This document shows, piece by piece, positions 1-56,121 of a stretch of 56,121 bases of DNA. A program made the translations under genes and the position numbers. The notes below the pieces were generated by a model. The model was not told where the DNA came from and did no database searches. It saw nothing but the letters and a program-made list of their open reading frames with translations. Each line of letters starts with the position of its first letter. The first letter of the stretch is position 1. The stretch is from Blastopirellula marina (GTDB taxonomy: Bacteria; Planctomycetota; Planctomycetia; Pirellulales; Thermoguttaceae). The stretch covers positions 1 through 56,121 of the forward strand of contig DYLS01000013.1 in the NCBI GenBank assembly GCA_020721965.1, given 5' to 3'.

Positions 1-1
1 C

Positions 2-700
2 TTGATCGCATCGGACGATTATCTCGGCGGACTGGAAATCACCTTTCAGGGCAATGTGTACGGGCTGGACGAAAACCGACTTGAAAAACTCGCCGCCGTG
101 TCAGGCTTGCTGAGTCAAATCGAAGCGGAAATCCGCGCCCACGTCACCGACTACGAAGGCACGCGAGACTTCAGGCGCGATTGGGTGCATAAGGTTTTTA
201 AAGACAAAGTTCTGAAATTCGACGCTCAGAATCCCCGCGCCGCAGACGACGCACAGTTTGAGCATTTCGTCTCTGCCAAAGATTGGTTTGCCTTCAACAC
301 CATTTACGGCACAGGCGAAGAAAAAGCCTTTGTGCGTATGCTGGATAGGCAGATGCAACAACTACAAACGCAATACGAAGAAATCTACCTGCTGCGCAAC
401 GAAGGGCATTTCGCCATCTACAATTTTACTGATGGGCAAGCCTTCCAACCGGATTTTGTGCTGTTTCTGCGTAAAAAAAATAGACAGATGCTCGTTTACC
501 AGCTTTTCATTGAGCCAAAAGGGAGCCACCTCAAAGCGCATGACCGCTGGAAAGAGGACTTTCTGAAAGAAATCACGTCCGAATATGTCGGTAAATTGCT
601 CAAATTTAATAACGGAAAATATCGCTTGATTGGCGTTCCGTTCTATAACAGCGAAGATGAAAATCGATTCAGAGCAAGCCTTGAGAAAGCGCTGAGCTAG
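2..700 (+). CDS. Type III restriction enzyme Res subunit, C-terminal part (5' truncated)
   Basis: The window opens inside this gene, so the helicase part is missing and the TTG at base 2 is not a real start. The 232 visible residues look like the C-terminal nuclease domain of Type III-like Res subunits. A PD-(D/E)xK core is readable: PD at 150-151 in QPDFVLFL, then E171-P-K173 in FIEPKG. The family restricts foreign DNA together with an adenine methylase. Base composition is clearly more AT-rich than the rest of the window, which fits horizontal acquisition. The DNA-methylase genes at the far end of the window could be its partners. Assignment rests on motif recognition only. Confidence 0.8.
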   Translation: MIASDDYLGGLEITFQGNVYGLDENRLEKLAAVSGLLSQIEAEIRAHVTDYEGTRDFRRDWVHKVFKDKVLKFDAQNPRAADDAQFEHFVSAKDWFAFNTIYGTGEEKAFVRMLDRQMQQLQTQYEEIYLLRNEGHFAIYNFTDGQAFQPDFVLFLRKKNRQMLVYQLFIEPKGSHLKAHDRWKEDFLKEITSEYVGKLLKFNNGKYRLIGVPFYNSEDENRFRASLEKALS

Positions 701-1281
701 GGTGAAGGCACCATGGCTCCAAAGATAAGAGGCAGCATAACAGCGGTTTGCAGCGGCCTTGCTCCACTGCTCCCCCGCGTGTGGCTGAACGCGCCTGCTA
801 TGGCTGAAATCAGTTTCCTCGCTCTCGTGTGAACCCAACGCTCGCCATGTGGCTGCTGTCTCGCGCGGACAGCTAGCGAGCGACCCAACTGTCGCGGAAA
901 AGGCCGTTGTTCGCCATGACTCTCGCGCCGGTGGATGGTTTCGGCACAATCGCAACGGAACTCGCCCCTGGGCGTTGTCTTGCGGGGCCGGGGACGGTAC
1001 GATGATCGAAGATAGGCGTTAATCGAGTCGGAACCGACAAATCATAGGTGGCGTGGAAGCGATCCATCCGAGAGCCGATTCACCCGAATTACGGCGGAAC
1101 CGACCTGAGAAGTAACGCATCCGGGATCGGCGGGAAGCATCGCCAAATCCGTTATCAGTGGTAAGCGGTTTTGTGTGGAATGGCTTGCTGAACGTCGCCG
1201 CACCAAGGCTTGCGGTGTGACGGTGTTGGAGAGGCGATGATGCAACCCCTCAGATTGGTTGCTTAGGCCGTGGTGCGGAAT
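701..1281. other. Intergenic region without a recognised gene
   Basis: These 580 bases between the Res fragment and tRNA-Pro contain only short open frames with no family resemblance, no clear ribosome site and Arg/Ser-rich translations. No promoter, RNA gene or copy of the three dispersed repeat families was seen. It may mark the edge of the restriction-modification island next to the tRNA gene. Confidence 0.5.
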
Positions 1282-1356
1282 CGGGGTGTAGCGCAGCCTG
1301 GCTAGCGCATCTGCTTTGGGAGCAGAGGGTCGCCGGTTCGAATCCGGCCACCCCGA
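1282..1356 (+). tRNA. tRNA-Pro (anticodon TGG)
   Basis: A complete cloverleaf can be drawn. The acceptor stem is CGGGGTG/CACCCCG with discriminator A. The D arm has a GCGC stem. The anticodon stem is TCTGC/GCAGA with loop TTTGGGA, so the anticodon is TGG. The T arm is GCCGG-TTCGAAT-CCGGC. The 3' CCA is not encoded. The gene lies between the restriction-modification fragment and a sulfatase on the other strand. tRNA 3' ends are common integration sites, but no attachment-site duplication was seen. Confidence 0.95.
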
Positions 1357-1358
1357 TT

Positions 1359-1392
1359 GGGGGGTAGCCTCCGGGCAATGGGGCTACCCCCC
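1359..1392 (+). terminator. Strong hairpin directly after tRNA-Pro
   Basis: A perfect 11-bp stem, GGGGGGTAGCC pairing with GGCTACCCCCC around a 12-base loop, starts three bases after the tRNA. It is followed by CCGTCTTTCC rather than a run of T. It probably ends or processes the tRNA transcript, but it is not a textbook intrinsic terminator. Confidence 0.55.
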
Positions 1393-1583
1393 CGTCTTTC
1401 CTAGGCCGTACGCTACAGGCATGATGCCGGCTCGGGTCGCGTGCCATGGCCGGGGTGAGCGTGATCCCGCGGCGTGGCGCGCCAAGCCTGCGGTTTCGTA
1501 GCGGTAATGAGCTGATACGGACCTGACACGGCGACAACGAGCGACCGCCGCGCGGCGTGTGACGCCCCGACGCGCTGGGGCTG

Positions 1584-3007
1584 TCAAAGGGCCAATGGGT
1601 CGGGTCGCGCGGGACCTCGTTTTTTCTTCAGGTTTGGCGGGCTTTCGAACAAGGGCGGGATATTTTCCCGATCCCAAGCCGCGTAAAGCGTGCGGAGTTC
1701 CTTGGCTTTATCCGGATTGCTCTTGCTTAGGTTCTGGCTCTCGCCGATATCCGAGTCGAGCCGATAAAGCTCGTCCGGGTGCTTTCCCTGCTGGACCCAT
1801 TTCCACACCCCTTGGCGTACTGCGGCGGTTCTCCCGCCCCCCGTTCGCCAAAACAGCGCCGCGTGCGGAGGTGAAGATTTCTCGCCCGAGAGAAACGGCA
1901 TGATATTCACCCCATCGAGACCGGGATCGTCTGGAAAGGAGGTTTCCGCCATCGCGGCACTGGTTGCCGGGATGTCCAAGCTCACGACGGGCTGGTCGTA
2001 GGTCGTTCCCGGTTTCAGCACTCCCTTCCAAGTGACGACAAAGGGGACCCGGATTCCACCTTCGTACACGCTCCCTTTTGCGCCTCGCAAAGGTGCATTG
2101 CTCGAGTGCGTGACCTCGACCGGCCCGCCGTTATCACTGAGAAAGAAAACCACCGTGTCGTCGGCCAGGTCGAGTTCCGCAAGGGTGTCCCAGACCTTTC
2201 CCACGCCATCGCCCAAGACGCAAACCATGACGGCGTATGATTTTCGCACTGGGTCGTCGATCTGGGCCACGCGGCTCAGACGTTCCTGCGCGATTTGTAG
2301 CGGGGCGTGAGGCGCGTTGTATGCCAAGTACAAAAAGAACTTTTCGTCACGATGCCGTTTGATGAAGCTCACAGCCTCTTGGGTGAGCACATCCGTCAAA
2401 TACCCATCGAAACACTCCTCGGTTTGATTTCTTTGGAGGGGAATATAGTACTCTCGGGTCTCTCCAGGGGGATTGCATCGGAAATAATCGTGCCCCCCGC
2501 CGATGAGGCCGAAGTATTCCGTGAAGCCACGCCGGTTGGGATGGAAATGGGGCACGGCCCCCAAATGCCACTTGCCGACGACGCCCGTCACGTAGCCGGC
2601 CCCAGCCAGCACTTGGGCCACGGTGTGCTGCGGGTGGGCAGGCCCGCGATATCGTCCTTGGGATCGAATCGCGGATTGTTCTCGTGCCCGAAACGCTGTT
2701 GGTACCGACCGGTGATCAGGCCGGCACGGGTGGGATTGCAAAAGGGGTGGGACACGTAACCGTTGGTACATCGAACCCCTTCCGCCGCAAGGCGATCGAG
2801 GTTGGGGGTCGGGATATCCTGGCAACCGTGGAAGCCGACATCGCCGTAGCCCAGGTCGTCCGTCAGGATGATCACGATATTCGGCTTGGCCGGCCCGGAC
2901 TCCGCCATGATGGGGCCGGATAGCAGGCTCCCCAGCAGAGGGGCCAGGATTAGGACATGGCAGTCCCGAGACCGCCTAGCTCCAACGACGTTGTGTGTGG
3001 CTCTCAT
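1584..3007 (-). pseudogene. Sulfatase (formylglycine-dependent), interrupted by a frameshift
   Basis: A type I sulfatase-like hydrolase of about 475 residues is read in two frames. The first frame (3007 down to about 2640) has a good GGGGAGG ribosome site, a signal peptide, the metal-binding TDDLGYGD and the active-site motif C90-N-P-T-R, whose Cys is the predicted formylglycine residue. The second frame (about 2637 down to 1584) continues with [19 protein letters not shown] and SDNGG, ending in a Lys-rich tail. The frames join around bases 2634-2640 by loss of one base or gain of two. It would be an exported enzyme desulfating polysaccharides. Everything else is intact, so a recent mutation or a sequencing error are both possible. 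Confidence 0.85.
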
Positions 3008-3197
3008 GGAATCGACCTCCCCAAATTGTGACCAAAAACGGGCGACCTGTTACAAACCGGTCACAGACGGGCCAAGGTTCACCGCTCCTCAATGCCGGCG
3101 CATTCGAGCCGAACGGACCCTGGCCCAAGCGACTCGGCCCTTCGTGCAGTGAGTGATTAGGAGGCTATCTTAGCCCGGCGGCGGTTAAAAACAATCT

Positions 3198-3358
3198 GTA
3201 GCCGTTCACGAGGGTTCCCGTCACTGCGGAGCGGCTCGCCCTCTTGTCATTTCGAGCGGAGCGAGAAATCTGCGAAGCGAGAAAGCTTTTCGGCAGGGAT
3301 TAAGATTTCTCCTCGCTGACGCTGGTCGAAATGACACAGGTGCGCTCGTCGAAATGAC
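3198..3358 (+). repeat. Dispersed repeat family C, copy 1
   Basis: The copy begins GTAGCCGTTCACGAGGG and continues into TGTCATTTCGAGCGGAGCGA, then an inverted half ending GTCGAAATGACAC. The outer arms (3245-3270 and 3303-3336) can form a long hairpin, followed by a further half-copy at 3342-3358. Copies 2 (40412-40598, inverted) and 3 (55245-55405) share the same left edge and palindrome. No coding capacity was seen. Confidence 0.8.
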
Positions 3359-3716
3359 GTTCCGTTCCACACTCAAGGACCTCTGGAACGTCTAACCCTC
3401 GTTGTTTCGGAAATCTTTTCCGTCATAGCTCTCAGCCGTCAACAGTTACAACGATCTTTTGTTCGCCCTAATTGGTGCGAGCGCGAAAGACGTTAGGCAG
3501 GCCATGACCCTTCCATCCCCTGTGCCGGACGCGGATCACAGGTTATCGCATTGGGGTGAGGTGGAGAGGCGTTGGCGAGAAGATGATCTAAATTGACCAT
3601 ATCACCCAAATAATCGCGATACACTTTGCCGATACTTCTCAATGCCAGAATGATACGCAAAGGTCGCATGATTCTTATTCAACGCAAATATCGTATTTTC
3701 ACCGGGAGGTTGCCAC
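3359..3716. other. Upstream region of the 3717 gene, nothing recognised
   Basis: About 360 bases without a convincing gene. The stretch nearest the gene (3590-3700) is AT-rich for this genome and is probably the promoter region. A TTGACC at 3593 lacks a well-placed -10 box, so no promoter is called. Confidence 0.4.
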
Positions 3717-4070
3717 GTGGCGGCATATCAATCGCTGCGGATGGGTGCTTTACGTGAATTGCGTACTCTTGTGAAGCGGACGTTATGTGAGTCGAACTAT
3801 TTGGCAGAAGATCAGTTTCCCATGTCCGAGCGGGTCTTGCTGCGCGCTGGGCGACCGCGGGGGATTCTGTTTTGGGTCTCCGGTCCGCGGCAGGTTCGGC
3901 TGACGGCCATCTGGGACGCGGACCGGCGGGAGGTGTTGTTTTACGACTCCGCAGGTGAGCGCTATCTCAGCCTTCCCGTCGCTGAGTCGCCCTTCCTGTG
4001 GGATGGTTCCGAGCACGCTGCGCAAATGGACAGTGCCCGCGAGCTGCGGGATGGCGGGGTGCCTTCGTGA
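3717..4070 (+). CDS. Conserved-looking small hypothetical protein next to csrA
   Basis: A 117-residue soluble protein with no signal peptide or membrane segment. The GTG start is chosen because GGGAGGT lies 7 bases upstream. The middle of the protein (residues 37-86) alternates hydrophobic and charged residues as in a small beta-rich domain. It lies 207 bases before csrA in the same direction and may be co-transcribed with it. I do not recognise the family and assign no function. Confidence 0.6.
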   Translation: MAAYQSLRMGALRELRTLVKRTLCESNYLAEDQFPMSERVLLRAGRPRGILFWVSGPRQVRLTAIWDADRREVLFYDSAGERYLSLPVAESPFLWDGSEHAAQMDSARELRDGGVPS

Positions 4071-4277
4071 GCGACTCGTCTTGGCCGATTCCCAGAGGCT
4101 GGAGGCTGACTCTTCGGTTGGGAATCGTTGCTCCAGGCGGCAGGATGGGTGAGCCGATGCGCGGTGTGCCGCGGGGCGAAGCCCAGACCTCGCGACAGTG
4201 ACGGGAAACACGGATCGAAAAACCAGATTTGAAACGGCCAACCGGCGTGTACGACTTGACCTAGGGAGTGAGCATCG

Positions 4278-4466
4278 ATGCTGGTTCTATCTCGTAAAGA
4301 AAACCAACGAATTCGGCTTGGCGAAGATATCACGATAACGGTCGTGCGGGTATCGGGCGATCAGGTACGGCTGGGAATCGAGGCCCCCAAAAGCGTCTCG
4401 ATCGTTCGCGAAGAACTGAGCCGACCTGGGCGGTTGGAACTCGCGATGCCTGAGGAGCGACGTTGA
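4278..4466 (+). CDS. csrA: Carbon storage regulator CsrA
   Basis: CsrA is a small RNA-binding homodimer that binds GGA-containing hairpins near ribosome sites and alters mRNA translation and stability. This 62-residue protein is of usual length. It starts MLVLSRKENQRIRLG, continues with ITITVVRVSGDQVRLGIEAP and keeps the VSIVREEL strand and helix. AGGGAGTGAG precedes the ATG. No flagellar genes or fliW are nearby, so the CsrA-FliW circuit known from other bacteria cannot be inferred here. Confidence 0.95.
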   Translation: MLVLSRKENQRIRLGEDITITVVRVSGDQVRLGIEAPKSVSIVREELSRPGRLELAMPEERR

Positions 4467-4940
4467 ACGACCTTGCGCTGCCCGACCGAAGGCGCCCGCT
4501 CGGGGCCAATGTCGGCATTACGAGATGCCTACCTTACGCGACATGACCACCGGCCTGCCGGACGACGAGCTTTCGCACACAGCCGCGAAACGTGACGGCG
4601 AATTGTGGCCCGCAACCGATGCGACAGAAAAGCGGCGACGGGGGTGCCGATCGTCACGGCACGGAGCAGTCGTCGCGGGGGCGTTTGGTAGTTGGGACCG
4701 TAGGGCAACTGGGGCGCAATCGCACCAATCCGGATCTTTTCGAGCCTGTCGCACCCGTCTCAGAGCGGTTCAGGAAGAACCACGAGGGGTACCGAGCAGA
4801 CCGTTTGCCGCCGGGGACGTCGTTCTCTTTCTAGAAACCGTTCCCCTGAGAGACCGGAAACCGGTTGGGAAACGTCGAATCCCAGAACTTGCGGGGCGTA
4901 GCGTATCGTCCCCGACGGGCGCTCGGTTGACGAGAGAAGA
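4467..4940. other. Intergenic region after csrA
   Basis: An open frame of 151 codons on the plus strand (4525-4980) exists, but its translation is Arg/Gly/Ser-rich low-information sequence and it runs into a better-supported gene on the other strand. I treat the stretch as non-coding. Confidence 0.4.
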
Positions 4941-5156
4941 TCACTCCTGCGGTGGAACAGCGCCGACCAAGCCGCTGTAATCGCTGCGATCGAGGGGATG
5001 CCAGAGCGGCAAACCTTTCCGCACGCGCTCCGCCAAGACCTCCAGCTTCGCCCGAGAGCCCGCCGGCGCGTCCGTTGGAACAAACTCCTCGGTCTCCACT
5101 GGAGTAAAGTCCTCGTCGTGCCCGAACTCCGTGATGGCATCAAAGACGTTTCGCAT
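4941..5156 (-). CDS. Small acidic conserved-looking hypothetical protein
   Basis: 71 residues starting MRNVFDAITEFGHDEDF. The ATG at 5156 is preferred over the upstream in-frame start at 5207 because GAGGTG lies five bases before it. The sequence has an acidic N-terminal half and a helical stretch (AKLEVLAERVRKGLPLWHP) followed by DRSDYSGL. There is no signal peptide or membrane segment. The LPLWHPLDR motif gives me an impression of a planctomycete-restricted small family, but no function is known to me. Confidence 0.65.
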   Translation of the reverse strand: MRNVFDAITEFGHDEDFTPVETEEFVPTDAPAGSRAKLEVLAERVRKGLPLWHPLDRSDYSGLVGAVPPQE

Positions 5157-5714
5157 GGTACACCTCGCTTTCTGCTCTTCACGAGCCAAAAACACCAGTA
5201 CAATCATCGAACACGCGGCCTACGCAGCCGGTGCTGCCTAACAAAAGTGGGAGGCCTCGCGGTACCTGGACGTAACAGCATCGCGACGTTCAGATACACG
5301 ATCGGCGACCGAAAGCCGTGCTGCAGCGGATGCCCGTCGTTCTGTCGGCTCGGTCAGCAGAAGTTGCCCGCCGATCGACTGCAGACGCAAAAGGACGCTA
5401 CAATTCGCCAGCCGATTTTCATCCTCGACCCAGGCTTTCGGTAGGAAGAATCACGGCGCCGGTATTGGGGGCGGGATGAATAAAACACGCCATTGTACCA
5501 ATTCTTCGGAATCCGTCAATAGCAGTCCACAATGAATTTTGCGGAAATCGGATCGCCCGACTGGTTCGGCCATCACGGGCCGTCCTTTGCCCACACCTCG
5601 GCCCCCAATAGGTCGAACCGTGGAACGCTGCGGTTCAGGTGGGATGCTTTTACCGCCGTGCGTCAGCGTTACCGCTCCGCGTTGCCCTCAGACCGCGTTG
5701 CTCTCCGACATGTA
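5157..5714. other. Intergenic region, no gene recognised
   Basis: Separates two small leftward genes. The open frames on the plus strand in this interval (for example 4998-5444) have no recognisable domain and lie opposite real genes. No terminator with a T-run or dispersed repeat was found. Confidence 0.4.
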
Positions 5715-5933
5715 TTACTTTTCTACGCGTTTGTCGTCGTGCAAGTTCGCCGAGCTAGTTTCGCCCCGGGTCTCTGTCCCGTGCCGGTGCTCGTACTCGC
5801 AGAGCAGATTATCCGGACAGCGATCTTCCAGGCCGCAGATCGGGCACACTACCCGGATGACCTCGGAGCTGCTCAGCTTCAACCCATGCTTCTCGCACAG
5901 GGTGTACAACTGCTGCAAGTGCGGGCAGGGCAT
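5715..5933 (-). CDS. Small Cys-rich (probable zinc-binding) protein
   Basis: 72 residues starting MPCPHLQQLYTLCEKHGL. GGGAGAG sits 6-8 bases before the ATG. Cysteines at positions 3, 13, 30, 33, 39 and 45 include a CPIC knuckle and CGLEDRC-type spacing, which suggests one structural zinc site. The C-terminal third is polar and probably disordered. The gene stands alone. It is one of several tiny cysteine proteins in the window. Its role is unknown. Confidence 0.65.
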   Translation of the reverse strand: MPCPHLQQLYTLCEKHGLKLSSSEVIRVVCPICGLEDRCPDNLLCEYEHRHGTETRGETSSANLHDDKRVEK

Positions 5934-6246
5934 GGTGATCTCTCCCTTTTTGGGCCTGTCCGAGATATATAATTAGGGGCAGGATTGCTAAAATGGACAC
6001 GATGGTTTGTGGCCTGGTTCGCTGCCTTTCAATGCCTATGCACATCGTAATCCACGGCGCGAAACGGCTGGGCTACGGGGCGTCGGCTAGCAACAGGCCG
6101 CCCACGTTTCCCGGACGCTGAGGCGAGCGACCAGCCTGAACCTCAGCCCATCGCGGCTTCGGAGGCTCCAAGCGAGGCGCACCGACGATGGCCGTTTAGC
6201 ATTATAGCGAACGAATCTCTCCACTGGAAAAGGGCTTTGCGGGAAA

Positions 6247-6675
6247 ATGGAGTGGCTTCAACGCGGGATTCAACTGCCAGCCGTGGCGAAAGGCTTGCAC
6301 CTGATCACGCGGCAGATATGCGATGCCTTGCCCGAGCTGGCGGATTTTTCGGTTGGCATGTTGAACGTGTTTATCCAACACACGTCGGCCTCGCTGACAG
6401 TCAACGAGGGGGCCGACCCCGATGTCCCGGCCGATCTCGATGCCTTTTTCGACCATCTGGTGCCGGAATCGTATCCGTATCGTCACACGATTGAAGGTCC
6501 GGACGATATGCCGGCCCACGCGAAGGCCGCGGTCTTCGGTTGTTCGATCAACATCCCCGTCCAGGATGGCCGTTTGGCCTTGGGTACCTGGCAAGGGATA
6601 TTTCTGTGCGAGCACCGCCGTCGGGCATCCGGCCGTTACCTGGTGCTGACCCTCTGGGGTCACCGGCGGCCCTAG
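6247..6675 (+). CDS. yjbQ: YjbQ family protein (UPF0047, secondary thiamine-phosphate synthase type)
   Basis: A 142-residue protein matching the whole UPF0047/YjbQ family, which forms small trimeric proteins with weak thiamine-phosphate synthase activity in some members. Landmarks are the HTSASLTVNEGADPDV segment (residues about 41-56) with family His and Asn/Glu residues, the HTIEGPDDMPAHAK segment, and GTWQGIFLCEHR near the end. The length is normal. The physiological role in this organism is not known. No thiamine genes are adjacent. Confidence 0.9.
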   Translation: MEWLQRGIQLPAVAKGLHLITRQICDALPELADFSVGMLNVFIQHTSASLTVNEGADPDVPADLDAFFDHLVPESYPYRHTIEGPDDMPAHAKAAVFGCSINIPVQDGRLALGTWQGIFLCEHRRRASGRYLVLTLWGHRRP

Positions 6676-7080
6676 CGCTGGAATCACTCGCGGCACGGTT
6701 GCTGCAACGTGCCCTGACGTCCTTGGCTTGGCGTTCGCGGAATATCGAGTCGGCTAGGGGGCGCGGCATAGCCGAGCGGTCCGAGAGTGCCGAACCTCCC
6801 CGTCCGGGGCAAGGGTGGCCGCGTCTGGCTGAGGCTCCGCCCGGTGACCGACGCGAGCTTACGGTCGCCGGCTGATTTGCGAGTTCCTGTTCGCCGCAGC
6901 CGCTGGGTCGTCTTGCCGGTTGACAGCCTTCACGCTGCGGCCCACACTGGGGGCAAGGGTCTACGGCCGCCGGCACGGCTGTCGCGCTGCCGTAGCGTTC
7001 CTGGGGGGTTCTGAGGGGCGGCGACCCCTGAGCAAGCCGTCACTCTTGAACAATGCCGTCATATTTCCGGGAGACTGATC
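6676..7080. other. GC-rich leader region upstream of the HzsA-like gene, with hairpins
   Basis: No protein gene is evident. Several stems can be drawn: GGTGACCG/CGGTCGCC at 6841-6868, and CTACGGC/GCCGTAG at 6961-6995. I compared it with tRNA, RNase P RNA, tmRNA and SRP RNA signatures and found none. It may form a structured 5' leader for the following gene. Confidence 0.4.
6920..6948 (+). promoter_or_regulatory. Possible sigma70-type promoter for the HzsA-like gene
   Basis: A perfect -35 TTGACA (6920-6925) is followed after 17 bases by CACACT, a weak -10. It lies about 130 bases before the start codon at 7081. The weak -10 and high GC content keep confidence low. Confidence 0.3.
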
Positions 7081-9594
7081 ATGGCGGAGTTTACACGTCG
7101 AGAAGACCGTCTGCCTACGTTTCATCGACGCCGGTTGTTTGGTGCTCGGAAGATATGGCAGCTCCCAGTATTCGCCTCGACATTATGGCTAGGAATGGTG
7201 TCTGGCATGCTGGGATTCAGCGATGAAGGGGGTGTCGCGCCCCCGGCCTGGAAGCCTGGCCCGCTGCTTGGCGAAATGCTCGCCGGTCCCTTGGCGCAGG
7301 TGGAAGAGATCGTCTTCGCCGTGCGAGTGCCGGGTCGGGATCACTGGTACGTTACGTTCGGCAATTACTCGGACCACTCTGAATACCCGCAGAAATTGGG
7401 CTTCAAGTTCGAAGAGGATGTGTATTGGGGCTATGGTGAAGGCGGTCGTTTGTGTGCCCTGAACCTGCGTACCGGCAAACTACGTGTATTGTTGGACGAT
7501 CCTCGCGGCGGGGTTCGTGATCCGCAAGTCCATTACGACGGGAAAAAGATACTCTTTTCGTACCGCAAAGGCGGTGAGCACCCCTTTCATTTGTATGAAA
7601 TCAATATCGACGGCACCGGCTTGCGACAACTCACGGATGGTCCGGACGACGATATCGAGCCGACGTATTGCCCGGATGGAAGCATCATCTTTTGCTCCTC
7701 GCGCTGTCGCCGCTTTGTCAACTGCTGGTACACCCGGGTAGCCGTCCTCCACCGGTGCGATGCCGACGGCGGGAACATCCGGCCGATTTCGAGTAACAAT
7801 GACCATGACAATACCCCCTGGATCCTGCCGGACGGTCGCGTCCTGTACATGCGCTGGGAGTACGTGGATCGGAGCCAGGTGCATTTTCATCACCTTTGGA
7901 CTGCCAACCCAGACGGGACGTTTCAAACAGTGTTTTTCGGCAATATGTACGGCGGCGTGGCGATGTTGGATGCCAAGCCCATTCCCAATTCGAATCAAGT
8001 GGTCGTCTCGTGGTCGCCGGGACACGGTCGGCCGGAGCACTTGGGGCCAATCGCCGTCGTCGATCCCAGCTTGGGACCGGACCATCAGGCGGCCGTCAAG
8101 ATCATCAGCAAGGGAGGCGACTGGAAAGACCCCTATCCCGTTACGGAGGATTGCTTTTTGGTTGCCAGCCCGCGTGGGCTGCACGTCATGGATTCGCGGG
8201 GACGGAGCGAGTTGATTTACGAATTGCCGGAGAGCGATCGGGCGACCTTGCAGTGCCATGAACCTCGCCCGCTGGTGGCGAGACCCCGCGAACGCCTCAT
8301 CCCCTCCAGGGTGGACCTCTCGAAACCGACCGGGACGCTGGTGCTGGAAGACATCTACCGCGGGCGCAGCATGGAGGGCGTGGCTCGCGGTTCGATCAAG
8401 AAACTGTTGGTCTTGAAGCAACTTCCCAAACCGGTCAATTTTTCGGGCGGGATGGAGCCGCTCACGATCGGTGGTTCGTTTACGCTGGCGGAGATCGTAG
8501 GCGAAGTTCCCGTCGAGCCAGATGGGTCGGCCAGCTTCGAGGTGCCAGCCCTTCAATCCCTCTTCTTCGTGGCTTTGGATGAAAACGAGATCGCGGTCAA
8601 ACGCATGCATAGCTTCGTGTCGTTACAGCCTGGCGAACAGACGGGTTGCGTGGGCTGCCACGAGCCGCGGCATCATGCGCCGCACGCCGTCACCGATGTG
8701 ATGGCGTTGCGTCACCGCCCTTCGCAAATCCAGTCGATCGCGGATGTCCCCCCGGTTTTGGACTATCCGCGGGACATTCAGCCGATCCTCGACCGGCATT
8801 GCGTCGCTTGCCATAACCCCGACAAACGCGAGGGAAAGATCGACCTGACCGGCGATCATACGGCCGGGTACTCCATCAGCTATTGGACCATGGTCGTGCG
8901 GGGGCTGTTCTCCGACGGGCGGAATGAGCCGCGCGGCAATCGTCCGCCATATAGTTACGGGAGTGCTGCCAGCCGTTTGATGAAACTGGTGGACGGCAGC
9001 CATTACGGGGCCAAGCCTTCACCGCTGGAAGTCAAAACCGTTCGGCTCTGGATCGAAACCAGCGCCTGCTACCCCGGCACGTATGCCGCCTTGGGCTGCG
9101 GTTTTCATCCGGTCAATCTCCCGTGGGGCGAGATCGGCGCTCGGTGCGGGTCATGCCATGTGAAGGAAGTGCCGACCCCGGACGGCCCGCAGCGGCGCAT
9201 CGTCATGGACGGCGGTTGGCCGGGCGTTATCGAGCCGTTGATGAATCTCGATCGGCCCGAACAGTCCTATTTGCTCCGCGCGCCGTTGGCACGTTCTGCC
9301 GGGGGATTGGAGCTGTGCGGCGAGGCGGTTTTCCGCGACGCTAGCGACGCTCTATATCAGAAGGCGCTGGCCGCGATCACGGATGCCCACCGCAGGCTAC
9401 AGGAGGGCAAACGATTCGACATGCCAGGCTTTCGACCGAACCCACACTACATTCGGGAGATGCAGCGGTTCGGCTTCTTACCCCACGACCTCGCTCCGGA
9501 TACACCCATCGATCCGTATGCCGTGGATCGGGCGTACTGGGACTCCTTTATCTATCGAGCTGCAAAGTCAGGAGACTTGGTATCCGGCGAGTGA
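7081..9594 (+). CDS. Hydrazine synthase alpha-subunit-like protein with beta-propeller and three CxxCH motifs
   Basis: 837 residues. An N-terminal hydrophobic segment (about 24-46) suggests export. Residues about 60-400 form WD40-like/PD40 propeller blades (for example LRQLTDGPDDDIEPTYCPDG). The C-terminal half has three c-type haem motifs, CVGCH (523-527), CVACH (574-578) and CGSCH (689-693). This order resembles HzsA of anammox bacteria (about 800 residues), which works in a complex with HzsB and HzsC, but neither partner is visible here. I infer a periplasmic multihaem redox protein whose substrate is unknown. The ATG has a GGGAGA site upstream. Hydrazine synthesis should not be assumed. 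Confidence 0.8.
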   Translation: MAEFTRREDRLPTFHRRRLFGARKIWQLPVFASTLWLGMVSGMLGFSDEGGVAPPAWKPGPLLGEMLAGPLAQVEEIVFAVRVPGRDHWYVTFGNYSDHSEYPQKLGFKFEEDVYWGYGEGGRLCALNLRTGKLRVLLDDPRGGVRDPQVHYDGKKILFSYRKGGEHPFHLYEINIDGTGLRQLTDGPDDDIEPTYCPDGSIIFCSSRCRRFVNCWYTRVAVLHRCDADGGNIRPISSNNDHDNTPWILPDGRVLYMRWEYVDRSQVHFHHLWTANPDGTFQTVFFGNMYGGVAMLDAKPIPNSNQVVVSWSPGHGRPEHLGPIAVVDPSLGPDHQAAVKIISKGGDWKDPYPVTEDCFLVASPRGLHVMDSRGRSELIYELPESDRATLQCHEPRPLVARPRERLIPSRVDLSKPTGTLVLEDIYRGRSMEGVARGSIKKLLVLKQLPKPVNFSGGMEPLTIGGSFTLAEIVGEVPVEPDGSASFEVPALQSLFFVALDENEIAVKRMHSFVSLQPGEQTGCVGCHEPRHHAPHAVTDVMALRHRPSQIQSIADVPPVLDYPRDIQPILDRHCVACHNPDKREGKIDLTGDHTAGYSISYWTMVVRGLFSDGRNEPRGNRPPYSYGSAASRLMKLVDGSHYGAKPSPLEVKTVRLWIETSACYPGTYAALGCGFHPVNLPWGEIGARCGSCHVKEVPTPDGPQRRIVMDGGWPGVIEPLMNLDRPEQSYLLRAPLARSAGGLELCGEAVFRDASDALYQKALAAITDAHRRLQEGKRFDMPGFRPNPHYIREMQRFGFLPHDLAPDTPIDPYAVDRAYWDSFIYRAAKSGDLVSGE

Positions 9595-9626
9595 CGGGGC
9601 AGGTGACAGATACTCGCGTGGATGTT

Positions 9627-9703
9627 TGTTCTCCTACTTGCGTGGCTGTTTTCTGTTCCTGCTTGCGCGGAGGTTTTTTCCTTCTGCTTGCGCGGATATT
9701 TCG
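9627..9703 (+). repeat. Short tandem repeat, about three 27-bp units
   Basis: Two 27-bp units at 9627-9653 and 9654-9680 and a shortened third at 9681-9703 share the core CTTGCGCGGA flanked by pyrimidine runs. It lies just after the HzsA-like gene. Confidence 0.6.
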
Positions 9704-9841
9704 TTTCCCTGCCGTCCTATTGTCCTGCCCGGTCGGCGGCGAAGTGCTGACGCCCGATTTTTTGATGTTGCCGTTCCGGCGAGCGGCCCGCAGGTGGAGG
9801 GCCGTTTCCCTCCTGCCCACGGTCCAGTGTCCCATGCCGGA

Positions 9842-9990
9842 GGTAACCGTTCGAACGTTCGAGATGTCGCGCCGTGTCGCCTGCAACGTGCTGTGACCCC
9901 TTGAGCAATCGGCGGCTGCGGGGCGAGTGTTTTTGCCACACGGCTTGTGAAAATAGCCCGCTTTTCGCAGTGTTTTACCCGTGAACGGTT
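9842..9990 (+). repeat. Dispersed repeat family B, copy 1
   Basis: About 149 bp bounded by GGTAACCGTTCG on the left and GTGAACGGTT on the right, forming inverted ends. The interior, with GCGCCGTGTC, CCCTTGAGCAATCGGCGGCT and GGCTTGTGA, can be aligned by hand with copies at 34391-34544 (inverted) and 50781-50935. No open frame is conserved. It abuts a partial family A copy. Confidence 0.8.
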
Positions 9991-9991
9991 C

Positions 9992-10062
9992 TATCTTGCG
10001 AGGCGTTATGCCCTATCACCACGAGACGTTGAGCCAAGCAGGCAATCCTGCGATGTCGTAGC
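9992..10062 (-). repeat. Dispersed repeat family A, copy 1 (half element, inverted)
   Basis: Read on the minus strand this is the left half of family A, with TTGGCTCAACGTCTCGTGG and GGGCATAACGCCTCGCAAGA. The copy stops where family B copy 1 begins, which suggests truncation by, or insertion next to, the B element. Confidence 0.75.
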
Positions 10063-10119
10063 GAGATCGGTTTTGCTTTGAGAGGTCTTCCCGCTGGTCT
10101 CGGGGATCGCTCTGCCTGC

Positions 10120-10309
10120 TTCTCCGCCAGGCGCGGCGTTCTCCGCTACGAGTGGCGTTCTCCGGCAGGAGCGGGGTTCTGCGCCGTGAGCGGCGCTCTC
10201 CGCTAGGAGCTGCGTTCTCCGTTGGAATTGGCGTTCGCTGGCAGGAGTGGGGGGCTGCGCAGGGACCGGCGCTCTCCGCTAGGAGTGGCCTTCTCCGCTA
10301 GGAGCTGCG
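10120..10309 (+). repeat. Minisatellite: ten 19-bp units in exact register
   Basis: Ten units of 19 bp run without any change of phase. The consensus is TTCTCCGCTAGGAGTGGCG. Several units are near-identical (10139, 10196, 10272, 10291) and others are degenerate. The unit core CTCCGCTAGGAG is close to palindromic. The array ends 30 bases before a good promoter for the PilM operon. Confidence 0.85.
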
Positions 10310-10338
10310 GATATCCCCACCTTTGGACGATATGAAAG

Positions 10339-10366
10339 TTGACACTCCGGGGTAAACGGGGATAAA
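10339..10366 (+). promoter_or_regulatory. Probable sigma70-type promoter of the PilM operon
   Basis: A perfect -35 TTGACA (10339-10344), a 16-base spacer and GATAAA (10361-10366; ATAAAT if the spacer is 17) lie in a locally AT-rich stretch 306 bases before the PilM start codon. The long untranslated leader leaves room for further control. Confidence 0.55.
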
Positions 10367-10672
10367 TTAGGTTGTGGGGTAGTCGTAATCTCGTCGGTTC
10401 ATCTGTGTGTTGTTCGGTACAGTTTTCGCTTTGCTCGATATTTCGAACACGGTCGGAAGAAAGGTCTGGGTGGCAATTCCGTTTCATGGGTCGGAGGCGG
10501 GCTGGCTGACTCTCCGCACCCGTTGCGTGCCGCTTGGCCCTGGTCGGGGTTGTGCCGGTTCGGAATGTGAGTTGGGTGGTTGTAGGGCTGTAGTTTCTTC
10601 CGATAGGAATGCCGGTTTACTTTGGACGACGGCGGCCGGGCTGCGTTGTCGAACGATTGAGGTGAACAGGTC

Positions 10673-13513
10673 ATGGCGAAACAGGAAACCGCGTGGGGCA
10701 TCGATGTCGGCAATGCGTCGCTGAAGGCCATTCGTCTTCGTCCGACCGAAACGCCCAACATCGTGCAGGCGGACGCGTTCGATTACATCGAATACCCGAT
10801 GTTGTTGACGCAACCGTCAGCGGACCCTCCCAGTTTGATCGAGACGGCGATCAAGCAGTTTCTATCCCGCAACGATGTGCGCGGGAGCAGGGTGGCGATC
10901 TCGGTTTCCGGGGCCACGGGCCTGGCTCGTTTCATCAAGCTTCCGCCCGTCGAGCTGAGCAAGTTGGTGGATGTTGTCCGATTCGAGGCCAAACAACAGA
11001 TTCCCTACGACCTCGACAGCGTGGTTTGGCGCTACCAGCGGATGGACGTGGGAGATGAGGAAAGCAGCTTTGCGCTGGGTTCCACGATTGGTTTGTTCGC
11101 GCTGAAGCGGAACCAGATCGAGGCGGCCCTGGAGGCGTTCCAGAAGCTGGGGATCGAGGTGGATATCATTCAACTCAGCCCGCTGGCCCTGTTCAATTAT
11201 GCCCGTTTCGACGCGATGGACGACATGCCGTCGCCGGATGACTACGACCCGGACAATCCGCCGCCATCGATTTGCATCTTGTCCATGGGAACGGACAGCT
11301 CGGACCTGGTGATCACCAACGGCTATCGTGTTTGGCAGCGGAACATCCCGCTGGGCGGGAGCCATTTCACCAAGGCCTTGAGCAAGGAATTGAAGCTGAC
11401 CTTCTCGAAGGCCGAGCACCTCAAGAAGAACCCCAGCACTCATCCCGACTCGAAGGCTGTCTTTCAGGCGATGAGGCCGGTTTTCTCGGAGTTGCTGTCG
11501 GAGTTGCAGCGTTCCATCAGTTATTACAGCAGCATCGAGCGGTCGGCCGAGATCACCCGTGGTATCGCCCTGGGAAACCCGTTGAAGCTGCCCGGTCTTC
11601 GCGGTTACATCGAAAAGGGCTTGGGTTTTCCAATCGAGCGTGTCGAAGCGTTCACGCACTTGATGGGTAACGAGGTCCTCGACGCGGCGAGCTTTCGCGA
11701 GAATCTGTCGTGTTTTGGCCTGGTATATGGGCTGGCGCTGCAAGGCATCGGTCGGGCATACATGAAGATCAATATGTTGCCCGACGAAGTGGTCAAGGAC
11801 CGCTTCATCCGTGCCAAGAAGCCCTGGGCGTTGGCGGCGGCTGCGACGTTGCTGCTCGGTTGCACGGTCAGTTTTGCGGCCTCGTCGCTGGCGCTCAGCG
11901 GCGTCTCGCCGGCGCGATTCGGGTCGGCGGAGCAGCGTGCCAAACAGGTCGTCGATACGGCCAAGCGGTATCAGCAAGACCTGTCCTCGGTGGAGAGCGA
12001 ATTCGACCGGATCAAGGCCATCGGCGAGAACCTGACGGGCAACGTGGAAGGGCGATTGTTGTGGCTGGAACTGCTCACGGCGATCAATCAAGCCCTGCCG
12101 CAATACCGTGTGCAAGGCGACGCCGCGGCTGCCCAAGCGGCTTTGGAGGCTCAGGCCGCAGCGGAGCAGGACCCGGCGAAGCAGGCCGAGGCGCAGGCCA
12201 ACGCGGTAGAATCGCGAGACGAGATCCATATCAGCAGCTTGGATGCTTACTACCTCGACGATCTGGCCATGTGGTGGCAGCGGACCGGTGGTTGGTACAA
12301 GCCGGCCGCGGGAACGGAGGGAGCGACGGAAGCGGCGGAATCGGCAAGTAGTGCCACGGCGCCGCTGGCCCCGGCCGCCGCGACGACCGCTTCACCCATG
12401 GCCGGCGCGGCGGGATCGCCCTACGGGACGGCCTCTCCCTACGGCGCGGAAGGTTACGGAGGGGGGGAGTCGCCGTACGGCATGTCGAGCGGATTAGGTT
12501 ACGGGGCCGCCGCCGCGCCCCCGCCGCCACCCTCGGTACCTGGCCCAACCGGCGCAGGCTACGTGATTCGGCTGACCGGCTACCATCATCACAATAGCGA
12601 CAAGGCGAAAACGAATCAGGGCGCGGAATACGTCCGGAACACGTTAATCAAGGTTCTCGAAAACGGCCCGTTTCTCATCAACGGCGAGTGGTTGTCGTCC
12701 AAGGAGCTGGGGCTTGGTTTCCCCTGTTTGATCAATCCCGGCAAGATTCGAGTGGTGCGGGTAACGGACCCCAATTTCCGGCCCTCGACGTTGGTGCCGG
12801 GGACCGGGGCGACGGGGGTGACAGGGGCGGCGGGCATCCCCACTGGCTCCTTGATTCCCGGCGGATCAGCCGGAGCAATGGGCACGGGGACCGGGACGCA
12901 AGACGCAACCATTCCTGGTGTGTTGGAATTGAGACGATTTGATTTCGTGATCGAGCTTTGTTGGCAGCCGAAGACGGAATCGGAACGGAAGAAGGAGCGG
13001 GAAGAGGCGATGCGAAAGGCGAGCGAGGAGGGCACGCAGGGTCAGCCTGCTGGTGCTGGATCCGAAGGGGCTGCGCCGGGGCCAGTGTCGGGCAGCGGGG
13101 CGGGAGCTGGCCCGGGCGGCGCCGGTGCCCCACCCGCGACAGGGACAACGGCTGCCCCCAGCGCCCCGGGAACGCCTCCCAATCCGGCGGCCATGCCGCC
13201 AGCCGCAGTACCACCTACGGCCGCGCCGCCTACAGGGGTACCACCTACGGGTGGGGTACCTCAGCCACCTCCAGGAGGGAATCCGGGCGTTCCGCCGACC
13301 GGCGCCCCTGGTGCCGTGCCACCGATGCCGTCGCCGCCGGCTGGGCAGCCTGGCGGGGGAACACCGCAGGTGCCCCCGGCCCAGGTGCCGCCTGCCGCGG
13401 TGGCGCCAGCCGATGCGGCGAACTTGCCGGATGCCCCCGTTGCCCCGGCAGGTGGGCAGAACGCTCCCCCGCCAGCGAACGGAGGGAATGGCGATCCGCC
13501 GCCGCAGTCCTGA
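10673..13513 (+). CDS. pilM: PilM-PilN fusion protein with low-complexity tail
   Basis: 946 residues. Residues 1-365 are a PilM/FtsA-type actin-like ATPase fold, starting AWGIDVGNASLKAIRL. Next comes KINMLPDEVVKDR (365-377), which resembles the INLLP peptide by which PilN docks on PilM, then a membrane segment (384-409) and a periplasmic coiled region as in PilN. From about 583 the chain is Tyr/Gly/Ser-rich (SPYG repeats). It then has a folded-looking piece (about 625-780) and ends in a long Pro/Gly/Ala-rich tail. PilM and PilN are separate proteins in well-known type IV pilus systems. It probably forms the inner-membrane platform of a pilus or type II secretion machine with the next two genes. 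GGTGAACAGGTC precedes the ATG. Confidence 0.85.
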   Translation: MAKQETAWGIDVGNASLKAIRLRPTETPNIVQADAFDYIEYPMLLTQPSADPPSLIETAIKQFLSRNDVRGSRVAISVSGATGLARFIKLPPVELSKLVDVVRFEAKQQIPYDLDSVVWRYQRMDVGDEESSFALGSTIGLFALKRNQIEAALEAFQKLGIEVDIIQLSPLALFNYARFDAMDDMPSPDDYDPDNPPPSICILSMGTDSSDLVITNGYRVWQRNIPLGGSHFTKALSKELKLTFSKAEHLKKNPSTHPDSKAVFQAMRPVFSELLSELQRSISYYSSIERSAEITRGIALGNPLKLPGLRGYIEKGLGFPIERVEAFTHLMGNEVLDAASFRENLSCFGLVYGLALQGIGRAYMKINMLPDEVVKDRFIRAKKPWALAAAATLLLGCTVSFAASSLALSGVSPARFGSAEQRAKQVVDTAKRYQQDLSSVESEFDRIKAIGENLTGNVEGRLLWLELLTAINQALPQYRVQGDAAAAQAALEAQAAAEQDPAKQAEAQANAVESRDEIHISSLDAYYLDDLAMWWQRTGGWYKPAAGTEGATEAAESASSATAPLAPAAATTASPMAGAAGSPYGTASPYGAEGYGGGESPYGMSSGLGYGAAAAPPPPPSVPGPTGAGYVIRLTGYHHHNSDKAKTNQGAEYVRNTLIKVLENGPFLINGEWLSSKELGLGFPCLINPGKIRVVRVTDPNFRPSTLVPGTGATGVTGAAGIPTGSLIPGGSAGAMGTGTGTQDATIPGVLELRRFDFVIELCWQPKTESERKKEREEAMRKASEEGTQGQPAGAGSEGAAPGPVSGSGAGAGPGGAGAPPATGTTAAPSAPGTPPNPAAMPPAAVPPTAAPPTGVPPTGGVPQPPPGGNPGVPPTGAPGAVPPMPSPPAGQPGGGTPQVPPAQVPPAAVAPADAANLPDAPVAPAGGQNAPPPANGGNGDPPPQS

Positions 13514-13622
13514 AATCGAGCCGACAATCCTGAACCCGAACCGGTGTTCAGACATGGTATCGCGAATGGTAAACGCCCGCTCGGGGCGGAAAGGTTGGAT
13601 CCTCCAATTGAGGAAATAAGTC

Positions 13623-15674
13623 ATGGATCAACTCAAGCAGATCCTTGCCGCAGTCTATAAGCACTTGTTTTGGGTCGTGTGCAGCTTGTCTATAGTGGTT
13701 GGGCTTTCCGTTTGGTTTGTGGCCCAGGCCTCTGTCAGCAAGAGCATCGAAGCCCGAAAATCTGAGTTGGAGGGGCTTCGTTCGCAGCTCGGCCAGATTC
13801 GAGTGGGTTCGCCCAATCCGCAAGTTGTGGATGCAACGCGGGGCAAGATCGACGAGTTGCGGAACGATGTGTACCAGGCCTGGGTTGCCATGTACGCGGC
13901 CCAGAAAGAAAAGAACAAGTGGCCTCAGGCATTGGGGCCAGAGTTTTTGGCCTGGGTGGAGTCGCCCGGCCGCAAGCCCGGTGACCCGATTCCAGATCAG
14001 TTTCGGGAAATCTATCTGAACTTCATCGAGCAGCACTTTCCCACGCTGTTCGAGATCGTGGATCTACGTCGTCCGAAAGACGCCGACCTGCGAAAATTGG
14101 GTAGTCTGCGAAGCGGCACGCAAGGCATGGGCATGGGGGGCTATCCCGGCATGGCTGGCGGTGGGTACGAGGGCGAAGGCTACGGCGGCTATGCGGGGGC
14201 AGGCGCGCTGGGGACGGGCGTTGGCGCTGCCTACGGTGGGGCAGCGACGGCCCCCCAGGTCGAGATGGTCGGTACCGTCGATTGGAATCCGCAAAGCATT
14301 GCCCAATTGAAATCCCGATTCAATTGGATTCGCGTGCCTACCTCGGATGAAATCTGGAACGCGCAAGAGGACCTTTGGGTCTACGAGGCCCTGCTGCGGG
14401 TCATTCGCAAGACGAATGAAGGGGCGACCGGCCAGCACAACGCCATTGTGAAACGCATCGACGCCCTCGAGATCGGCCCGGACGCTGCACGCGGCTTTGG
14501 CGGCGCGCGACGTAGCCTTGCCGCCGGGGCAATAGGCTCGGGCGGAGCGATGGGGTCAGGGGGCGCGATGGGTTCCGGCGCGATGGGTTCCGGGTCCCCT
14601 ATGGGATCGGGAGCGGGCTACCCCGGTGGATCGATGGGCGAGCCGGAGAGCGAGTACGGAGCCAGCTACGGAGCCGGCTACGGAGCCGAGCTTGGCGGGA
14701 TGATGGGCGGCGGCCGGAGCCAGTACGGAAGATATGTCGATGCCAACGGAAATCCCTTGCCTCCTTCAGCGACACAACCCTTCGCGGAATTCAAAATGAT
14801 GCCCGTCCGCATGCGCTTGACGGTCGATCAACGCAAGCTCGACAAATTGCTCGTCAACTGTGCCAATTCAGATATGCCCATCAAGATTGTCCGTGTGCTG
14901 ATTCGACCCGGCCAAGGGACGCAAACTGGCGGAGGAATGGGCGGAATGGGTGGAATGGGCGGTGTATCCCCCTTGGGCGTGGGCGGCGGCTCGGATTACG
15001 GCAGCGAGGGGGGCGGTTATGGCACGGCGGGTGGCTACGGGGAGGAGTACGCGGGTGGATATGGCGAAAGCCCTTATGGCACGGGAGTATCTGGAGCGAT
15101 CGGGGCGGGAACGACCCAAGGCAAATCCAGCGGCAACGAGGTCCCGGTAATGATTGAAGGGGTTATCTACATCTTCAATCCGCCGGACTTTAACATGCTG
15201 GGGAAGGAAGGCGGCAAGGAGCTAGTATCGGGTCAGTCCCTGGCGCCGCCAGAGACGGCACCGGCGGAGAATGCGGGTGAACAACCGGCCAATGCCCCGG
15301 CAGGAGAGGGACAGGGGCCTAACGCCACACCAGCGCAACCGGGTGGAACCGGCCCGGGCGCGGCTGCTCCGCCATCGCCCGCTCCCGGGACGCCGCCAGG
15401 CAGTGTTCCATCGGCTGCACCAGTGGGAGCACCAGCAGCCGCGCCGCCCGCGGGGCCTGCACCTGGGGTCGCACCACCTCAAGCGGGGCCGCCTGCCGCG
15501 CCCCCTACGTCACCTCCTGCGGGACCTCCTGCGACACCACCTGCCGCGACTCCGCCCGGCGCGTCGCCAGCGGCAGGATCGCCAGCGGCTGCGGCGCCTA
15601 CGGCAGGTCCGGGCGCTGGACCTGCTGCACTACCGCCAGGCGCAGCTCCGCCACAGCCGGCAAATCAGCCGTAA
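13623..15674 (+). CDS. Membrane-anchored secretion/pilus platform protein with Gly/Tyr-rich segments (PilO-like position)
   Basis: 683 residues, starting 109 bases after the PilM-PilN gene. One N-terminal membrane segment (about 15-36) is followed by a coiled region (37-70), the layout of PilO-type proteins, but sequence similarity to PilO is not evident to me. Gly/Met/Tyr-rich tracts at about 168-206, 300-365 (repeats of MGSG and YGA) and 436-492 (EYGGYG-like) separate more ordered parts. The last 140 residues are Pro/Ala-rich. The bulk is predicted to be periplasmic. I infer a role in the same envelope complex from operon position and architecture. Confidence 0.7.
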   Translation: MDQLKQILAAVYKHLFWVVCSLSIVVGLSVWFVAQASVSKSIEARKSELEGLRSQLGQIRVGSPNPQVVDATRGKIDELRNDVYQAWVAMYAAQKEKNKWPQALGPEFLAWVESPGRKPGDPIPDQFREIYLNFIEQHFPTLFEIVDLRRPKDADLRKLGSLRSGTQGMGMGGYPGMAGGGYEGEGYGGYAGAGALGTGVGAAYGGAATAPQVEMVGTVDWNPQSIAQLKSRFNWIRVPTSDEIWNAQEDLWVYEALLRVIRKTNEGATGQHNAIVKRIDALEIGPDAARGFGGARRSLAAGAIGSGGAMGSGGAMGSGAMGSGSPMGSGAGYPGGSMGEPESEYGASYGAGYGAELGGMMGGGRSQYGRYVDANGNPLPPSATQPFAEFKMMPVRMRLTVDQRKLDKLLVNCANSDMPIKIVRVLIRPGQGTQTGGGMGGMGGMGGVSPLGVGGGSDYGSEGGGYGTAGGYGEEYAGGYGESPYGTGVSGAIGAGTTQGKSSGNEVPVMIEGVIYIFNPPDFNMLGKEGGKELVSGQSLAPPETAPAENAGEQPANAPAGEGQGPNATPAQPGGTGPGAAAPPSPAPGTPPGSVPSAAPVGAPAAAPPAGPAPGVAPPQAGPPAAPPTSPPAGPPATPPAATPPGASPAAGSPAAAAPTAGPGAGPAALPPGAAPPQPANQP

Positions 15675-15937
15675 AGCATGGGTAGAATCCATAATTTGAT
15701 TGAGGAGAGGCAGCGCGGCGTCGGGGATACTTGACCGCAAGGCAACGGGATCGCCGGACGCACGGAGGGTTGAGATTTTTCAGCGGGCAAGGCGTTTCGC
15801 CGAGCTTGCATCGTGATGGTTCGGAGGGAAGGACCTCGGCTTCGGCCTGCTGCTGAGCGAGGCCGCTCCCGAGGTTGCGTGAGGTCGAAAATCATAGGCG
15901 TAGGCCGAAAAACTGGGATTCGTGCGAGGAATGAGCC

Positions 15938-18538
15938 ATGGCCGTAACCAAAGGCAAGGGTGTTCAGGGCCTCTTGGCGGATAACTGGGAAAAGATCGTC
16001 TTGGCCGTGGTCGTTCTGCTGGCCTTGGGGCTGGTAGGCCTGTCGGTCACTCGCACCAAGGGGGTGGATCTGACTCCGGAGCAGTTGGTCACATTGGCCT
16101 CTCAAGCGGAGCAGAATTATCAGGGGACGGAGCCGACACCGACGCGGGATGTGGTGGGCTACTCGGCGATCGCCGCCCGAATCAAGGAGTCGGTTTCCTC
16201 GACGGGCTACCAACTGGTGGCGCCATTCGATCCGCCGCTGTTTGCCCAGCTCGAAAAGCGAGGTCAGCCGGAGATCTTTCGGGTCCGCGATTTGAGGGCT
16301 AGTGCGGGGCACGGGGCGGTGGCGGGTGCCGATCCTAACTCCCGGCCTACCACCGCCGGCGGCCATCCCGGAGCCGTAGGCCCGTCGGGCTATGGTCCCA
16401 CGGGGCCTGTCGGCGCACCCCCCATGCCGATCAGCACGGGCGAAAGCCCCTATAGCTCGGAATACGGCAGTGAATACGCATCCGCTGGTGAATCGGCTTA
16501 TGGCATGGCTGGTTATGGGGGATACTCCGGGGGCGTCACTCACGGCCGACGCTGGGTTGTCGTTACGGGCCTGATCGACTGGGAAAAGCAGGTTCAGGCC
16601 TTCCGTGACGTATTTCAGAACGCGGTTCGCGTGCCGGGCGTGGCGGGTGGGGCGTCCTCCACGATGGGCTATGGAGCCGCCATGCCCACGGGCTATCCCG
16701 GCGGCGGGTACGGAAGCGAGTACGAAAGCGAAGGTGCCGGTTATCCCGGCGGATCGGGGTATCCTGGCTATGGTACGGGCATGGCAGGATATGGCACCTC
16801 CTCCACGGCCGTCGGGGAACGGCCACAGTACGTTTATTACAACATCGAGCGGGCTGAGGTGAGCGATGACGATCAGGCCGTCGATGCCCTTAAGTGGGAG
16901 GCGATCAATGCCCGAGTCCGTTGGGCCGAGGCCGTTCGGATGCAGCGCGATCCTTTCAACTACGTCAATCCAGAGTATGTGATGTCGCCCGGCCAGGTTC
17001 CTTTGACGTGGCCCCTGGCGCAGCTTGCCGCGGGCGATACCTGGGGGCCGGAGGTCGCGCACGACCCCGATATCCCCTTCGTAGAGCGGCCACGAACCGG
17101 CATGGGCGGCATGTACGGCGGCTATGGCGGCTATGAGATGTACGGTGGCGGCATGATGGGGCCGGGCGGCCCAATGGGGTCGGGCGGTCCCATGCCCACG
17201 ATGCTGCCTCAGCAGCCGACCGCTCCAGGTGCTGCCGGTCCGGGGCAACCTGGGATGGCTCCGCAGGCGCCTCAGCCCGAGGTCCCGGATGCCCCGATTG
17301 ATCCAACACAGATGCGGCCCGGCGCGCCCGGTATGATGCCGGGCTATGGCGCGGCGCCGTACGGGGCCCCGGGGCCGTATGGTACGCCGGGCTACATGGG
17401 CGAGGAGGCGGCCGGAGGGTATGGCTACGGATACGGTGCCCCCAGCGGGGCCTTACCCTTGCAGACTGTGATGAAGGAGGCCCCCTTCAAATTGTTCCGC
17501 TTCGTCGACTACCAAGTCGAACCGGGCAAAAAATATCGTTACCGCGTTCGCCTGTATTTGACAAATCCAAATTACCGGCTGCCAGCGCAATACTTGCAGG
17601 ATGAATCCTATGCTCGCGAAGCCTTTTTAATCACCCAATGGAGTGAGGCGAGCAATCTGGTTCGAGTTCCGGCGGATGTCAGCATCCTGGCCGGACCGGC
17701 GAAACCAGGCCGCATTCCCACCTCTGATCCCAAGGCGACGTTGGGCGTCACCGTATTTCAACCGGGGAGCGGCATCAAGAAGTTCCAGGAGTTCCCCGAT
17801 CTTATCCGTGGCACGGTAGTCGATTTTACCGCGGAGGAAGCCAAGAAGTTGGCGCCTCCCAAGAAGGAAACGAAGGAAACCGCAACAGCGGCGACGCCAT
17901 ATCCGTCTGAGGAGATGTACGGCGAGGGCTACGAAGGGGCCATGCCTGGCGGTGGTCGGCGACGCGGCCGAACGCCCGGCGGTTCCGCAGCCGGGTCGTC
18001 GCCGGAGTCCATCGTGGGATCCGATTCCATGATGCCCCCAGGTTTTGGAGGAGAAAGTCCTTATGGGGGAATGGGTTATGGCCCGACCGGCTTGGCCGCC
18101 GACAAGCCGAAACCGGAACTGGATTTCTTTTCGCGGATGATGATTTTGGACATTTCAGGCGGCGAGACCTTGCCGACCAAAGATACCTTCCCGGCATCCG
18201 TCGTGCTCTTGGATCCGGAGGGAAACCTCATCGTGCGGGATGAGATCGCGGATGAAACCGAGTTCAAGCGTTTCTCGGAACCGCAGACGCCGTTCGGCGG
18301 GATGTACGGGACGTCGATGGGTCCCGGCGGCTACGAAAGTGAGTATAGTAGCGAGTACCAATCGTATATGTCCGAGGAGGCAGCGGGCGGCAGAACCTCC
18401 GGCAGGAATACCCGGGGGACCAGGGGAACGCGGGGGTCCCGGACATCACAGCCTCCGGGGGTATATCCAGGTGCGTCGGGCCCGCCACCGGGCTATCCTG
18501 GAACGGCCCCTGCCCGCGGCGGTCGCCGAGGCTCTTGA
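15938..18538 (+). CDS. Membrane-anchored protein with Gly/Tyr-rich segments, third gene of the PilM operon
   Basis: 866 residues. A short cytoplasmic start, one membrane segment (about 22-42) and a large periplasmic part. Gly/Tyr/Ser-rich tracts occur at about 167-195, 243-286, 388-420, 467-505 and 786-818, with SEYGSEY and YGGYGG motifs. A more ordered region (about 505-680, with KYRYRVRLYLTNP) separates them, and the C-terminus is Arg/Gly/Thr-rich (RGTRGTRGSR). It shares this style with the two preceding genes and not with the rest of the window. CGAGGAATGAGCC precedes the ATG. No known family was recognised. Confidence 0.7.
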   Translation: MAVTKGKGVQGLLADNWEKIVLAVVVLLALGLVGLSVTRTKGVDLTPEQLVTLASQAEQNYQGTEPTPTRDVVGYSAIAARIKESVSSTGYQLVAPFDPPLFAQLEKRGQPEIFRVRDLRASAGHGAVAGADPNSRPTTAGGHPGAVGPSGYGPTGPVGAPPMPISTGESPYSSEYGSEYASAGESAYGMAGYGGYSGGVTHGRRWVVVTGLIDWEKQVQAFRDVFQNAVRVPGVAGGASSTMGYGAAMPTGYPGGGYGSEYESEGAGYPGGSGYPGYGTGMAGYGTSSTAVGERPQYVYYNIERAEVSDDDQAVDALKWEAINARVRWAEAVRMQRDPFNYVNPEYVMSPGQVPLTWPLAQLAAGDTWGPEVAHDPDIPFVERPRTGMGGMYGGYGGYEMYGGGMMGPGGPMGSGGPMPTMLPQQPTAPGAAGPGQPGMAPQAPQPEVPDAPIDPTQMRPGAPGMMPGYGAAPYGAPGPYGTPGYMGEEAAGGYGYGYGAPSGALPLQTVMKEAPFKLFRFVDYQVEPGKKYRYRVRLYLTNPNYRLPAQYLQDESYAREAFLITQWSEASNLVRVPADVSILAGPAKPGRIPTSDPKATLGVTVFQPGSGIKKFQEFPDLIRGTVVDFTAEEAKKLAPPKKETKETATAATPYPSEEMYGEGYEGAMPGGGRRRGRTPGGSAAGSSPESIVGSDSMMPPGFGGESPYGGMGYGPTGLAADKPKPELDFFSRMMILDISGGETLPTKDTFPASVVLLDPEGNLIVRDEIADETEFKRFSEPQTPFGGMYGTSMGPGGYESEYSSEYQSYMSEEAAGGRTSGRNTRGTRGTRGSRTSQPPGVYPGASGPPPGYPGTAPARGGRRGS

Positions 18539-19282
18539 TCCCGTGGCACGCCGCATCGGTTGGAGGGCAAGATTCGTGGTGGTTTTGCCTTGCCAGCCGA
18601 AACGGTACCGCGCGGAAGCATCGCTATCTTATCGATCAACGGTGGCCGGGTCGAAGGCGACTCGGCCACTTTACTTTGCGCCGGCGGCTTGGCAGACGCG
18701 ACAGGTTGGTGTCTTGAACGCGTCTTTTTAGCTGCGCCGCTGGTTTAGCCGCTGGTTTATGATGTATCTGGACTCTTGCAAACGGTTCGCTCCCGCTCTG
18801 AGAGAGGGCGACAAACTGTAGCTCTGGGTAATTCAGAAAAACAAGGGAGGCTGTTTTCGCAGTAAACTGCCGTCGTTCTCCAATCCCGCGAGGGGAAAGC
18901 GGAGCTTATAAACCGAATTTGCAAAAGTCCAGATGTATCTGCTTTCCGGGGGACCATGCAAGAAAGATCATCTTCTCTGTCAGGCTTCTTAGGGATAGAA
19001 TCAGTCGCGGCGGAGGTACAAGGTCGACGGCAAAGGCACAAGGATGCGGCGAATGCACAAGGACGGCACACGAGGCCGACAGTGGAGAGCCAGACCCGGC
19101 GACTGAAGCTCTAGGAGGGCAAAGGGGACACGGGGACGGCAATGGCGGATGCGTGGGTGACGTCCGCGAACGGGCTGGTTGGGAATGTTCGGCCTGGCGG
19201 GTGGGAGCGTTTTGTAACCCGAGGGGGCCTCTGATCCTCTATCGCGATATGTCCATGTTTGGTCCAAGGGGAAATAGACGTT
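18539..19282. other. Intergenic region between the PilM operon and the efflux genes
   Basis: Short open frames in this stretch have no supported start or family resemblance. No terminator with a T-run and no copy of repeat families A, B or C was seen. It presumably contains the promoter for the efflux pair. Confidence 0.4.
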
Positions 19283-20464
19283 ATGAAAATCTCCGGATTG
19301 TTCAAATGGATGAGAAAAATCGTCCCTTTTCTTGTGGGGGTCGTCGTGCTGGTGGTCGTGATCTTGTGGTTGTCGGGCTTTCTGAACGAGACAGTCCCGC
19401 CCGGCCAAAGCGAGGTTAGCGCGGCGAAATGGGATCCTGCTTCCGAGGTTGCGGAGCCGGTGGACGTCATTCGCAAGCCGGTGATCGAGGAGGCGGTGGG
19501 GACGGTTCGGGCGGCGGATCGCACGACCATTTCCAGCAGGATCATGTCCACGATCGTGAAGATGCATGTGCGTGCGGGGAGCGAAGTCTCGCCTGGCGAC
19601 GTGCTGATCGAGCTGGATCGCGCGGCGATAGAGCGGCAGTTGAGCCAGGCCCAGGCCTCGCTGGCTTCGGCCGAGGCTGCTGTGAAGCAGGCCCAGGACG
19701 ATTACGATCGCGCGGTTCGTCTGCGACAACAGAATCCGGGGGCGTTGAGCGAGCAGCAATTCAACGAGTTCAAGACACGCCTGGATCAGGCCAAGGCTAA
19801 CGTCGAAAAGGCCCAACAGGCCGTGGGTGAGATTCAAGTCAACTTGTCGTACTGCACGATCACCGCCACGCGGAAGGGGAAGATCGTGGATCGGCTGGCG
19901 GAGGAGGGAGACACGGTTTCGCCGGGTGTGCCTCTTCTGACCCTTTACGATCCGGCGACGCTCCGGTTGGAGGTGCCCATCATCGAAGGGCTGGCGACGC
20001 GTCTGGCGATCGGGGACCACGTGCGCGTGTACATCGATGCCTTGGACCGCGAGCTGGAAGGGACGGTGGACGAGAAGGTCCCGCAAGCGGACTCAGCCAG
20101 CCGCACGGTGTTGGTGAAGATCGCGCTTCCAGAGACGCCTGGCCTGGTGGAGGGGATGTTCGGCCGCGTGAGGCTGGAAACCGCCGTGCGAGACCATTTG
20201 TGCATCCCCGTGGCAGCCATCCGGCGGGTCGGCCAGTTGGAGTTCGTGGATGTGGTCCGCGAGGATGGGACCAAGGAACGCCGCTTGATTCAAACAGGAC
20301 GGCTCGGCCGGCCGGGGCACACGGAAGTGCTCAGCGGGGTCCGCGCCGGCGAAAAGGTGGCCGTGCCGAATGGCGCCAACAGCCGGGCGTGCGACATCAT
20401 CTCCCGTGCGGTTGCCCCGGAAGACAAGCCGTCGGATACCGCTGCCCCGAATGCCCAACCATAG
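19283..20464 (+). CDS. RND efflux periplasmic adaptor (HlyD/AcrA family)
   Basis: 393 residues from the ATG at 19283, chosen over an in-frame TTG at 19259 because AAGGGGAA lies 9 bases upstream of the ATG. The adaptor links an inner-membrane RND pump to an outer-membrane channel. A membrane anchor (about 8-33) is followed by a barrel-sandwich half (GTVRAADRTTISSRI, then GSEVSPGDVLIELD), an alpha-hairpin with Ala/Gln heptads, the second lipoyl half (GKIVDRLAEEGDTVSPG) and a membrane-proximal domain. It has no lipobox. The pump gene follows after 182 bases. No outer-membrane factor is in the window. Confidence 0.9.
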   Translation: MKISGLFKWMRKIVPFLVGVVVLVVVILWLSGFLNETVPPGQSEVSAAKWDPASEVAEPVDVIRKPVIEEAVGTVRAADRTTISSRIMSTIVKMHVRAGSEVSPGDVLIELDRAAIERQLSQAQASLASAEAAVKQAQDDYDRAVRLRQQNPGALSEQQFNEFKTRLDQAKANVEKAQQAVGEIQVNLSYCTITATRKGKIVDRLAEEGDTVSPGVPLLTLYDPATLRLEVPIIEGLATRLAIGDHVRVYIDALDRELEGTVDEKVPQADSASRTVLVKIALPETPGLVEGMFGRVRLETAVRDHLCIPVAAIRRVGQLEFVDVVREDGTKERRLIQTGRLGRPGHTEVLSGVRAGEKVAVPNGANSRACDIISRAVAPEDKPSDTAAPNAQP

Positions 20465-20646
20465 CGGCTATCCTGTCGATCTCCAGGCGATTCAGCCGTG
20501 GGACTGGGTTGGGGAAGAGATGGATCGACAACGAAAACCTCTGGTGAGTGAGGGCGGCAGATTGCCAGGATCGGGCTGCCAGGCTTTGCGAGGCCGATGC
20601 CGCGTTCGCCTCTGGTGAACCAAGCTTCCGCAAGGAGAATACAACC

Positions 20647-23600
20647 GTGACGGATTCCGCGCAAAAAGTTCCGTTTCTGACGCGAATCGTGGATGTCTTC
20701 CTCCGCGGCGACTCCGCCATCATGCTGACTGTGGTGTCGCTGCTCTTGGGGCTAGGTGCTCTTTTCATTACTCCTCGGGAGGAGGAGCCGCAGATCGTAG
20801 TGCCGATTTCCGACATCTTCGTGTCCGCACCGGGGCTGTCGGCCGAACAGGTCGAGCGCCAGATCACCAGCCAGTTGGAGCGAATCGTTTATCAGATCGA
20901 CGGCGTGGAGTATGTGTATTCGATGTCGCGACCGGGGCAGGCCATTTTGACCGTCCGGTTCTACGTTGGCGAGGACCGCGAAGACTCGCTTGTCAAGTTG
21001 TTCACGAAGGTTTCTGCGTACATCGACGAAACGCCGGCAGGCGTCAATGCCTGGGTCATCAAGCCCGTTGAGATCGACGACGTGCCGATCGTGACGCTGA
21101 CGTTGTGGTCGGACCGGAAAGGCATCAACGATTATGAATTGCGGCGTTTGGCGGAGCAAGCCCAAGATGCGCTGAAGGCCGTCCCGAACACGAATCGGGT
21201 GACCGTGGTGGGTGGTCGGCCCCGGCGGATTCGCGTGGAAGTCGATCCCATTCGATTGGCGGCGCGGAGCACCTCGGCTCTGGCGGTGGCGCAGGCGCTG
21301 CGGGCGGGGAACATCAATCTCCCGGCGGGGAAGTTCGAGCAGCAAAACACGGAATTCACGGTGGATGCCGGTACCTTCGTCCGCGATGCCCTGGAGCTGG
21401 AGAACCTCGTGGTGAATGTGGCGGGCGGCCGTCCCGTCTATTTGAAGGACGTAGCCGACGTGATCGACGGCCCGGACGAGGCCACGTCCTACACGTGGAT
21501 CGGATTCGGTCCGGCCTGCTTGGACAGCCGGCTACCCCGGGATCACGTGACCGCCGAACAGCTCCAGGCCCATCCGAGTCGGGCGTTGGCGGACATGTAT
21601 CCGGCCGTCACCATCTCCGTGGCCAAGCAGAAGGGAAGTAACGCGGTTTGGGTGGCCCAGGCCGTCGAAAAGCGGATGGAAGAATTGGCCGGGACGGTGC
21701 TGCCGTCGGGCGTTTACTACCGCATCACCCGCGATTATGGCGAGACCGCCGACGAAAAGGTGAACGAATTGGTGGAAGGCTTGGCAGTGGCCGTGCTGAC
21801 CGTCATCGGTTTGATCTGGCTGACGATTGGTTGGCGGGCGGCCGTGGTCATCGCCCTAGCCGTGCCAATCTGCTACAGCATCACGCTGTTCATCAACTAC
21901 ATGGTCGGCTATACGATCAACCGGGTGACACTGTTCGCCCTGATCTTGGCCTTGGGGCTGTTAGTGGACGACCCCATCACCGACGTGGAGAACATTGCGC
22001 GATATTTCGCGATGAAGGTATTGCCGCCGCGGGAATCGGTGCTTCATGCCGTGCAAGAGGTGCGGCCAGCTCTGGTGATGTCCACGTTGGCGATCGTGGC
22101 CAGTTTCGCCCCCATGGCCTTCATCACCGGCATGATGGGCCCGTACATGGCGCCGATGGCCCTGAATGTCCCGGTGACGCTGTTGGCGTCCTTGCTGGTT
22201 TCCTTGGTGATCACGCCCTGGATGGCGATGTATGCGTTGCGTGGTGCCGCGGTGTCGGGCCACGATGAGGCGGGCTTCGACGTCACGCAAAGTCCTCTCT
22301 ACCATTTCAGCCGCGGCTTCTTCTGGCCCATTTTGCACTATCGCGCCGTGGCTTGGGGCGTGGTGCTGATCACCGCCGGGCTGTTTGTGGGTTCCTTGCT
22401 TTTGCCCGGTTGGCGCGTGGTCCCGCTGAAGATGCTGCCCTATGACAATAAGAACGAATTTCAAGTGGTGATCGACATGCCGGAAGTCGCCACCCTGGAG
22501 ACGACCGACGGGGTGGCACGACGGGTTGGCGAGTACCTGGCCTCGCTCCGGGAGGTGCGGGACTACGAAATCTACACGGGGCTTTCCTCGCCGATGGATT
22601 TCAACGGCCTGGTGCGGCACTATTTTTTGCGGCAAGGGAGCAATGTCGCGGATATTCGGGTCAATCTGTTGCACAAGGATCATCGTGCCCAGCAATCGCA
22701 TGAACTGATCCTGCGGATCCGCAACGATATTGCAGCAATCGCTCGCCAGACGGGGGCCAATATCAAATTGGTGGAGGTTCCGCCGGGCCCGCCTGTCATC
22801 TCGACGATTACCGCCGAGGTCTATGGCCCGCCGGACGCCTGTTACGACCGGTTGATCGAAGTGGCGAAGCAAGTCGAAGCCCGAATGCTGCGAGAGCCGG
22901 GGGTGGTGGACGTGGATACCAGCGCGGAGGCTGACCAGCCCAAGCTGATCTTTGAGACCGATCAGCCCAAGGCGGCGTTGTCGGGAGTGACGAAGCAGGA
23001 CGTTGCCCAAGTGCTGCAACTGGCGCTGTCGGGCTACCCTGCGACCCAACTGCAAATCCCTTCCGAGGTCAATCCCCTGCAAGTCGTCCTCCGCTTGCGG
23101 CGATCCGAGCGGTCCTCGGAGGACGATCTGAAAGCGATGTACGTCCCCGGCCGCGGTGGGCAGATGGTGCAATTGGGCGCGATCGGCAATTTCACGTCCC
23201 TTTACCCGGACGGGAGGCCGATCTATGAAGACAAGACGATTTACCGGAAAAACTTAAGACGCGTGGTCTATGTGTTTGGCGAAGTGGCCGGTCGGCCCCC
23301 CGCGGACGCCATCATCGACATGGAGATGGATCGCGTTTCGCCGGCCGCGCTAACTCATGGTGCTTCGGCAGCGACCTCCATTCGGCCAGTAGCCTCGCGA
23401 TCCTGGTTTCACCCCGGCGGCGGCGACCGCTGGGCCATACCCGACGGCTTTAAGGTGGTCTGGAACGGCGAGGGCGAATGGAAGATCACGTTGGATGTCT
23501 TTCGGGACCTGGGAATCGCATTCGGCGTGGCCCTGATCGTGATCTTCATTTTGCTGATGTTCGAGACGCAGTCCCGAGCGCTCCCCTTGATCATCATGTT

Positions 23601-24039
23601 GGCCATCCCGCTGACGATGATCGGCATCATGCCGGGCTTTCTGCTGCTCAACGCAATCGTCAATCGCCCGATCGCGGGGTTCCAAAACCCGGTCTTTTTC
23701 ACGGCCACGGCCATGATCGGCATGATCGGCCTGGCGGGTATCGTGGTCCGGAACTCCGTGGTGCTGATCGACTTCATCCATCACGGCTTGGCCGCTGGCT
23801 TTGACCTTCGCGAGGCCATCGTGCGGAGCGTAGCCGTGCGAATGCGGCCCATTTTTTTGACCTCGGGCACGACCTTGCTGGGCAACTGGGTTATTACCCT
23901 TGACCCGATCTTCTCCGGTCTGGCCTGGGCGATCATCTTTGGGATCTTTGCATCCACGCTGTTTACGGTGGTGGTGATTCCCACGGTGTATTGGCTGCTC
24001 TATGCCCGTAGCGGCGGCGCCGTGAAAACCTCGAATTAG
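20647..24039 (+). CDS. RND-family efflux pump permease (AcrB-like)
   Basis: 1130 residues from GTG at 20647, chosen because AAGGAG lies ten bases upstream; an earlier in-frame start at 20548 lacks a site. The protein has the RND plan of TM1, a large porter loop, TM2-7, a second loop and TM8-12. TM4 carries the proton-relay pair V-D441-D442 (GLLVDDPITDVENIARYF). The TM10-12 region includes GMIGLAGIVVRNSVVLIDF. Length is slightly above typical HAE pumps. Together with the adaptor before it, it would export a hydrophobic or toxic compound by proton antiport. The substrate cannot be read from sequence. Confidence 0.92.
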   Translation: MTDSAQKVPFLTRIVDVFLRGDSAIMLTVVSLLLGLGALFITPREEEPQIVVPISDIFVSAPGLSAEQVERQITSQLERIVYQIDGVEYVYSMSRPGQAILTVRFYVGEDREDSLVKLFTKVSAYIDETPAGVNAWVIKPVEIDDVPIVTLTLWSDRKGINDYELRRLAEQAQDALKAVPNTNRVTVVGGRPRRIRVEVDPIRLAARSTSALAVAQALRAGNINLPAGKFEQQNTEFTVDAGTFVRDALELENLVVNVAGGRPVYLKDVADVIDGPDEATSYTWIGFGPACLDSRLPRDHVTAEQLQAHPSRALADMYPAVTISVAKQKGSNAVWVAQAVEKRMEELAGTVLPSGVYYRITRDYGETADEKVNELVEGLAVAVLTVIGLIWLTIGWRAAVVIALAVPICYSITLFINYMVGYTINRVTLFALILALGLLVDDPITDVENIARYFAMKVLPPRESVLHAVQEVRPALVMSTLAIVASFAPMAFITGMMGPYMAPMALNVPVTLLASLLVSLVITPWMAMYALRGAAVSGHDEAGFDVTQSPLYHFSRGFFWPILHYRAVAWGVVLITAGLFVGSLLLPGWRVVPLKMLPYDNKNEFQVVIDMPEVATLETTDGVARRVGEYLASLREVRDYEIYTGLSSPMDFNGLVRHYFLRQGSNVADIRVNLLHKDHRAQQSHELILRIRNDIAAIARQTGANIKLVEVPPGPPVISTITAEVYGPPDACYDRLIEVAKQVEARMLREPGVVDVDTSAEADQPKLIFETDQPKAALSGVTKQDVAQVLQLALSGYPATQLQIPSEVNPLQVVLRLRRSERSSEDDLKAMYVPGRGGQMVQLGAIGNFTSLYPDGRPIYEDKTIYRKNLRRVVYVFGEVAGRPPADAIIDMEMDRVSPAALTHGASAATSIRPVASRSWFHPGGGDRWAIPDGFKVVWNGEGEWKITLDVFRDLGIAFGVALIVIFILLMFETQSRALPLIIMLAIPLTMIGIMPGFLLLNAIVNRPIAGFQNPVFFTATAMIGMIGLAGIVVRNSVVLIDFIHHGLAAGFDLREAIVRSVAVRMRPIFLTSGTTLLGNWVITLDPIFSGLAWAIIFGIFASTLFTVVVIPTVYWLLYARSGGAVKTSN

Positions 24040-24075
24040 GCTCGCCGGACGGCCTGATCGGAAGGTTATTCCATA

Positions 24076-24156
24076 CTACAGCGCAGAGTCCGCCGGATTG
24101 CGTGAATGGACCAGCATCCGTTGCGAATCGCCAAGCTCCATCAACCACAAGATGTG
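24076..24156 (-). repeat. Dispersed repeat family A, copy 2 (inverted, degenerate)
   Basis: Starts CTACAGCGCAGAGTCCGCC and ends near ACCACAAGATGT, the reverse complement of the right two thirds of the family A consensus. The interior has drifted more than in other copies. Confidence 0.65.
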
Positions 24157-24248
24157 TGGAGCCTCATGCAAATGACGCGGGGCGGAGTATTGTGCGAAGG
24201 GTGTTCAGCGAGGCCGGTGAAGGGAGGCGGGAGGGCGGCCGATGGCTG

Positions 24249-24563
24249 TCAGAAGGCCCCCCATTGCTTCCACCGACCGTGGTAGTCGGTGCTGCTGCCC
24301 CAATGGGGAACGGAGCGGTGCACGCCGAGGTCGCCCCAGCGAAATCGCGATGTTTCCCGAAAGACCGGATTGACCGGCGGGGGAAGGACGTACCAAGGTC
24401 GAGAACTCGGCGTCTGGCCATCGAGGACGAACCGCGATACTTGGGGCGGCGGTGCTTGGCTTCGCGGTTCACTGGCATGGGACAAGCAAGCGAGAGGCGT
24501 CGCCAAGGCTCCCGTGAGGAGGCTCGCGACAAACGCGGTTTGTAACAGGATCTTCTGTCGCAC
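24249..24563 (-). CDS. Small exported hypothetical protein
   Basis: 104 residues from a GTG start with only a weak GAAAAG site. The N-terminus is a clear signal peptide (about 1-31, cleavage near SHA-SE). The mature part is short, Pro/Arg/Trp-rich and ends in an aromatic Trp/His/Tyr-rich segment (FRWGDLGVHR to HGRWKQWG). Small exported proteins with such an aromatic Gly tail are something I associate with planctomycetes. No function is known to me. It is flanked by family A repeats. Confidence 0.6.
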   Translation of the reverse strand: MRQKILLQTAFVASLLTGALATPLACLSHASEPRSQAPPPQVSRFVLDGQTPSSRPWYVLPPPVNPVFRETSRFRWGDLGVHRSVPHWGSSTDYHGRWKQWGAF

Positions 24564-24752
24564 GGGCCAGTTCTTTTCGGAATGAAGCCCAAACTAAGCC
24601 CACCAACAAACAGCTTGTGCCGGCGGAAAAGCGGGCCGACGCTCCGCACGGAATGGGGCGGCGTTGGCACGCCCCAACCGGGTTGCATCGCTAGCGGGCC
24701 GAAGACCCGACATGTTCACCTCGCGGCAGGCTGAACGCACGACCGTGCGCTC

Positions 24753-24865
24753 GTGCTACTGCGCATGATTGTTTGCTTGGCTCACCATCTTGTAGCGATG
24801 GGGCGTACCGCATTGCAAGATATGCGGAGCACATCATGCAATCAGGCGGACTTTGCGCTGTAGGA
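24753..24865 (+). repeat. Dispersed repeat family A, copy 3
   Basis: A full-length copy reading GTGCTACTGCG, TTTGCTTGGCTCACCATCTT, GCAAGATATGCGGAGCACAT and CGGACTTTGCGCTGTAG. The ends form an imperfect inverted pair (CTAC.GCG with CGCTGTAG). Confidence 0.8.
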
Positions 24866-25111
24866 CGAGGCTCGCCCTTTCCCGACGGGGTGCTCTCCCA
24901 GAACCATTTTCGCGATTTTGCCGTTTCGCCATCCTCCTCGGCCTTTATCGGCAAAATCGGCAAATGCCTTGAGTTCGCCTTATCCGGCAGAGTTAGCAGA
25001 GCTGTTGGCCCGACCTGAAAAGCGTGCCAAGGCGTGACGAATCGGGACGTGATCCGCATTTTCCCAACCTATACTTTTAAGGTAGCTACAAGAAGAATTG
25101 GGCGGGAAGTA

Positions 25112-25215
25112 GTGCTACAGCGATGGGTTGTTCTCAACATCTTGTGGTGATGGGAAACCACGCATTGGAACGTATACTGGGCGCATCATGCAGGCACACG
25201 GACTTTGCGCGGTGG
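25112..25215 (+). repeat. Dispersed repeat family A, copy 4
   Basis: Starts GTGCTACAGCGATGGG and ends CGGACTTTGCGCGGTGG. It ends about 50 bases before the histidine-kinase start and is the closest relative of inverted copy 6 on the other side of that gene, with about 8 differences in 98 positions by hand alignment. Confidence 0.8.
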
Positions 25216-25266
25216 AAGTAGAAGGCTGTGGCCTGAAGGTAGTGAGGCCGCTGGGATCTGGGGCTG

Positions 25267-27288
25267 GTGACGCTCGTCTGGCCTCTTGCGCATGAGTGGG
25301 AGACGCGGAAGCTGCTGGTGGGCAGGCTCGCGATCGGTTTGAGGGAGAATGCTTTGGCTGGCACCAGGGACTGCATTTGCGGATCGGATGATACCCTTGC
25401 CCGGCGATTATTCCGGCGCAGATTGACGTGGTCGGCTGCCTCGATCTGGACCTGCCTGGTAGCCGCCATCATGCTGGGGATCGCGGCGGCCGACCCGGAG
25501 ATGAACGCGCCGGCCGTGATTTCCAGTCTGGGGCTGATCTGGATAGGCGTGTTCGCCTCGATCCTGTTGATCGGCCAACGCATGGCCGACGTGCCGGATC
25601 CCAACGCCGTTTCGCCGAGCGACCTGCTCGACCTCCGGTCGGGAGAGCAGACCGTGCTCTTCGCCGATGCGGCGATGGCGATGATCGACCAAAAATGCCG
25701 ATTGCGGGTCGTCAATGATCGGTTATGCGAGATTCTAGGGCGATCGCCGAGTGAACTCCTGGGCAAGCAAGCGTGGGATTTCGTTTCGCCCGAAGACCAT
25801 GAGCGATTTGGCGAGCAAGTGCGGTGTCGTCGTCAGGGAGTTTCGGGGATGTACGAATTTCGCTGCCTCCGACCCGACGGCGAGGTTCGCTGGCTCTTGG
25901 CCGCGGTGCACCCTGTTTATGATCGCTTTGGCAAATATGCGGGTGGCTTGGGATTGTTGAGCGACATCACGGAGAAGAAGCGAGCCGAGGCGGCGGTGCA
26001 CGCACAGGTCGCGGAATTGGATGAAATGAATCGAAAATTGAAGGCGGCCCGCGCCGAGGCCGAAGCCGCCCTTGTCGTTCGCGATCAATTCTTGGCCAAT
26101 GTGACGCATGAGTTGCGCACGCCCTTGACGGCCATCTTGGGTTATGCCGAAACGCTGCTTGTGGAGGGGGATATCTCGCAGGCCCCGCCGGTGCGGCTGG
26201 GTGCCATTCAAACCATCATCCGCAACGGCCAGTATCTGTTGCGGATTGTGAATGATCTTTTGGACATCGCACGGATGGAGGCCGGTCACCTGTCGTTGGA
26301 GCAACAGGCATTCTCACCGGCCCAACTGGCGGCGGACGTCCTCTCGCTGTTGCGCGTCAAGGCCGACGCCAAAGGGCTGCCGCTGTTGCTGGAGCTGCGG
26401 CCGCCGTTGCCACGATTGGTGCGTTCGGATCCGTTTCGCGTTCGGCAAATCTTGATCAACTTGCTGGGAAATGCCGTCAAATTCACAGAAACTGGATCGG
26501 TGCGGCTGATCGTCAAAGCCATCCAGGACGAAAACGCCGATTGCAGCCTTCACTTTGACGTGATCGATACCGGGGTTGGCATCCCCGCGAGTCAGGTGGA
26601 TCGCGTATTCGAGCCTTTCCATCAAGTAGAGGGCGGTGCGTCGTGGCGCTATGGCGGGACGGGTTTAGGGCTGACGATCAGCCGGGCCTTGGCCCGACGC
26701 TTGGGCGGCGACATCAGCGTTGTCAGTGAGGAGGGGGTTGGCAGCAGTTTTCGCTTGGCGCTGCCCGTCGGCAAGGCCGCAGAATTGGACTGGGAATCCT
26801 CGCCGTCGGCGAACCTGGAATTGGCCGCGCCCGCGGATACAGATGCCTTTCGGGTCGGAGAGGCGCAGACGCAGATTCAGATAAAAGCCCGCGTTCTCTT
26901 GGCCGAGGACGCCCCCGACACGCGGCGGCTCCTGATCCATATTCTTCAGAAGGCGGGGGTGGAAGTCGAACCGGCGCAAGACGGGAAAGAGGCCATACAA
27001 ACCGCCCTACAAGCGATGCGCGAAGGCCGCCCCTTCGATTGCATCCTCATGGACATGCAGATGCCGGGGATGGACGGGTATCAAGCGACGCAGGTGCTTC
27101 GGGAATCGGGCTACAACAGCCCCATCATTGCCTTGACGGCCAACGCCGGCCCGGGTGACCGGACGCGATGCCTGGAAGCTGGGTGCGACGGATTTGCAGC
27201 CAAACCGCTCTCTCGCGAAAAGCTGCTTCGGTTGGTGGCGAAATACGCCGCGGAGTGCCGTCCCGTTCCCGCCGTGTCGAACTCGTGA
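25267..27288 (+). CDS. Hybrid sensor histidine kinase (PAS, HisKA, HATPase, receiver)
   Basis: 673 residues. Two membrane segments (about 54-75 and 84-103) are followed by a PAS domain with PAC (about 128-240), a coiled linker, and HisKA with phospho-acceptor H281 in NVTHELRTPL. The ATPase has N402 (LLGNAVKF), D434 in DTGVGIP and GGTGLGL. A C-terminal receiver domain has D596 (LMDMQMPGMDG), T624 and K646. All catalytic residues are present, so it should sense a signal at or near the membrane and relay phosphate internally. The start is uncertain: GTG at 25267 has no clear ribosome site, while TTG at 25354 has GAGGGAG upstream. No partner regulator is adjacent. Confidence 0.93.
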   Translation: MTLVWPLAHEWETRKLLVGRLAIGLRENALAGTRDCICGSDDTLARRLFRRRLTWSAASIWTCLVAAIMLGIAAADPEMNAPAVISSLGLIWIGVFASILLIGQRMADVPDPNAVSPSDLLDLRSGEQTVLFADAAMAMIDQKCRLRVVNDRLCEILGRSPSELLGKQAWDFVSPEDHERFGEQVRCRRQGVSGMYEFRCLRPDGEVRWLLAAVHPVYDRFGKYAGGLGLLSDITEKKRAEAAVHAQVAELDEMNRKLKAARAEAEAALVVRDQFLANVTHELRTPLTAILGYAETLLVEGDISQAPPVRLGAIQTIIRNGQYLLRIVNDLLDIARMEAGHLSLEQQAFSPAQLAADVLSLLRVKADAKGLPLLLELRPPLPRLVRSDPFRVRQILINLLGNAVKFTETGSVRLIVKAIQDENADCSLHFDVIDTGVGIPASQVDRVFEPFHQVEGGASWRYGGTGLGLTISRALARRLGGDISVVSEEGVGSSFRLALPVGKAAELDWESSPSANLELAAPADTDAFRVGEAQTQIQIKARVLLAEDAPDTRRLLIHILQKAGVEVEPAQDGKEAIQTALQAMREGRPFDCILMDMQMPGMDGYQATQVLRESGYNSPIIALTANAGPGDRTRCLEAGCDGFAAKPLSREKLLRLVAKYAAECRPVPAVSNS

Positions 27289-27366
27289 CGGCATCGCCCG
27301 ACGCGACATCTTCGCAATCGCCTTCGCAATCGCGACGGACTTGCCCGGTACTTCAGGGCGAGATCG

Positions 27367-27463
27367 TTTGCCCGGCCCAACATCTTGTGCTGATGAGACG
27401 TAACGCCTCACGTTCGATACTGCCCACACCCTGCAATCTGGCGGACGTTGCGCTCTAGTATTA
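27367..27463 (+). repeat. Dispersed repeat family A, copy 5
   Basis: Contains CCCAACATCTTGTGCTGATG, TAACGCCTCACG and GCGGACGTTGCGCTCTAG, colinear with the family A consensus but more diverged. It lies 80 bases after the kinase stop codon. Confidence 0.7.
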
Positions 27464-27517
27464 GCCTGCTTCCTGCATGCCTGAGCGGCACCGCGCGGCT
27501 CCCGCGGCCCCGTGACT

Positions 27518-27628
27518 AGTCCTACAGCGCAAAGTCCGCGTGCCTGCATGACGCGCCCACCATACGTTGCAATGCGTTGTTTCCCAGCACCACAAGATGT
27601 TGAGAACAACCCAGCGCTGTAGCACTAG
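27518..27628 (-). repeat. Dispersed repeat family A, copy 6 (inverted)
   Basis: Full-length inverted copy starting AGTCCTACAGCGCAAAGTCC and ending CAGCGCTGTAGCACTAG, with terminal CTACAGCG/CGCTGTAG inverted ends. It is the near-identical partner of copy 4 upstream of the kinase gene. Confidence 0.8.
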
Positions 27629-27715
27629 CTGCCCGCTTTTGCTTGAAATCCCCTCCCGTCCCCTCTAACATCAATCTGGCGGGGGAAGATTTTCCAGCTC
27701 TTGGAAGGCGGATTC

Positions 27716-28981
27716 GTGATCACCGTTTGGGAAAAACGCATGGCGATTATTCCGCGGCGGGCAGGCCTACCGTTGGCGATAGCGTGGTGCACGCTGGCAA
27801 TATCTGTCGGGCTGCTCTTTGGCGGGGCAAGCCCGAAAGGTTATGCGGGCGAAAAGGACGGCGTGTTCGGGCTGGCTCGGGCCTTCGACAAAGGCGAATT
27901 GCGGTATGTTGAGGGCGTGCCGCTGATGATTCTGAGGGGGTCACCTGAGGATCGAGGGCGGCAAGAGGCCGTCTTCTCGCTGAATGATGCTAAGACCATG
28001 CTCGACGCCCCGCGCAAGCTTTTGGAATTGATGGGGTATCCCGGCGGTTGGAACGGCTTTTTGGAAAAGAGTCGGCCGTACTTGGAGAGGATGCCGCGAG
28101 ATCATCGCCGCGAGATCGACGGCATGGTGGCCGCGGCGGACGGACGTGCCACCTTCGAGGACATCGCCGTCGCGAACGTGATTCCCGATTTGTATCGCTC
28201 CTTCGCTTGTTCTTCTCTCGTTGTCTTGCCGGAGAAGAGTGACGACGGCAAGATGCGTTTTGGTCGCAACCTGGATTTCTTTTCGGTAGGTGTGCTGGAC
28301 CGGCTGAGTATAGTCAAGGTCTATGTGCCCGACGACGGCCGGTTGCGATTCGCCTCGATCGGCTTTCCGGGCCTGGTGGGGTGCCTGAGTGGGATGAATG
28401 AGGCGGGCTTGGCGTTGGCGGTGCACGAGGTGCATTTGGCATCGGATGGATCGCCGTTCGTGGCACGCGAAGCCATGCCGTACACCATGATGCTGCGGGA
28501 GGTCCTGGAGAACTGTCGCAGCGTGGATGAGGCGGTGGAATGGATGCGGGCGGCCCAACGAAGTACCCGGCTGAATATCGTCTTGGCCGATGCGCAAAAG
28601 GCAGTGGTCGTGGAGTTTACGCCGACCCATCTGGCCGTGCGCGGCCCGGAGGACGGTATCTTGGCCTGCACCAATCATTTCCGCACGCCGGAGCTGCGCA
28701 GCATCATGTGGTGTTCCCGCTACCCGCGGCTACGCAAGGCCGCCGATGCGGTGCCGGTTTCTCGGGATAAGGTGATGGACAAGCTGAACGAAGTCAATAT
28801 GCGGTTCTTGACGGTGCAATCGATGATCTTCGAGCCTCAGGATTTGCAACTCTATTTGGCGATGGGAAGCCCGCCCGTCACACGCGGGCCGTACAGGCCA
28901 GTGGATCTGTCGGGCTGGCTGGCAAGCTCCGAAGATGAGGGGCGAGCGACCATACCGGCCCGCGCCGCCGCAGCTCGCTGA
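27716..28981 (+). CDS. C45-type autoproteolytic acyltransferase/hydrolase (Ntn-hydrolase)
   Basis: 421 residues from GTG at 27716 with GGAAGG upstream; TTG at 27701 and ATG at 27740 are alternatives. A hydrophobic N-terminus (about 17-37) indicates export. The family (acyl-CoA:6-aminopenicillanate acyltransferase and carcinine-hydrolase type) cleaves itself before a Cys that then acts as nucleophile and breaks or exchanges amide bonds. The candidate here is C165 in SFACSSLVV, followed by the family's GRNLDF and the GLVGCLSGMNEAGLALAVHE block, with NIVLADAQKAVVVEF later. The substrate is unknown. The 99-base gap to the following TPR gene suggests one transcript. Confidence 0.85.
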   Translation: MITVWEKRMAIIPRRAGLPLAIAWCTLAISVGLLFGGASPKGYAGEKDGVFGLARAFDKGELRYVEGVPLMILRGSPEDRGRQEAVFSLNDAKTMLDAPRKLLELMGYPGGWNGFLEKSRPYLERMPRDHRREIDGMVAAADGRATFEDIAVANVIPDLYRSFACSSLVVLPEKSDDGKMRFGRNLDFFSVGVLDRLSIVKVYVPDDGRLRFASIGFPGLVGCLSGMNEAGLALAVHEVHLASDGSPFVAREAMPYTMMLREVLENCRSVDEAVEWMRAAQRSTRLNIVLADAQKAVVVEFTPTHLAVRGPEDGILACTNHFRTPELRSIMWCSRYPRLRKAADAVPVSRDKVMDKLNEVNMRFLTVQSMIFEPQDLQLYLAMGSPPVTRGPYRPVDLSGWLASSEDEGRATIPARAAAAR

Positions 28982-29080
28982 GCGGCATCGCTGGAGCGGC
29001 GGTTTTTGCGGGGTGTGGGTGGTTGGGCCAGGAAGGCAGGTCGCAAGGGCGGGAAAATCCACTTCTGGGGGAGATCGCCC

Positions 29081-29986
29081 ATGGATTGGTCCGATGCCGA
29101 AAACTGCATCTCGCAGGGCATCGCGGCGCTGGAGGAAAACAGGCCGATTCAGGCCCTGAGTTTGGCCGAGCAGGTCTTGACGGGTTATCCGGACCTGTTG
29201 ATAGGTAGATTGCTACGGGCGGACGCCTTGCTGAGATTGGATCGCGGCAAGGAGGCCCTCGAAGAGGCCGAGTTCGCCGCCAAATTGGCGACGGACGACC
29301 TGCACACGCAAATACTGCTGGCCCGGTCCGCCGAAGCGGCAGGGAGATTGGGTCGGGCACAGCAAGCCTGGGAGACTGCCATTCGCCTCAGCCACGAAAA
29401 GCCGGAGATTCTCCGCGAATATGCCCGATTCATGACCCTCCATCGCGGCCCCAAACTGGCCTTGGAGGCTGCTCGCCATGCCGTCACGCTCCTCCCGCAG
29501 GATGCCACGGCGTGGACCATCCTGGGCCAGGCACAACTACGCGTGAAGCAATGGGCGGAGGCGGAACGCTCCCTCCAGCAGGCCTTGAGGATCGATCCCA
29601 ATCATGCCCAGGCGCAGGCGGCGATGGCGGTCTTCCTGCATCTCCGCGGACGAGAGGACTCGGCCCTGGCGTTGACTCGTCTCCTGGAAGGGCATAAAGA
29701 AGTGGAAAACGTCGTCGAGGCCATTCGCCGCGATGCCAAAAACAGGGAGCTGAACCGCATCCTCGTGGAGCGAGGGATCGACCAGGCCAGTGCGGCAAAG
29801 GGGCCGGTGATCTCCCGCGATGCCATTGTGCTCCTCATTCTGATCTTTTGCAGTTGCTTGATCGTGCCTTGGGTGCTGTTGGCCATTTGGGGGATCGAAC
29901 CAGACCAGACGTTGCTTCTGTTTTTGATTGTGATGGCGGCCATCTTTGCGCTGATCTTTTGCCGCCAGTGGTTTTTTCGGAGGTAG
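29081..29986 (+). CDS. TPR-repeat protein with two C-terminal membrane segments
   Basis: 301 residues from ATG 29081, chosen because GGGGGAG lies 8 bases upstream. About six tetratricopeptide repeats (residues 1-235) have Ala/Leu spacing typical of the fold, for example WTILGQAQLRVKQWAEAERS. Two hydrophobic helices (about 248-272 and 276-298) end the protein, with RR at the C-terminus. There is no signal peptide, so the TPR domain is probably cytoplasmic and tail-anchored. It would act as a protein-binding scaffold; its partner is unknown. Confidence 0.8.
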   Translation: MDWSDAENCISQGIAALEENRPIQALSLAEQVLTGYPDLLIGRLLRADALLRLDRGKEALEEAEFAAKLATDDLHTQILLARSAEAAGRLGRAQQAWETAIRLSHEKPEILREYARFMTLHRGPKLALEAARHAVTLLPQDATAWTILGQAQLRVKQWAEAERSLQQALRIDPNHAQAQAAMAVFLHLRGREDSALALTRLLEGHKEVENVVEAIRRDAKNRELNRILVERGIDQASAAKGPVISRDAIVLLILIFCSCLIVPWVLLAIWGIEPDQTLLLFLIVMAAIFALIFCRQWFFRR

Positions 29987-30315
29987 GCGGCCGGTTCCTC
30001 GCACGCCTGACGGCATCGCCATCTTCAATCGCAGCCCGCCCGGGACCGTCCCGGATTCCTTAAGGCTCCTCCTCGCACGCCTGCGGGGATCGCTATCTTC
30101 AAACGCGGAGATCGATCACCCTCGGTAGCGGCCGATCTGGTGGTTGAATCGGCGAGCTACCCTTGGCATGATGATGTGGGTCAGTCCGGGCGCGTTCCCG
30201 TCGAACTTGGCTCGGTCTGAACCTGCCGGGGATCAGGTCCTCCGTCGATAACCCGTAGGTTCCTAATGTTGGCCTGTTGCTGGGTGAAGGTGCAACGAGA
30301 ACGAAAGGATGGCTC
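29987..30315. other. Intergenic region with a duplicated 36-bp block
   Basis: The phrase CCTCGCACGCCTG followed by GCATCGC/GGATCGC and ATCTTCAA occurs at about 29996-30035 and again at about 30070-30105. A CCCGGGACCGTCCCGG inverted repeat lies between them. No gene was recognised. Confidence 0.5.
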
Positions 30316-31443
30316 ATGAGAAGGCTTGCTGCGGTTGTTTGGCCTGGGGCTTGGTTTGTGATGTTAGTTGTGGTAGCTGCGGTGGGCTGGGGCGTTTGGG
30401 ACGTTACCGCCTCTGGACAAAGCCCGGATGTCATCCATCAGCCCTACTTGCTGGATACGGGGCTGATCTCCCGGTCGATTTCGTTCGAGAACCCGACCGG
30501 TGCGCCGGGCATGGGGGGGCAGTCCGCCAGCGGGTTGGGCGTTGGACGCAAGGGTTTGCCTGCCCGAAATATCAAGCCCGGGGAAACGTTTCAGCTCTGC
30601 GATATCGAAGGGCCGGGGACCATCCGCCACATTTGGTTGACTACGGATCGCTCGCCCGAGAATCTCCGCAGTCTGGTCATCCGCGCGTACTGGGAGGGGC
30701 AGGATCACCCCAGCATCGAATGCCCCCTGGGCGATTTCTTCGGGTTTGCCCACGGCAAGGTCATGCCCTACTTCTCGGCGGTGCATTCCGTGGGGCCAAC
30801 AGGCGGGATGAACATTTGGCTCCCCATGCCGTTTACCAAGCGGGCACGCATCACCCTGACCAATGAAACTCAAGGCGAACGTTCTCCCCCGATTTTTTAT
30901 CAGATCGACTATACCTTGGGCGACAAGCACCCGGAGGATGTGGGCCGATTGCATGTCGTCTTTCGGCGAGAAAACCCGACCACCATGAAACAGGACTTCG
31001 AGCTTCTGCCCAAACGGACCCAAACAGGGCGCTACGTGGGGGCCGTCATCGGGATCCGCAATCTGCATCCCGGCCGATGGTGGGGCGAAGGCGAGATCAA
31101 AGTCTATATGGATGGCGATACGGAGTTCCCGACGATCTGCGGTACGGGCAGCGAGGACTACGTCGGTTTGGCATGGGGGATACAACAGGTGCCGTTTTCC
31201 TATCAGGGCTGCTCGCTCGATCAGAAGGATTTTGTCTCCATGTACCGCTGGCATCTCCCGGACCCCATCGCCTGGCAGGAAGAGTGCCGGATTACGATCC
31301 AGCAAATCGCGTGGGATAATGGCTTACAAGAGACGCAGGACGATTGGTGCTGCGCAACGTTTTGGTACGAGGCGTCGCCCAGCGAGCCGCTTCCGCCTTT
31401 CCCCAGTTTGGAGGAGCGGATCCGTGACATTTGGGCGGATTGA
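30316..31443 (+). CDS. GH172 (DUF2961) exported glycoside hydrolase-like protein
   Basis: 375 residues from ATG 30316 with AAAGGA six bases upstream. A signal peptide or anchor covers residues 1-33. The DUF2961/GH172 family includes difructose-anhydride synthase and arabinofuranosidases that work as trimers built from tandem beta-jelly-rolls. Family landmarks include GPGTIRHIWLT, GDFFGFAHGK, FYQIDYTLGD and the catalytic-site signature GTGSEDYVG. A single domain unit of usual length is present. With the sulfatase, GH127 and lactonase-like genes it fits degradation of plant or algal polysaccharide. The exact sugar is not predictable. Confidence 0.9.
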   Translation: MRRLAAVVWPGAWFVMLVVVAAVGWGVWDVTASGQSPDVIHQPYLLDTGLISRSISFENPTGAPGMGGQSASGLGVGRKGLPARNIKPGETFQLCDIEGPGTIRHIWLTTDRSPENLRSLVIRAYWEGQDHPSIECPLGDFFGFAHGKVMPYFSAVHSVGPTGGMNIWLPMPFTKRARITLTNETQGERSPPIFYQIDYTLGDKHPEDVGRLHVVFRRENPTTMKQDFELLPKRTQTGRYVGAVIGIRNLHPGRWWGEGEIKVYMDGDTEFPTICGTGSEDYVGLAWGIQQVPFSYQGCSLDQKDFVSMYRWHLPDPIAWQEECRITIQQIAWDNGLQETQDDWCCATFWYEASPSEPLPPFPSLEERIRDIWAD

Positions 31444-31525
31444 GGTCTTTTGTGGGCTGAGCTTGGGTAGCACGATCGGCACCGCGAGGGCCTTCGCGTT
31501 GGGGCCTTCGAGTTTTGAATTGGCG

Positions 31526-31562
31526 GGCACGTGGGGAATCGGGGACCCCACGTGCCTTTTTT
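31526..31562 (+). terminator. Rho-independent terminator after the GH172 gene
   Basis: A perfect 11-bp stem (GGCACGTGGGG with CCCCACGTGCC, nine-base loop) is followed directly by six T. It lies about 80 bases after the GH172 stop codon. Confidence 0.92.
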
Positions 31563-31709
31563 GCATGGACCGCTGCGGTGGAGGTTTTCCGTGCGTCGGT
31601 GGCAAGATCGGCGCTGCCCGAGCGAATATAGGAACAAGCGAGCCTGAAGTCCGGGTTCGCGATCCGCACTCGGCCTGCGGCACGTTGACATCGGCCGGGG
31701 AGGACGATC

Positions 31710-32462
31710 ATGACGCTTATCTTCGCGATTAGCGCCGCAATCGGCGGCACCGTGCTTATTTGCCAGCTGATTCTCACGCTCATCGGACTGGGAGGCGACT
31801 TCGATGGCGCCGACGGTGCCGATATGGGAGGAGATGCCGGCGGGGATATTCATGCCGATTTTTCCGTGGATGATGGCGGCGTAGACCTACATGCTGGCTC
31901 GCCGGGGGATGTGGATGCTGATGTCGCGGACGCTGCGTCCTCCGCCGACCTCTCGGAGATGGCACACTCCGGCCACGGTGCGGGACTGGCGGATCACGGT
32001 GGCGGCGGACATTCCTCCACTACCGGCGTGTTCAAGGTCGTCTCGTTTCGGACCCTGGTCGCGGCTTTGACGTTCTTCGGATTGTCCGGCCTGGCGGCAC
32101 AGGCGGCCGAATATCACCCGGTGCATGCCATCCTCATCGCCGCCGCTTGCGGATTGGGCGCGATGTATGGTGTGTATTGGCTGATGAGGGCGATTTCTTC
32201 TCTCCGGAGCGAGGGGACGGTGCATATCGGACAGACCGTCGGACGGCAAGCTATGGTTTACTTGAAGATTCCGGCCCGGCAGTCCGGTTGCGGAAAGATT
32301 CACGTCAATGTCCAGAATCGGACTATGGAGTATTTGGCGATGACGGCGGAAGAGGCCTTGGCGAGCGGCACCATCGTGGTGATTCTGAAGGTTCTTGGCC
32401 CCGAGACCGTCCTTGTGGCACCGCTGGCGGCCCAGGTTCAGGAGGCAAGCCATGTTGCGTGA
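31710..32462 (+). CDS. NfeD-like membrane protein, flotillin partner
   Basis: 250 residues. One membrane segment at the start (1-28) is followed by an unusual Asp/Gly/His-rich stretch (about 28-105, with many DGAD and DVDAD-like groups). Two more membrane helices follow (about 113-132 and 138-160), then a C-terminal OB-fold (about 175-245) with TVGRQAMVYLKIP. NfeD-type proteins are encoded next to flotillin/SPFH proteins and help organise membrane microdomains. GGAGG precedes the ATG. The gene overlaps the flotillin gene by 11 bases, so translation is probably coupled. Confidence 0.85.
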   Translation: MTLIFAISAAIGGTVLICQLILTLIGLGGDFDGADGADMGGDAGGDIHADFSVDDGGVDLHAGSPGDVDADVADAASSADLSEMAHSGHGAGLADHGGGGHSSTTGVFKVVSFRTLVAALTFFGLSGLAAQAAEYHPVHAILIAAACGLGAMYGVYWLMRAISSLRSEGTVHIGQTVGRQAMVYLKIPARQSGCGKIHVNVQNRTMEYLAMTAEEALASGTIVVILKVLGPETVLVAPLAAQVQEASHVA

Positions 32463-34068
32463 TCCCGTGTTTGCTCAGGCGGAGACGCTCCTCGGCAGTT
32501 CCACATTTTGGATCTTGCTGATGGTGGTGTTCGTCGTGATCTTCCTTTTCCTGGGCATGGTGGCCTTGTTGAAGCAATTCAAGCGGTGCCCAAGCAATCG
32601 CGTCCTGGTGATCTACGGAAAATCGGGCCGGGGCCAGGCCGCGACCTGCGTGCACGGCGGCGCGCGATTCGTCATCCCGCTCCTCCAAGATTATGCCTGG
32701 TTGAGCCTTGAGCCGATGCAGATCGAAATCCCCCTTCGCGGGGCACTTTCGATGGAGAATATCCGCGTCAACGTGCCCAGCGTGTTCACTGTGGCGATTG
32801 GAACGACGCCGGAGTTGATGCAGAACGCCGCCATTCGTCTTTTGGGGCTGAGCAGTCAGGAGATCAAGAAGCAGGCGGAGGATATCATCTTCGGCCAATT
32901 GCGCCAGGTCATCGCCTCGATGAACATCGAGGAGATCAACCGAGACCGCGAAGCCTTCTTGACGAATATCCAGAACTCGCTGGAACCCGAGCTGAAGAAG
33001 ATCGGCCTGGTGCTGATCAACGTCAACATCACGGATATCACCGACGAGTCGGGCTACATCGAGGCGATTGGACAGAAGGCGGCCTCGCAGGCGATTCAAA
33101 AGGCCCGCGGTGACGTCGCCGAAAACGAGAAGATGGGCGAGATTCGCGTCGCGGAAGCGGATCGCGAGAAGACCATCAGCGTGGCCGAGGCGATGAAATT
33201 CCGAGAGATCGGAACGCGCCAGGCGGAACGCGATCGTGCCGTCCGCGTGGCTGAGTTGGAAAAAGAGCAACGGGTAGGGGAGCAGACCGCGGCCTTCGAG
33301 AAGGACTCGCTGGTCAAGGAGGCGGAGCAGCAAATGCGCGTCCGCCTGGCGGATGCCGAGGCCAAGGCCATCGAAGGCGAGAACCTGGCCAAGGCCACCA
33401 TCGCGGCGTCGCAAGCGAGCCTCGAGGTGAAACAGGCCGAGGCCTATCAGCTTGGCGAAACCCGCAAACGGGAGGCGGAGGCGGCGGTGTTGGAGGCGCA
33501 GCATCGGGCATTGGCACGTGCCGCGTTGGCGGAGGCCGAGCGCGTCGAGGCCAAGCGGCGTGCGGACGTGGAGGCCCCCGCCAAAGCCGAGAAGGCACGC
33601 ATCATCGTGGAAGCCGAGGCGGAGGCCGAAAAACGCCGCATCGAGGCGGAAGGCGAAGCCAAGGCCGTCTTCTCCCGCTTGGAGGCCGAGGCCCGCGGTC
33701 AGTACGAAATCCTGGCCAAGAAGGCCGAGGGTTTGCGGCAAATCATCGAGGCCTGCGGCGGCGCCGACAAGGCCTTCCAAATGCTGCTGTTGGAACACTT
33801 CGACGACTTGGTCAGTGCCTCGGCTCAAGCCATCTCGAACATCAAGTTCGATAAGATTGTGGTCTGGGACGGTGCTCAGGGGGGAGATGGGACCTCGGCC
33901 ACGACGCGCTGGGTTCACGATTTGGCTCGTGTCTTGCCGCCCATGATGCAGGTCATGAAGGACGTGGCTGGCGTGGAAATACCGGATACCCTGGCGGCTG
34001 TGGGCGAGGCCGCGGCCAAGACGGTCAAAACCCCCCCTGCGACCCCGTCACCCAAGGCCGCAGATTAG
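32452..34068 (+). CDS. Flotillin / SPFH-domain protein
   Basis: 538 residues from ATG 32452, supported by GGAGG at 32441 inside the end of the previous gene. One membrane segment (about 16-40), an SPFH domain (about 45-225, with the SMENIRVNVPSVFTVAIG block), then a long Glu/Ala-rich coiled coil (about 230-450) that drives oligomerisation, and a short flexible tail. Bacterial flotillins scaffold functional membrane microdomains. Length and order match the FloT/YqiK type. It forms a two-gene operon with nfeD, closed by the terminator at 34108. Confidence 0.93.
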   Translation: MLRDPVFAQAETLLGSSTFWILLMVVFVVIFLFLGMVALLKQFKRCPSNRVLVIYGKSGRGQAATCVHGGARFVIPLLQDYAWLSLEPMQIEIPLRGALSMENIRVNVPSVFTVAIGTTPELMQNAAIRLLGLSSQEIKKQAEDIIFGQLRQVIASMNIEEINRDREAFLTNIQNSLEPELKKIGLVLINVNITDITDESGYIEAIGQKAASQAIQKARGDVAENEKMGEIRVAEADREKTISVAEAMKFREIGTRQAERDRAVRVAELEKEQRVGEQTAAFEKDSLVKEAEQQMRVRLADAEAKAIEGENLAKATIAASQASLEVKQAEAYQLGETRKREAEAAVLEAQHRALARAALAEAERVEAKRRADVEAPAKAEKARIIVEAEAEAEKRRIEAEGEAKAVFSRLEAEARGQYEILAKKAEGLRQIIEACGGADKAFQMLLLEHFDDLVSASAQAISNIKFDKIVVWDGAQGGDGTSATTRWVHDLARVLPPMMQVMKDVAGVEIPDTLAAVGEAAAKTVKTPPATPSPKAAD

Positions 34069-34107
34069 GTCCTGCCCTCGTTTGGCCCACGCTCGTGCGT
34101 TGCTCCG

Positions 34108-34139
34108 CCGACCTCCGACGATTCAGGGGTCGGTTTTTT
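34108..34139 (+). terminator. Rho-independent terminator after the flotillin gene
   Basis: Stem CCGACCTC with GGGGTCGG (one G-T pair), ten-base loop, then six T. It is placed 40 bases after the flotillin stop codon. Confidence 0.88.
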
Positions 34140-34170
34140 AGCACGGCAGCGTAGCGGCGTTTTCTGGACG

Positions 34171-34366
34171 CAACATCTTGTGGTGATGGGACATTTTGTG
34201 GTGCCCCACCGCCATGGCACACCACTCTATGTTGCGACGAGAACTCGATGTCAAGCCTTCAAACTGTGCCTCAATAGGCTTGTGCAACGAGAGTAGGCCA
34301 CGGGGAGACATTTCGCCGCGCAAGATATGCTGGGCAGATCATGCAATCAAACGGACTTTGCGCCAT
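34171..34366 (+). repeat. Dispersed repeat family A, copy 7 (interrupted)
   Basis: The left part (CAACATCTTGTGGTGATGGG, 34171-34190) and right part (CGCGCAAGATATGCTGGGCA to CGGACTTTGCGCC, about 34316-34364) are normal family A sequence. They are separated by a 110-bp insertion flanked by a 7-base duplication. Confidence 0.8.
34197..34306. mobile_element. Candidate 110-bp insertion (MITE-like) inside repeat A copy 7
   Basis: GACATTT occurs at 34190-34196 and again at 34307-34313. Removing one copy plus the intervening 110 bases restores the uninterrupted family A sequence, GGGACATTTCGCCGCGCAAG. This is what a small insertion with a 7-base target duplication would leave. The insert starts TGTGGTGCCCCACC and ends CCACGGGGA; terminal inverted repeats are not clear, and it has no gene. 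Confidence 0.55.
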
Positions 34367-34390
34367 CGTATTTGCGATCTAGCATTAGGT

Positions 34391-34544
34391 GGTAACCGTT
34401 CACGGGCGAAGTCAGGCGGAAAACACGCTGTTTTCGTGAGCCTCTTGGCAAGAACGATCAGCTCATAGCCGCCGACTGCTCAGGGGAACCGCAAAATGGC
34501 GTAGTGGCACGGCGTGACACCCCGAACGTTCTGTGAACCGTTAC
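34391..34544 (-). repeat. Dispersed repeat family B, copy 2 (inverted)
   Basis: Bounded by GGTAACCGTTCACGGG and CTGTGAACCGTTACT, a good inverted pair. Read on the minus strand the interior follows copy 1 with GTCACGCCGTGCC, CCCCTGAGCAGTCGGCGGCT and AGGCTCACGAAAA. As at copy 1, it sits right beside a family A element. Confidence 0.82.
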
Positions 34545-34928
34545 TTTGCGTGCGCGTCCTTCAGGGGGCCTGACGCCGCCCACCCTTGGCCGGGATGCAA
34601 ACCAGCGGACCGCGACCGTTGGTGCCGGAACTCGTCCGGAGGGGTTGGAAGGTTGCGCAGCCGGACGCGGGGTATCCGAAACCGCCTTTCCGTTTGTGCC
34701 CCCCAGGCGCGCATTCCTTGCGATGTCCGCGGAAGATGATAAACTGAATAAACTTGCGTCTGGCGTGCTGAGGGGAATCACGCCGCGTGAGGAAGTTCGC
34801 CGCACTCTTCCGGTTCTTCGCCCTTCCCTGCGTTGTGAGTCTCACGCCGAGCGTGCTCCGCTTACGGGGACCGGGACGGCGCATCGGTTCGATCGTGTTG
34901 CGTTGCGGCAAGCTGGGTTCTGTGTGTG
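34545..34928. other. Region upstream of dapL, no gene called
   Basis: An open frame covers 34546-34929, but it begins inside repeat B, has no ribosome site and no recognisable domain. It is treated as non-coding leader of dapL. No lysine riboswitch signature was recognised. Confidence 0.4.
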
Positions 34929-36179
34929 ATGAATTTGCATCCTGATATGAGCGATCCTTACTTTCAAAGGCTGTTTGCCCAGCGCATCGGTGGCGCCGAC
35001 TACGGCAAGGGAACGGACATTTACAAGTTCGAAAAGATCAAGCGGGCCAAGCGCAAGGTTCTGGCCGAGCATCCCGAACGCCCCTTGATCGACTTCGGCA
35101 TCGGCGAAAACGACGAACCGGCTGACGAATCGGTCCGCCGCGTGATGGCCGAAGAGATTCACAAGCCAGAAAACCGCGGCTATGCGGATAACGGCATCCT
35201 GGCCTTTCGGGAGGCCGTGGCCCGCTTCATGAAACGGGAGTTCGGCGTGGAGCTGGATCCGCGTACAGAGATCAATCACTGTATCGGGTCCAAAACGGCC
35301 TTGGCGATGCTCCCCGCGGCATTCATCGACCCAGGCGATGTCACGCTGATGACCGTTCCCGGCTATCCCGTCGCCGGGACGCACACGCGGTATTACGGAG
35401 GGCAGGTTCACCAGTTGCCGCTGCTGCCGGAGAACGATTTCTTTCCGGATTTGGATTCGATTCCCGGCGATGTGCTACGCCGCGCCAAGATGCTGGTGAT
35501 CAACTATCCGAACAGTCCGACGGGCAAGACGGCGACCGTGGATTTTTTCCGCCGCGTGATCAATTTTGCCCGGCGGAACGAACTGGTGGTGGTCCAGGAC
35601 GCCACCCACGGAATGCTCACGTACGAGGCGCCGCCCTTGAGCTTTCTTCAGGTGCCCGGTGCGCGGGAGGTAGGCGTCGAGGTGCATTCGCTGTCCAAGG
35701 GCTGGCACATGATTGGCTGGCGATTGGGTTGGGTTTGCGGCCACCCCAAGATCGTCCAAGCCTTCGCCGACATCAAGGATAACAGCGATTCGGGGCAATT
35801 CATCGCCATCCAAAAGGCAGGGATCGCCGCGCTCGACAATCCCGAAATCCCCCGCCGCGTCCGTGCCAAATACCATCGGCGATTGGGTAAGCTGGTGGCC
35901 GTGCTCCAAAGGTGTGGGTTTCGCTGTGCGATGCCGGGCGGAACGTATTTCCTTTACACTCCGGCGCCTTCGGAACTGGCTGGCCGGCGCTTCGCGACGG
36001 CGGAAGAAGTTTCTCAATACTTGATCTCGGAGCATTCCATCGTTACGGTACCATGGGACGATGCGGGAGCCTATTTGAGGTTTTCCGTGACCTACCTCGC
36101 CGAGACGGAGGCCGATGAAGATACGCTGATGGTCCAGACCGAGCAGCGTCTGCTGGCCCTACATCCGCGATTCGACTGA
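34929..36179 (+). CDS. dapL: LL-diaminopimelate aminotransferase
   Basis: 416 residues. The enzyme converts tetrahydrodipicolinate directly to LL-diaminopimelate with glutamate, using PLP, a one-step route to lysine and peptidoglycan precursor. The sequence has the family start DPYFQRLFAQRIGGADYGKG, the fold-type I aminotransferase motifs NYPNSPTGKTA and the PLP lysine K257 in SLSKGWHMIGWRLGW, and the C-terminal Arg region. The ATG at 34929 is chosen, with ATG 34947 (MSDPYF) as an alternative; neither has a strong ribosome site. DapL is the usual route in Planctomycetes and Chlamydiae. Confidence 0.94.
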   Translation: MNLHPDMSDPYFQRLFAQRIGGADYGKGTDIYKFEKIKRAKRKVLAEHPERPLIDFGIGENDEPADESVRRVMAEEIHKPENRGYADNGILAFREAVARFMKREFGVELDPRTEINHCIGSKTALAMLPAAFIDPGDVTLMTVPGYPVAGTHTRYYGGQVHQLPLLPENDFFPDLDSIPGDVLRRAKMLVINYPNSPTGKTATVDFFRRVINFARRNELVVVQDATHGMLTYEAPPLSFLQVPGAREVGVEVHSLSKGWHMIGWRLGWVCGHPKIVQAFADIKDNSDSGQFIAIQKAGIAALDNPEIPRRVRAKYHRRLGKLVAVLQRCGFRCAMPGGTYFLYTPAPSELAGRRFATAEEVSQYLISEHSIVTVPWDDAGAYLRFSVTYLAETEADEDTLMVQTEQRLLALHPRFD

Positions 36180-36226
36180 CCGCCCGGCTCGCACAGCGTC
36201 GGGTGGCGAGAGGAGAGGCACGCACC

Positions 36227-37045
36227 ATGAGCGAAGAAGTGCGCTATTTCGTATTCGACGTGGAGAGCGTGGCCGACCCCAAGCTGGTGGCAAAGCTGCG
36301 CTATCCCGGCGAGGATATTTCCCCGGATCAGGCGGTCGCGCGCTACCGTGGCGAGCTTTTGGAGAAGTACGAGAGCGACTTCATCCCCTATACCTTCCAG
36401 GTGCCGGTATCGGTCGCCATTGCCAAGGTAGCGGCCGACTTCCGCCTGCTCGACCTGGTGGTCTTGGATGAACCGCAGTTTCGCCCGCACGTGATTACGG
36501 AGCATTTCTGGCGGGGTTGGGAAAAGTATGGTCAGCCGACGCTCGTGACGTTCAATGGCCGAGCCTTCGATATCCCGCTCCTCGAACTCGCGGCGTTCCG
36601 ATTCGGCGTGAGCGTGCCGGGGTGGTTCCGCAACAGTGCTGCCCGCGGCGGTGGGCAGCCGCGCAACCGCTACAATACCCAATCGCATCTCGATTTGTGC
36701 GAACTGCTGACCAATTTCGGGTCCAGCCGCTTCGTGGGTGGGCTGAACCTGGCAGCCAATTTGCTCGGCAAGCCCGGCAAAATGGAGGTGGCCGGCTACA
36801 TGGTTCAGGACCTGTTCAATGCCGGGCAGCTCGAACAAATCAACTCCTATTGCCGCTGCGATGTTCTCGACACGTACTTCGTCTTCCTGCGTTCCCGCGT
36901 GCTGGTAGGTGAGCTGGCCTTGGAGGATGAAAAAAAGCTCGTGGCTCGAACGCGGGATTGGATTGAAGAGCGATCGCAGCGGGATTCCGCATGCCGCTTG
37001 TATCTCGAACATTGGGGAGACTGGCCGAATCCCTGGGAGTCTTAG
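36227..37045 (+). CDS. Predicted 3'-5' exonuclease, DnaQ/PolB-like
   Basis: 272 residues from ATG 36227 with AGGAGAGG 8 bases upstream. This matches the PolB-like predicted exonuclease family (DNA_pol_B_exo2). The DEDD acids are visible: D11 and E13 in FVFDVESVAD, D in TFNGRAFDIPLL, and the YxxxD motif in NSYCRCDVLDTYFVFL. It would degrade DNA or RNA 3' ends using two metal ions. It is a stand-alone nuclease lacking a polymerase domain, 47 bases after dapL and probably in the same transcript. The biological target is unknown. Confidence 0.88.
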   Translation: MSEEVRYFVFDVESVADPKLVAKLRYPGEDISPDQAVARYRGELLEKYESDFIPYTFQVPVSVAIAKVAADFRLLDLVVLDEPQFRPHVITEHFWRGWEKYGQPTLVTFNGRAFDIPLLELAAFRFGVSVPGWFRNSAARGGGQPRNRYNTQSHLDLCELLTNFGSSRFVGGLNLAANLLGKPGKMEVAGYMVQDLFNAGQLEQINSYCRCDVLDTYFVFLRSRVLVGELALEDEKKLVARTRDWIEERSQRDSACRLYLEHWGDWPNPWES

Positions 37046-37110
37046 GGGCGAGTCCGATCCCGGATAGCCAGGCGTGCCGGTCCGCATCGTGAGCCGATTC
37101 CAGCCCCTCA

Positions 37111-37218
37111 GCGTGGGGTTGTTTGCTTGGTCTAACCATTCGTGGTGATGGGACAGAGCGCCTCGCGATCCAAGCTGTGCAAATCGTGCAATCAGTCGCC
37201 CTTTGCGTTGTCGTGCTA
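37111..37218 (+). repeat. Dispersed repeat family A, copy 8
   Basis: Reads GTTTGCTTGGTCTAACCATT, CGTGGTGATGGGACAGAGCG, GTGCAATCAGTCGCCCTTTG and ends near GTCGTGCTAGC. It is colinear with the consensus but diverged. It lies between two convergent genes. Confidence 0.75.
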
Positions 37219-37234
37219 GCTGGCCTTGCGGGAG

Positions 37235-37900
37235 TCAGTTGCGGCCCTTCCGCGCGATCCACGTCCAGTGGCGATCGCTGGTGGCTGTCACCGAACCGCT
37301 GCCCGATCCGAGGGAGGCGACGATCTCGCGGACCTCGTCCACGGTCAAGGCCGCCCGCAGGGAATCGCCAAACATCTTTTCTTGCCGGGGGGTGCCGCCT
37401 GCGGCGTATTGCTCCACCAAAAGCCGCAACGTGGATTCGTCCGCCGGGCGAAACAGATCGCGAAAGAAGATCAGGCCGTCTGGGCGAGCCACACGCCAGG
37501 CCTCGCGAAAGACGGATGCTGGCTCCGGCAGATGATGGACGATGCTGTTCGAGATGACCTGCGGAAAACAATCGGCCGCGAATGGCAGCCGCTTCGCGTC
37601 GCAGCGGAAGAGTTGGATGCTATGAGCCAAGCCGCCTCGCTGAGCGTTGCGCCTTGCCAGGCGGAGCATGGCGGCCGCGTAGTCCGCGGCGATGATCCGA
37701 ATACCCGGCAGACGTTCGCACAAGACAACGGGGATAATCGCCGTTCCCGTGCCGAGATCGAGAGCCAAACTCGGCCTGCCGCCCGCCTCCGCGAAGTCCT
37801 GCGCGAAGCGCGCATTCACTGCGCCATGATCCATGGCGTCGTATTCCTCCGCGTCCAAGGCGCTGTCCATGACCTCGGGTTCCAGGACGCGTTGCAGCAT
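37235..37900 (-). CDS. SAM-dependent methyltransferase, class I
   Basis: 221 residues from ATG 37900, preferred over the longer frame (to 38239) because GAGGA lies upstream and the added N-terminus is low-complexity Arg-rich sequence. Motif I is LALDLGTGTAIIPV (residues 45-58), an acidic residue ends the second strand (IIAADYAAAM), and the motif IV region is VISNSIVHHLPEP, as in Methyltransf_11/25 proteins. It would methylate a small molecule; the substrate is unknown. It is single-gene and leftward. Confidence 0.85.
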   Translation of the reverse strand: MLQRVLEPEVMDSALDAEEYDAMDHGAVNARFAQDFAEAGGRPSLALDLGTGTAIIPVVLCERLPGIRIIAADYAAAMLRLARRNAQRGGLAHSIQLFRCDAKRLPFAADCFPQVISNSIVHHLPEPASVFREAWRVARPDGLIFFRDLFRPADESTLRLLVEQYAAGGTPRQEKMFGDSLRAALTVDEVREIVASLGSGSGSVTATSDRHWTWIARKGRN

Positions 37901-38319
37901 GCTCGGGTCCTCGCGCAGGCTCACGGCTTTGCGGCGAGCAGGGGGTGGGGCATCTTCCTCGCGTGATCCTCTTGCCCGATTCTCAGGGCGGTTCGGATGG
38001 CGTTCCGGAAGCAGGGAGCGAGTCGTGGGACGTGCGGAAAGACTGGGGGCGCAAAAAAAGCCGAGCCGCAACCTCCCATCGCCGCGACGCATCCTTGCGT
38101 CACCGGCCACCTTGGGCTTGAGGAGCATACGGCCCGGCCCGTCCGTCGCGTCATCATGACTCGCCGCTGATCGACGCGCATTGCCGAGAATGACAATGCT
38201 TTCCTTTTTGATTGTGGCGACGATTCGCGAATTCCACAAGCCCGCTCATGCGTCACGCCACGACCGTTTTCGTTTGCAGCAGTTGGCCTCTTAGCTGTTG
38301 ATGCAGCTTGATTGGAAAA
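37901..38319. other. Intergenic region between two leftward genes
   Basis: Frames here are Arg/Ala-rich extensions of the methyltransferase frame without family resemblance. No terminator for the DUF6786 gene and no copy of families A-C were seen. Confidence 0.4.
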
Positions 38320-39594
38320 TCATTGGGAAAACATGGCTTTGCGGACTTCATCCAAGTCCACGCCGAGGACCTCTTGCGCCACGGCCTTGAGCACGGCGTA
38401 ATCGCCTTGCACGTGAACCGTGCGATGGCGGTGTTCCAGGCGGCCACCGGTGGGGAGCGCGGCGGCCAGCGAGAGCGACTCGATCTCGTAGAACGGCCCC
38501 AAGCCTGGTTTGTCGGGACCGGCCGGCCCGTCGTTGTAGCTGTTGGCCACGTCTCCGATATACGGCTCTTTCTGCGGCAGCTCCCACATATTGTTCATGT
38601 AGGGATGATCGGTAGGTTGCTCGGGCATAGAGAACTGCACCAAAGTCAGGACGCCGTTCACGAAATCGATGGAGCCGGCCACGTTCTTGGCACGCTTTTG
38701 CGACGTGCCGATTTTGGAGCGGTAGTTTCCGTCGCCCAGGAAAAGGATTGCCGTGGGAAGGATTTTCAATCGTTCGGGCGGGATTTCGCCGAAATAGTCG
38801 GACTTGACGATCGGCCCCAATTCGCTCTCCTCTCCTGGTCGGTAAGGGACGATGACCACGGTTTGCGGACCGGCGTTGAACATGCCGAGAATCCAGATGG
38901 ACATCAAGCCGCCTTCGCGCGTCCAGGTTGTCCCGACGTTGATCACGCGGTTGATCGTTTCATAGCTCACCAGCTTCACAGACGGTTGCCGCAACTGTTC
39001 CGCCGCCTTGGCGCCGAATAGCTCCGACAAGTTTTCTTGGCTCAATAGGCGGATATCACGAATCACGTCCAATTCGAATTGCGTGCCAGAGGCATTGGTC
39101 AGCTTCATCCGTTGCGCCATGCGATAGAAGGGGTCGTTGGCACCGGAAATGACGCGCCAGGCGCCTTCGTTGAGGGCGGGCGGCGTAAACCAGTTGTCCA
39201 AGTTTTGCGCGGCTCCCTTGGCGAACCAGAGGCTGAATTGGCCGCCCTCGGGCGACAACCAAAAACGGTCTTCGCCGCCATAGTTGTTGAAGTGCGGATT
39301 GGGTTGACCCGCGTCGATGAATCCCGAGTTGATGAATCCGAAGCTAAGCCCTTCCGGGCCGCCGCAGGTCGAAGTCATCACGCGCCCTTGCCACTCCGGG
39401 CAGATCAGGACCCGGGCGCCATGCTCATCCGTCAATTCCAGGACCTTGGTATGTTGGACCAGATAGTCCCTCGCCTCGGCGTAGCTCATGGCTCCCCCTT
39501 TCGTCGCGTCTTCGGCGAGCAATCTCGTTGAGATCGCCCCGCAGAAGGCATTCGCCAGTCCAAGGAAAACTGCGATTCGAAATCCGGTGTTCAT
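38320..39594 (-). CDS. Exported DUF6786-like protein
   Basis: 424 residues from ATG 39594, which has GGAG 8 bases upstream; the longer frame to 39624 is less likely. The signal peptide spans about residues 1-27 (cleavage near LLA-ED). The mature protein is rich in short beta strands with Gly/Trp/Phe turns (GFINSGFIDAG, FNNYGGEDRFWLSPEGG), like a galactose-mutarotase-like beta-sandwich. DUF6786 proteins are common in planctomycetes and are thought to relate to carbohydrate handling. No catalytic residue can be assigned. Confidence 0.75.
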   Translation of the reverse strand: MNTGFRIAVFLGLANAFCGAISTRLLAEDATKGGAMSYAEARDYLVQHTKVLELTDEHGARVLICPEWQGRVMTSTCGGPEGLSFGFINSGFIDAGQPNPHFNNYGGEDRFWLSPEGGQFSLWFAKGAAQNLDNWFTPPALNEGAWRVISGANDPFYRMAQRMKLTNASGTQFELDVIRDIRLLSQENLSELFGAKAAEQLRQPSVKLVSYETINRVINVGTTWTREGGLMSIWILGMFNAGPQTVVIVPYRPGEESELGPIVKSDYFGEIPPERLKILPTAILFLGDGNYRSKIGTSQKRAKNVAGSIDFVNGVLTLVQFSMPEQPTDHPYMNNMWELPQKEPYIGDVANSYNDGPAGPDKPGLGPFYEIESLSLAAALPTGGRLEHRHRTVHVQGDYAVLKAVAQEVLGVDLDEVRKAMFSQ

Positions 39595-39703
39595 CGCTTT
39601 TCTCCAATCTCTGGATGCAACCACGTGGCAATGAATACGTAAGCAAACTCACGCGCCACACGAAGATGGCACCATCGCTGCGGCTGCCCGCATGGTATCA
39701 TGC

Positions 39704-40024
39704 CTATGACGGCCCAGATCGTATCATGGCTATGGCTTCCCACGGGCAGATGCGTAAAAGATAACCTGTGTCACGTGGTTTCGGCAAGCGGATACACAGG
39801 CGGCATCCCAAACAGCGTTCCACCATCACGCGGCACACGCAACGCGAAAAGCCGGCGCGTTCGCAGGGGTAACGCTCGATACAATTTGCGGGGCAAACCG
39901 CAGCGCACGCTTCGCAACCCGTGCAAAAATCGGGATCGATACGAGCGACGAGCCGAGACGACCACGGCCGAGTTGTCGGCGAAACCGGAGCGGCATCCGC
40001 ATCCGCGGGCAATGGAGGCATCAT
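39704..40024 (-). CDS. 4Fe-4S dicluster ferredoxin
   Basis: 106 residues. The first cluster site is canonical, CTGCEACAAVCP (about 34-45). The second site has CLGCRLC followed by a 14-residue insertion before its final CP (CLGC at about 71, CPWEAI near 93). Extra cysteines lie between them (RYPCERAGFSRCVC), which could support zinc or an altered cluster. It would be a small cytoplasmic electron carrier. Its enzyme partner is not nearby. Two adjacent ATG codons start the frame and neither has a good ribosome site. Confidence 0.82.
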   Translation of the reverse strand: MMPPLPADADAAPVSPTTRPWSSRLVARIDPDFCTGCEACAAVCPANCIERYPCERAGFSRCVCRVMVERCLGCRLCIRLPKPRDTGYLLRICPWEAIAMIRSGPS

Positions 40025-40250
40025 GCGATTCGTTCCGATGGTAGATCAGGTGCGCCATTCGATGTGCGACCGGTCGCGGCACCCGCCAGTCGACCCTTGG
40101 TCCACGAGGCTCCACCCGGCGACACACGGAGGCGAGTTCCCTGCACGTCGTGGTAGGTCGCCCTACCCCGACGGGGTTCGCCGCCGATTCCTGGCAACGC
40201 GCATCACTCCCCTTGTTCGAATTGTAGCACCATCCCGCCGGGCCGTTAAT

Positions 40251-40363
40251 CCTATAGGGCATCGTTCGCCCGATTGCGTGATGTGCCCAGCATGGATCGC
40301 GAGGCGTCATGTCTCATCACCGCAAGGTGTTGGGCCAACGAAGCAACCCTGCGCTGTGCTACT
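40251..40363 (-). repeat. Dispersed repeat family A, copy 9 (inverted)
   Basis: Starts CCTATAGGGCATCGTTCGCC and includes TCTCATCACCGCAAGGTGTT and CCCTGCGCTGTGCTAC, the reverse complement of a full-length family A element. Confidence 0.8.
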
Positions 40364-40411
40364 GGGCATTGCCGCGGAGCGCGGTGCGAGGATTCCCAGA
40401 CGGGAAGGGAC

Positions 40412-40598
40412 GGTCATTTCGACGAGCGCCAGCAGTGTCATTTGGACGAGCGTAAGTAGTGTCATTTCGACCATTGCCAGCGAGGAGAAATCTTCACCCC
40501 TGTCGAGAAGATGTCTCGCTTCGCAAGATTTCTCGCTTCGCTCGAAATGACAAGGGGGCGGGCTGTTTGCAGTGGCGTGAACCCCTGTGAAGGACTAC
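40412..40598 (-). repeat. Dispersed repeat family C, copy 2 (inverted)
   Basis: On the minus strand it begins GTAGTCCTTCACAGGGGTTC and runs into TGTCATTTCGAGCGAAGCGA. At the other end a roughly 24-bp unit, GTCATTTCGACGAGCGCCAG, is repeated three times with variation. The left edge and palindrome match copies 1 and 3. Confidence 0.8.
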
Positions 40599-40605
40599 GC
40601 CTTGC

Positions 40606-40665
40606 TTTTTGAGAAGCAATGCCGTTTTTTGAGAAGCAGTCCCGTTTTTTCAGAAGTAATGCCGT
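40606..40665 (+). repeat. Tandem repeat, three 20-bp units
   Basis: Three 20-bp units of the form TTTTTGAGAAGCAATGCCGT, with 2-4 changes between units, follow immediately after repeat C copy 2. Confidence 0.75.
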
Positions 40666-40813
40666 CGCGAGCGATTGCCGTATCGACCGCGGTGTGGCAT
40701 GATACGGGTTCGACGGGGATTGCGGCGGGCTGCTTGACAGCGTTGCCGCACGCTTCCAGCTCAACCTCGCCTGCTGGGGCTCTGGCGCATCGCCGTTTGC
40801 GCGGCCCGGCATC

Positions 40814-40888
40814 TGGTTGTGGTGGGGCATGGCGCGGCTGATTGTCGTGGGGCATAACGCGGTTTGTTATGGTGGAGCGTAAGCCCGC
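40814..40888 (+). repeat. Tandem repeat, three 25-bp units
   Basis: Three units of 25 bp share the core GTGGGGCATAACGCGG with substitutions and no change of phase. Confidence 0.65.
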
Positions 40889-40945
40889 GTAACGTGCTTT
40901 TTGTGGGAACGCGTAGCGCCGCGTACATTATCGGTTCGCACGTCG

Positions 40946-40993
40946 TGGAATCGCGCGGACTTTGCAATATGGAATGACGCGGACTTTGCAATG
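40946..40993 (+). repeat. Tandem repeat, two 24-bp units
   Basis: Two adjacent 24-bp units, TGGAAT then CGCGGACTTTGCAAT, differ at only a few positions. The GCGGACTTTGC core is also the right end of family A. Confidence 0.7.
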
Positions 40994-41095
40994 TAGTACA
41001 GAACCGCCCTCGCCGAGTCCCGCCACAGCTTCGAACGGCACGCGGGAAGCGAGGGAGGTGATCTGCCGTTTTGCGAACCGGGGAGGTAACGACTG

Positions 41096-42298
41096 ATGAT
41101 GCCACGCCACCGCTCTTGGAAAGGCAGGTTAGGGCAGCTACTCGCCCTCATGCTCGCATGGGTGGCCCTCTCACGCGGTGCCTGGGCGGAATCCCCAGGA
41201 GCAGAGATTCACACGCTTCTTTCGGCGGATGTCGGGGCTGCCGGTCAGATGCAGGCCGCCGCGGCTTATGACCGCCTCATTGCGATGGGTCTGCCCGTGG
41301 TCGTGCCGTTGCTGCAAAGTGCGAAGGATGCCAACCCCATTGCGCTCCATTGGCTCCTCTGCGCGGCGGACCGTATTCTGGCGGATGCGCGGCACGACGA
41401 CGCGGTACTGCTACGCGACGGACTCGAGGCCTTTGTGCGGGATCGCACGCAGCGCGACAAGGCTCGATTCCTGGCCTGGGATTGGCTGAGACGCATTGAT
41501 AGCGATGCGGCGCAGTCCCTGCTCTCCGGGATGCTCGATGATCCGGCCGGTCCCTTGCGTCGCGAAGCCGTCGCCAGGCGATTGGCGGAACTGCCGGATG
41601 CCGCGGCCATTCAGGCGGCAGCGAAGGATGACCCGAGACGGCAACAGTGGCGGGATGCGCTGGTGGCTCTGTTTCGTGCAGCTAGGGACCGCGATCAAGT
41701 GCAAGGCATTGCGCAACGCTTGAGGGCCTTGGGCGAGGCACCGGACCTGATCGAGCACTACGGCTATGTTCGGCAGTGGCACATCGTGGGACCATTCGAC
41801 AATGCCGGCGACTTGGGGTTCGACCGCACCTTCCCGCCCGGGGAGAAGCCCGCTGCGCCGGTCCTGTCGGCATCTTTCGCGGGCAAGCACGGCGACGTGG
41901 GCTGGCGGCCCTATGTCTCCGAGAGTGCCGTTGGTCTGATCGACTTGAACGCGGCCTTGGGTGAGGGAAAAGGGGTGACCGCCTACGCTGCGGCCTGGGT
42001 ACGCAGCGATGCCGACCAGCAGGCCCAAATCCGCGTTTCGACCCCCAACGCTTTCAAGGTCTGGCTGAACGGTGAGCTTGCGGCCACGTATCACGTGTAC
42101 CATTCGGGCTTTGAGCCGGACCAATATACCGTGCCTTGCCGTTTGCAGCAGGGAGAAAACGTGATTTTCATCAAAGTGTGCCAAAATCAACAGACGCAGG
42201 ATTGGGCCAGATATTGGGCCTTTTATCTGCGGGTGTGCGATGCTTTGGGCGGTGGCGTGATCCATCAGGAACCGCTTCCCGGCACGAAAACAGAGTGA
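41096..42298 (+). CDS. Exported HEAT-like protein with C-terminal beta-sandwich
   Basis: 400 residues from ATG 41096 with GGGGAGG 8 bases upstream. A signal peptide ends near AWA-ES (residue 31). Residues about 40-225 are helical and Ala/Leu/Asp-rich, like HEAT or Armadillo repeats. Residues about 235-390 look like a galactose-binding jelly roll: WHIVGPFDN, then WVRSDADQQAQIRVSTPN, FKVWLNGEL and NVIFIKVCQN. Such WxVxGPF modules are frequent in planctomycete exported proteins. It ends 28 bases before the PQQ-propeller gene, implying joint expression and envelope work. The function is unknown. Confidence 0.8.
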   Translation: MMPRHRSWKGRLGQLLALMLAWVALSRGAWAESPGAEIHTLLSADVGAAGQMQAAAAYDRLIAMGLPVVVPLLQSAKDANPIALHWLLCAADRILADARHDDAVLLRDGLEAFVRDRTQRDKARFLAWDWLRRIDSDAAQSLLSGMLDDPAGPLRREAVARRLAELPDAAAIQAAAKDDPRRQQWRDALVALFRAARDRDQVQGIAQRLRALGEAPDLIEHYGYVRQWHIVGPFDNAGDLGFDRTFPPGEKPAAPVLSASFAGKHGDVGWRPYVSESAVGLIDLNAALGEGKGVTAYAAAWVRSDADQQAQIRVSTPNAFKVWLNGELAATYHVYHSGFEPDQYTVPCRLQQGENVIFIKVCQNQQTQDWARYWAFYLRVCDALGGGVIHQEPLPGTKTE

Positions 42299-42326
42299 CG
42301 TTTAGGCAGATTCGAAGGGGGACGCG

Positions 42327-43613
42327 ATGAATCGGTCGATTTGCGTTGGGGGAAACGCCCTGGGCATCGGTGTGGGCATCGGTCTGGTGCTCGCTGGAGT
42401 GCTTTGGGCCGCGTGCTTGGGGCGGGCAATGGCCGGCGATTGGCGGCATTTTCGCGGCACGGATCAAACGGCCGTCCTCCATCCGGATGAGACCGTCCCG
42501 CCCGTACGCTCGCTCGATCAGCTTGCATGGAAAGTGGAATTGCCGGGCCGTGGGCCGTCATCTCCTATCGCCGTGGCCGACCATGTCTTGGTGACCGCTG
42601 CCATGGAACCCAGTCAAGACGAATTGCGGCTCTTATGCTTGAGCGCGGCATCGGGCGAGATGCGATGGCAAACGCGGTTCTGGGCGACGGGTTCCACGGT
42701 TTGCAGTGCCTTCGGTGGCGTGGCCGCTTCCACCCCGTCGTCCGATGGCCGCCTCATCGTGGTTCAATACTCGTCGAACGATCTGGCTTGCTTCGACTTG
42801 GACGGACGACCGCGATGGTTCCGCGGTCTGGGGTTGGAGAGGCCGCTCTTGCGGAACGATGTGGGCATGGCCTCGTCGCCGCGGATCGTGGGAGATGTGG
42901 TTATCGTGCAGAGCGAAAGCCTGCTCGATGCCGTGGTACTGGGCTTGAGCTTGCAGGACGGTCGGACCTTGTGGCAGATCGATCGGCCGAAAGAGGCGAT
43001 GTGGTCCTCGCCGGTGGTCATCCCTGCCGGGGAGGATACGAGATCTGGGCAAGCCGCGGGCCCCTGGGTGCTCCTGCAATCGCGGGAGGACTTTGCGATT
43101 CTTGATCCCACGACGGGCCGCAAGGTCGCTGCATATCCGCATTGGTGCGACACGGTTGCCACCGCCGCCGTCTGGGACTCGACGGTGGCGCTGCCGGCCG
43201 CCGGTATCCATCTGCTGGATTTCGACGCGGCAAAACCGGCGTTCAGCGCACGGTGGACTTCCGAGCGTGTACGGGTAGCCAATAGCAGCCCCTTGCTGTG
43301 CCGCGACCGGCTGTATGCCATCAAGCCGCCGAACATCCTCGTATGCGCCGACGCCGCTGACGGGAAAGTCCTGCATCAAATGCGGTTGGGCGGCTCGTTT
43401 TGGGCGTCGCCGATTATCGTTGGGCGAACGCTTTACGTCCCCTCTTACGAAGGCGCGCTTTACGTGGTTGCATTGGATGAGAAGGGTGTCCCGACGGGGA
43501 GCGAGGCCATCGAGTTGGAGGAGCAAATCCTTGCCAGCCCGACCGCCGATGACTCGGGGCTTTACGTGCGAACCCACTCGTTCCTGTGGAAATTCACGTT
43601 CGCGCCGCGATAG
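42327..43613 (+). CDS. Exported PQQ-binding-like beta-propeller protein
   Basis: 428 residues, AAGGGGGAC before the ATG. A signal peptide spans about 1-36 (cleavage near AMA-GD). WRHFRGTDQ starts the mature part, typical of planctomycete outer-surface PQQ-like propellers. Repeating blades have the G-x-x-x-W pattern (SGEMRWQTRFW, DGRPRWFRG, DGRTLWQID, DGKVLHQMRLGGSFWASP). The fold resembles BamB and quinoprotein dehydrogenases, but no PQQ ligand residues are evident, so it is more likely a binding scaffold. It lies between the HEAT-like exported protein and aroA, all in one direction. Confidence 0.88.
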   Translation: MNRSICVGGNALGIGVGIGLVLAGVLWAACLGRAMAGDWRHFRGTDQTAVLHPDETVPPVRSLDQLAWKVELPGRGPSSPIAVADHVLVTAAMEPSQDELRLLCLSAASGEMRWQTRFWATGSTVCSAFGGVAASTPSSDGRLIVVQYSSNDLACFDLDGRPRWFRGLGLERPLLRNDVGMASSPRIVGDVVIVQSESLLDAVVLGLSLQDGRTLWQIDRPKEAMWSSPVVIPAGEDTRSGQAAGPWVLLQSREDFAILDPTTGRKVAAYPHWCDTVATAAVWDSTVALPAAGIHLLDFDAAKPAFSARWTSERVRVANSSPLLCRDRLYAIKPPNILVCADAADGKVLHQMRLGGSFWASPIIVGRTLYVPSYEGALYVVALDEKGVPTGSEAIELEEQILASPTADDSGLYVRTHSFLWKFTFAPR

Positions 43614-43682
43614 CCACCGGCAAGTGGCATGGCGGCAGGTATCGTGCAATGCAAGATGGGAGGAGATTCTCGCGGAGGTATG

Positions 43683-44993
43683 ATGTCGCAACCAGAAAGC
43701 TATCGTGTTCCCACCTGCGGTCCAGTGGTTGGGACGATCCGGCCGCCCGGCTCCAAGAGCATCACCAATCGGGCCCTGGTCTGCGCCGCCTTGGCAGGAG
43801 GCGAATCGGAGCTGATCGGGGCGTTGGATAGCGAAGATACCCAGGTCATGGTCGCGGCCTGGAAACAGTTGGGAATCCGCGTGGATCGATCGCCAGACGG
43901 CGAGACCTTGCGGGTGGAGGGATGCGGCGGCAAGATTCCCGCTCGATCGGCAGACTCGTTTCTGGCCAACAGCGGCACCAGCATCCGTTTTCTGACGGCA
44001 GCCTGTTGTCTGGGATCGGGGACGTTTCGCCTGGATGGCGTGGCCCGGATGCGGGAACGGCCCATCGAAGACTTGTTGGACGCCTTGCGACAATTGGGCG
44101 CGGATGTCCGCTCGGAACAAGGCAACGGTTGCCCGCCCGTCGTGGTCCAGGCCAGTGGGCTGCCAGGAGGGTCTGCCGAGATCGCGGGCACGATTTCGAG
44201 CCAGTTCCTCAGCGCCGTCCTGATGGCTGCCCCCGGCTCACGCCGCGGGGTCGCCCTGCGCGTCCGCGGCGACCTGGTATCCAAGCCCTACGTCGATATG
44301 ACGATCGCGGTGATGCGGAGCTTCGGCGTGTCCGTGCACGGGGAAGACTACCGATCCTTTACCATCCCCGCGGGATCGGGTTATCGCGCCGCGCGGTACG
44401 CCATCGAGCCGGACGCCTCTGCTGCGAGCTACTTTCTCGCTGCGGCGGCCGTTACCGGGGGGCGTGTGACGGTGGATGGGCTGTTCCGGCACAGTTTGCA
44501 AGGCGACGTGGCCTTCTGCGAGTGCTTGGAACGGATGGGCTGCCGCGTAACTTACGGACAGCGTTCCATTACCGTTCAAGGCGGGACCTTGCGGGGCGTC
44601 GAAGTGAATATGAACGCCATCAGCGACACCGCACAGACCTTGGCCGTGGTGGCATTGTTTGCGAACGGGCCGACCAGGATCGTGGGGATTGGGCACATCC
44701 GGCACAAAGAGACCGACCGTATCCAGTCGCTGGCCCACGAACTGAGAAAGCTGGGCGCCGAGGTCGAGGAGGCGGAGGATGGCCTGACGATTCGCCCTGG
44801 CCCGCTACGTCCCGCTGAAATCCAGACCTATCACGATCATCGGATGGCCATGAGTTTCGCTATCGCAGGCTTACGGATACCGGGGGTCGTCATCTTGGAC
44901 CCCGGCTGCTCAGCCAAGACGTATCCACGATTCTTTTCGGACCTGGAAGGCCTGATCGCGCAACGCCCGATCGCGCAACCCCCCAGTGCGTAA
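43683..44993 (+). CDS. aroA: 3-phosphoshikimate 1-carboxyvinyltransferase (EPSP synthase)
   Basis: 436 residues. It transfers enolpyruvyl from PEP to shikimate-3-phosphate, the sixth step of the shikimate pathway to aromatic amino acids. Visible signatures are PPGSKSITNRAL with K25, LANSGTSIRFLTAAC, GDLVSKPYVDMT, IGHIRHKETDRIQSL and YHDHRMAMSFAIAGL, so the enzyme should be active. The glyphosate-contact loop reads NSGTSIR rather than NAGTAMR of the E. coli type. ATG 43683 follows GGAGG; ATG 43680 directly before it is equally possible. The PQQ-propeller stop is 70 bases upstream. Confidence 0.96.
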   Translation: MSQPESYRVPTCGPVVGTIRPPGSKSITNRALVCAALAGGESELIGALDSEDTQVMVAAWKQLGIRVDRSPDGETLRVEGCGGKIPARSADSFLANSGTSIRFLTAACCLGSGTFRLDGVARMRERPIEDLLDALRQLGADVRSEQGNGCPPVVVQASGLPGGSAEIAGTISSQFLSAVLMAAPGSRRGVALRVRGDLVSKPYVDMTIAVMRSFGVSVHGEDYRSFTIPAGSGYRAARYAIEPDASAASYFLAAAAVTGGRVTVDGLFRHSLQGDVAFCECLERMGCRVTYGQRSITVQGGTLRGVEVNMNAISDTAQTLAVVALFANGPTRIVGIGHIRHKETDRIQSLAHELRKLGAEVEEAEDGLTIRPGPLRPAEIQTYHDHRMAMSFAIAGLRIPGVVILDPGCSAKTYPRFFSDLEGLIAQRPIAQPPSA

Positions 44994-45241
44994 CAGCTCT
45001 GCCAGAGGGATGGCAGGCGGAGGCCGCCCGAATATTGCGGGGGGAGAATCATCAGGGGAGGGATCTCGTCGCGTCGTGCGCTGGATGTCGCAGCTCGCAC
45101 CGCTCCGAAACATGGAGGGAATCGCCACAATTGCAAGGGAAAAACTCGGCTACGCTGGATTGCGCATCCGTTGTCGCAAAGCGGCCTTGGAGTCTCGCCG
45201 TTCCACCACGCAGTCATCCGGCACGGTTGAAATGGGCAGGC

Positions 45242-45493
45242 TCAGTGACCCTTGGGTGATGCGAACGGCCAGGGACTCGAGAGGGTCTCGCTTGTTTGCT
45301 CCGCCAAGTTTTGAGCGGGGGATTGGGTTGGACCGAACCCATGGAAGGCATCGTCCCGTTCAAGACTGTCCGTGGCGACGAATGTCGCTCGGCAGTGGTG
45401 GCAGGTCACCACTTTGCCCAGGTGTTCTAGACGAATTTGAACCTTTCGACCGCAAGTCGGGCATCCCTGAACAAAAAACAGTGCGTGCGTCAT
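45242..45493 (-). CDS. Small zinc-ribbon protein
   Basis: 83 residues from ATG 45493, chosen because GGAGGAG lies 9 bases upstream; a longer frame to 45535 lacks a site. Two CxxC knuckles (CPTC at about 11-14 and CHHC at about 31-34) form a zinc ribbon within FVQGCPTCGRKVQIRL and GKVVTCHHCRATFVA. The remaining half is polar and likely disordered. Planctomycetes carry many such ribbon proteins, sometimes as N-terminal domains of larger proteins. This one stands alone and has no assigned function. Confidence 0.75.
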   Translation of the reverse strand: MTHALFFVQGCPTCGRKVQIRLEHLGKVVTCHHCRATFVATDSLERDDAFHGFGPTQSPAQNLAEQTSETLSSPWPFASPKGH

Positions 45494-46301
45494 CCTTGGA
45501 ATCTCCTCCGTAAATAGAAAAGTCCTTGCACACAATCGATGTTATGGTGGCCCGAACTGTGAATCAATCCACCCACAAGATGGGGTATTCTTATCCAAAT
45601 AGCTAAATCTTCCTCGCCTTCCTCGCTCTTGAGGTAAATGGCGGGCCAAAAGTCCGCTAGGGTTCGCTAATCATCCTGATTTTGGCTGATAGATCCAACG
45701 TGGCGACGCTATCAGTTGGACCTAGCGGTCACGGGTCGGGGTCATGAGCGTAACCCGACGATAAGTGTGGCTACGCTTTGCGGAGTATTGCGGATCGGTC
45801 GATCCTCTGGAAATGACGTGCGGCAATCCCACACCTTACGCAAAAAACGTGAAGACCGCTTTTTGGGTAAATCTTTCTGTAGATATATCTTGGTGGACCT
45901 GTGCCTCTTTGGGGGGATTGCCTTGCGCTGCTGGGCAGCCTCGGCTGGGATCAGGGTGCGGCCGGGTGACGGGCCGTGATGCCCTTGTCAAGCCAGCCTG
46001 CTCGGTTGGCGCGAGGGCCGTCGATCCCCTATAATGGGGATTCACGGCGCGGGATGGCGAGGGCGCCGGATGACGCGGATGCGCTTTCATGCCACGCTCT
46101 CTTGTGACGGTTACGGCCTCCTCCTATGACGGTTGCGGCCTTATCACGGTTACCGCTGTGCCGCCGCGCCATTACTGCCCCGCAATGATGGGCGAGAGCT
46201 GAATGAAATATCCGCCGGTGTTGGCGCTTCGGGGATAGGATTGAATACAGAACGGGTAGAACGAGTAGATGAGTAGATCGGATACAGAAGGATTGGAAAA
46301 G
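45494..46301. other. Long intergenic region with short tandem motifs
   Basis: Frames here have no supported gene. An AT-richer part (45590-45900) contrasts with the surroundings. Around 46102-46165 a motif like TGACGGTTACGGCCT is repeated about three times at roughly 20-base spacing. A promoter-like TATAAT lies at 46030. Confidence 0.45.
46006..46035 (+). promoter_or_regulatory. Possible sigma70-type promoter
   Basis: TTGGCG (46006-46011), an 18-base spacer and a perfect TATAAT (46030-46035). The -10 is embedded in a small inverted repeat, CCCC-TATAAT-GGGG. It could drive the small gene at 46302, although the leader would be long. Confidence 0.35.
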
Positions 46302-46436
46302 ATGCGAACGCGACCGCGAACGAAATTCGTGCTCAAGCTGAAGAAGCGAGTCTGCCCACGCTGTGGTTCGAAACTGAACACGCAGCGGACTCGCTGTAAA
46401 CGTTGTGCTCAAGCTATCGCGCGACCTGGCAAGTGA
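46302..46436 (+). CDS. Very small basic zinc-ribbon protein
   Basis: 44 residues starting MRTRPRTKFVLKLKKRVCP. AAGGA lies about 10 bases upstream of the ATG. Two CxxC pairs, CPRCG and CKRCA, are 14 residues apart in a very Lys/Arg-rich chain with no acidic residues, like small ribosomal or nucleic-acid-binding ribbons. The codons for both knuckles are intact and the reading frame closes cleanly. It is not a recognised ribosomal protein. I infer RNA or DNA binding from charge and fold only. Confidence 0.6.
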   Translation: MRTRPRTKFVLKLKKRVCPRCGSKLNTQRTRCKRCAQAIARPGK

Positions 46437-46537
46437 ACGACCCTGGTCTTTGGGGCGGCTTCTATCGTCGCGCACGGATCGCGGTGGAAGGCTAGAGCTG
46501 TGGCTCCGCAGGGTGGCGGGTTACGGGAGTCGAATTA

Positions 46538-46650
46538 GTACTACCGCGATGGGTCGTTTGGTTGGCTCAACGTCTTGTGGTGATGGGACATAACGTGTCG
46601 CGAGATATGCTGCGCACATCACGCAATCAGGCAGACTTTGCGCTGTAAGA
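46538..46650 (+). repeat. Dispersed repeat family A, copy 10
   Basis: One of the best full-length copies, reading GTACTACCGCGATGGG, TTGGCTCAACGTCTTGTGG, GGACATAACGTGTCGCGAGA, TGCTGCGCACATCACGCAAT and CAGACTTTGCGCTGTAAG. Confidence 0.85.
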
Positions 46651-46775
46651 TTAGCTGTGCAGCCCACGACCTCTTTCTCCCCCCGCTGCGAATGATCCAG
46701 GCACGGGCGGCGTGTCATGTCGAAAAAGGGGCTGGCGGCTATCGGCTGTTTGCCTGACGCACTACAATCGGGGCA

Positions 46776-47972
46776 ATGCGAGAGCGAATTCTTCACCTGG
46801 CGGACCTGCACATTGGGGCAACGGTCGATGCTCGCTTGCCGGAGCCTGCCGCTGGGATTCTGCGCGATTGCCGGGACGCCATCCTGAGTCGGCTCGCGAC
46901 TTTTCTCGCGCGTTCGGATTCCACGATCGGCCTGGTCCTGATCGCCGGCGACTTGTTCGACCGGCATGATCCTATCCCAGAATTAGAGAATCAGGTTAGG
47001 CGGGCGATTGCGAGTGCCGCAGCGATGGTGCCCGTCATTACCGTGCCGGGCAACCACGACGAATTGAGCTATCCCGAATGTCTCTACCGCCGCGGCGATT
47101 GGCCGGGAGTCCTGGTCCGGAACGTCGAACCGGACGTCGTGTGGCACGGGCCGTTCGGCCAGGATGGGTATCTCGTGGTGGTGTCGGCCGCCTATGAGGC
47201 CGGCAGGACCCGATCGGGGACGGAGCTGAGGTTCCCGCCAGTTACCGAGTTGCAGAGCAAATACGGGATCCCCGATGGAGCCTGTTATCTGGCTGCGGTT
47301 CATGCCACCGTGACGGACTATTTTAGCGATCGCGTGGTGGAGGGCGAGCGATGCTTTCGCGTTTCTCATCGCCAGGTCGCTGAGGCCGGTTATCACTATC
47401 TCGCGCTCGGGCACGTCCATAGCTCGCGGAGTTGGCGGCACGGCCTTTGCGAAGCCGTTTATCCCGGTCCCGTGGTCGGTCCGCGGGCAGGGGATCCGGG
47501 CAGGGGAGCCTGGGAATGCCTCCGTGTGGGGGTGTCATCGCTGATCCGCGAGACCCAGTCTGCTCCGGATGCCGTGATTCCGACTCGCTGGCAGGTGGTG
47601 GAGGAGGAGATTGACCCCGACGAATCCGCGGCATCCGTGGTGGAGAGGATTCGCCGAGGCATGGTGGGAGGGGTGGAGCGTCCCACGGTCGTGCGTCTGA
47701 GAGGCCGTACCGTTCATCCCAATTTGTGCGAGGCGTTGACACGAAGACTTGCCGACGCGGGATTTGCCGCCATTGTCAGCGCCGACGAGCTGGAATCGCT
47801 GCCTGCCGTCGATCCTTCGCAACTGGCGCGAGAGGAGTCGCTGACGGGTTATTTTGTCCGGGAATGGCAGGCGTGGGTGGAGGCCGAAAAGCCGGATCGC
47901 ACCTTGGCTACCATGGCGTTGATGGAAGGGCTGTCCGCCCTGGGGTGGAAAGAGGGGGGCGGCGACGCATGA
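46776..47972 (+). CDS. Metallophosphoesterase nuclease, SbcD/Mre11-like (YhaO type)
   Basis: 398 residues. The five phosphoesterase motifs are in order: LHLADLHIGA, IAGDLFDRHD, VPGNHDE, AAVHATV and LALGHVHSS. These bind two metals and catalyse phosphodiester cleavage. A C-terminal region (about 270-398) probably contacts the ATPase partner. The stop overlaps the start of the next gene by four bases (ATGA), so translation is coupled. Mre11/Rad50-type pairs trim blocked or broken DNA ends. The pairing with a membrane-helix-containing ATPase matches the YhaO-YhaN pair of Bacillus better than SbcD-SbcC. Confidence 0.9.
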   Translation: MRERILHLADLHIGATVDARLPEPAAGILRDCRDAILSRLATFLARSDSTIGLVLIAGDLFDRHDPIPELENQVRRAIASAAAMVPVITVPGNHDELSYPECLYRRGDWPGVLVRNVEPDVVWHGPFGQDGYLVVVSAAYEAGRTRSGTELRFPPVTELQSKYGIPDGACYLAAVHATVTDYFSDRVVEGERCFRVSHRQVAEAGYHYLALGHVHSSRSWRHGLCEAVYPGPVVGPRAGDPGRGAWECLRVGVSSLIRETQSAPDAVIPTRWQVVEEEIDPDESAASVVERIRRGMVGGVERPTVVRLRGRTVHPNLCEALTRRLADAGFAAIVSADELESLPAVDPSQLAREESLTGYFVREWQAWVEAEKPDRTLATMALMEGLSALGWKEGGGDA

Positions 47973-50545
47973 TCCGCGTGCGTATATCGGCTGTCGAGTT
48001 GCGTAACTGCGGCCCGTGGCAAGGGGCATGGCGCGTCGAGATTCCCGACGCCCCGATCGCCGTCCTTTGCAGGCCGAACGAGCAAGGCAAAAGCACCCTG
48101 CTGGCCGCGATTCCTGCGGTGTTTTGGGGCGAGGCGTTGCCCGACAAGTGCTGGTTCGCTGAGGATGGGCCATACTCGGCGGCCGTCGAGTTCGAACGCG
48201 AGTCACGCGACGCTGCCGGGCACGTATATCGAGCCGTGCGGGACTTCGGCTCGAATCGTGTATCGCTGGAAGAAATGCGGGATGGGCAGTGGCGCGAGTT
48301 GATCAGGGGACGGCACACGCCCCGCGGTCGCACGGCGGATCATGCCCGATGGGAGGAATTGGTTGCCAAGTATTGGATGGCGTTTACGCGGCAGAGTTTC
48401 TGGCAAATCGCGGTGCTGGCGCAACCTGCCGATTGGCACATCGAGTCATCGAGCGTGCAGAATCTGATCTCGGGTAGCGGCAGTACCACGGCCAATGAGG
48501 CGGGCGACCGATTGCTGGAACGATTCCGCGAGATTTCCCGGTTCAGTGGGAAAGCTGGCTTTTCGAAGAAGGGGGATGCCAAAAAGAATGGCGCCCTCGA
48601 AGAGGCCCTGGCCAGACGCAATCAATTGAGGACGGAGATTCAGGAGGGGCAGGCAAGCCTGGTGAAGATGCGTGACCTCCGGGAAAGGCTGGAGGCCACG
48701 GAGCGCGAGATGGCGGCCTGCGATGAGCAAATCCGCGCGATCAAGGCGCAAAAAGACCTTTGCGATGAGCTTCGGGAATTGCGGCGTCGGTTGGATAAGG
48801 CGGAGAGCGAGGTGACGCGGTTGATCGCTGCGGAACGAAAAAGCCGCCACGCGCAGGAGCAGGTCGAGACGTTTCGGAAAGAATTATCGGCGTGCCCAAC
48901 ATTTCTGGCAGCGGGGGATGCGACACTGCTGGCGGCGGGCAGGGAGACCGTGCAAATCCTTCTCCGACAGGCCGCGGAGCGAATCCCCGATCAGGAGCTG
49001 GAGAGCCAGCGACTTGCCATCGAAGAAGAGTATCGGGCGGTTCATGGTTGGCCGGACGATGCCGCGGAGCAAATCGCCGCACTGCACGAACGGGAGCGGG
49101 CTGCGATCGGCGCCGAAGCGGTCGTGCGGGAGCGCGAGCGAGCGGTGGCGAATCTCTATCCTGTCCCTGACCTGCGAAAACGCTATGCGCGGGTGGCGAT
49201 CGCCGCGGTGCTGGGTTTGGTGATCGGTGTGACGGCGGGGGCAGGGGCCGGCAGTGTGGGCTGGGGGCTGCTGGCCGGATTGGCGTTGGGCGGGCTGGCC
49301 GCGGCAGTTGTCGCCCTCCTGTATCAGCCCACACGGGAGAATCCCGAAAAGGCCGCGGCGGAGGCAAATCTCCGCGAGGCCGAGGAACACTTCCGCGCCA
49401 TGCAGGAAAGGCTACGTGAAACGCAGGACGCAGTTTCGCGCTGGGCTGGTCGGGAGGCGTCCGGGCAACTGACGCAGCTCCTCCAAACCGGGACCCTGTA
49501 TCGTGAAAAATTGCGGCAGTGGAAGGCGGAACGGGACAGGCAGGACCGATTGCGGGACGGCCTGGCCCTCGAGCGGCTGCCCGATCTTGTGGATCGCCTG
49601 ATTCAAACGTTGGCCGAGCACCAAGGCTGCCCTGCCCCCATTGGCGAGGTGGATATCGGGCTTCTCGATCGCGCCGCGAAAGCGTTGCAAGAGGTGATCG
49701 AATTGCGGGCGAAAACTCGAGAAGCCGAGCAGGCACTGCAAAGTCTGCTGGAATCCCATGCCGCGAAGAGCATCCAGGAATTGGCAGACCGTCTGACCGC
49801 GGCACGGCGGGATCGCGACGCGGCCTTGTTGCGGCTCGATCAGTTGAAGGAACAATCGGCCGTGGTCGAGGAGCTGGCGCATGCCAGCAATAGCGATCTG
49901 GATCGGGTGGTGGCCCAGAAGATGCAGCAGCTTGCGAAGGACCAGCAGCACGCCGAGGAGCTGCGAAGCAGGCGGAACGAGCTGGAACGCGAATTGGCAC
50001 GGCAAGAAGGCGGGCACCTGGTGAACGTGGCTCGCTGCGAACTTGAACTGCAACAGACCGAGGCCGACATCGCCCGATTGGAACGGCGCCGTGACGCGAT
50101 CCAGCACGCCGCGAAGCTCCTCAAGGATGCTCAAGACAAATTTTCGATGCAACACCGCGGGGCCGTGCAACGATCGCTCAATCTGTGGATGGGCCGCTGG
50201 ACGGGCCAGGATTATGCGGAGTTCGTTCTGGATCAGGAATTTAGCTTGTCGGTAAAGATCAACCGGACAGGTCTGCTCGCGGATGCCAAATGGATCGAGA
50301 AGCTCAGCCAGGGGGCCCAAGATCAATTGGCCTTGGCGGTGCGGGCGGCAGTCTTGGACCGTCTGGCGGGCGACGTGGTGTTGCCGCTCCTTTTGGATGA
50401 CCCCTTCCTCACCTGGGATCGTCAGCGGCGGCAGAACTTTCTTCAAGCCCTTGGCGAAAGCGGCACTCAGCGTCAGATCATCCTGCTCACCCACGATCCC
50501 GAGTTCTTGCCTTGGGGAGCAGAAATCCACGTGCGGCAAATGTGA
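47969..50545 (+). CDS. Rad50/SbcC-like AAA ATPase with membrane hairpin (YhaN type)
   Basis: 858 residues from ATG 47969. The N-terminal ATPase half has the Walker A region CRPNEQGKST (K41), where the usual first Gly is R35. Long coiled coils flank a strongly hydrophobic double segment (about 406-455) typical of YhaN-like proteins and absent from SbcC. The C-terminal half has the signature-like LSQGAQDQL (about 779) and Walker B LPLLLDDPF (about 808), then a switch His in LLTHDPEF. No zinc-hook CxxC was noticed at the coil tip. It should drive the preceding nuclease, perhaps at the membrane. Confidence 0.88.
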   Translation: MIRVRISAVELRNCGPWQGAWRVEIPDAPIAVLCRPNEQGKSTLLAAIPAVFWGEALPDKCWFAEDGPYSAAVEFERESRDAAGHVYRAVRDFGSNRVSLEEMRDGQWRELIRGRHTPRGRTADHARWEELVAKYWMAFTRQSFWQIAVLAQPADWHIESSSVQNLISGSGSTTANEAGDRLLERFREISRFSGKAGFSKKGDAKKNGALEEALARRNQLRTEIQEGQASLVKMRDLRERLEATEREMAACDEQIRAIKAQKDLCDELRELRRRLDKAESEVTRLIAAERKSRHAQEQVETFRKELSACPTFLAAGDATLLAAGRETVQILLRQAAERIPDQELESQRLAIEEEYRAVHGWPDDAAEQIAALHERERAAIGAEAVVRERERAVANLYPVPDLRKRYARVAIAAVLGLVIGVTAGAGAGSVGWGLLAGLALGGLAAAVVALLYQPTRENPEKAAAEANLREAEEHFRAMQERLRETQDAVSRWAGREASGQLTQLLQTGTLYREKLRQWKAERDRQDRLRDGLALERLPDLVDRLIQTLAEHQGCPAPIGEVDIGLLDRAAKALQEVIELRAKTREAEQALQSLLESHAAKSIQELADRLTAARRDRDAALLRLDQLKEQSAVVEELAHASNSDLDRVVAQKMQQLAKDQQHAEELRSRRNELERELARQEGGHLVNVARCELELQQTEADIARLERRRDAIQHAAKLLKDAQDKFSMQHRGAVQRSLNLWMGRWTGQDYAEFVLDQEFSLSVKINRTGLLADAKWIEKLSQGAQDQLALAVRAAVLDRLAGDVVLPLLLDDPFLTWDRQRRQNFLQALGESGTQRQIILLTHDPEFLPWGAEIHVRQM

Positions 50546-50780
50546 ACCACGGCCGCATCCCTTCCCCGCTCCGCGACTGGGACGGTGCGATCCGCGGCGG
50601 GCGGTGCGACGAGAGAAGCTCGCTGGTGGCCGGTCTTGCCGCCGGTTCGGGCAGCAATCGCAAGCCGCGGCCTTTTCACAAACTCTTGCGGACGTTTCGC
50701 CGGCCTGGATAGAATGCCCACTGCTACGGGGACGCAACGGCCCCCGGGGCGACGCAGGAAACGGGCGAGCTTGTTGCATC

Positions 50781-50935
50781 GGAACCGTTCAGGGGGCATT
50801 CGGAGTATTGCGGCGTGTCCATCACAGCACCTGGTGGCCCCTTTGAGCAATCGCTGGCTACGAGCAAAGCGTTCTTGCCGCGCGGCTCGTGAGACCATCG
50901 CAAGCTCTGGATGATTCCAGCCGTGAACGGTGACC
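50781..50935 (+). repeat. Dispersed repeat family B, copy 3
   Basis: Bounded by GGAACCGTTCAG and CCGTGAACGGTGACC. The interior, GCGGCGTGTCCATC, GGCCCCTTTGAGCAATCGCT and GCCGCGCGGCTCGTGAG, matches copy 1 in order and spacing. The rest of 50546-51022 has no gene. Confidence 0.8.
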
Positions 50936-51022
50936 TTGCATCAAAAATGGCCACGTGTGCAGGCGTGGTGTCTGCCTTTGCTGCCTGGTGCCCGATTTCA
51001 GAGCGCAGAGAGGACCCGATTG

Positions 51023-52072
51023 ATGCTCACACGACGACGATTTTTGCGAGTTGGCCCGGCGATCGCGGCAACGGCGTACCTTGGCTGCCGCGCTCGCGGC
51101 GCGTTGGGAGACGCCACGACGGATGGGCCGGTCGCCCGCGCCGAGGCGTCCGCCGAACCGTCACTGCCAGAATTGGAAGTCCCCGTCGTCGATACTCACC
51201 AGCATCTTTGGGACCTCAGCAAGGTACGATTGCCCTGGTTGCAAGGCTCGCCAGGGTTGAATCGCAGCTTTTTACCGAGCGACTATCGGGAGGCGGCGCA
51301 AGGTCTGCCGATCCAGCAGGCCGTTTACATGGAGGTCGCGGTGGTCGAGGAAGACTTGGTCCGAGAGGCGGAATACGTCCTGGACTTGTGTCGTCGCGGC
51401 GAAGCCCCGACCACGGCAGCGGTGATTGGCGGAAGACCGGCCTCGCCTGACTTCGCGCAATACGTGGAACGGTTTCGCGGCGATCCCTACATTAAGGGCA
51501 TCCGCTTCATTCCGCCGGGCACGCCCGATGGCCGCGAGATGTTCTTCTCCCGTGCCTTTTCGCGTGGACTGGGGCTATTGGGGGAGTGCGGTTGGTCGTT
51601 CGACATCTGCGTGCCCCCGGATTGGTTGGAAGAAACCGCGGCGATCGTCGCCCGCTGCCCCGATACACGGTTCATTGTCGATCATTGCGGCAACGCCGAT
51701 CCGAACCGCTTTCGGGAGGCGGAAGAAGGCGTGGCCGCGGCCAAAGCCTATTGCCAGAAGTGGCACGCCGGGATGGAAGCCTTGGCGGGGCATCGGGCGG
51801 TCGTCTGCAAGATTTCGGGAATCATCTCGCGCATGCGGCCGGGGGAATGGGCGGCGGAAGACCTGGCACCCGTTGTCCATGAATGCGTACGAATTTTCGG
51901 GGAAGACCGCGTGATGTTCGCCGGTGATTGGCCCGTCTGCACCAAAGGCGGCACGCTACGCTCCTGGGTGACAGCCTTGCAATCCATCGTGGCGAGTCGC
52001 TCACTGGCATTCCGGCGCAAGTTGTTCGCAGAAAATGCCATCCGTTTCTACGGTCTGCCGTCCAAGAGTTGA
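51023..52072 (+). CDS. Tat-exported amidohydrolase (Amidohydro_2, lactonase-like)
   Basis: 349 residues from ATG 51023. The N-terminus MLTRRRFLRVGPAIAATA is a twin-arginine signal; GAGAGGAC precedes the ATG. The mature TIM-barrel has the HxH motif in VVDTHQHLWDL, the second-strand region YMEVAVVEEDL, a His in FIVDHCGNAD and the closing Asp in MFAGDWPVC. This matches the PF04909 group that includes L-fuconolactonase and rhamnonolactonase-like enzymes. It probably opens a sugar lactone or cleaves a related bond in the periplasm. The GH127 gene follows in the same direction. Confidence 0.88.
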   Translation: MLTRRRFLRVGPAIAATAYLGCRARGALGDATTDGPVARAEASAEPSLPELEVPVVDTHQHLWDLSKVRLPWLQGSPGLNRSFLPSDYREAAQGLPIQQAVYMEVAVVEEDLVREAEYVLDLCRRGEAPTTAAVIGGRPASPDFAQYVERFRGDPYIKGIRFIPPGTPDGREMFFSRAFSRGLGLLGECGWSFDICVPPDWLEETAAIVARCPDTRFIVDHCGNADPNRFREAEEGVAAAKAYCQKWHAGMEALAGHRAVVCKISGIISRMRPGEWAAEDLAPVVHECVRIFGEDRVMFAGDWPVCTKGGTLRSWVTALQSIVASRSLAFRRKLFAENAIRFYGLPSKS

Positions 52073-52148
52073 CCGTGGCGCAGGGACGCTGCGGAACTCG
52101 GAGGGAATAGCCAACGATGACAAGGCCGCGCTTCATTCCGCCCGGTGT

Positions 52149-52259
52149 TGGTGCGAAAGCTCAACGCTTATCAGCAGGGGGTTTGGGGCCGCCTCTGTCG
52201 AGGTGCGCTGCTTCTTGTGGTGGTGCGAAAGCTCAACATGAACCAGCAGGAGGATTTGG
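52149..52259 (+). repeat. Direct repeat of about 38 bp upstream of the GH127 gene
   Basis: TGGTGCGAAAGCTCAAC followed by a variable spot and CAGCAGGGGG/CAGCAGGAGG plus TTTGG occurs at 52149-52186 and 52221-52259, 72 bases apart. The second copy supplies the ribosome site for the GH127 start codon. Confidence 0.75.
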
Positions 52260-52262
52260 AAG

Positions 52263-54110
52263 ATGCGATGTTACTTTGTCCAACATGCGACGATTGTGTC
52301 ACTGATCGCCATGTTCGGCTCGCTGCCGGCGGGTGCGGCGGCACAGGCTCCCGGGGGCGGCGGCGTTTGGCAGTCAGCGGCCCCGCAAGACATACGCCTA
52401 GAGGGCGGAGAAATTGGGAGACGGATTGCCGTCACCATCGAAGGGAATCTTTTGAAGCTGAATACAGATCAGGACTTCCTGCTGCCATTCCAGCAGCGAA
52501 ATGCCGAGGGTGGCTACGTGGGATTGGGAAAATTGATCGACAGCGTGGTGCGCTTCGCCGCCCTCACGCAGGACCCTCGCCTGCTTGAGCTGAAGCAAAA
52601 GCTGATCACCCAAATCACGGCGACGCAAGAGCCGGACGGCTACATCGGCATGATGAAACCCGAGGCTCGAATGTGGAATCTTTGGGACGTCCATGAAATG
52701 TCGTACCTGGTGTATGGGCTGACGTCCGACCACCGCTTTTTCGAAAGCGATTCTTCCCTGCTCGCGGCGCGGCGGCTCGCCGATTACATCATCAACCGCT
52801 GGCAGGCGGAGGCGGAGCGGAAGCCGGGAGGCGGTGGCATCACGGTCTATATGGCCGTCACGGGGCTAGAGAACGCCTTTTTGGCACTGAGCCAGCAAAC
52901 CGGCGACGCCAAGTATCGGGACTTCGTGATCCAGTTCCGCGACTTGCCGGGCTGGGATGCGAAAATCGTCGTTGGCAGGCACGGTCCCATCGAAGGCCAT
53001 ATCTATGCCTATCTTTGCCGCTCGATCGCGCAACTACGATTGAACGATAGCCTGCCCGATGCCAGTCTCTGGGGGCCTAGCCGCCAGGCGCTCGACTTCC
53101 TGCTCCATCGCGAGGGGATGGTCATCACGGGAGAGTGCGGCGATCACGAATGCTGGCACGATACCCAGGCGGGCACGATCAACCTCGGCGAAACGTGCGC
53201 CACGGCCTATCTCATCCGATTCTTGGATGAAGTGTTGCGGCGGACCGGGGATAGCCTGTATGGCGATGTGATGGAGCGTGCTATCTACAATGCCCTCTTT
53301 GCAGCCCAGTCGCCGGACGGACGACGCATCCGCTACTACACGCCGTTCGAGGGACCCCGGTCATATCATCCCGGCGATACCTATTGCTGCCCCAACAACT
53401 ACCGCCGCATCGTGGCGGAATTGCCGGGCATGATCAGCTATGCCACGCCGGATGGGATCGCGGTCAATTTGTACACGCCCTCCGTGGTGACGCATCGTCT
53501 GCCGAACGGCACGGCCGTGACCGTGCGGCAAGAGACGCGGTATCCGCATGAGGGCGTGGTCCGCTTGACCGTCACTCCGGAGCGACCCACGGAACTGGCC
53601 TTGACGCTCCGCATTCCACGCTTCTGCGCGACGGCCACGGTCGCCGCTCCCTGGATGGAGTCGCCCCAGCAAGCGGCAGGGGGCGAGTGGGCGGAAATCC
53701 GCCGCGTTTGGCAGCCGGGAGATACCTTGGACCTGACCTTGCCCATGAACTTGCGACTGGTCAAGGGGCGAAGATCGCAGGTGGGGCGGGTGGCGGTGAT
53801 GTATGGCCCTCTGGTTTTCTGCCTCAGCCGTGCCGCTCATCCAGAGTTGAAAACCGTGGATTTGCGGCTGTTGACGCTCCAGGTGGAATCGCTGGATAGC
53901 CCCGTCGCCAACGATTCGGTACATCCCGATGGCTTGGCCTGCCGTGTCAAGGCTTGGGGAGCCGGGGACTGGTACCCCCATGCCAGCCCACGCTACACCC
54001 TGACGTTGACCGAGTTCCCCGACCCGGACGGGGAGGCCGTGTACTTCCACGTCCCCAATCCCCACGATCCGCGCTTCGTGGAAGATGAGCTGGTCGTCCC
54101 GTCGGAGTGA
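52263..54110 (+). CDS. GH127 (DUF1680) glycoside hydrolase, beta-L-arabinofuranosidase type
   Basis: 615 residues. GGAGG precedes the ATG by about 9 bases. The signal peptide spans about residues 1-27 (AAA-QA). The family hydrolyses beta-L-arabinofuranosides using a cysteine nucleophile held at a zinc site. The equivalents are visible: E310 and C312 in NLGETCATAYL, and C375-C376 in TYCCPNNYRRIVAELP. The catalytic alpha6/alpha6 barrel (about 45-390) is followed by beta-sandwich domains with WQPGDTLDLTLPM and YGPLVFCLS, as in family members. All metal ligands are kept, so it should be active on exported arabinosyl substrates. Confidence 0.93.
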   Translation: MRCYFVQHATIVSLIAMFGSLPAGAAAQAPGGGGVWQSAAPQDIRLEGGEIGRRIAVTIEGNLLKLNTDQDFLLPFQQRNAEGGYVGLGKLIDSVVRFAALTQDPRLLELKQKLITQITATQEPDGYIGMMKPEARMWNLWDVHEMSYLVYGLTSDHRFFESDSSLLAARRLADYIINRWQAEAERKPGGGGITVYMAVTGLENAFLALSQQTGDAKYRDFVIQFRDLPGWDAKIVVGRHGPIEGHIYAYLCRSIAQLRLNDSLPDASLWGPSRQALDFLLHREGMVITGECGDHECWHDTQAGTINLGETCATAYLIRFLDEVLRRTGDSLYGDVMERAIYNALFAAQSPDGRRIRYYTPFEGPRSYHPGDTYCCPNNYRRIVAELPGMISYATPDGIAVNLYTPSVVTHRLPNGTAVTVRQETRYPHEGVVRLTVTPERPTELALTLRIPRFCATATVAAPWMESPQQAAGGEWAEIRRVWQPGDTLDLTLPMNLRLVKGRRSQVGRVAVMYGPLVFCLSRAAHPELKTVDLRLLTLQVESLDSPVANDSVHPDGLACRVKAWGAGDWYPHASPRYTLTLTEFPDPDGEAVYFHVPNPHDPRFVEDELVVPSE

Positions 54111-54151
54111 CCGTCCCAACCCGCGCGGTAGCTGCCTGCCGCATCCGGTTG

Positions 54152-54454
54152 TTATCCGGTCGGGTTTTCGATCCATCGGCGATAGCAAGACGGGCAAAGA
54201 TAAAAGCTGAATCGACGATAGACCTGATCCATCGCCTCTTGAGCGGACATCCCCTCCAATTGGCTCAAAACCTCGCGGAAGGCCCGATTGAAATCTCCGT
54301 CGCATTCGCTGGGGTCCAGCGTTGGCGGTGTGGGGTCCGCCATGGCCTCGATACGGATCAGATAGGCGGTGCCGTTTCCCAATCGCAGCGCCGCGCCGCA
54401 GCGATGACAAGACACAGGACAGAGATAGGAATCCGGCTCGCTCATGCCCGTCAT
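54152..54454 (-). CDS. Small Cys-containing (zinc-ribbon-like) protein
   Basis: 100 residues from ATG 54454 (ATG 54445 is possible; neither has a strong ribosome site). An N-terminal CHRC knuckle within VSCHRCGAALRLGNG and a C-terminal CPSC within FYLCPSCYRRWIENP could bring four cysteines to one zinc. Between them is an acidic, helical segment (FNRAFREVLSQLEGMSAQEA). The longer frame upstream is rejected as low-complexity. It stands alone and its function is unknown. Confidence 0.7.
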   Translation of the reverse strand: MTGMSEPDSYLCPVSCHRCGAALRLGNGTAYLIRIEAMADPTPPTLDPSECDGDFNRAFREVLSQLEGMSAQEAMDQVYRRFSFYLCPSCYRRWIENPTG

Positions 54455-54766
54455 GGTAGAAGAAGGCCCGTGTGCCCGGCAAGGACGTGCACCTCGTTTT
54501 TTGCCGTTTCCGATCTCGGTTGAATATTCTGCCGGGGGATGGCAAAGCGACGCTCGGGCGTTCTGTGGGGCATCGCATGGACCGTTACGGAACTTCGAGC
54601 CGCTGCAAATCGTTTGAGCACCCCGATGGCTTGCCCGGAGGCTCGAAAGATTTTTCGCCGGCACGAAGGGAAAGATGTTTCGCCCCTACGAAAGGATGGT
54701 TCGCCATCCACCGTCCCGCGGTATGTCGAAAACCATCGGTCCCGTTGTTCGCGGCTTCCCATCGGC

Positions 54767-54952
54767 GTGACGAAATGGATGCGGGCAAACGGCGTGGACG
54801 GCCCCGTTTGGCAACGCCATTGCTCCGAACCCATCATCCGCACCGACCGCGCCCTGGACGCCATCTGGTACGACGCTCGCGAAAATCCTTGGCGCTGGCA
54901 CCTGGATCGCTATAATCGGTACGCCCCGGGCACGGCCCCCCCTGGCACGTAA
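54767..54952 (+). pseudogene. Remnant of REP-associated (Y1/IS200-like) transposase, C-terminal fragment
   Basis: About 60 residues in one frame resemble the C-terminal part of RAYT/TnpA-REP proteins: VTKWMRANG, then VWQRHCSEPIIRTDRALDAI and ENPWRWHLDRYN, where intact relatives read like VWQR..YEHIIR and DNPARW..DR. The catalytic HUH motif and the upstream half are absent or unrecognisable in all frames. It is therefore a decayed fragment and not an active gene. Its presence among many palindromic intergenic repeats is suggestive. Confidence 0.6.
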
Positions 54953-55244
54953 GGCCGGGCGGATCATTCAGGAAGACGCCCGAACGGTTCAGGCGGCACC
55001 GCGCGTTACCCCCAGCCAGACGGAACCTTGGGATGCCTGACCATGACCCGCGCTAGCCAGCGTCACGCCGTCCCGAACGCTCCATTCGCTAGGCCACCGA
55101 GGTGGGCTGGGAATATCTCCCTCCCGATGAGACCCAGCGCCTGCGACGCGGCGAGGCCAGCCCCATCTGGTGGGATGTTTGCATCCCACAGGGGCAAACG
55201 CTCAACCCCGGCATGGCGGACCATCGGAAGGCGTAGGATAATGC

Positions 55245-55405
55245 CGTAGTCGTTCACAGGGGTTCTCGTCACTGCAAAACGGATCGCCCCCCTCTTGTCA
55301 TTTCGAGCGAAGCGGGAAATCTTTTGAAACGGGGACTCTTTGGAAACGGGAAATCTTTCGAAGCGGGCAGTCTTTTGAAACGGGGAGTCTTTCGAAGCCA
55401 GAAAG
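55245..55405 (+). repeat. Dispersed repeat family C, copy 3
   Basis: Begins CGTAGTCGTTCACAGGGGTT and continues CTCTTGTCATTTCGAGCGAA, matching copy 1. The right part is replaced by short tandem variants of GAAACGGGGAGTCTTTCGAA, repeated about five times up to the start of the methylase gene. Confidence 0.78.
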
Positions 55406-55422
55406 AGTGACAGCATCACGAC

Positions 55423-56094
55423 ATGAACCCGGTGCACGCACACGTCAAATCCAAATCGCGGGTGGCCCAATTCGGCGAGGTGCTCACCCCGCCGCACATC
55501 GTGGAGGCCATGCTCGACCTGGTGAAGCAGGAAACCCAGCGAATTGACTCGCGCTTCCTGGAGCCGGCCTGCGGTACGGGCAACTTCTTGACAGAAATCC
55601 TCAGGCGAAAACTGCGGGTTGTAGAAGAACGCTACGAGAAAAGTCAATTGGAAAACGAACGCTATGCGGTGCTGGCCGTCTCGTCCATTTACGGCATTGA
55701 CATTCTGGAAGACAACGTGCAGGAGTGCCGCCAGAATCTCTTCGACATCGTGGATGCGGCTTACACCCGCCTCTACAAAGACAAAGCCAAAGATGCCTTT
55801 CGGGAGACGGTGCGCTATATTCTGGCGCGCAACATCGTCCACGGCGATGCGCTGACACTGCAGACGGTGGGTGAGAGCCCCCAACCCATCATCTTTTCGG
55901 AGTGGTCGCTCGTAAATAGCAGCCTGGTCAAGCGCCGTGATTTTGCTTTTCACGAGTTGGTCTTACAGGGATCAATGCAGGAACTGCCGCTCTTTTCGGA
56001 CCTTGGCGAGCAAGCGTTTATCCCTGAACCGGTGCGAGAGTACCCGCTGGTGCATTTTCTGGAGGTGGCGCATGCCTATACAGACGAACTATAA
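55423..56094 (+). CDS. N6-adenine DNA methylase subunit with SAM-binding domain (split methylase, first part)
   Basis: 223 residues. FGEVLTPPHIVEAM (17-30) and FLEPACGTGNFL (45-56) are the N-terminal signature and SAM-binding motif I of gamma-class adenine methylases. YGIDILEDNV supplies the adenosine-contact acidic residue. The catalytic (D/N)PPY motif is not present; after IIFSEWSLVNSS the chain ends. The next gene overlaps by 23 bases and presumably carries the rest of the activity or is the main methylase. The start lacks a strong ribosome site and follows repeat C. It is part of a restriction-modification system. Confidence 0.85.
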   Translation: MNPVHAHVKSKSRVAQFGEVLTPPHIVEAMLDLVKQETQRIDSRFLEPACGTGNFLTEILRRKLRVVEERYEKSQLENERYAVLAVSSIYGIDILEDNVQECRQNLFDIVDAAYTRLYKDKAKDAFRETVRYILARNIVHGDALTLQTVGESPQPIIFSEWSLVNSSLVKRRDFAFHELVLQGSMQELPLFSDLGEQAFIPEPVREYPLVHFLEVAHAYTDEL

Positions 56095-56121
56095 CCCGGA
56101 TGTGCTTTCCTGCCTCGCCAA
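56072..56121 (+). CDS. Start of a second DNA methylase gene (3' end outside window)
   Basis: ATG 56072 lies within the end of the preceding gene, with GGAGGTG 5-8 bases upstream. The 16 visible residues, starting MPIQTNYNPDVLSCLA, resemble the N-terminus of Eco57I/Type III-like modification subunits that I recall reading NPDVLSCLANLSNDEVFTPP. Only this short piece is available, so the call rests on N-terminal resemblance and the coupled position. Confidence 0.65.
   Translation, partial: MPIQTNYNPDVLSCLA

Follow-up and report, generated by a model that had tools for sequence, protein, structure and literature searches.

Why would three adjacent envelope proteins of a heat-loving planctomycete each carry long tracts rich in glycine, tyrosine, and serine? 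The question arises in a 56,121-nucleotide stretch of Blastopirellula marina DNA (contig DYLS01000013.1), referred to here as the window, in which three collinear genes, all in one direction and designated P1, P2, and P3, encode such proteins (Table 1). The initial annotation likened the tracts to the prion-like [G/S]Y[G/S] domains of the FUS family and proposed that they form a shared assembly or condensate layer on the periplasmic side of one pilus or secretion machine. A literature search drawing mostly on open-access papers found no report that links type IV pilus parts with low-complexity or glycine-rich sequence or with phase separation.

Table 1. Genes and low-complexity features of the P1-P2-P3 operon (positions in the window; residues of the encoded protein)
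Feature	Position	Strand	Residues	Description
P1	10673-13513	+	946 aa ORF	PilM_2 domain, TM helix, and PilN-like part, probably periplasmic
P1 low-complexity linker	12350-12538	+	about 560-622	SPYG, YGGG; delimited by orthologue alignment; 63 tract residues
P1 C-terminal tail	13025-13510	+	785-946	Pro/Ala/Gly-rich
P2	13623-15674	+	683 aa ORF	Predicted Amuc_1100/PilO-fold protein; N-terminal TM at residues 15-33
P2 tract a	14115-14258	+	about 165-212	pLDDT <50 for 168-206
P2 tract b	14538-14708	+	about 306-362	MGSG repeats; pLDDT <50
P2 tract c	14904-15122	+	about 428-500	GSDYGSEGGGYG; pLDDT <50
P2 C-terminal tail	15225-15671	+	535-683	Pro/Ala-rich
P3	15938-18538	+	866 aa ORF	Possible Amuc_1099 counterpart (gene order, weak NCBIfam match); N-terminal TM at residues 20-38
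P3 tract a	16331-16537	+	about 132-200	SEYGSEY and YGGY; pLDDT <50 for 141-197
P3 tract b	16631-16810	+	about 232-291	pLDDT <50; at least 20 aa in 7% of genomes, rare outside genus
P3 tract c	17099-17467	+	about 388-510	YGGYGG and MGSG; pLDDT <50; at least 20 aa in 82% of genomes
P3 tract d	17870-18103	+	about 645-722	pLDDT <50; in 22% of genomes
P3 C-terminal tail	18296-18535	+	787-866	Tyr/Glu, then Arg/Gly-rich

The assignment to a known type of machine is strong for P1 and P2 and weak for P3. Residues 9 to 357 of P1 match PilM_2 (Pfam PF11104) at 85.4 bits, exceeding the gathering cutoff of 27 bits, and residues 44 to 481 match the family of the PilM-like protein Amuc_1101 (NCBIfam NF045709) at 204.9 bits (E = 2.6e-60), a score below the equivalog cutoff of 650 bits. 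Judged by these profiles, P1 is an Amuc_1101 homologue and not an equivalog. Its TM helix was placed at residues 386 to 404 by hydropathy, and what follows is called PilN-like from its position after the PilM domain and the helix. The predicted structure of P2 comprises a TM helix, a coiled coil, and an alpha/beta core. Foldseek matched this core to the Amuc_1100 structure 6lad (probability, 0.99; E = 0.02), and VIA-align ranked Amuc_1100 first (6lad: Z 10.4, 178 residues, root mean square deviation [rmsd] 7.5; 6laf: Z 9.9, rmsd 4.1) and Pseudomonas PilO second (Z 6.2), with unrelated matches at Z 5.2 or less. The modeled core of P2 thus appears to share the Amuc_1100/PilO-like fold. At the profile level, P2 of the window did not match the Amuc_1100 family (NCBIfam NF038287), and 2 of 14 orthologues did (best E = 0.0016); profiles of P2 and P3 likewise found nothing relevant in a sequence search of the PDB. 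Gene order and a weak match to the Amuc_1099 family (NCBIfam NF042425), which was confined to the N-terminal TM region and at 14.6 bits did not reach the cutoff of 50 bits, weakly suggest that P3 belongs to the same machine. A fold search with the whole of P3 returned solely fibronectin III-like matches at background level (best Z 8.2), so PilP and GspC are no more than possible relatives. By hydropathy, each of the three proteins has one hydrophobic helix; as the tracts lie C-terminal to it, they most likely reside in the periplasm, where the initial annotation had put them.

The order P1-P2-P3 is kept in the 68 nonredundant relatives that were analyzed with all three genes, and P3 is present in 54/60 relatives. 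In about 27 relatives, a large secretin gene lies directly downstream of P3; in the genome of the window, the homologue of that secretin is unlinked, on a different contig (C53; L093:8678-12946, 1,422 aa), and PilB/PilC/PilT-type motor genes also sit elsewhere. A PilM-type subunit, a PilO-like subunit, P3, and, in many relatives, a secretin agree with the earlier view that the proteins serve one machine. The operon looks like a planctomycete counterpart of the Akkermansia MUL2 locus (Amuc_1098 to Amuc_1102), given the adjacent genes for a PilM-type protein homologous to Amuc_1101, an Amuc_1100-fold protein, and a possible Amuc_1099 counterpart and, in many relatives, the adjacent secretin. A recent paper describes MUL2 as a type IV-like pilus that is conserved in Akkermansiaceae and serves attachment to glycans (PMC13174399). 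Unlike the MUL2 proteins, P1 additionally carries the PilN-like part and P2 is extended by long low-complexity inserts and by a tail, and the secretin is unlinked in the genome of the window. The type IVa PilM-PilN-PilO-PilP-PilQ system offers a second comparison: PilM, the PilO-like fold of P2, the secretin, and the PilB/PilC/PilT-type genes have counterparts there, whereas P1 joins PilM and the PilN-like part in one chain and the operon carries long Gly/Tyr/Met inserts inside folded cores. In the explanation favored below, the operon encodes inner-membrane and periplasmic components of a type IV pilus-related machine of the MUL2 kind (Amuc_1099 to Amuc_1101), with P1 as a PilM/PilN-type protein, P2 as an Amuc_1100/PilO-type protein, and P3 as their neighboring partner. 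In Thermogutta terrifontis, upregulation of pili IV genes on xanthan has been reported; for the operon studied here, a role in polysaccharide attachment or uptake is plausible.

The surroundings of the operon hold other features. A tandem array of a 19-nt unit, TTCTCCGCCAGGAGCGGCG, with a 76-nt higher order occupies positions 10120 to 10309, about 360 bp upstream of P1, and further short arrays with units of 17 to 34 nt lie at 40413 to 40992 and 55308 to 55398. The region from 7081 to 9594 encodes an 837-aa protein with PD40 repeats and a match to the hydrazine synthase alpha middle domain (E = 1.8e-19); by kinship, the host is not an anammox organism.

The Gly/Tyr/Ser/Met tracts are weak in P1 and strong in P2 and P3. 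Under a criterion of 40-aa windows with at least 50% G+S+Y, at least 4 Y, and at least 8 G, P1, P2, and P3 contain 63, 206, and 311 tract residues, and the motif [GS]Y[GS] occurs 2, 6, and 14 times, respectively. The claim of Gly/Tyr/Ser-rich tracts in three neighboring proteins therefore stands, with a small share for P1, and the motifs quoted for it were found, including SEYG/YGGY in P2 in addition to those listed in Table 1. Aligned orthologues show the tracts as insertions that separate conserved blocks; in the structural models of P2 and P3, pLDDT drops below 50 in the tracts and is above 90 over much of the cores. The models thus depict disordered segments inserted into folded cores.

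Such tracts are rare. Backgrounds were proteome samples with genes called by simple open reading frame selection. In the sample from the genome of the window (0.58 Mb, ∼12% of the genome; 396 called genes), one other gene passes the criterion, so the composition is not shared by many unrelated proteins. This gene encodes a secretin on contig C154, in a second GspE/GspF-type cluster (L092:12229-14487), with the stretch GGSMYGGAMYGGSMYG at residues 276 to 347, resembling the MGSG and Tyr tracts that P2 and P3 carry. It was considered as a further conserved tract carrier and set aside, as no close homologue was found in genomes of the same genus. In the nearest complete genome (G002, same genus; 416-kb sample, 304 genes), P2 and P3 alone pass. 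Across the 68 orthologous loci, 1 of 575 neighboring genes passes, versus 15 P2, 14 P3, and 3 P1 genes. Another chemistry behaves similarly: in genome G041 (operon at L049 6131-12417), all three operon proteins carry acidic-Tyr tracts such as EEYYEEEYYDE, and the 4 of 285 sampled genes with tracts of this kind are the three operon genes and L221:7233-9467. Tract enrichment in P1-P2-P3 is thus far beyond chance, and a genome-wide habit of low complexity is ruled out for the samples from these three genomes and the neighbors of the 68 loci.

What persists in relatives is the position of the disordered inserts; their chemistry, including the Tyr-rich type, does not. The P2 and P3 insert sites are common, apart from two P3 inserts that are rare outside the genus. 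Tract chemistry is specific to lineage: it is Gly-Tyr-Ser in Thermogutta and acidic-Tyr in G041, whereas many genomes use Gly-Met and others Pro-Ala. Tyr reaches at least 4% in both P2 and P3 in 15/62 genomes; the tree implies about 12 changes, repeated gains among them, which contradicts conservation of a FUS-like Tyr-rich chemistry. The tracts resemble FUS-family domains in their Gly/Tyr/Ser-rich disordered composition and in the RG-rich end of P3 (GRTSGRNTRGTRGTRGSR...GGRRGS); they differ in being predicted to be periplasmic, whereas FUS-family domains are cytosolic or nuclear. The Arg/Gly-rich end, although present in the window, has no conserved charge, with +3 or more in 27/68 orthologous tails and a negative value in 23/68. 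Within the window tracts, [GS]Y[GS] occurs 7 times compared to 4.0 in composition-preserving shuffles (p about 0.1); the signal is therefore composition and not a special motif order. The motif does exceed composition in some other genomes (e.g., 30 versus 9.7 in L162). FUS-style Tyr-Arg pairing was rejected, as Arg and Tyr do not correlate across genomes. The label "FUS-like" thus fits composition alone and otherwise overstates the likeness.

The variable chemistry itself follows a rule. Across about 60 genomes, the composition of the P2 internal tracts correlates with that of the P3 tracts (rho: Y, 0.74; G, 0.74; M, 0.77; P, 0.74), and this persists after removal of GC content and core composition (Y, 0.74; G, 0.57; M, 0.68; P, 0.52), which rules out either as the cause. 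With all P2 and P3 inserts, whose definitions depend on the alignment, the correlations are 0.67 (Y), 0.76 (G), 0.77 (M), and 0.80 (P), and independent contrasts on a tree built from the cores of the same operon give 0.77, 0.66, 0.66, and 0.60, respectively. The compositional distance between P2 and P3 is 0.258 within a genome's own pair, compared with 0.340 for the three nearest relatives and 0.386 for others. In 52/62 genomes, a genome's own P3 tracts are closer to its P2 tracts than are those of the three nearest relatives (p = 3e-8). The match also holds after thinning of close relatives (44/47), without the Tyr-rich genomes (31/39), and when G and P are ignored (50/60). The P1 linker tracks P2 and P3 weakly (26 to 30 of 41). 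This co-variation of P2 and P3 tracts, controlled for phylogeny, GC content, and core composition, is a new result.

Could the match arise from the DNA itself? Replication slippage might generate Gly-rich repeats that are tolerated in loops, with exchange between the genes equalizing them. Short tandem repeats do lie inside the tracts (e.g., at 14543 to 14615 and 14934 to 14962), and the two P3 inserts of narrow distribution would suit this account. However, a DNA repeat search of the window found no repeats common to the P2 and P3 tracts, and across genomes shared 15-mers are not above synonymous-codon shuffles except in overlapping open reading frame calls (L178 and L044) and in L152, which rules out gene conversion or repeat exchange between P2 and P3 as a general cause. 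The match moreover persists among distant genomes. Neutral expansion is accordingly a most improbable account of the match; exchange between genes is largely refuted, and slippage inside either gene would fit the rival accounts as well.

A second account invokes a selective or mutational condition common to a lineage (temperature, salt, or an export or translation bias) that shapes low-complexity regions in general, P2 and P3 being rich in them and not interacting. The C154 secretin, with similar GSMYGG repeats in another cluster of the same genome, is what such a condition would produce, and the Pro and Ala content shows a modest correlation with GC content. Yet the chemistry is common to very few other genes, and the P2-P3 signal survives correction for GC content and core composition. 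Other inserts also fail to follow: inserts in the secretin match neither P2 nor P3 (10 to 11 of 21), a control that is possibly poor since many of them may not be disordered, and the P2 tail does not follow the main P3 inserts in Gly and Met. These controls speak against a general periplasmic cause, and we judge this account unlikely.

The tracts might otherwise be entropic spacers, i.e., nonsticky, flexible linkers that give reach across a wide or variable periplasm. Their composition would then need only to be disordered and protease resistant, and P2 and P3 would resemble one another because they share one microenvironment. Several observations suit this idea: the tracts are modeled as disordered, their chemistry shifts between lineages without loss of the operon, P2 and P3 insert lengths co-vary (rho, 0.69) as reach predicts, and the planctomycete periplasm is enlarged (PMC5394234). 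Spacers need not match in residue identity, however, and Met, Tyr, and Gly do match between P2 and P3 beyond the nearest relatives; nor would spacers account for secretin inserts that do not match. Pure spacing remains a serious but doubtful candidate.

Taken together, the P2-P3 co-variation suggests that the two sets of tracts function together and is evidence in favor of a periplasmic layer of disordered loops that are matched between the two proteins, in which we infer contact; it could instead stem from a partner or a selective condition that both have in common. The layer put forward in the initial annotation survives in part: P2 and P3 behave in evolution as one compositional unit, as a layer predicts, while P1 is weakly involved. 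We favor, with a probability of about 0.5, a MUL2-like machine in which the loops of P2 and P3 form a cohesive, matched layer. Long disordered loops would extend into the periplasm, chiefly from the folded parts of P2 and P3 and to a smaller degree from P1, and the P2 and P3 loops would mingle in a common space surrounding the path of the pilus or secretin. There they would make weak many-to-many contacts, with Tyr, Met, and Gly as stickers in this organism and other residues elsewhere. The resulting layer would be flexible and mildly cohesive, holding the subunits to one another across the broad periplasm of planctomycetes, and the compositions of P2 and P3 would co-evolve because their loops must stay compatible. 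The periplasmic location, the physical contact, the cohesion, and the role in a pilus or in polysaccharide uptake are each inferred rather than observed elements of this explanation. A bolder form is put forward tentatively: subunits that work together in a trans-envelope machine would keep their disordered tracts miscible, making up a periplasmic low-complexity phase or condensate in which P2 and P3 are matched lineage by lineage.

What began as a resemblance to FUS can now be stated as a measured rule across about 60 genomes: the P2 and P3 inserts shift together, and other envelope inserts do not. Composition matching thereby offers a way to tell from sequence alone which disordered regions function jointly, and natural variants are at hand. 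If the tracts are indeed kept miscible, the operon would exemplify co-evolution at the level of composition and, around its pilus or polysaccharide-uptake machine, a condensate located in the periplasm. Planctomycete macromolecule-uptake and fiber machines are still uncharacterized (PMC5394234), and the finding may bear on how these bacteria build them.
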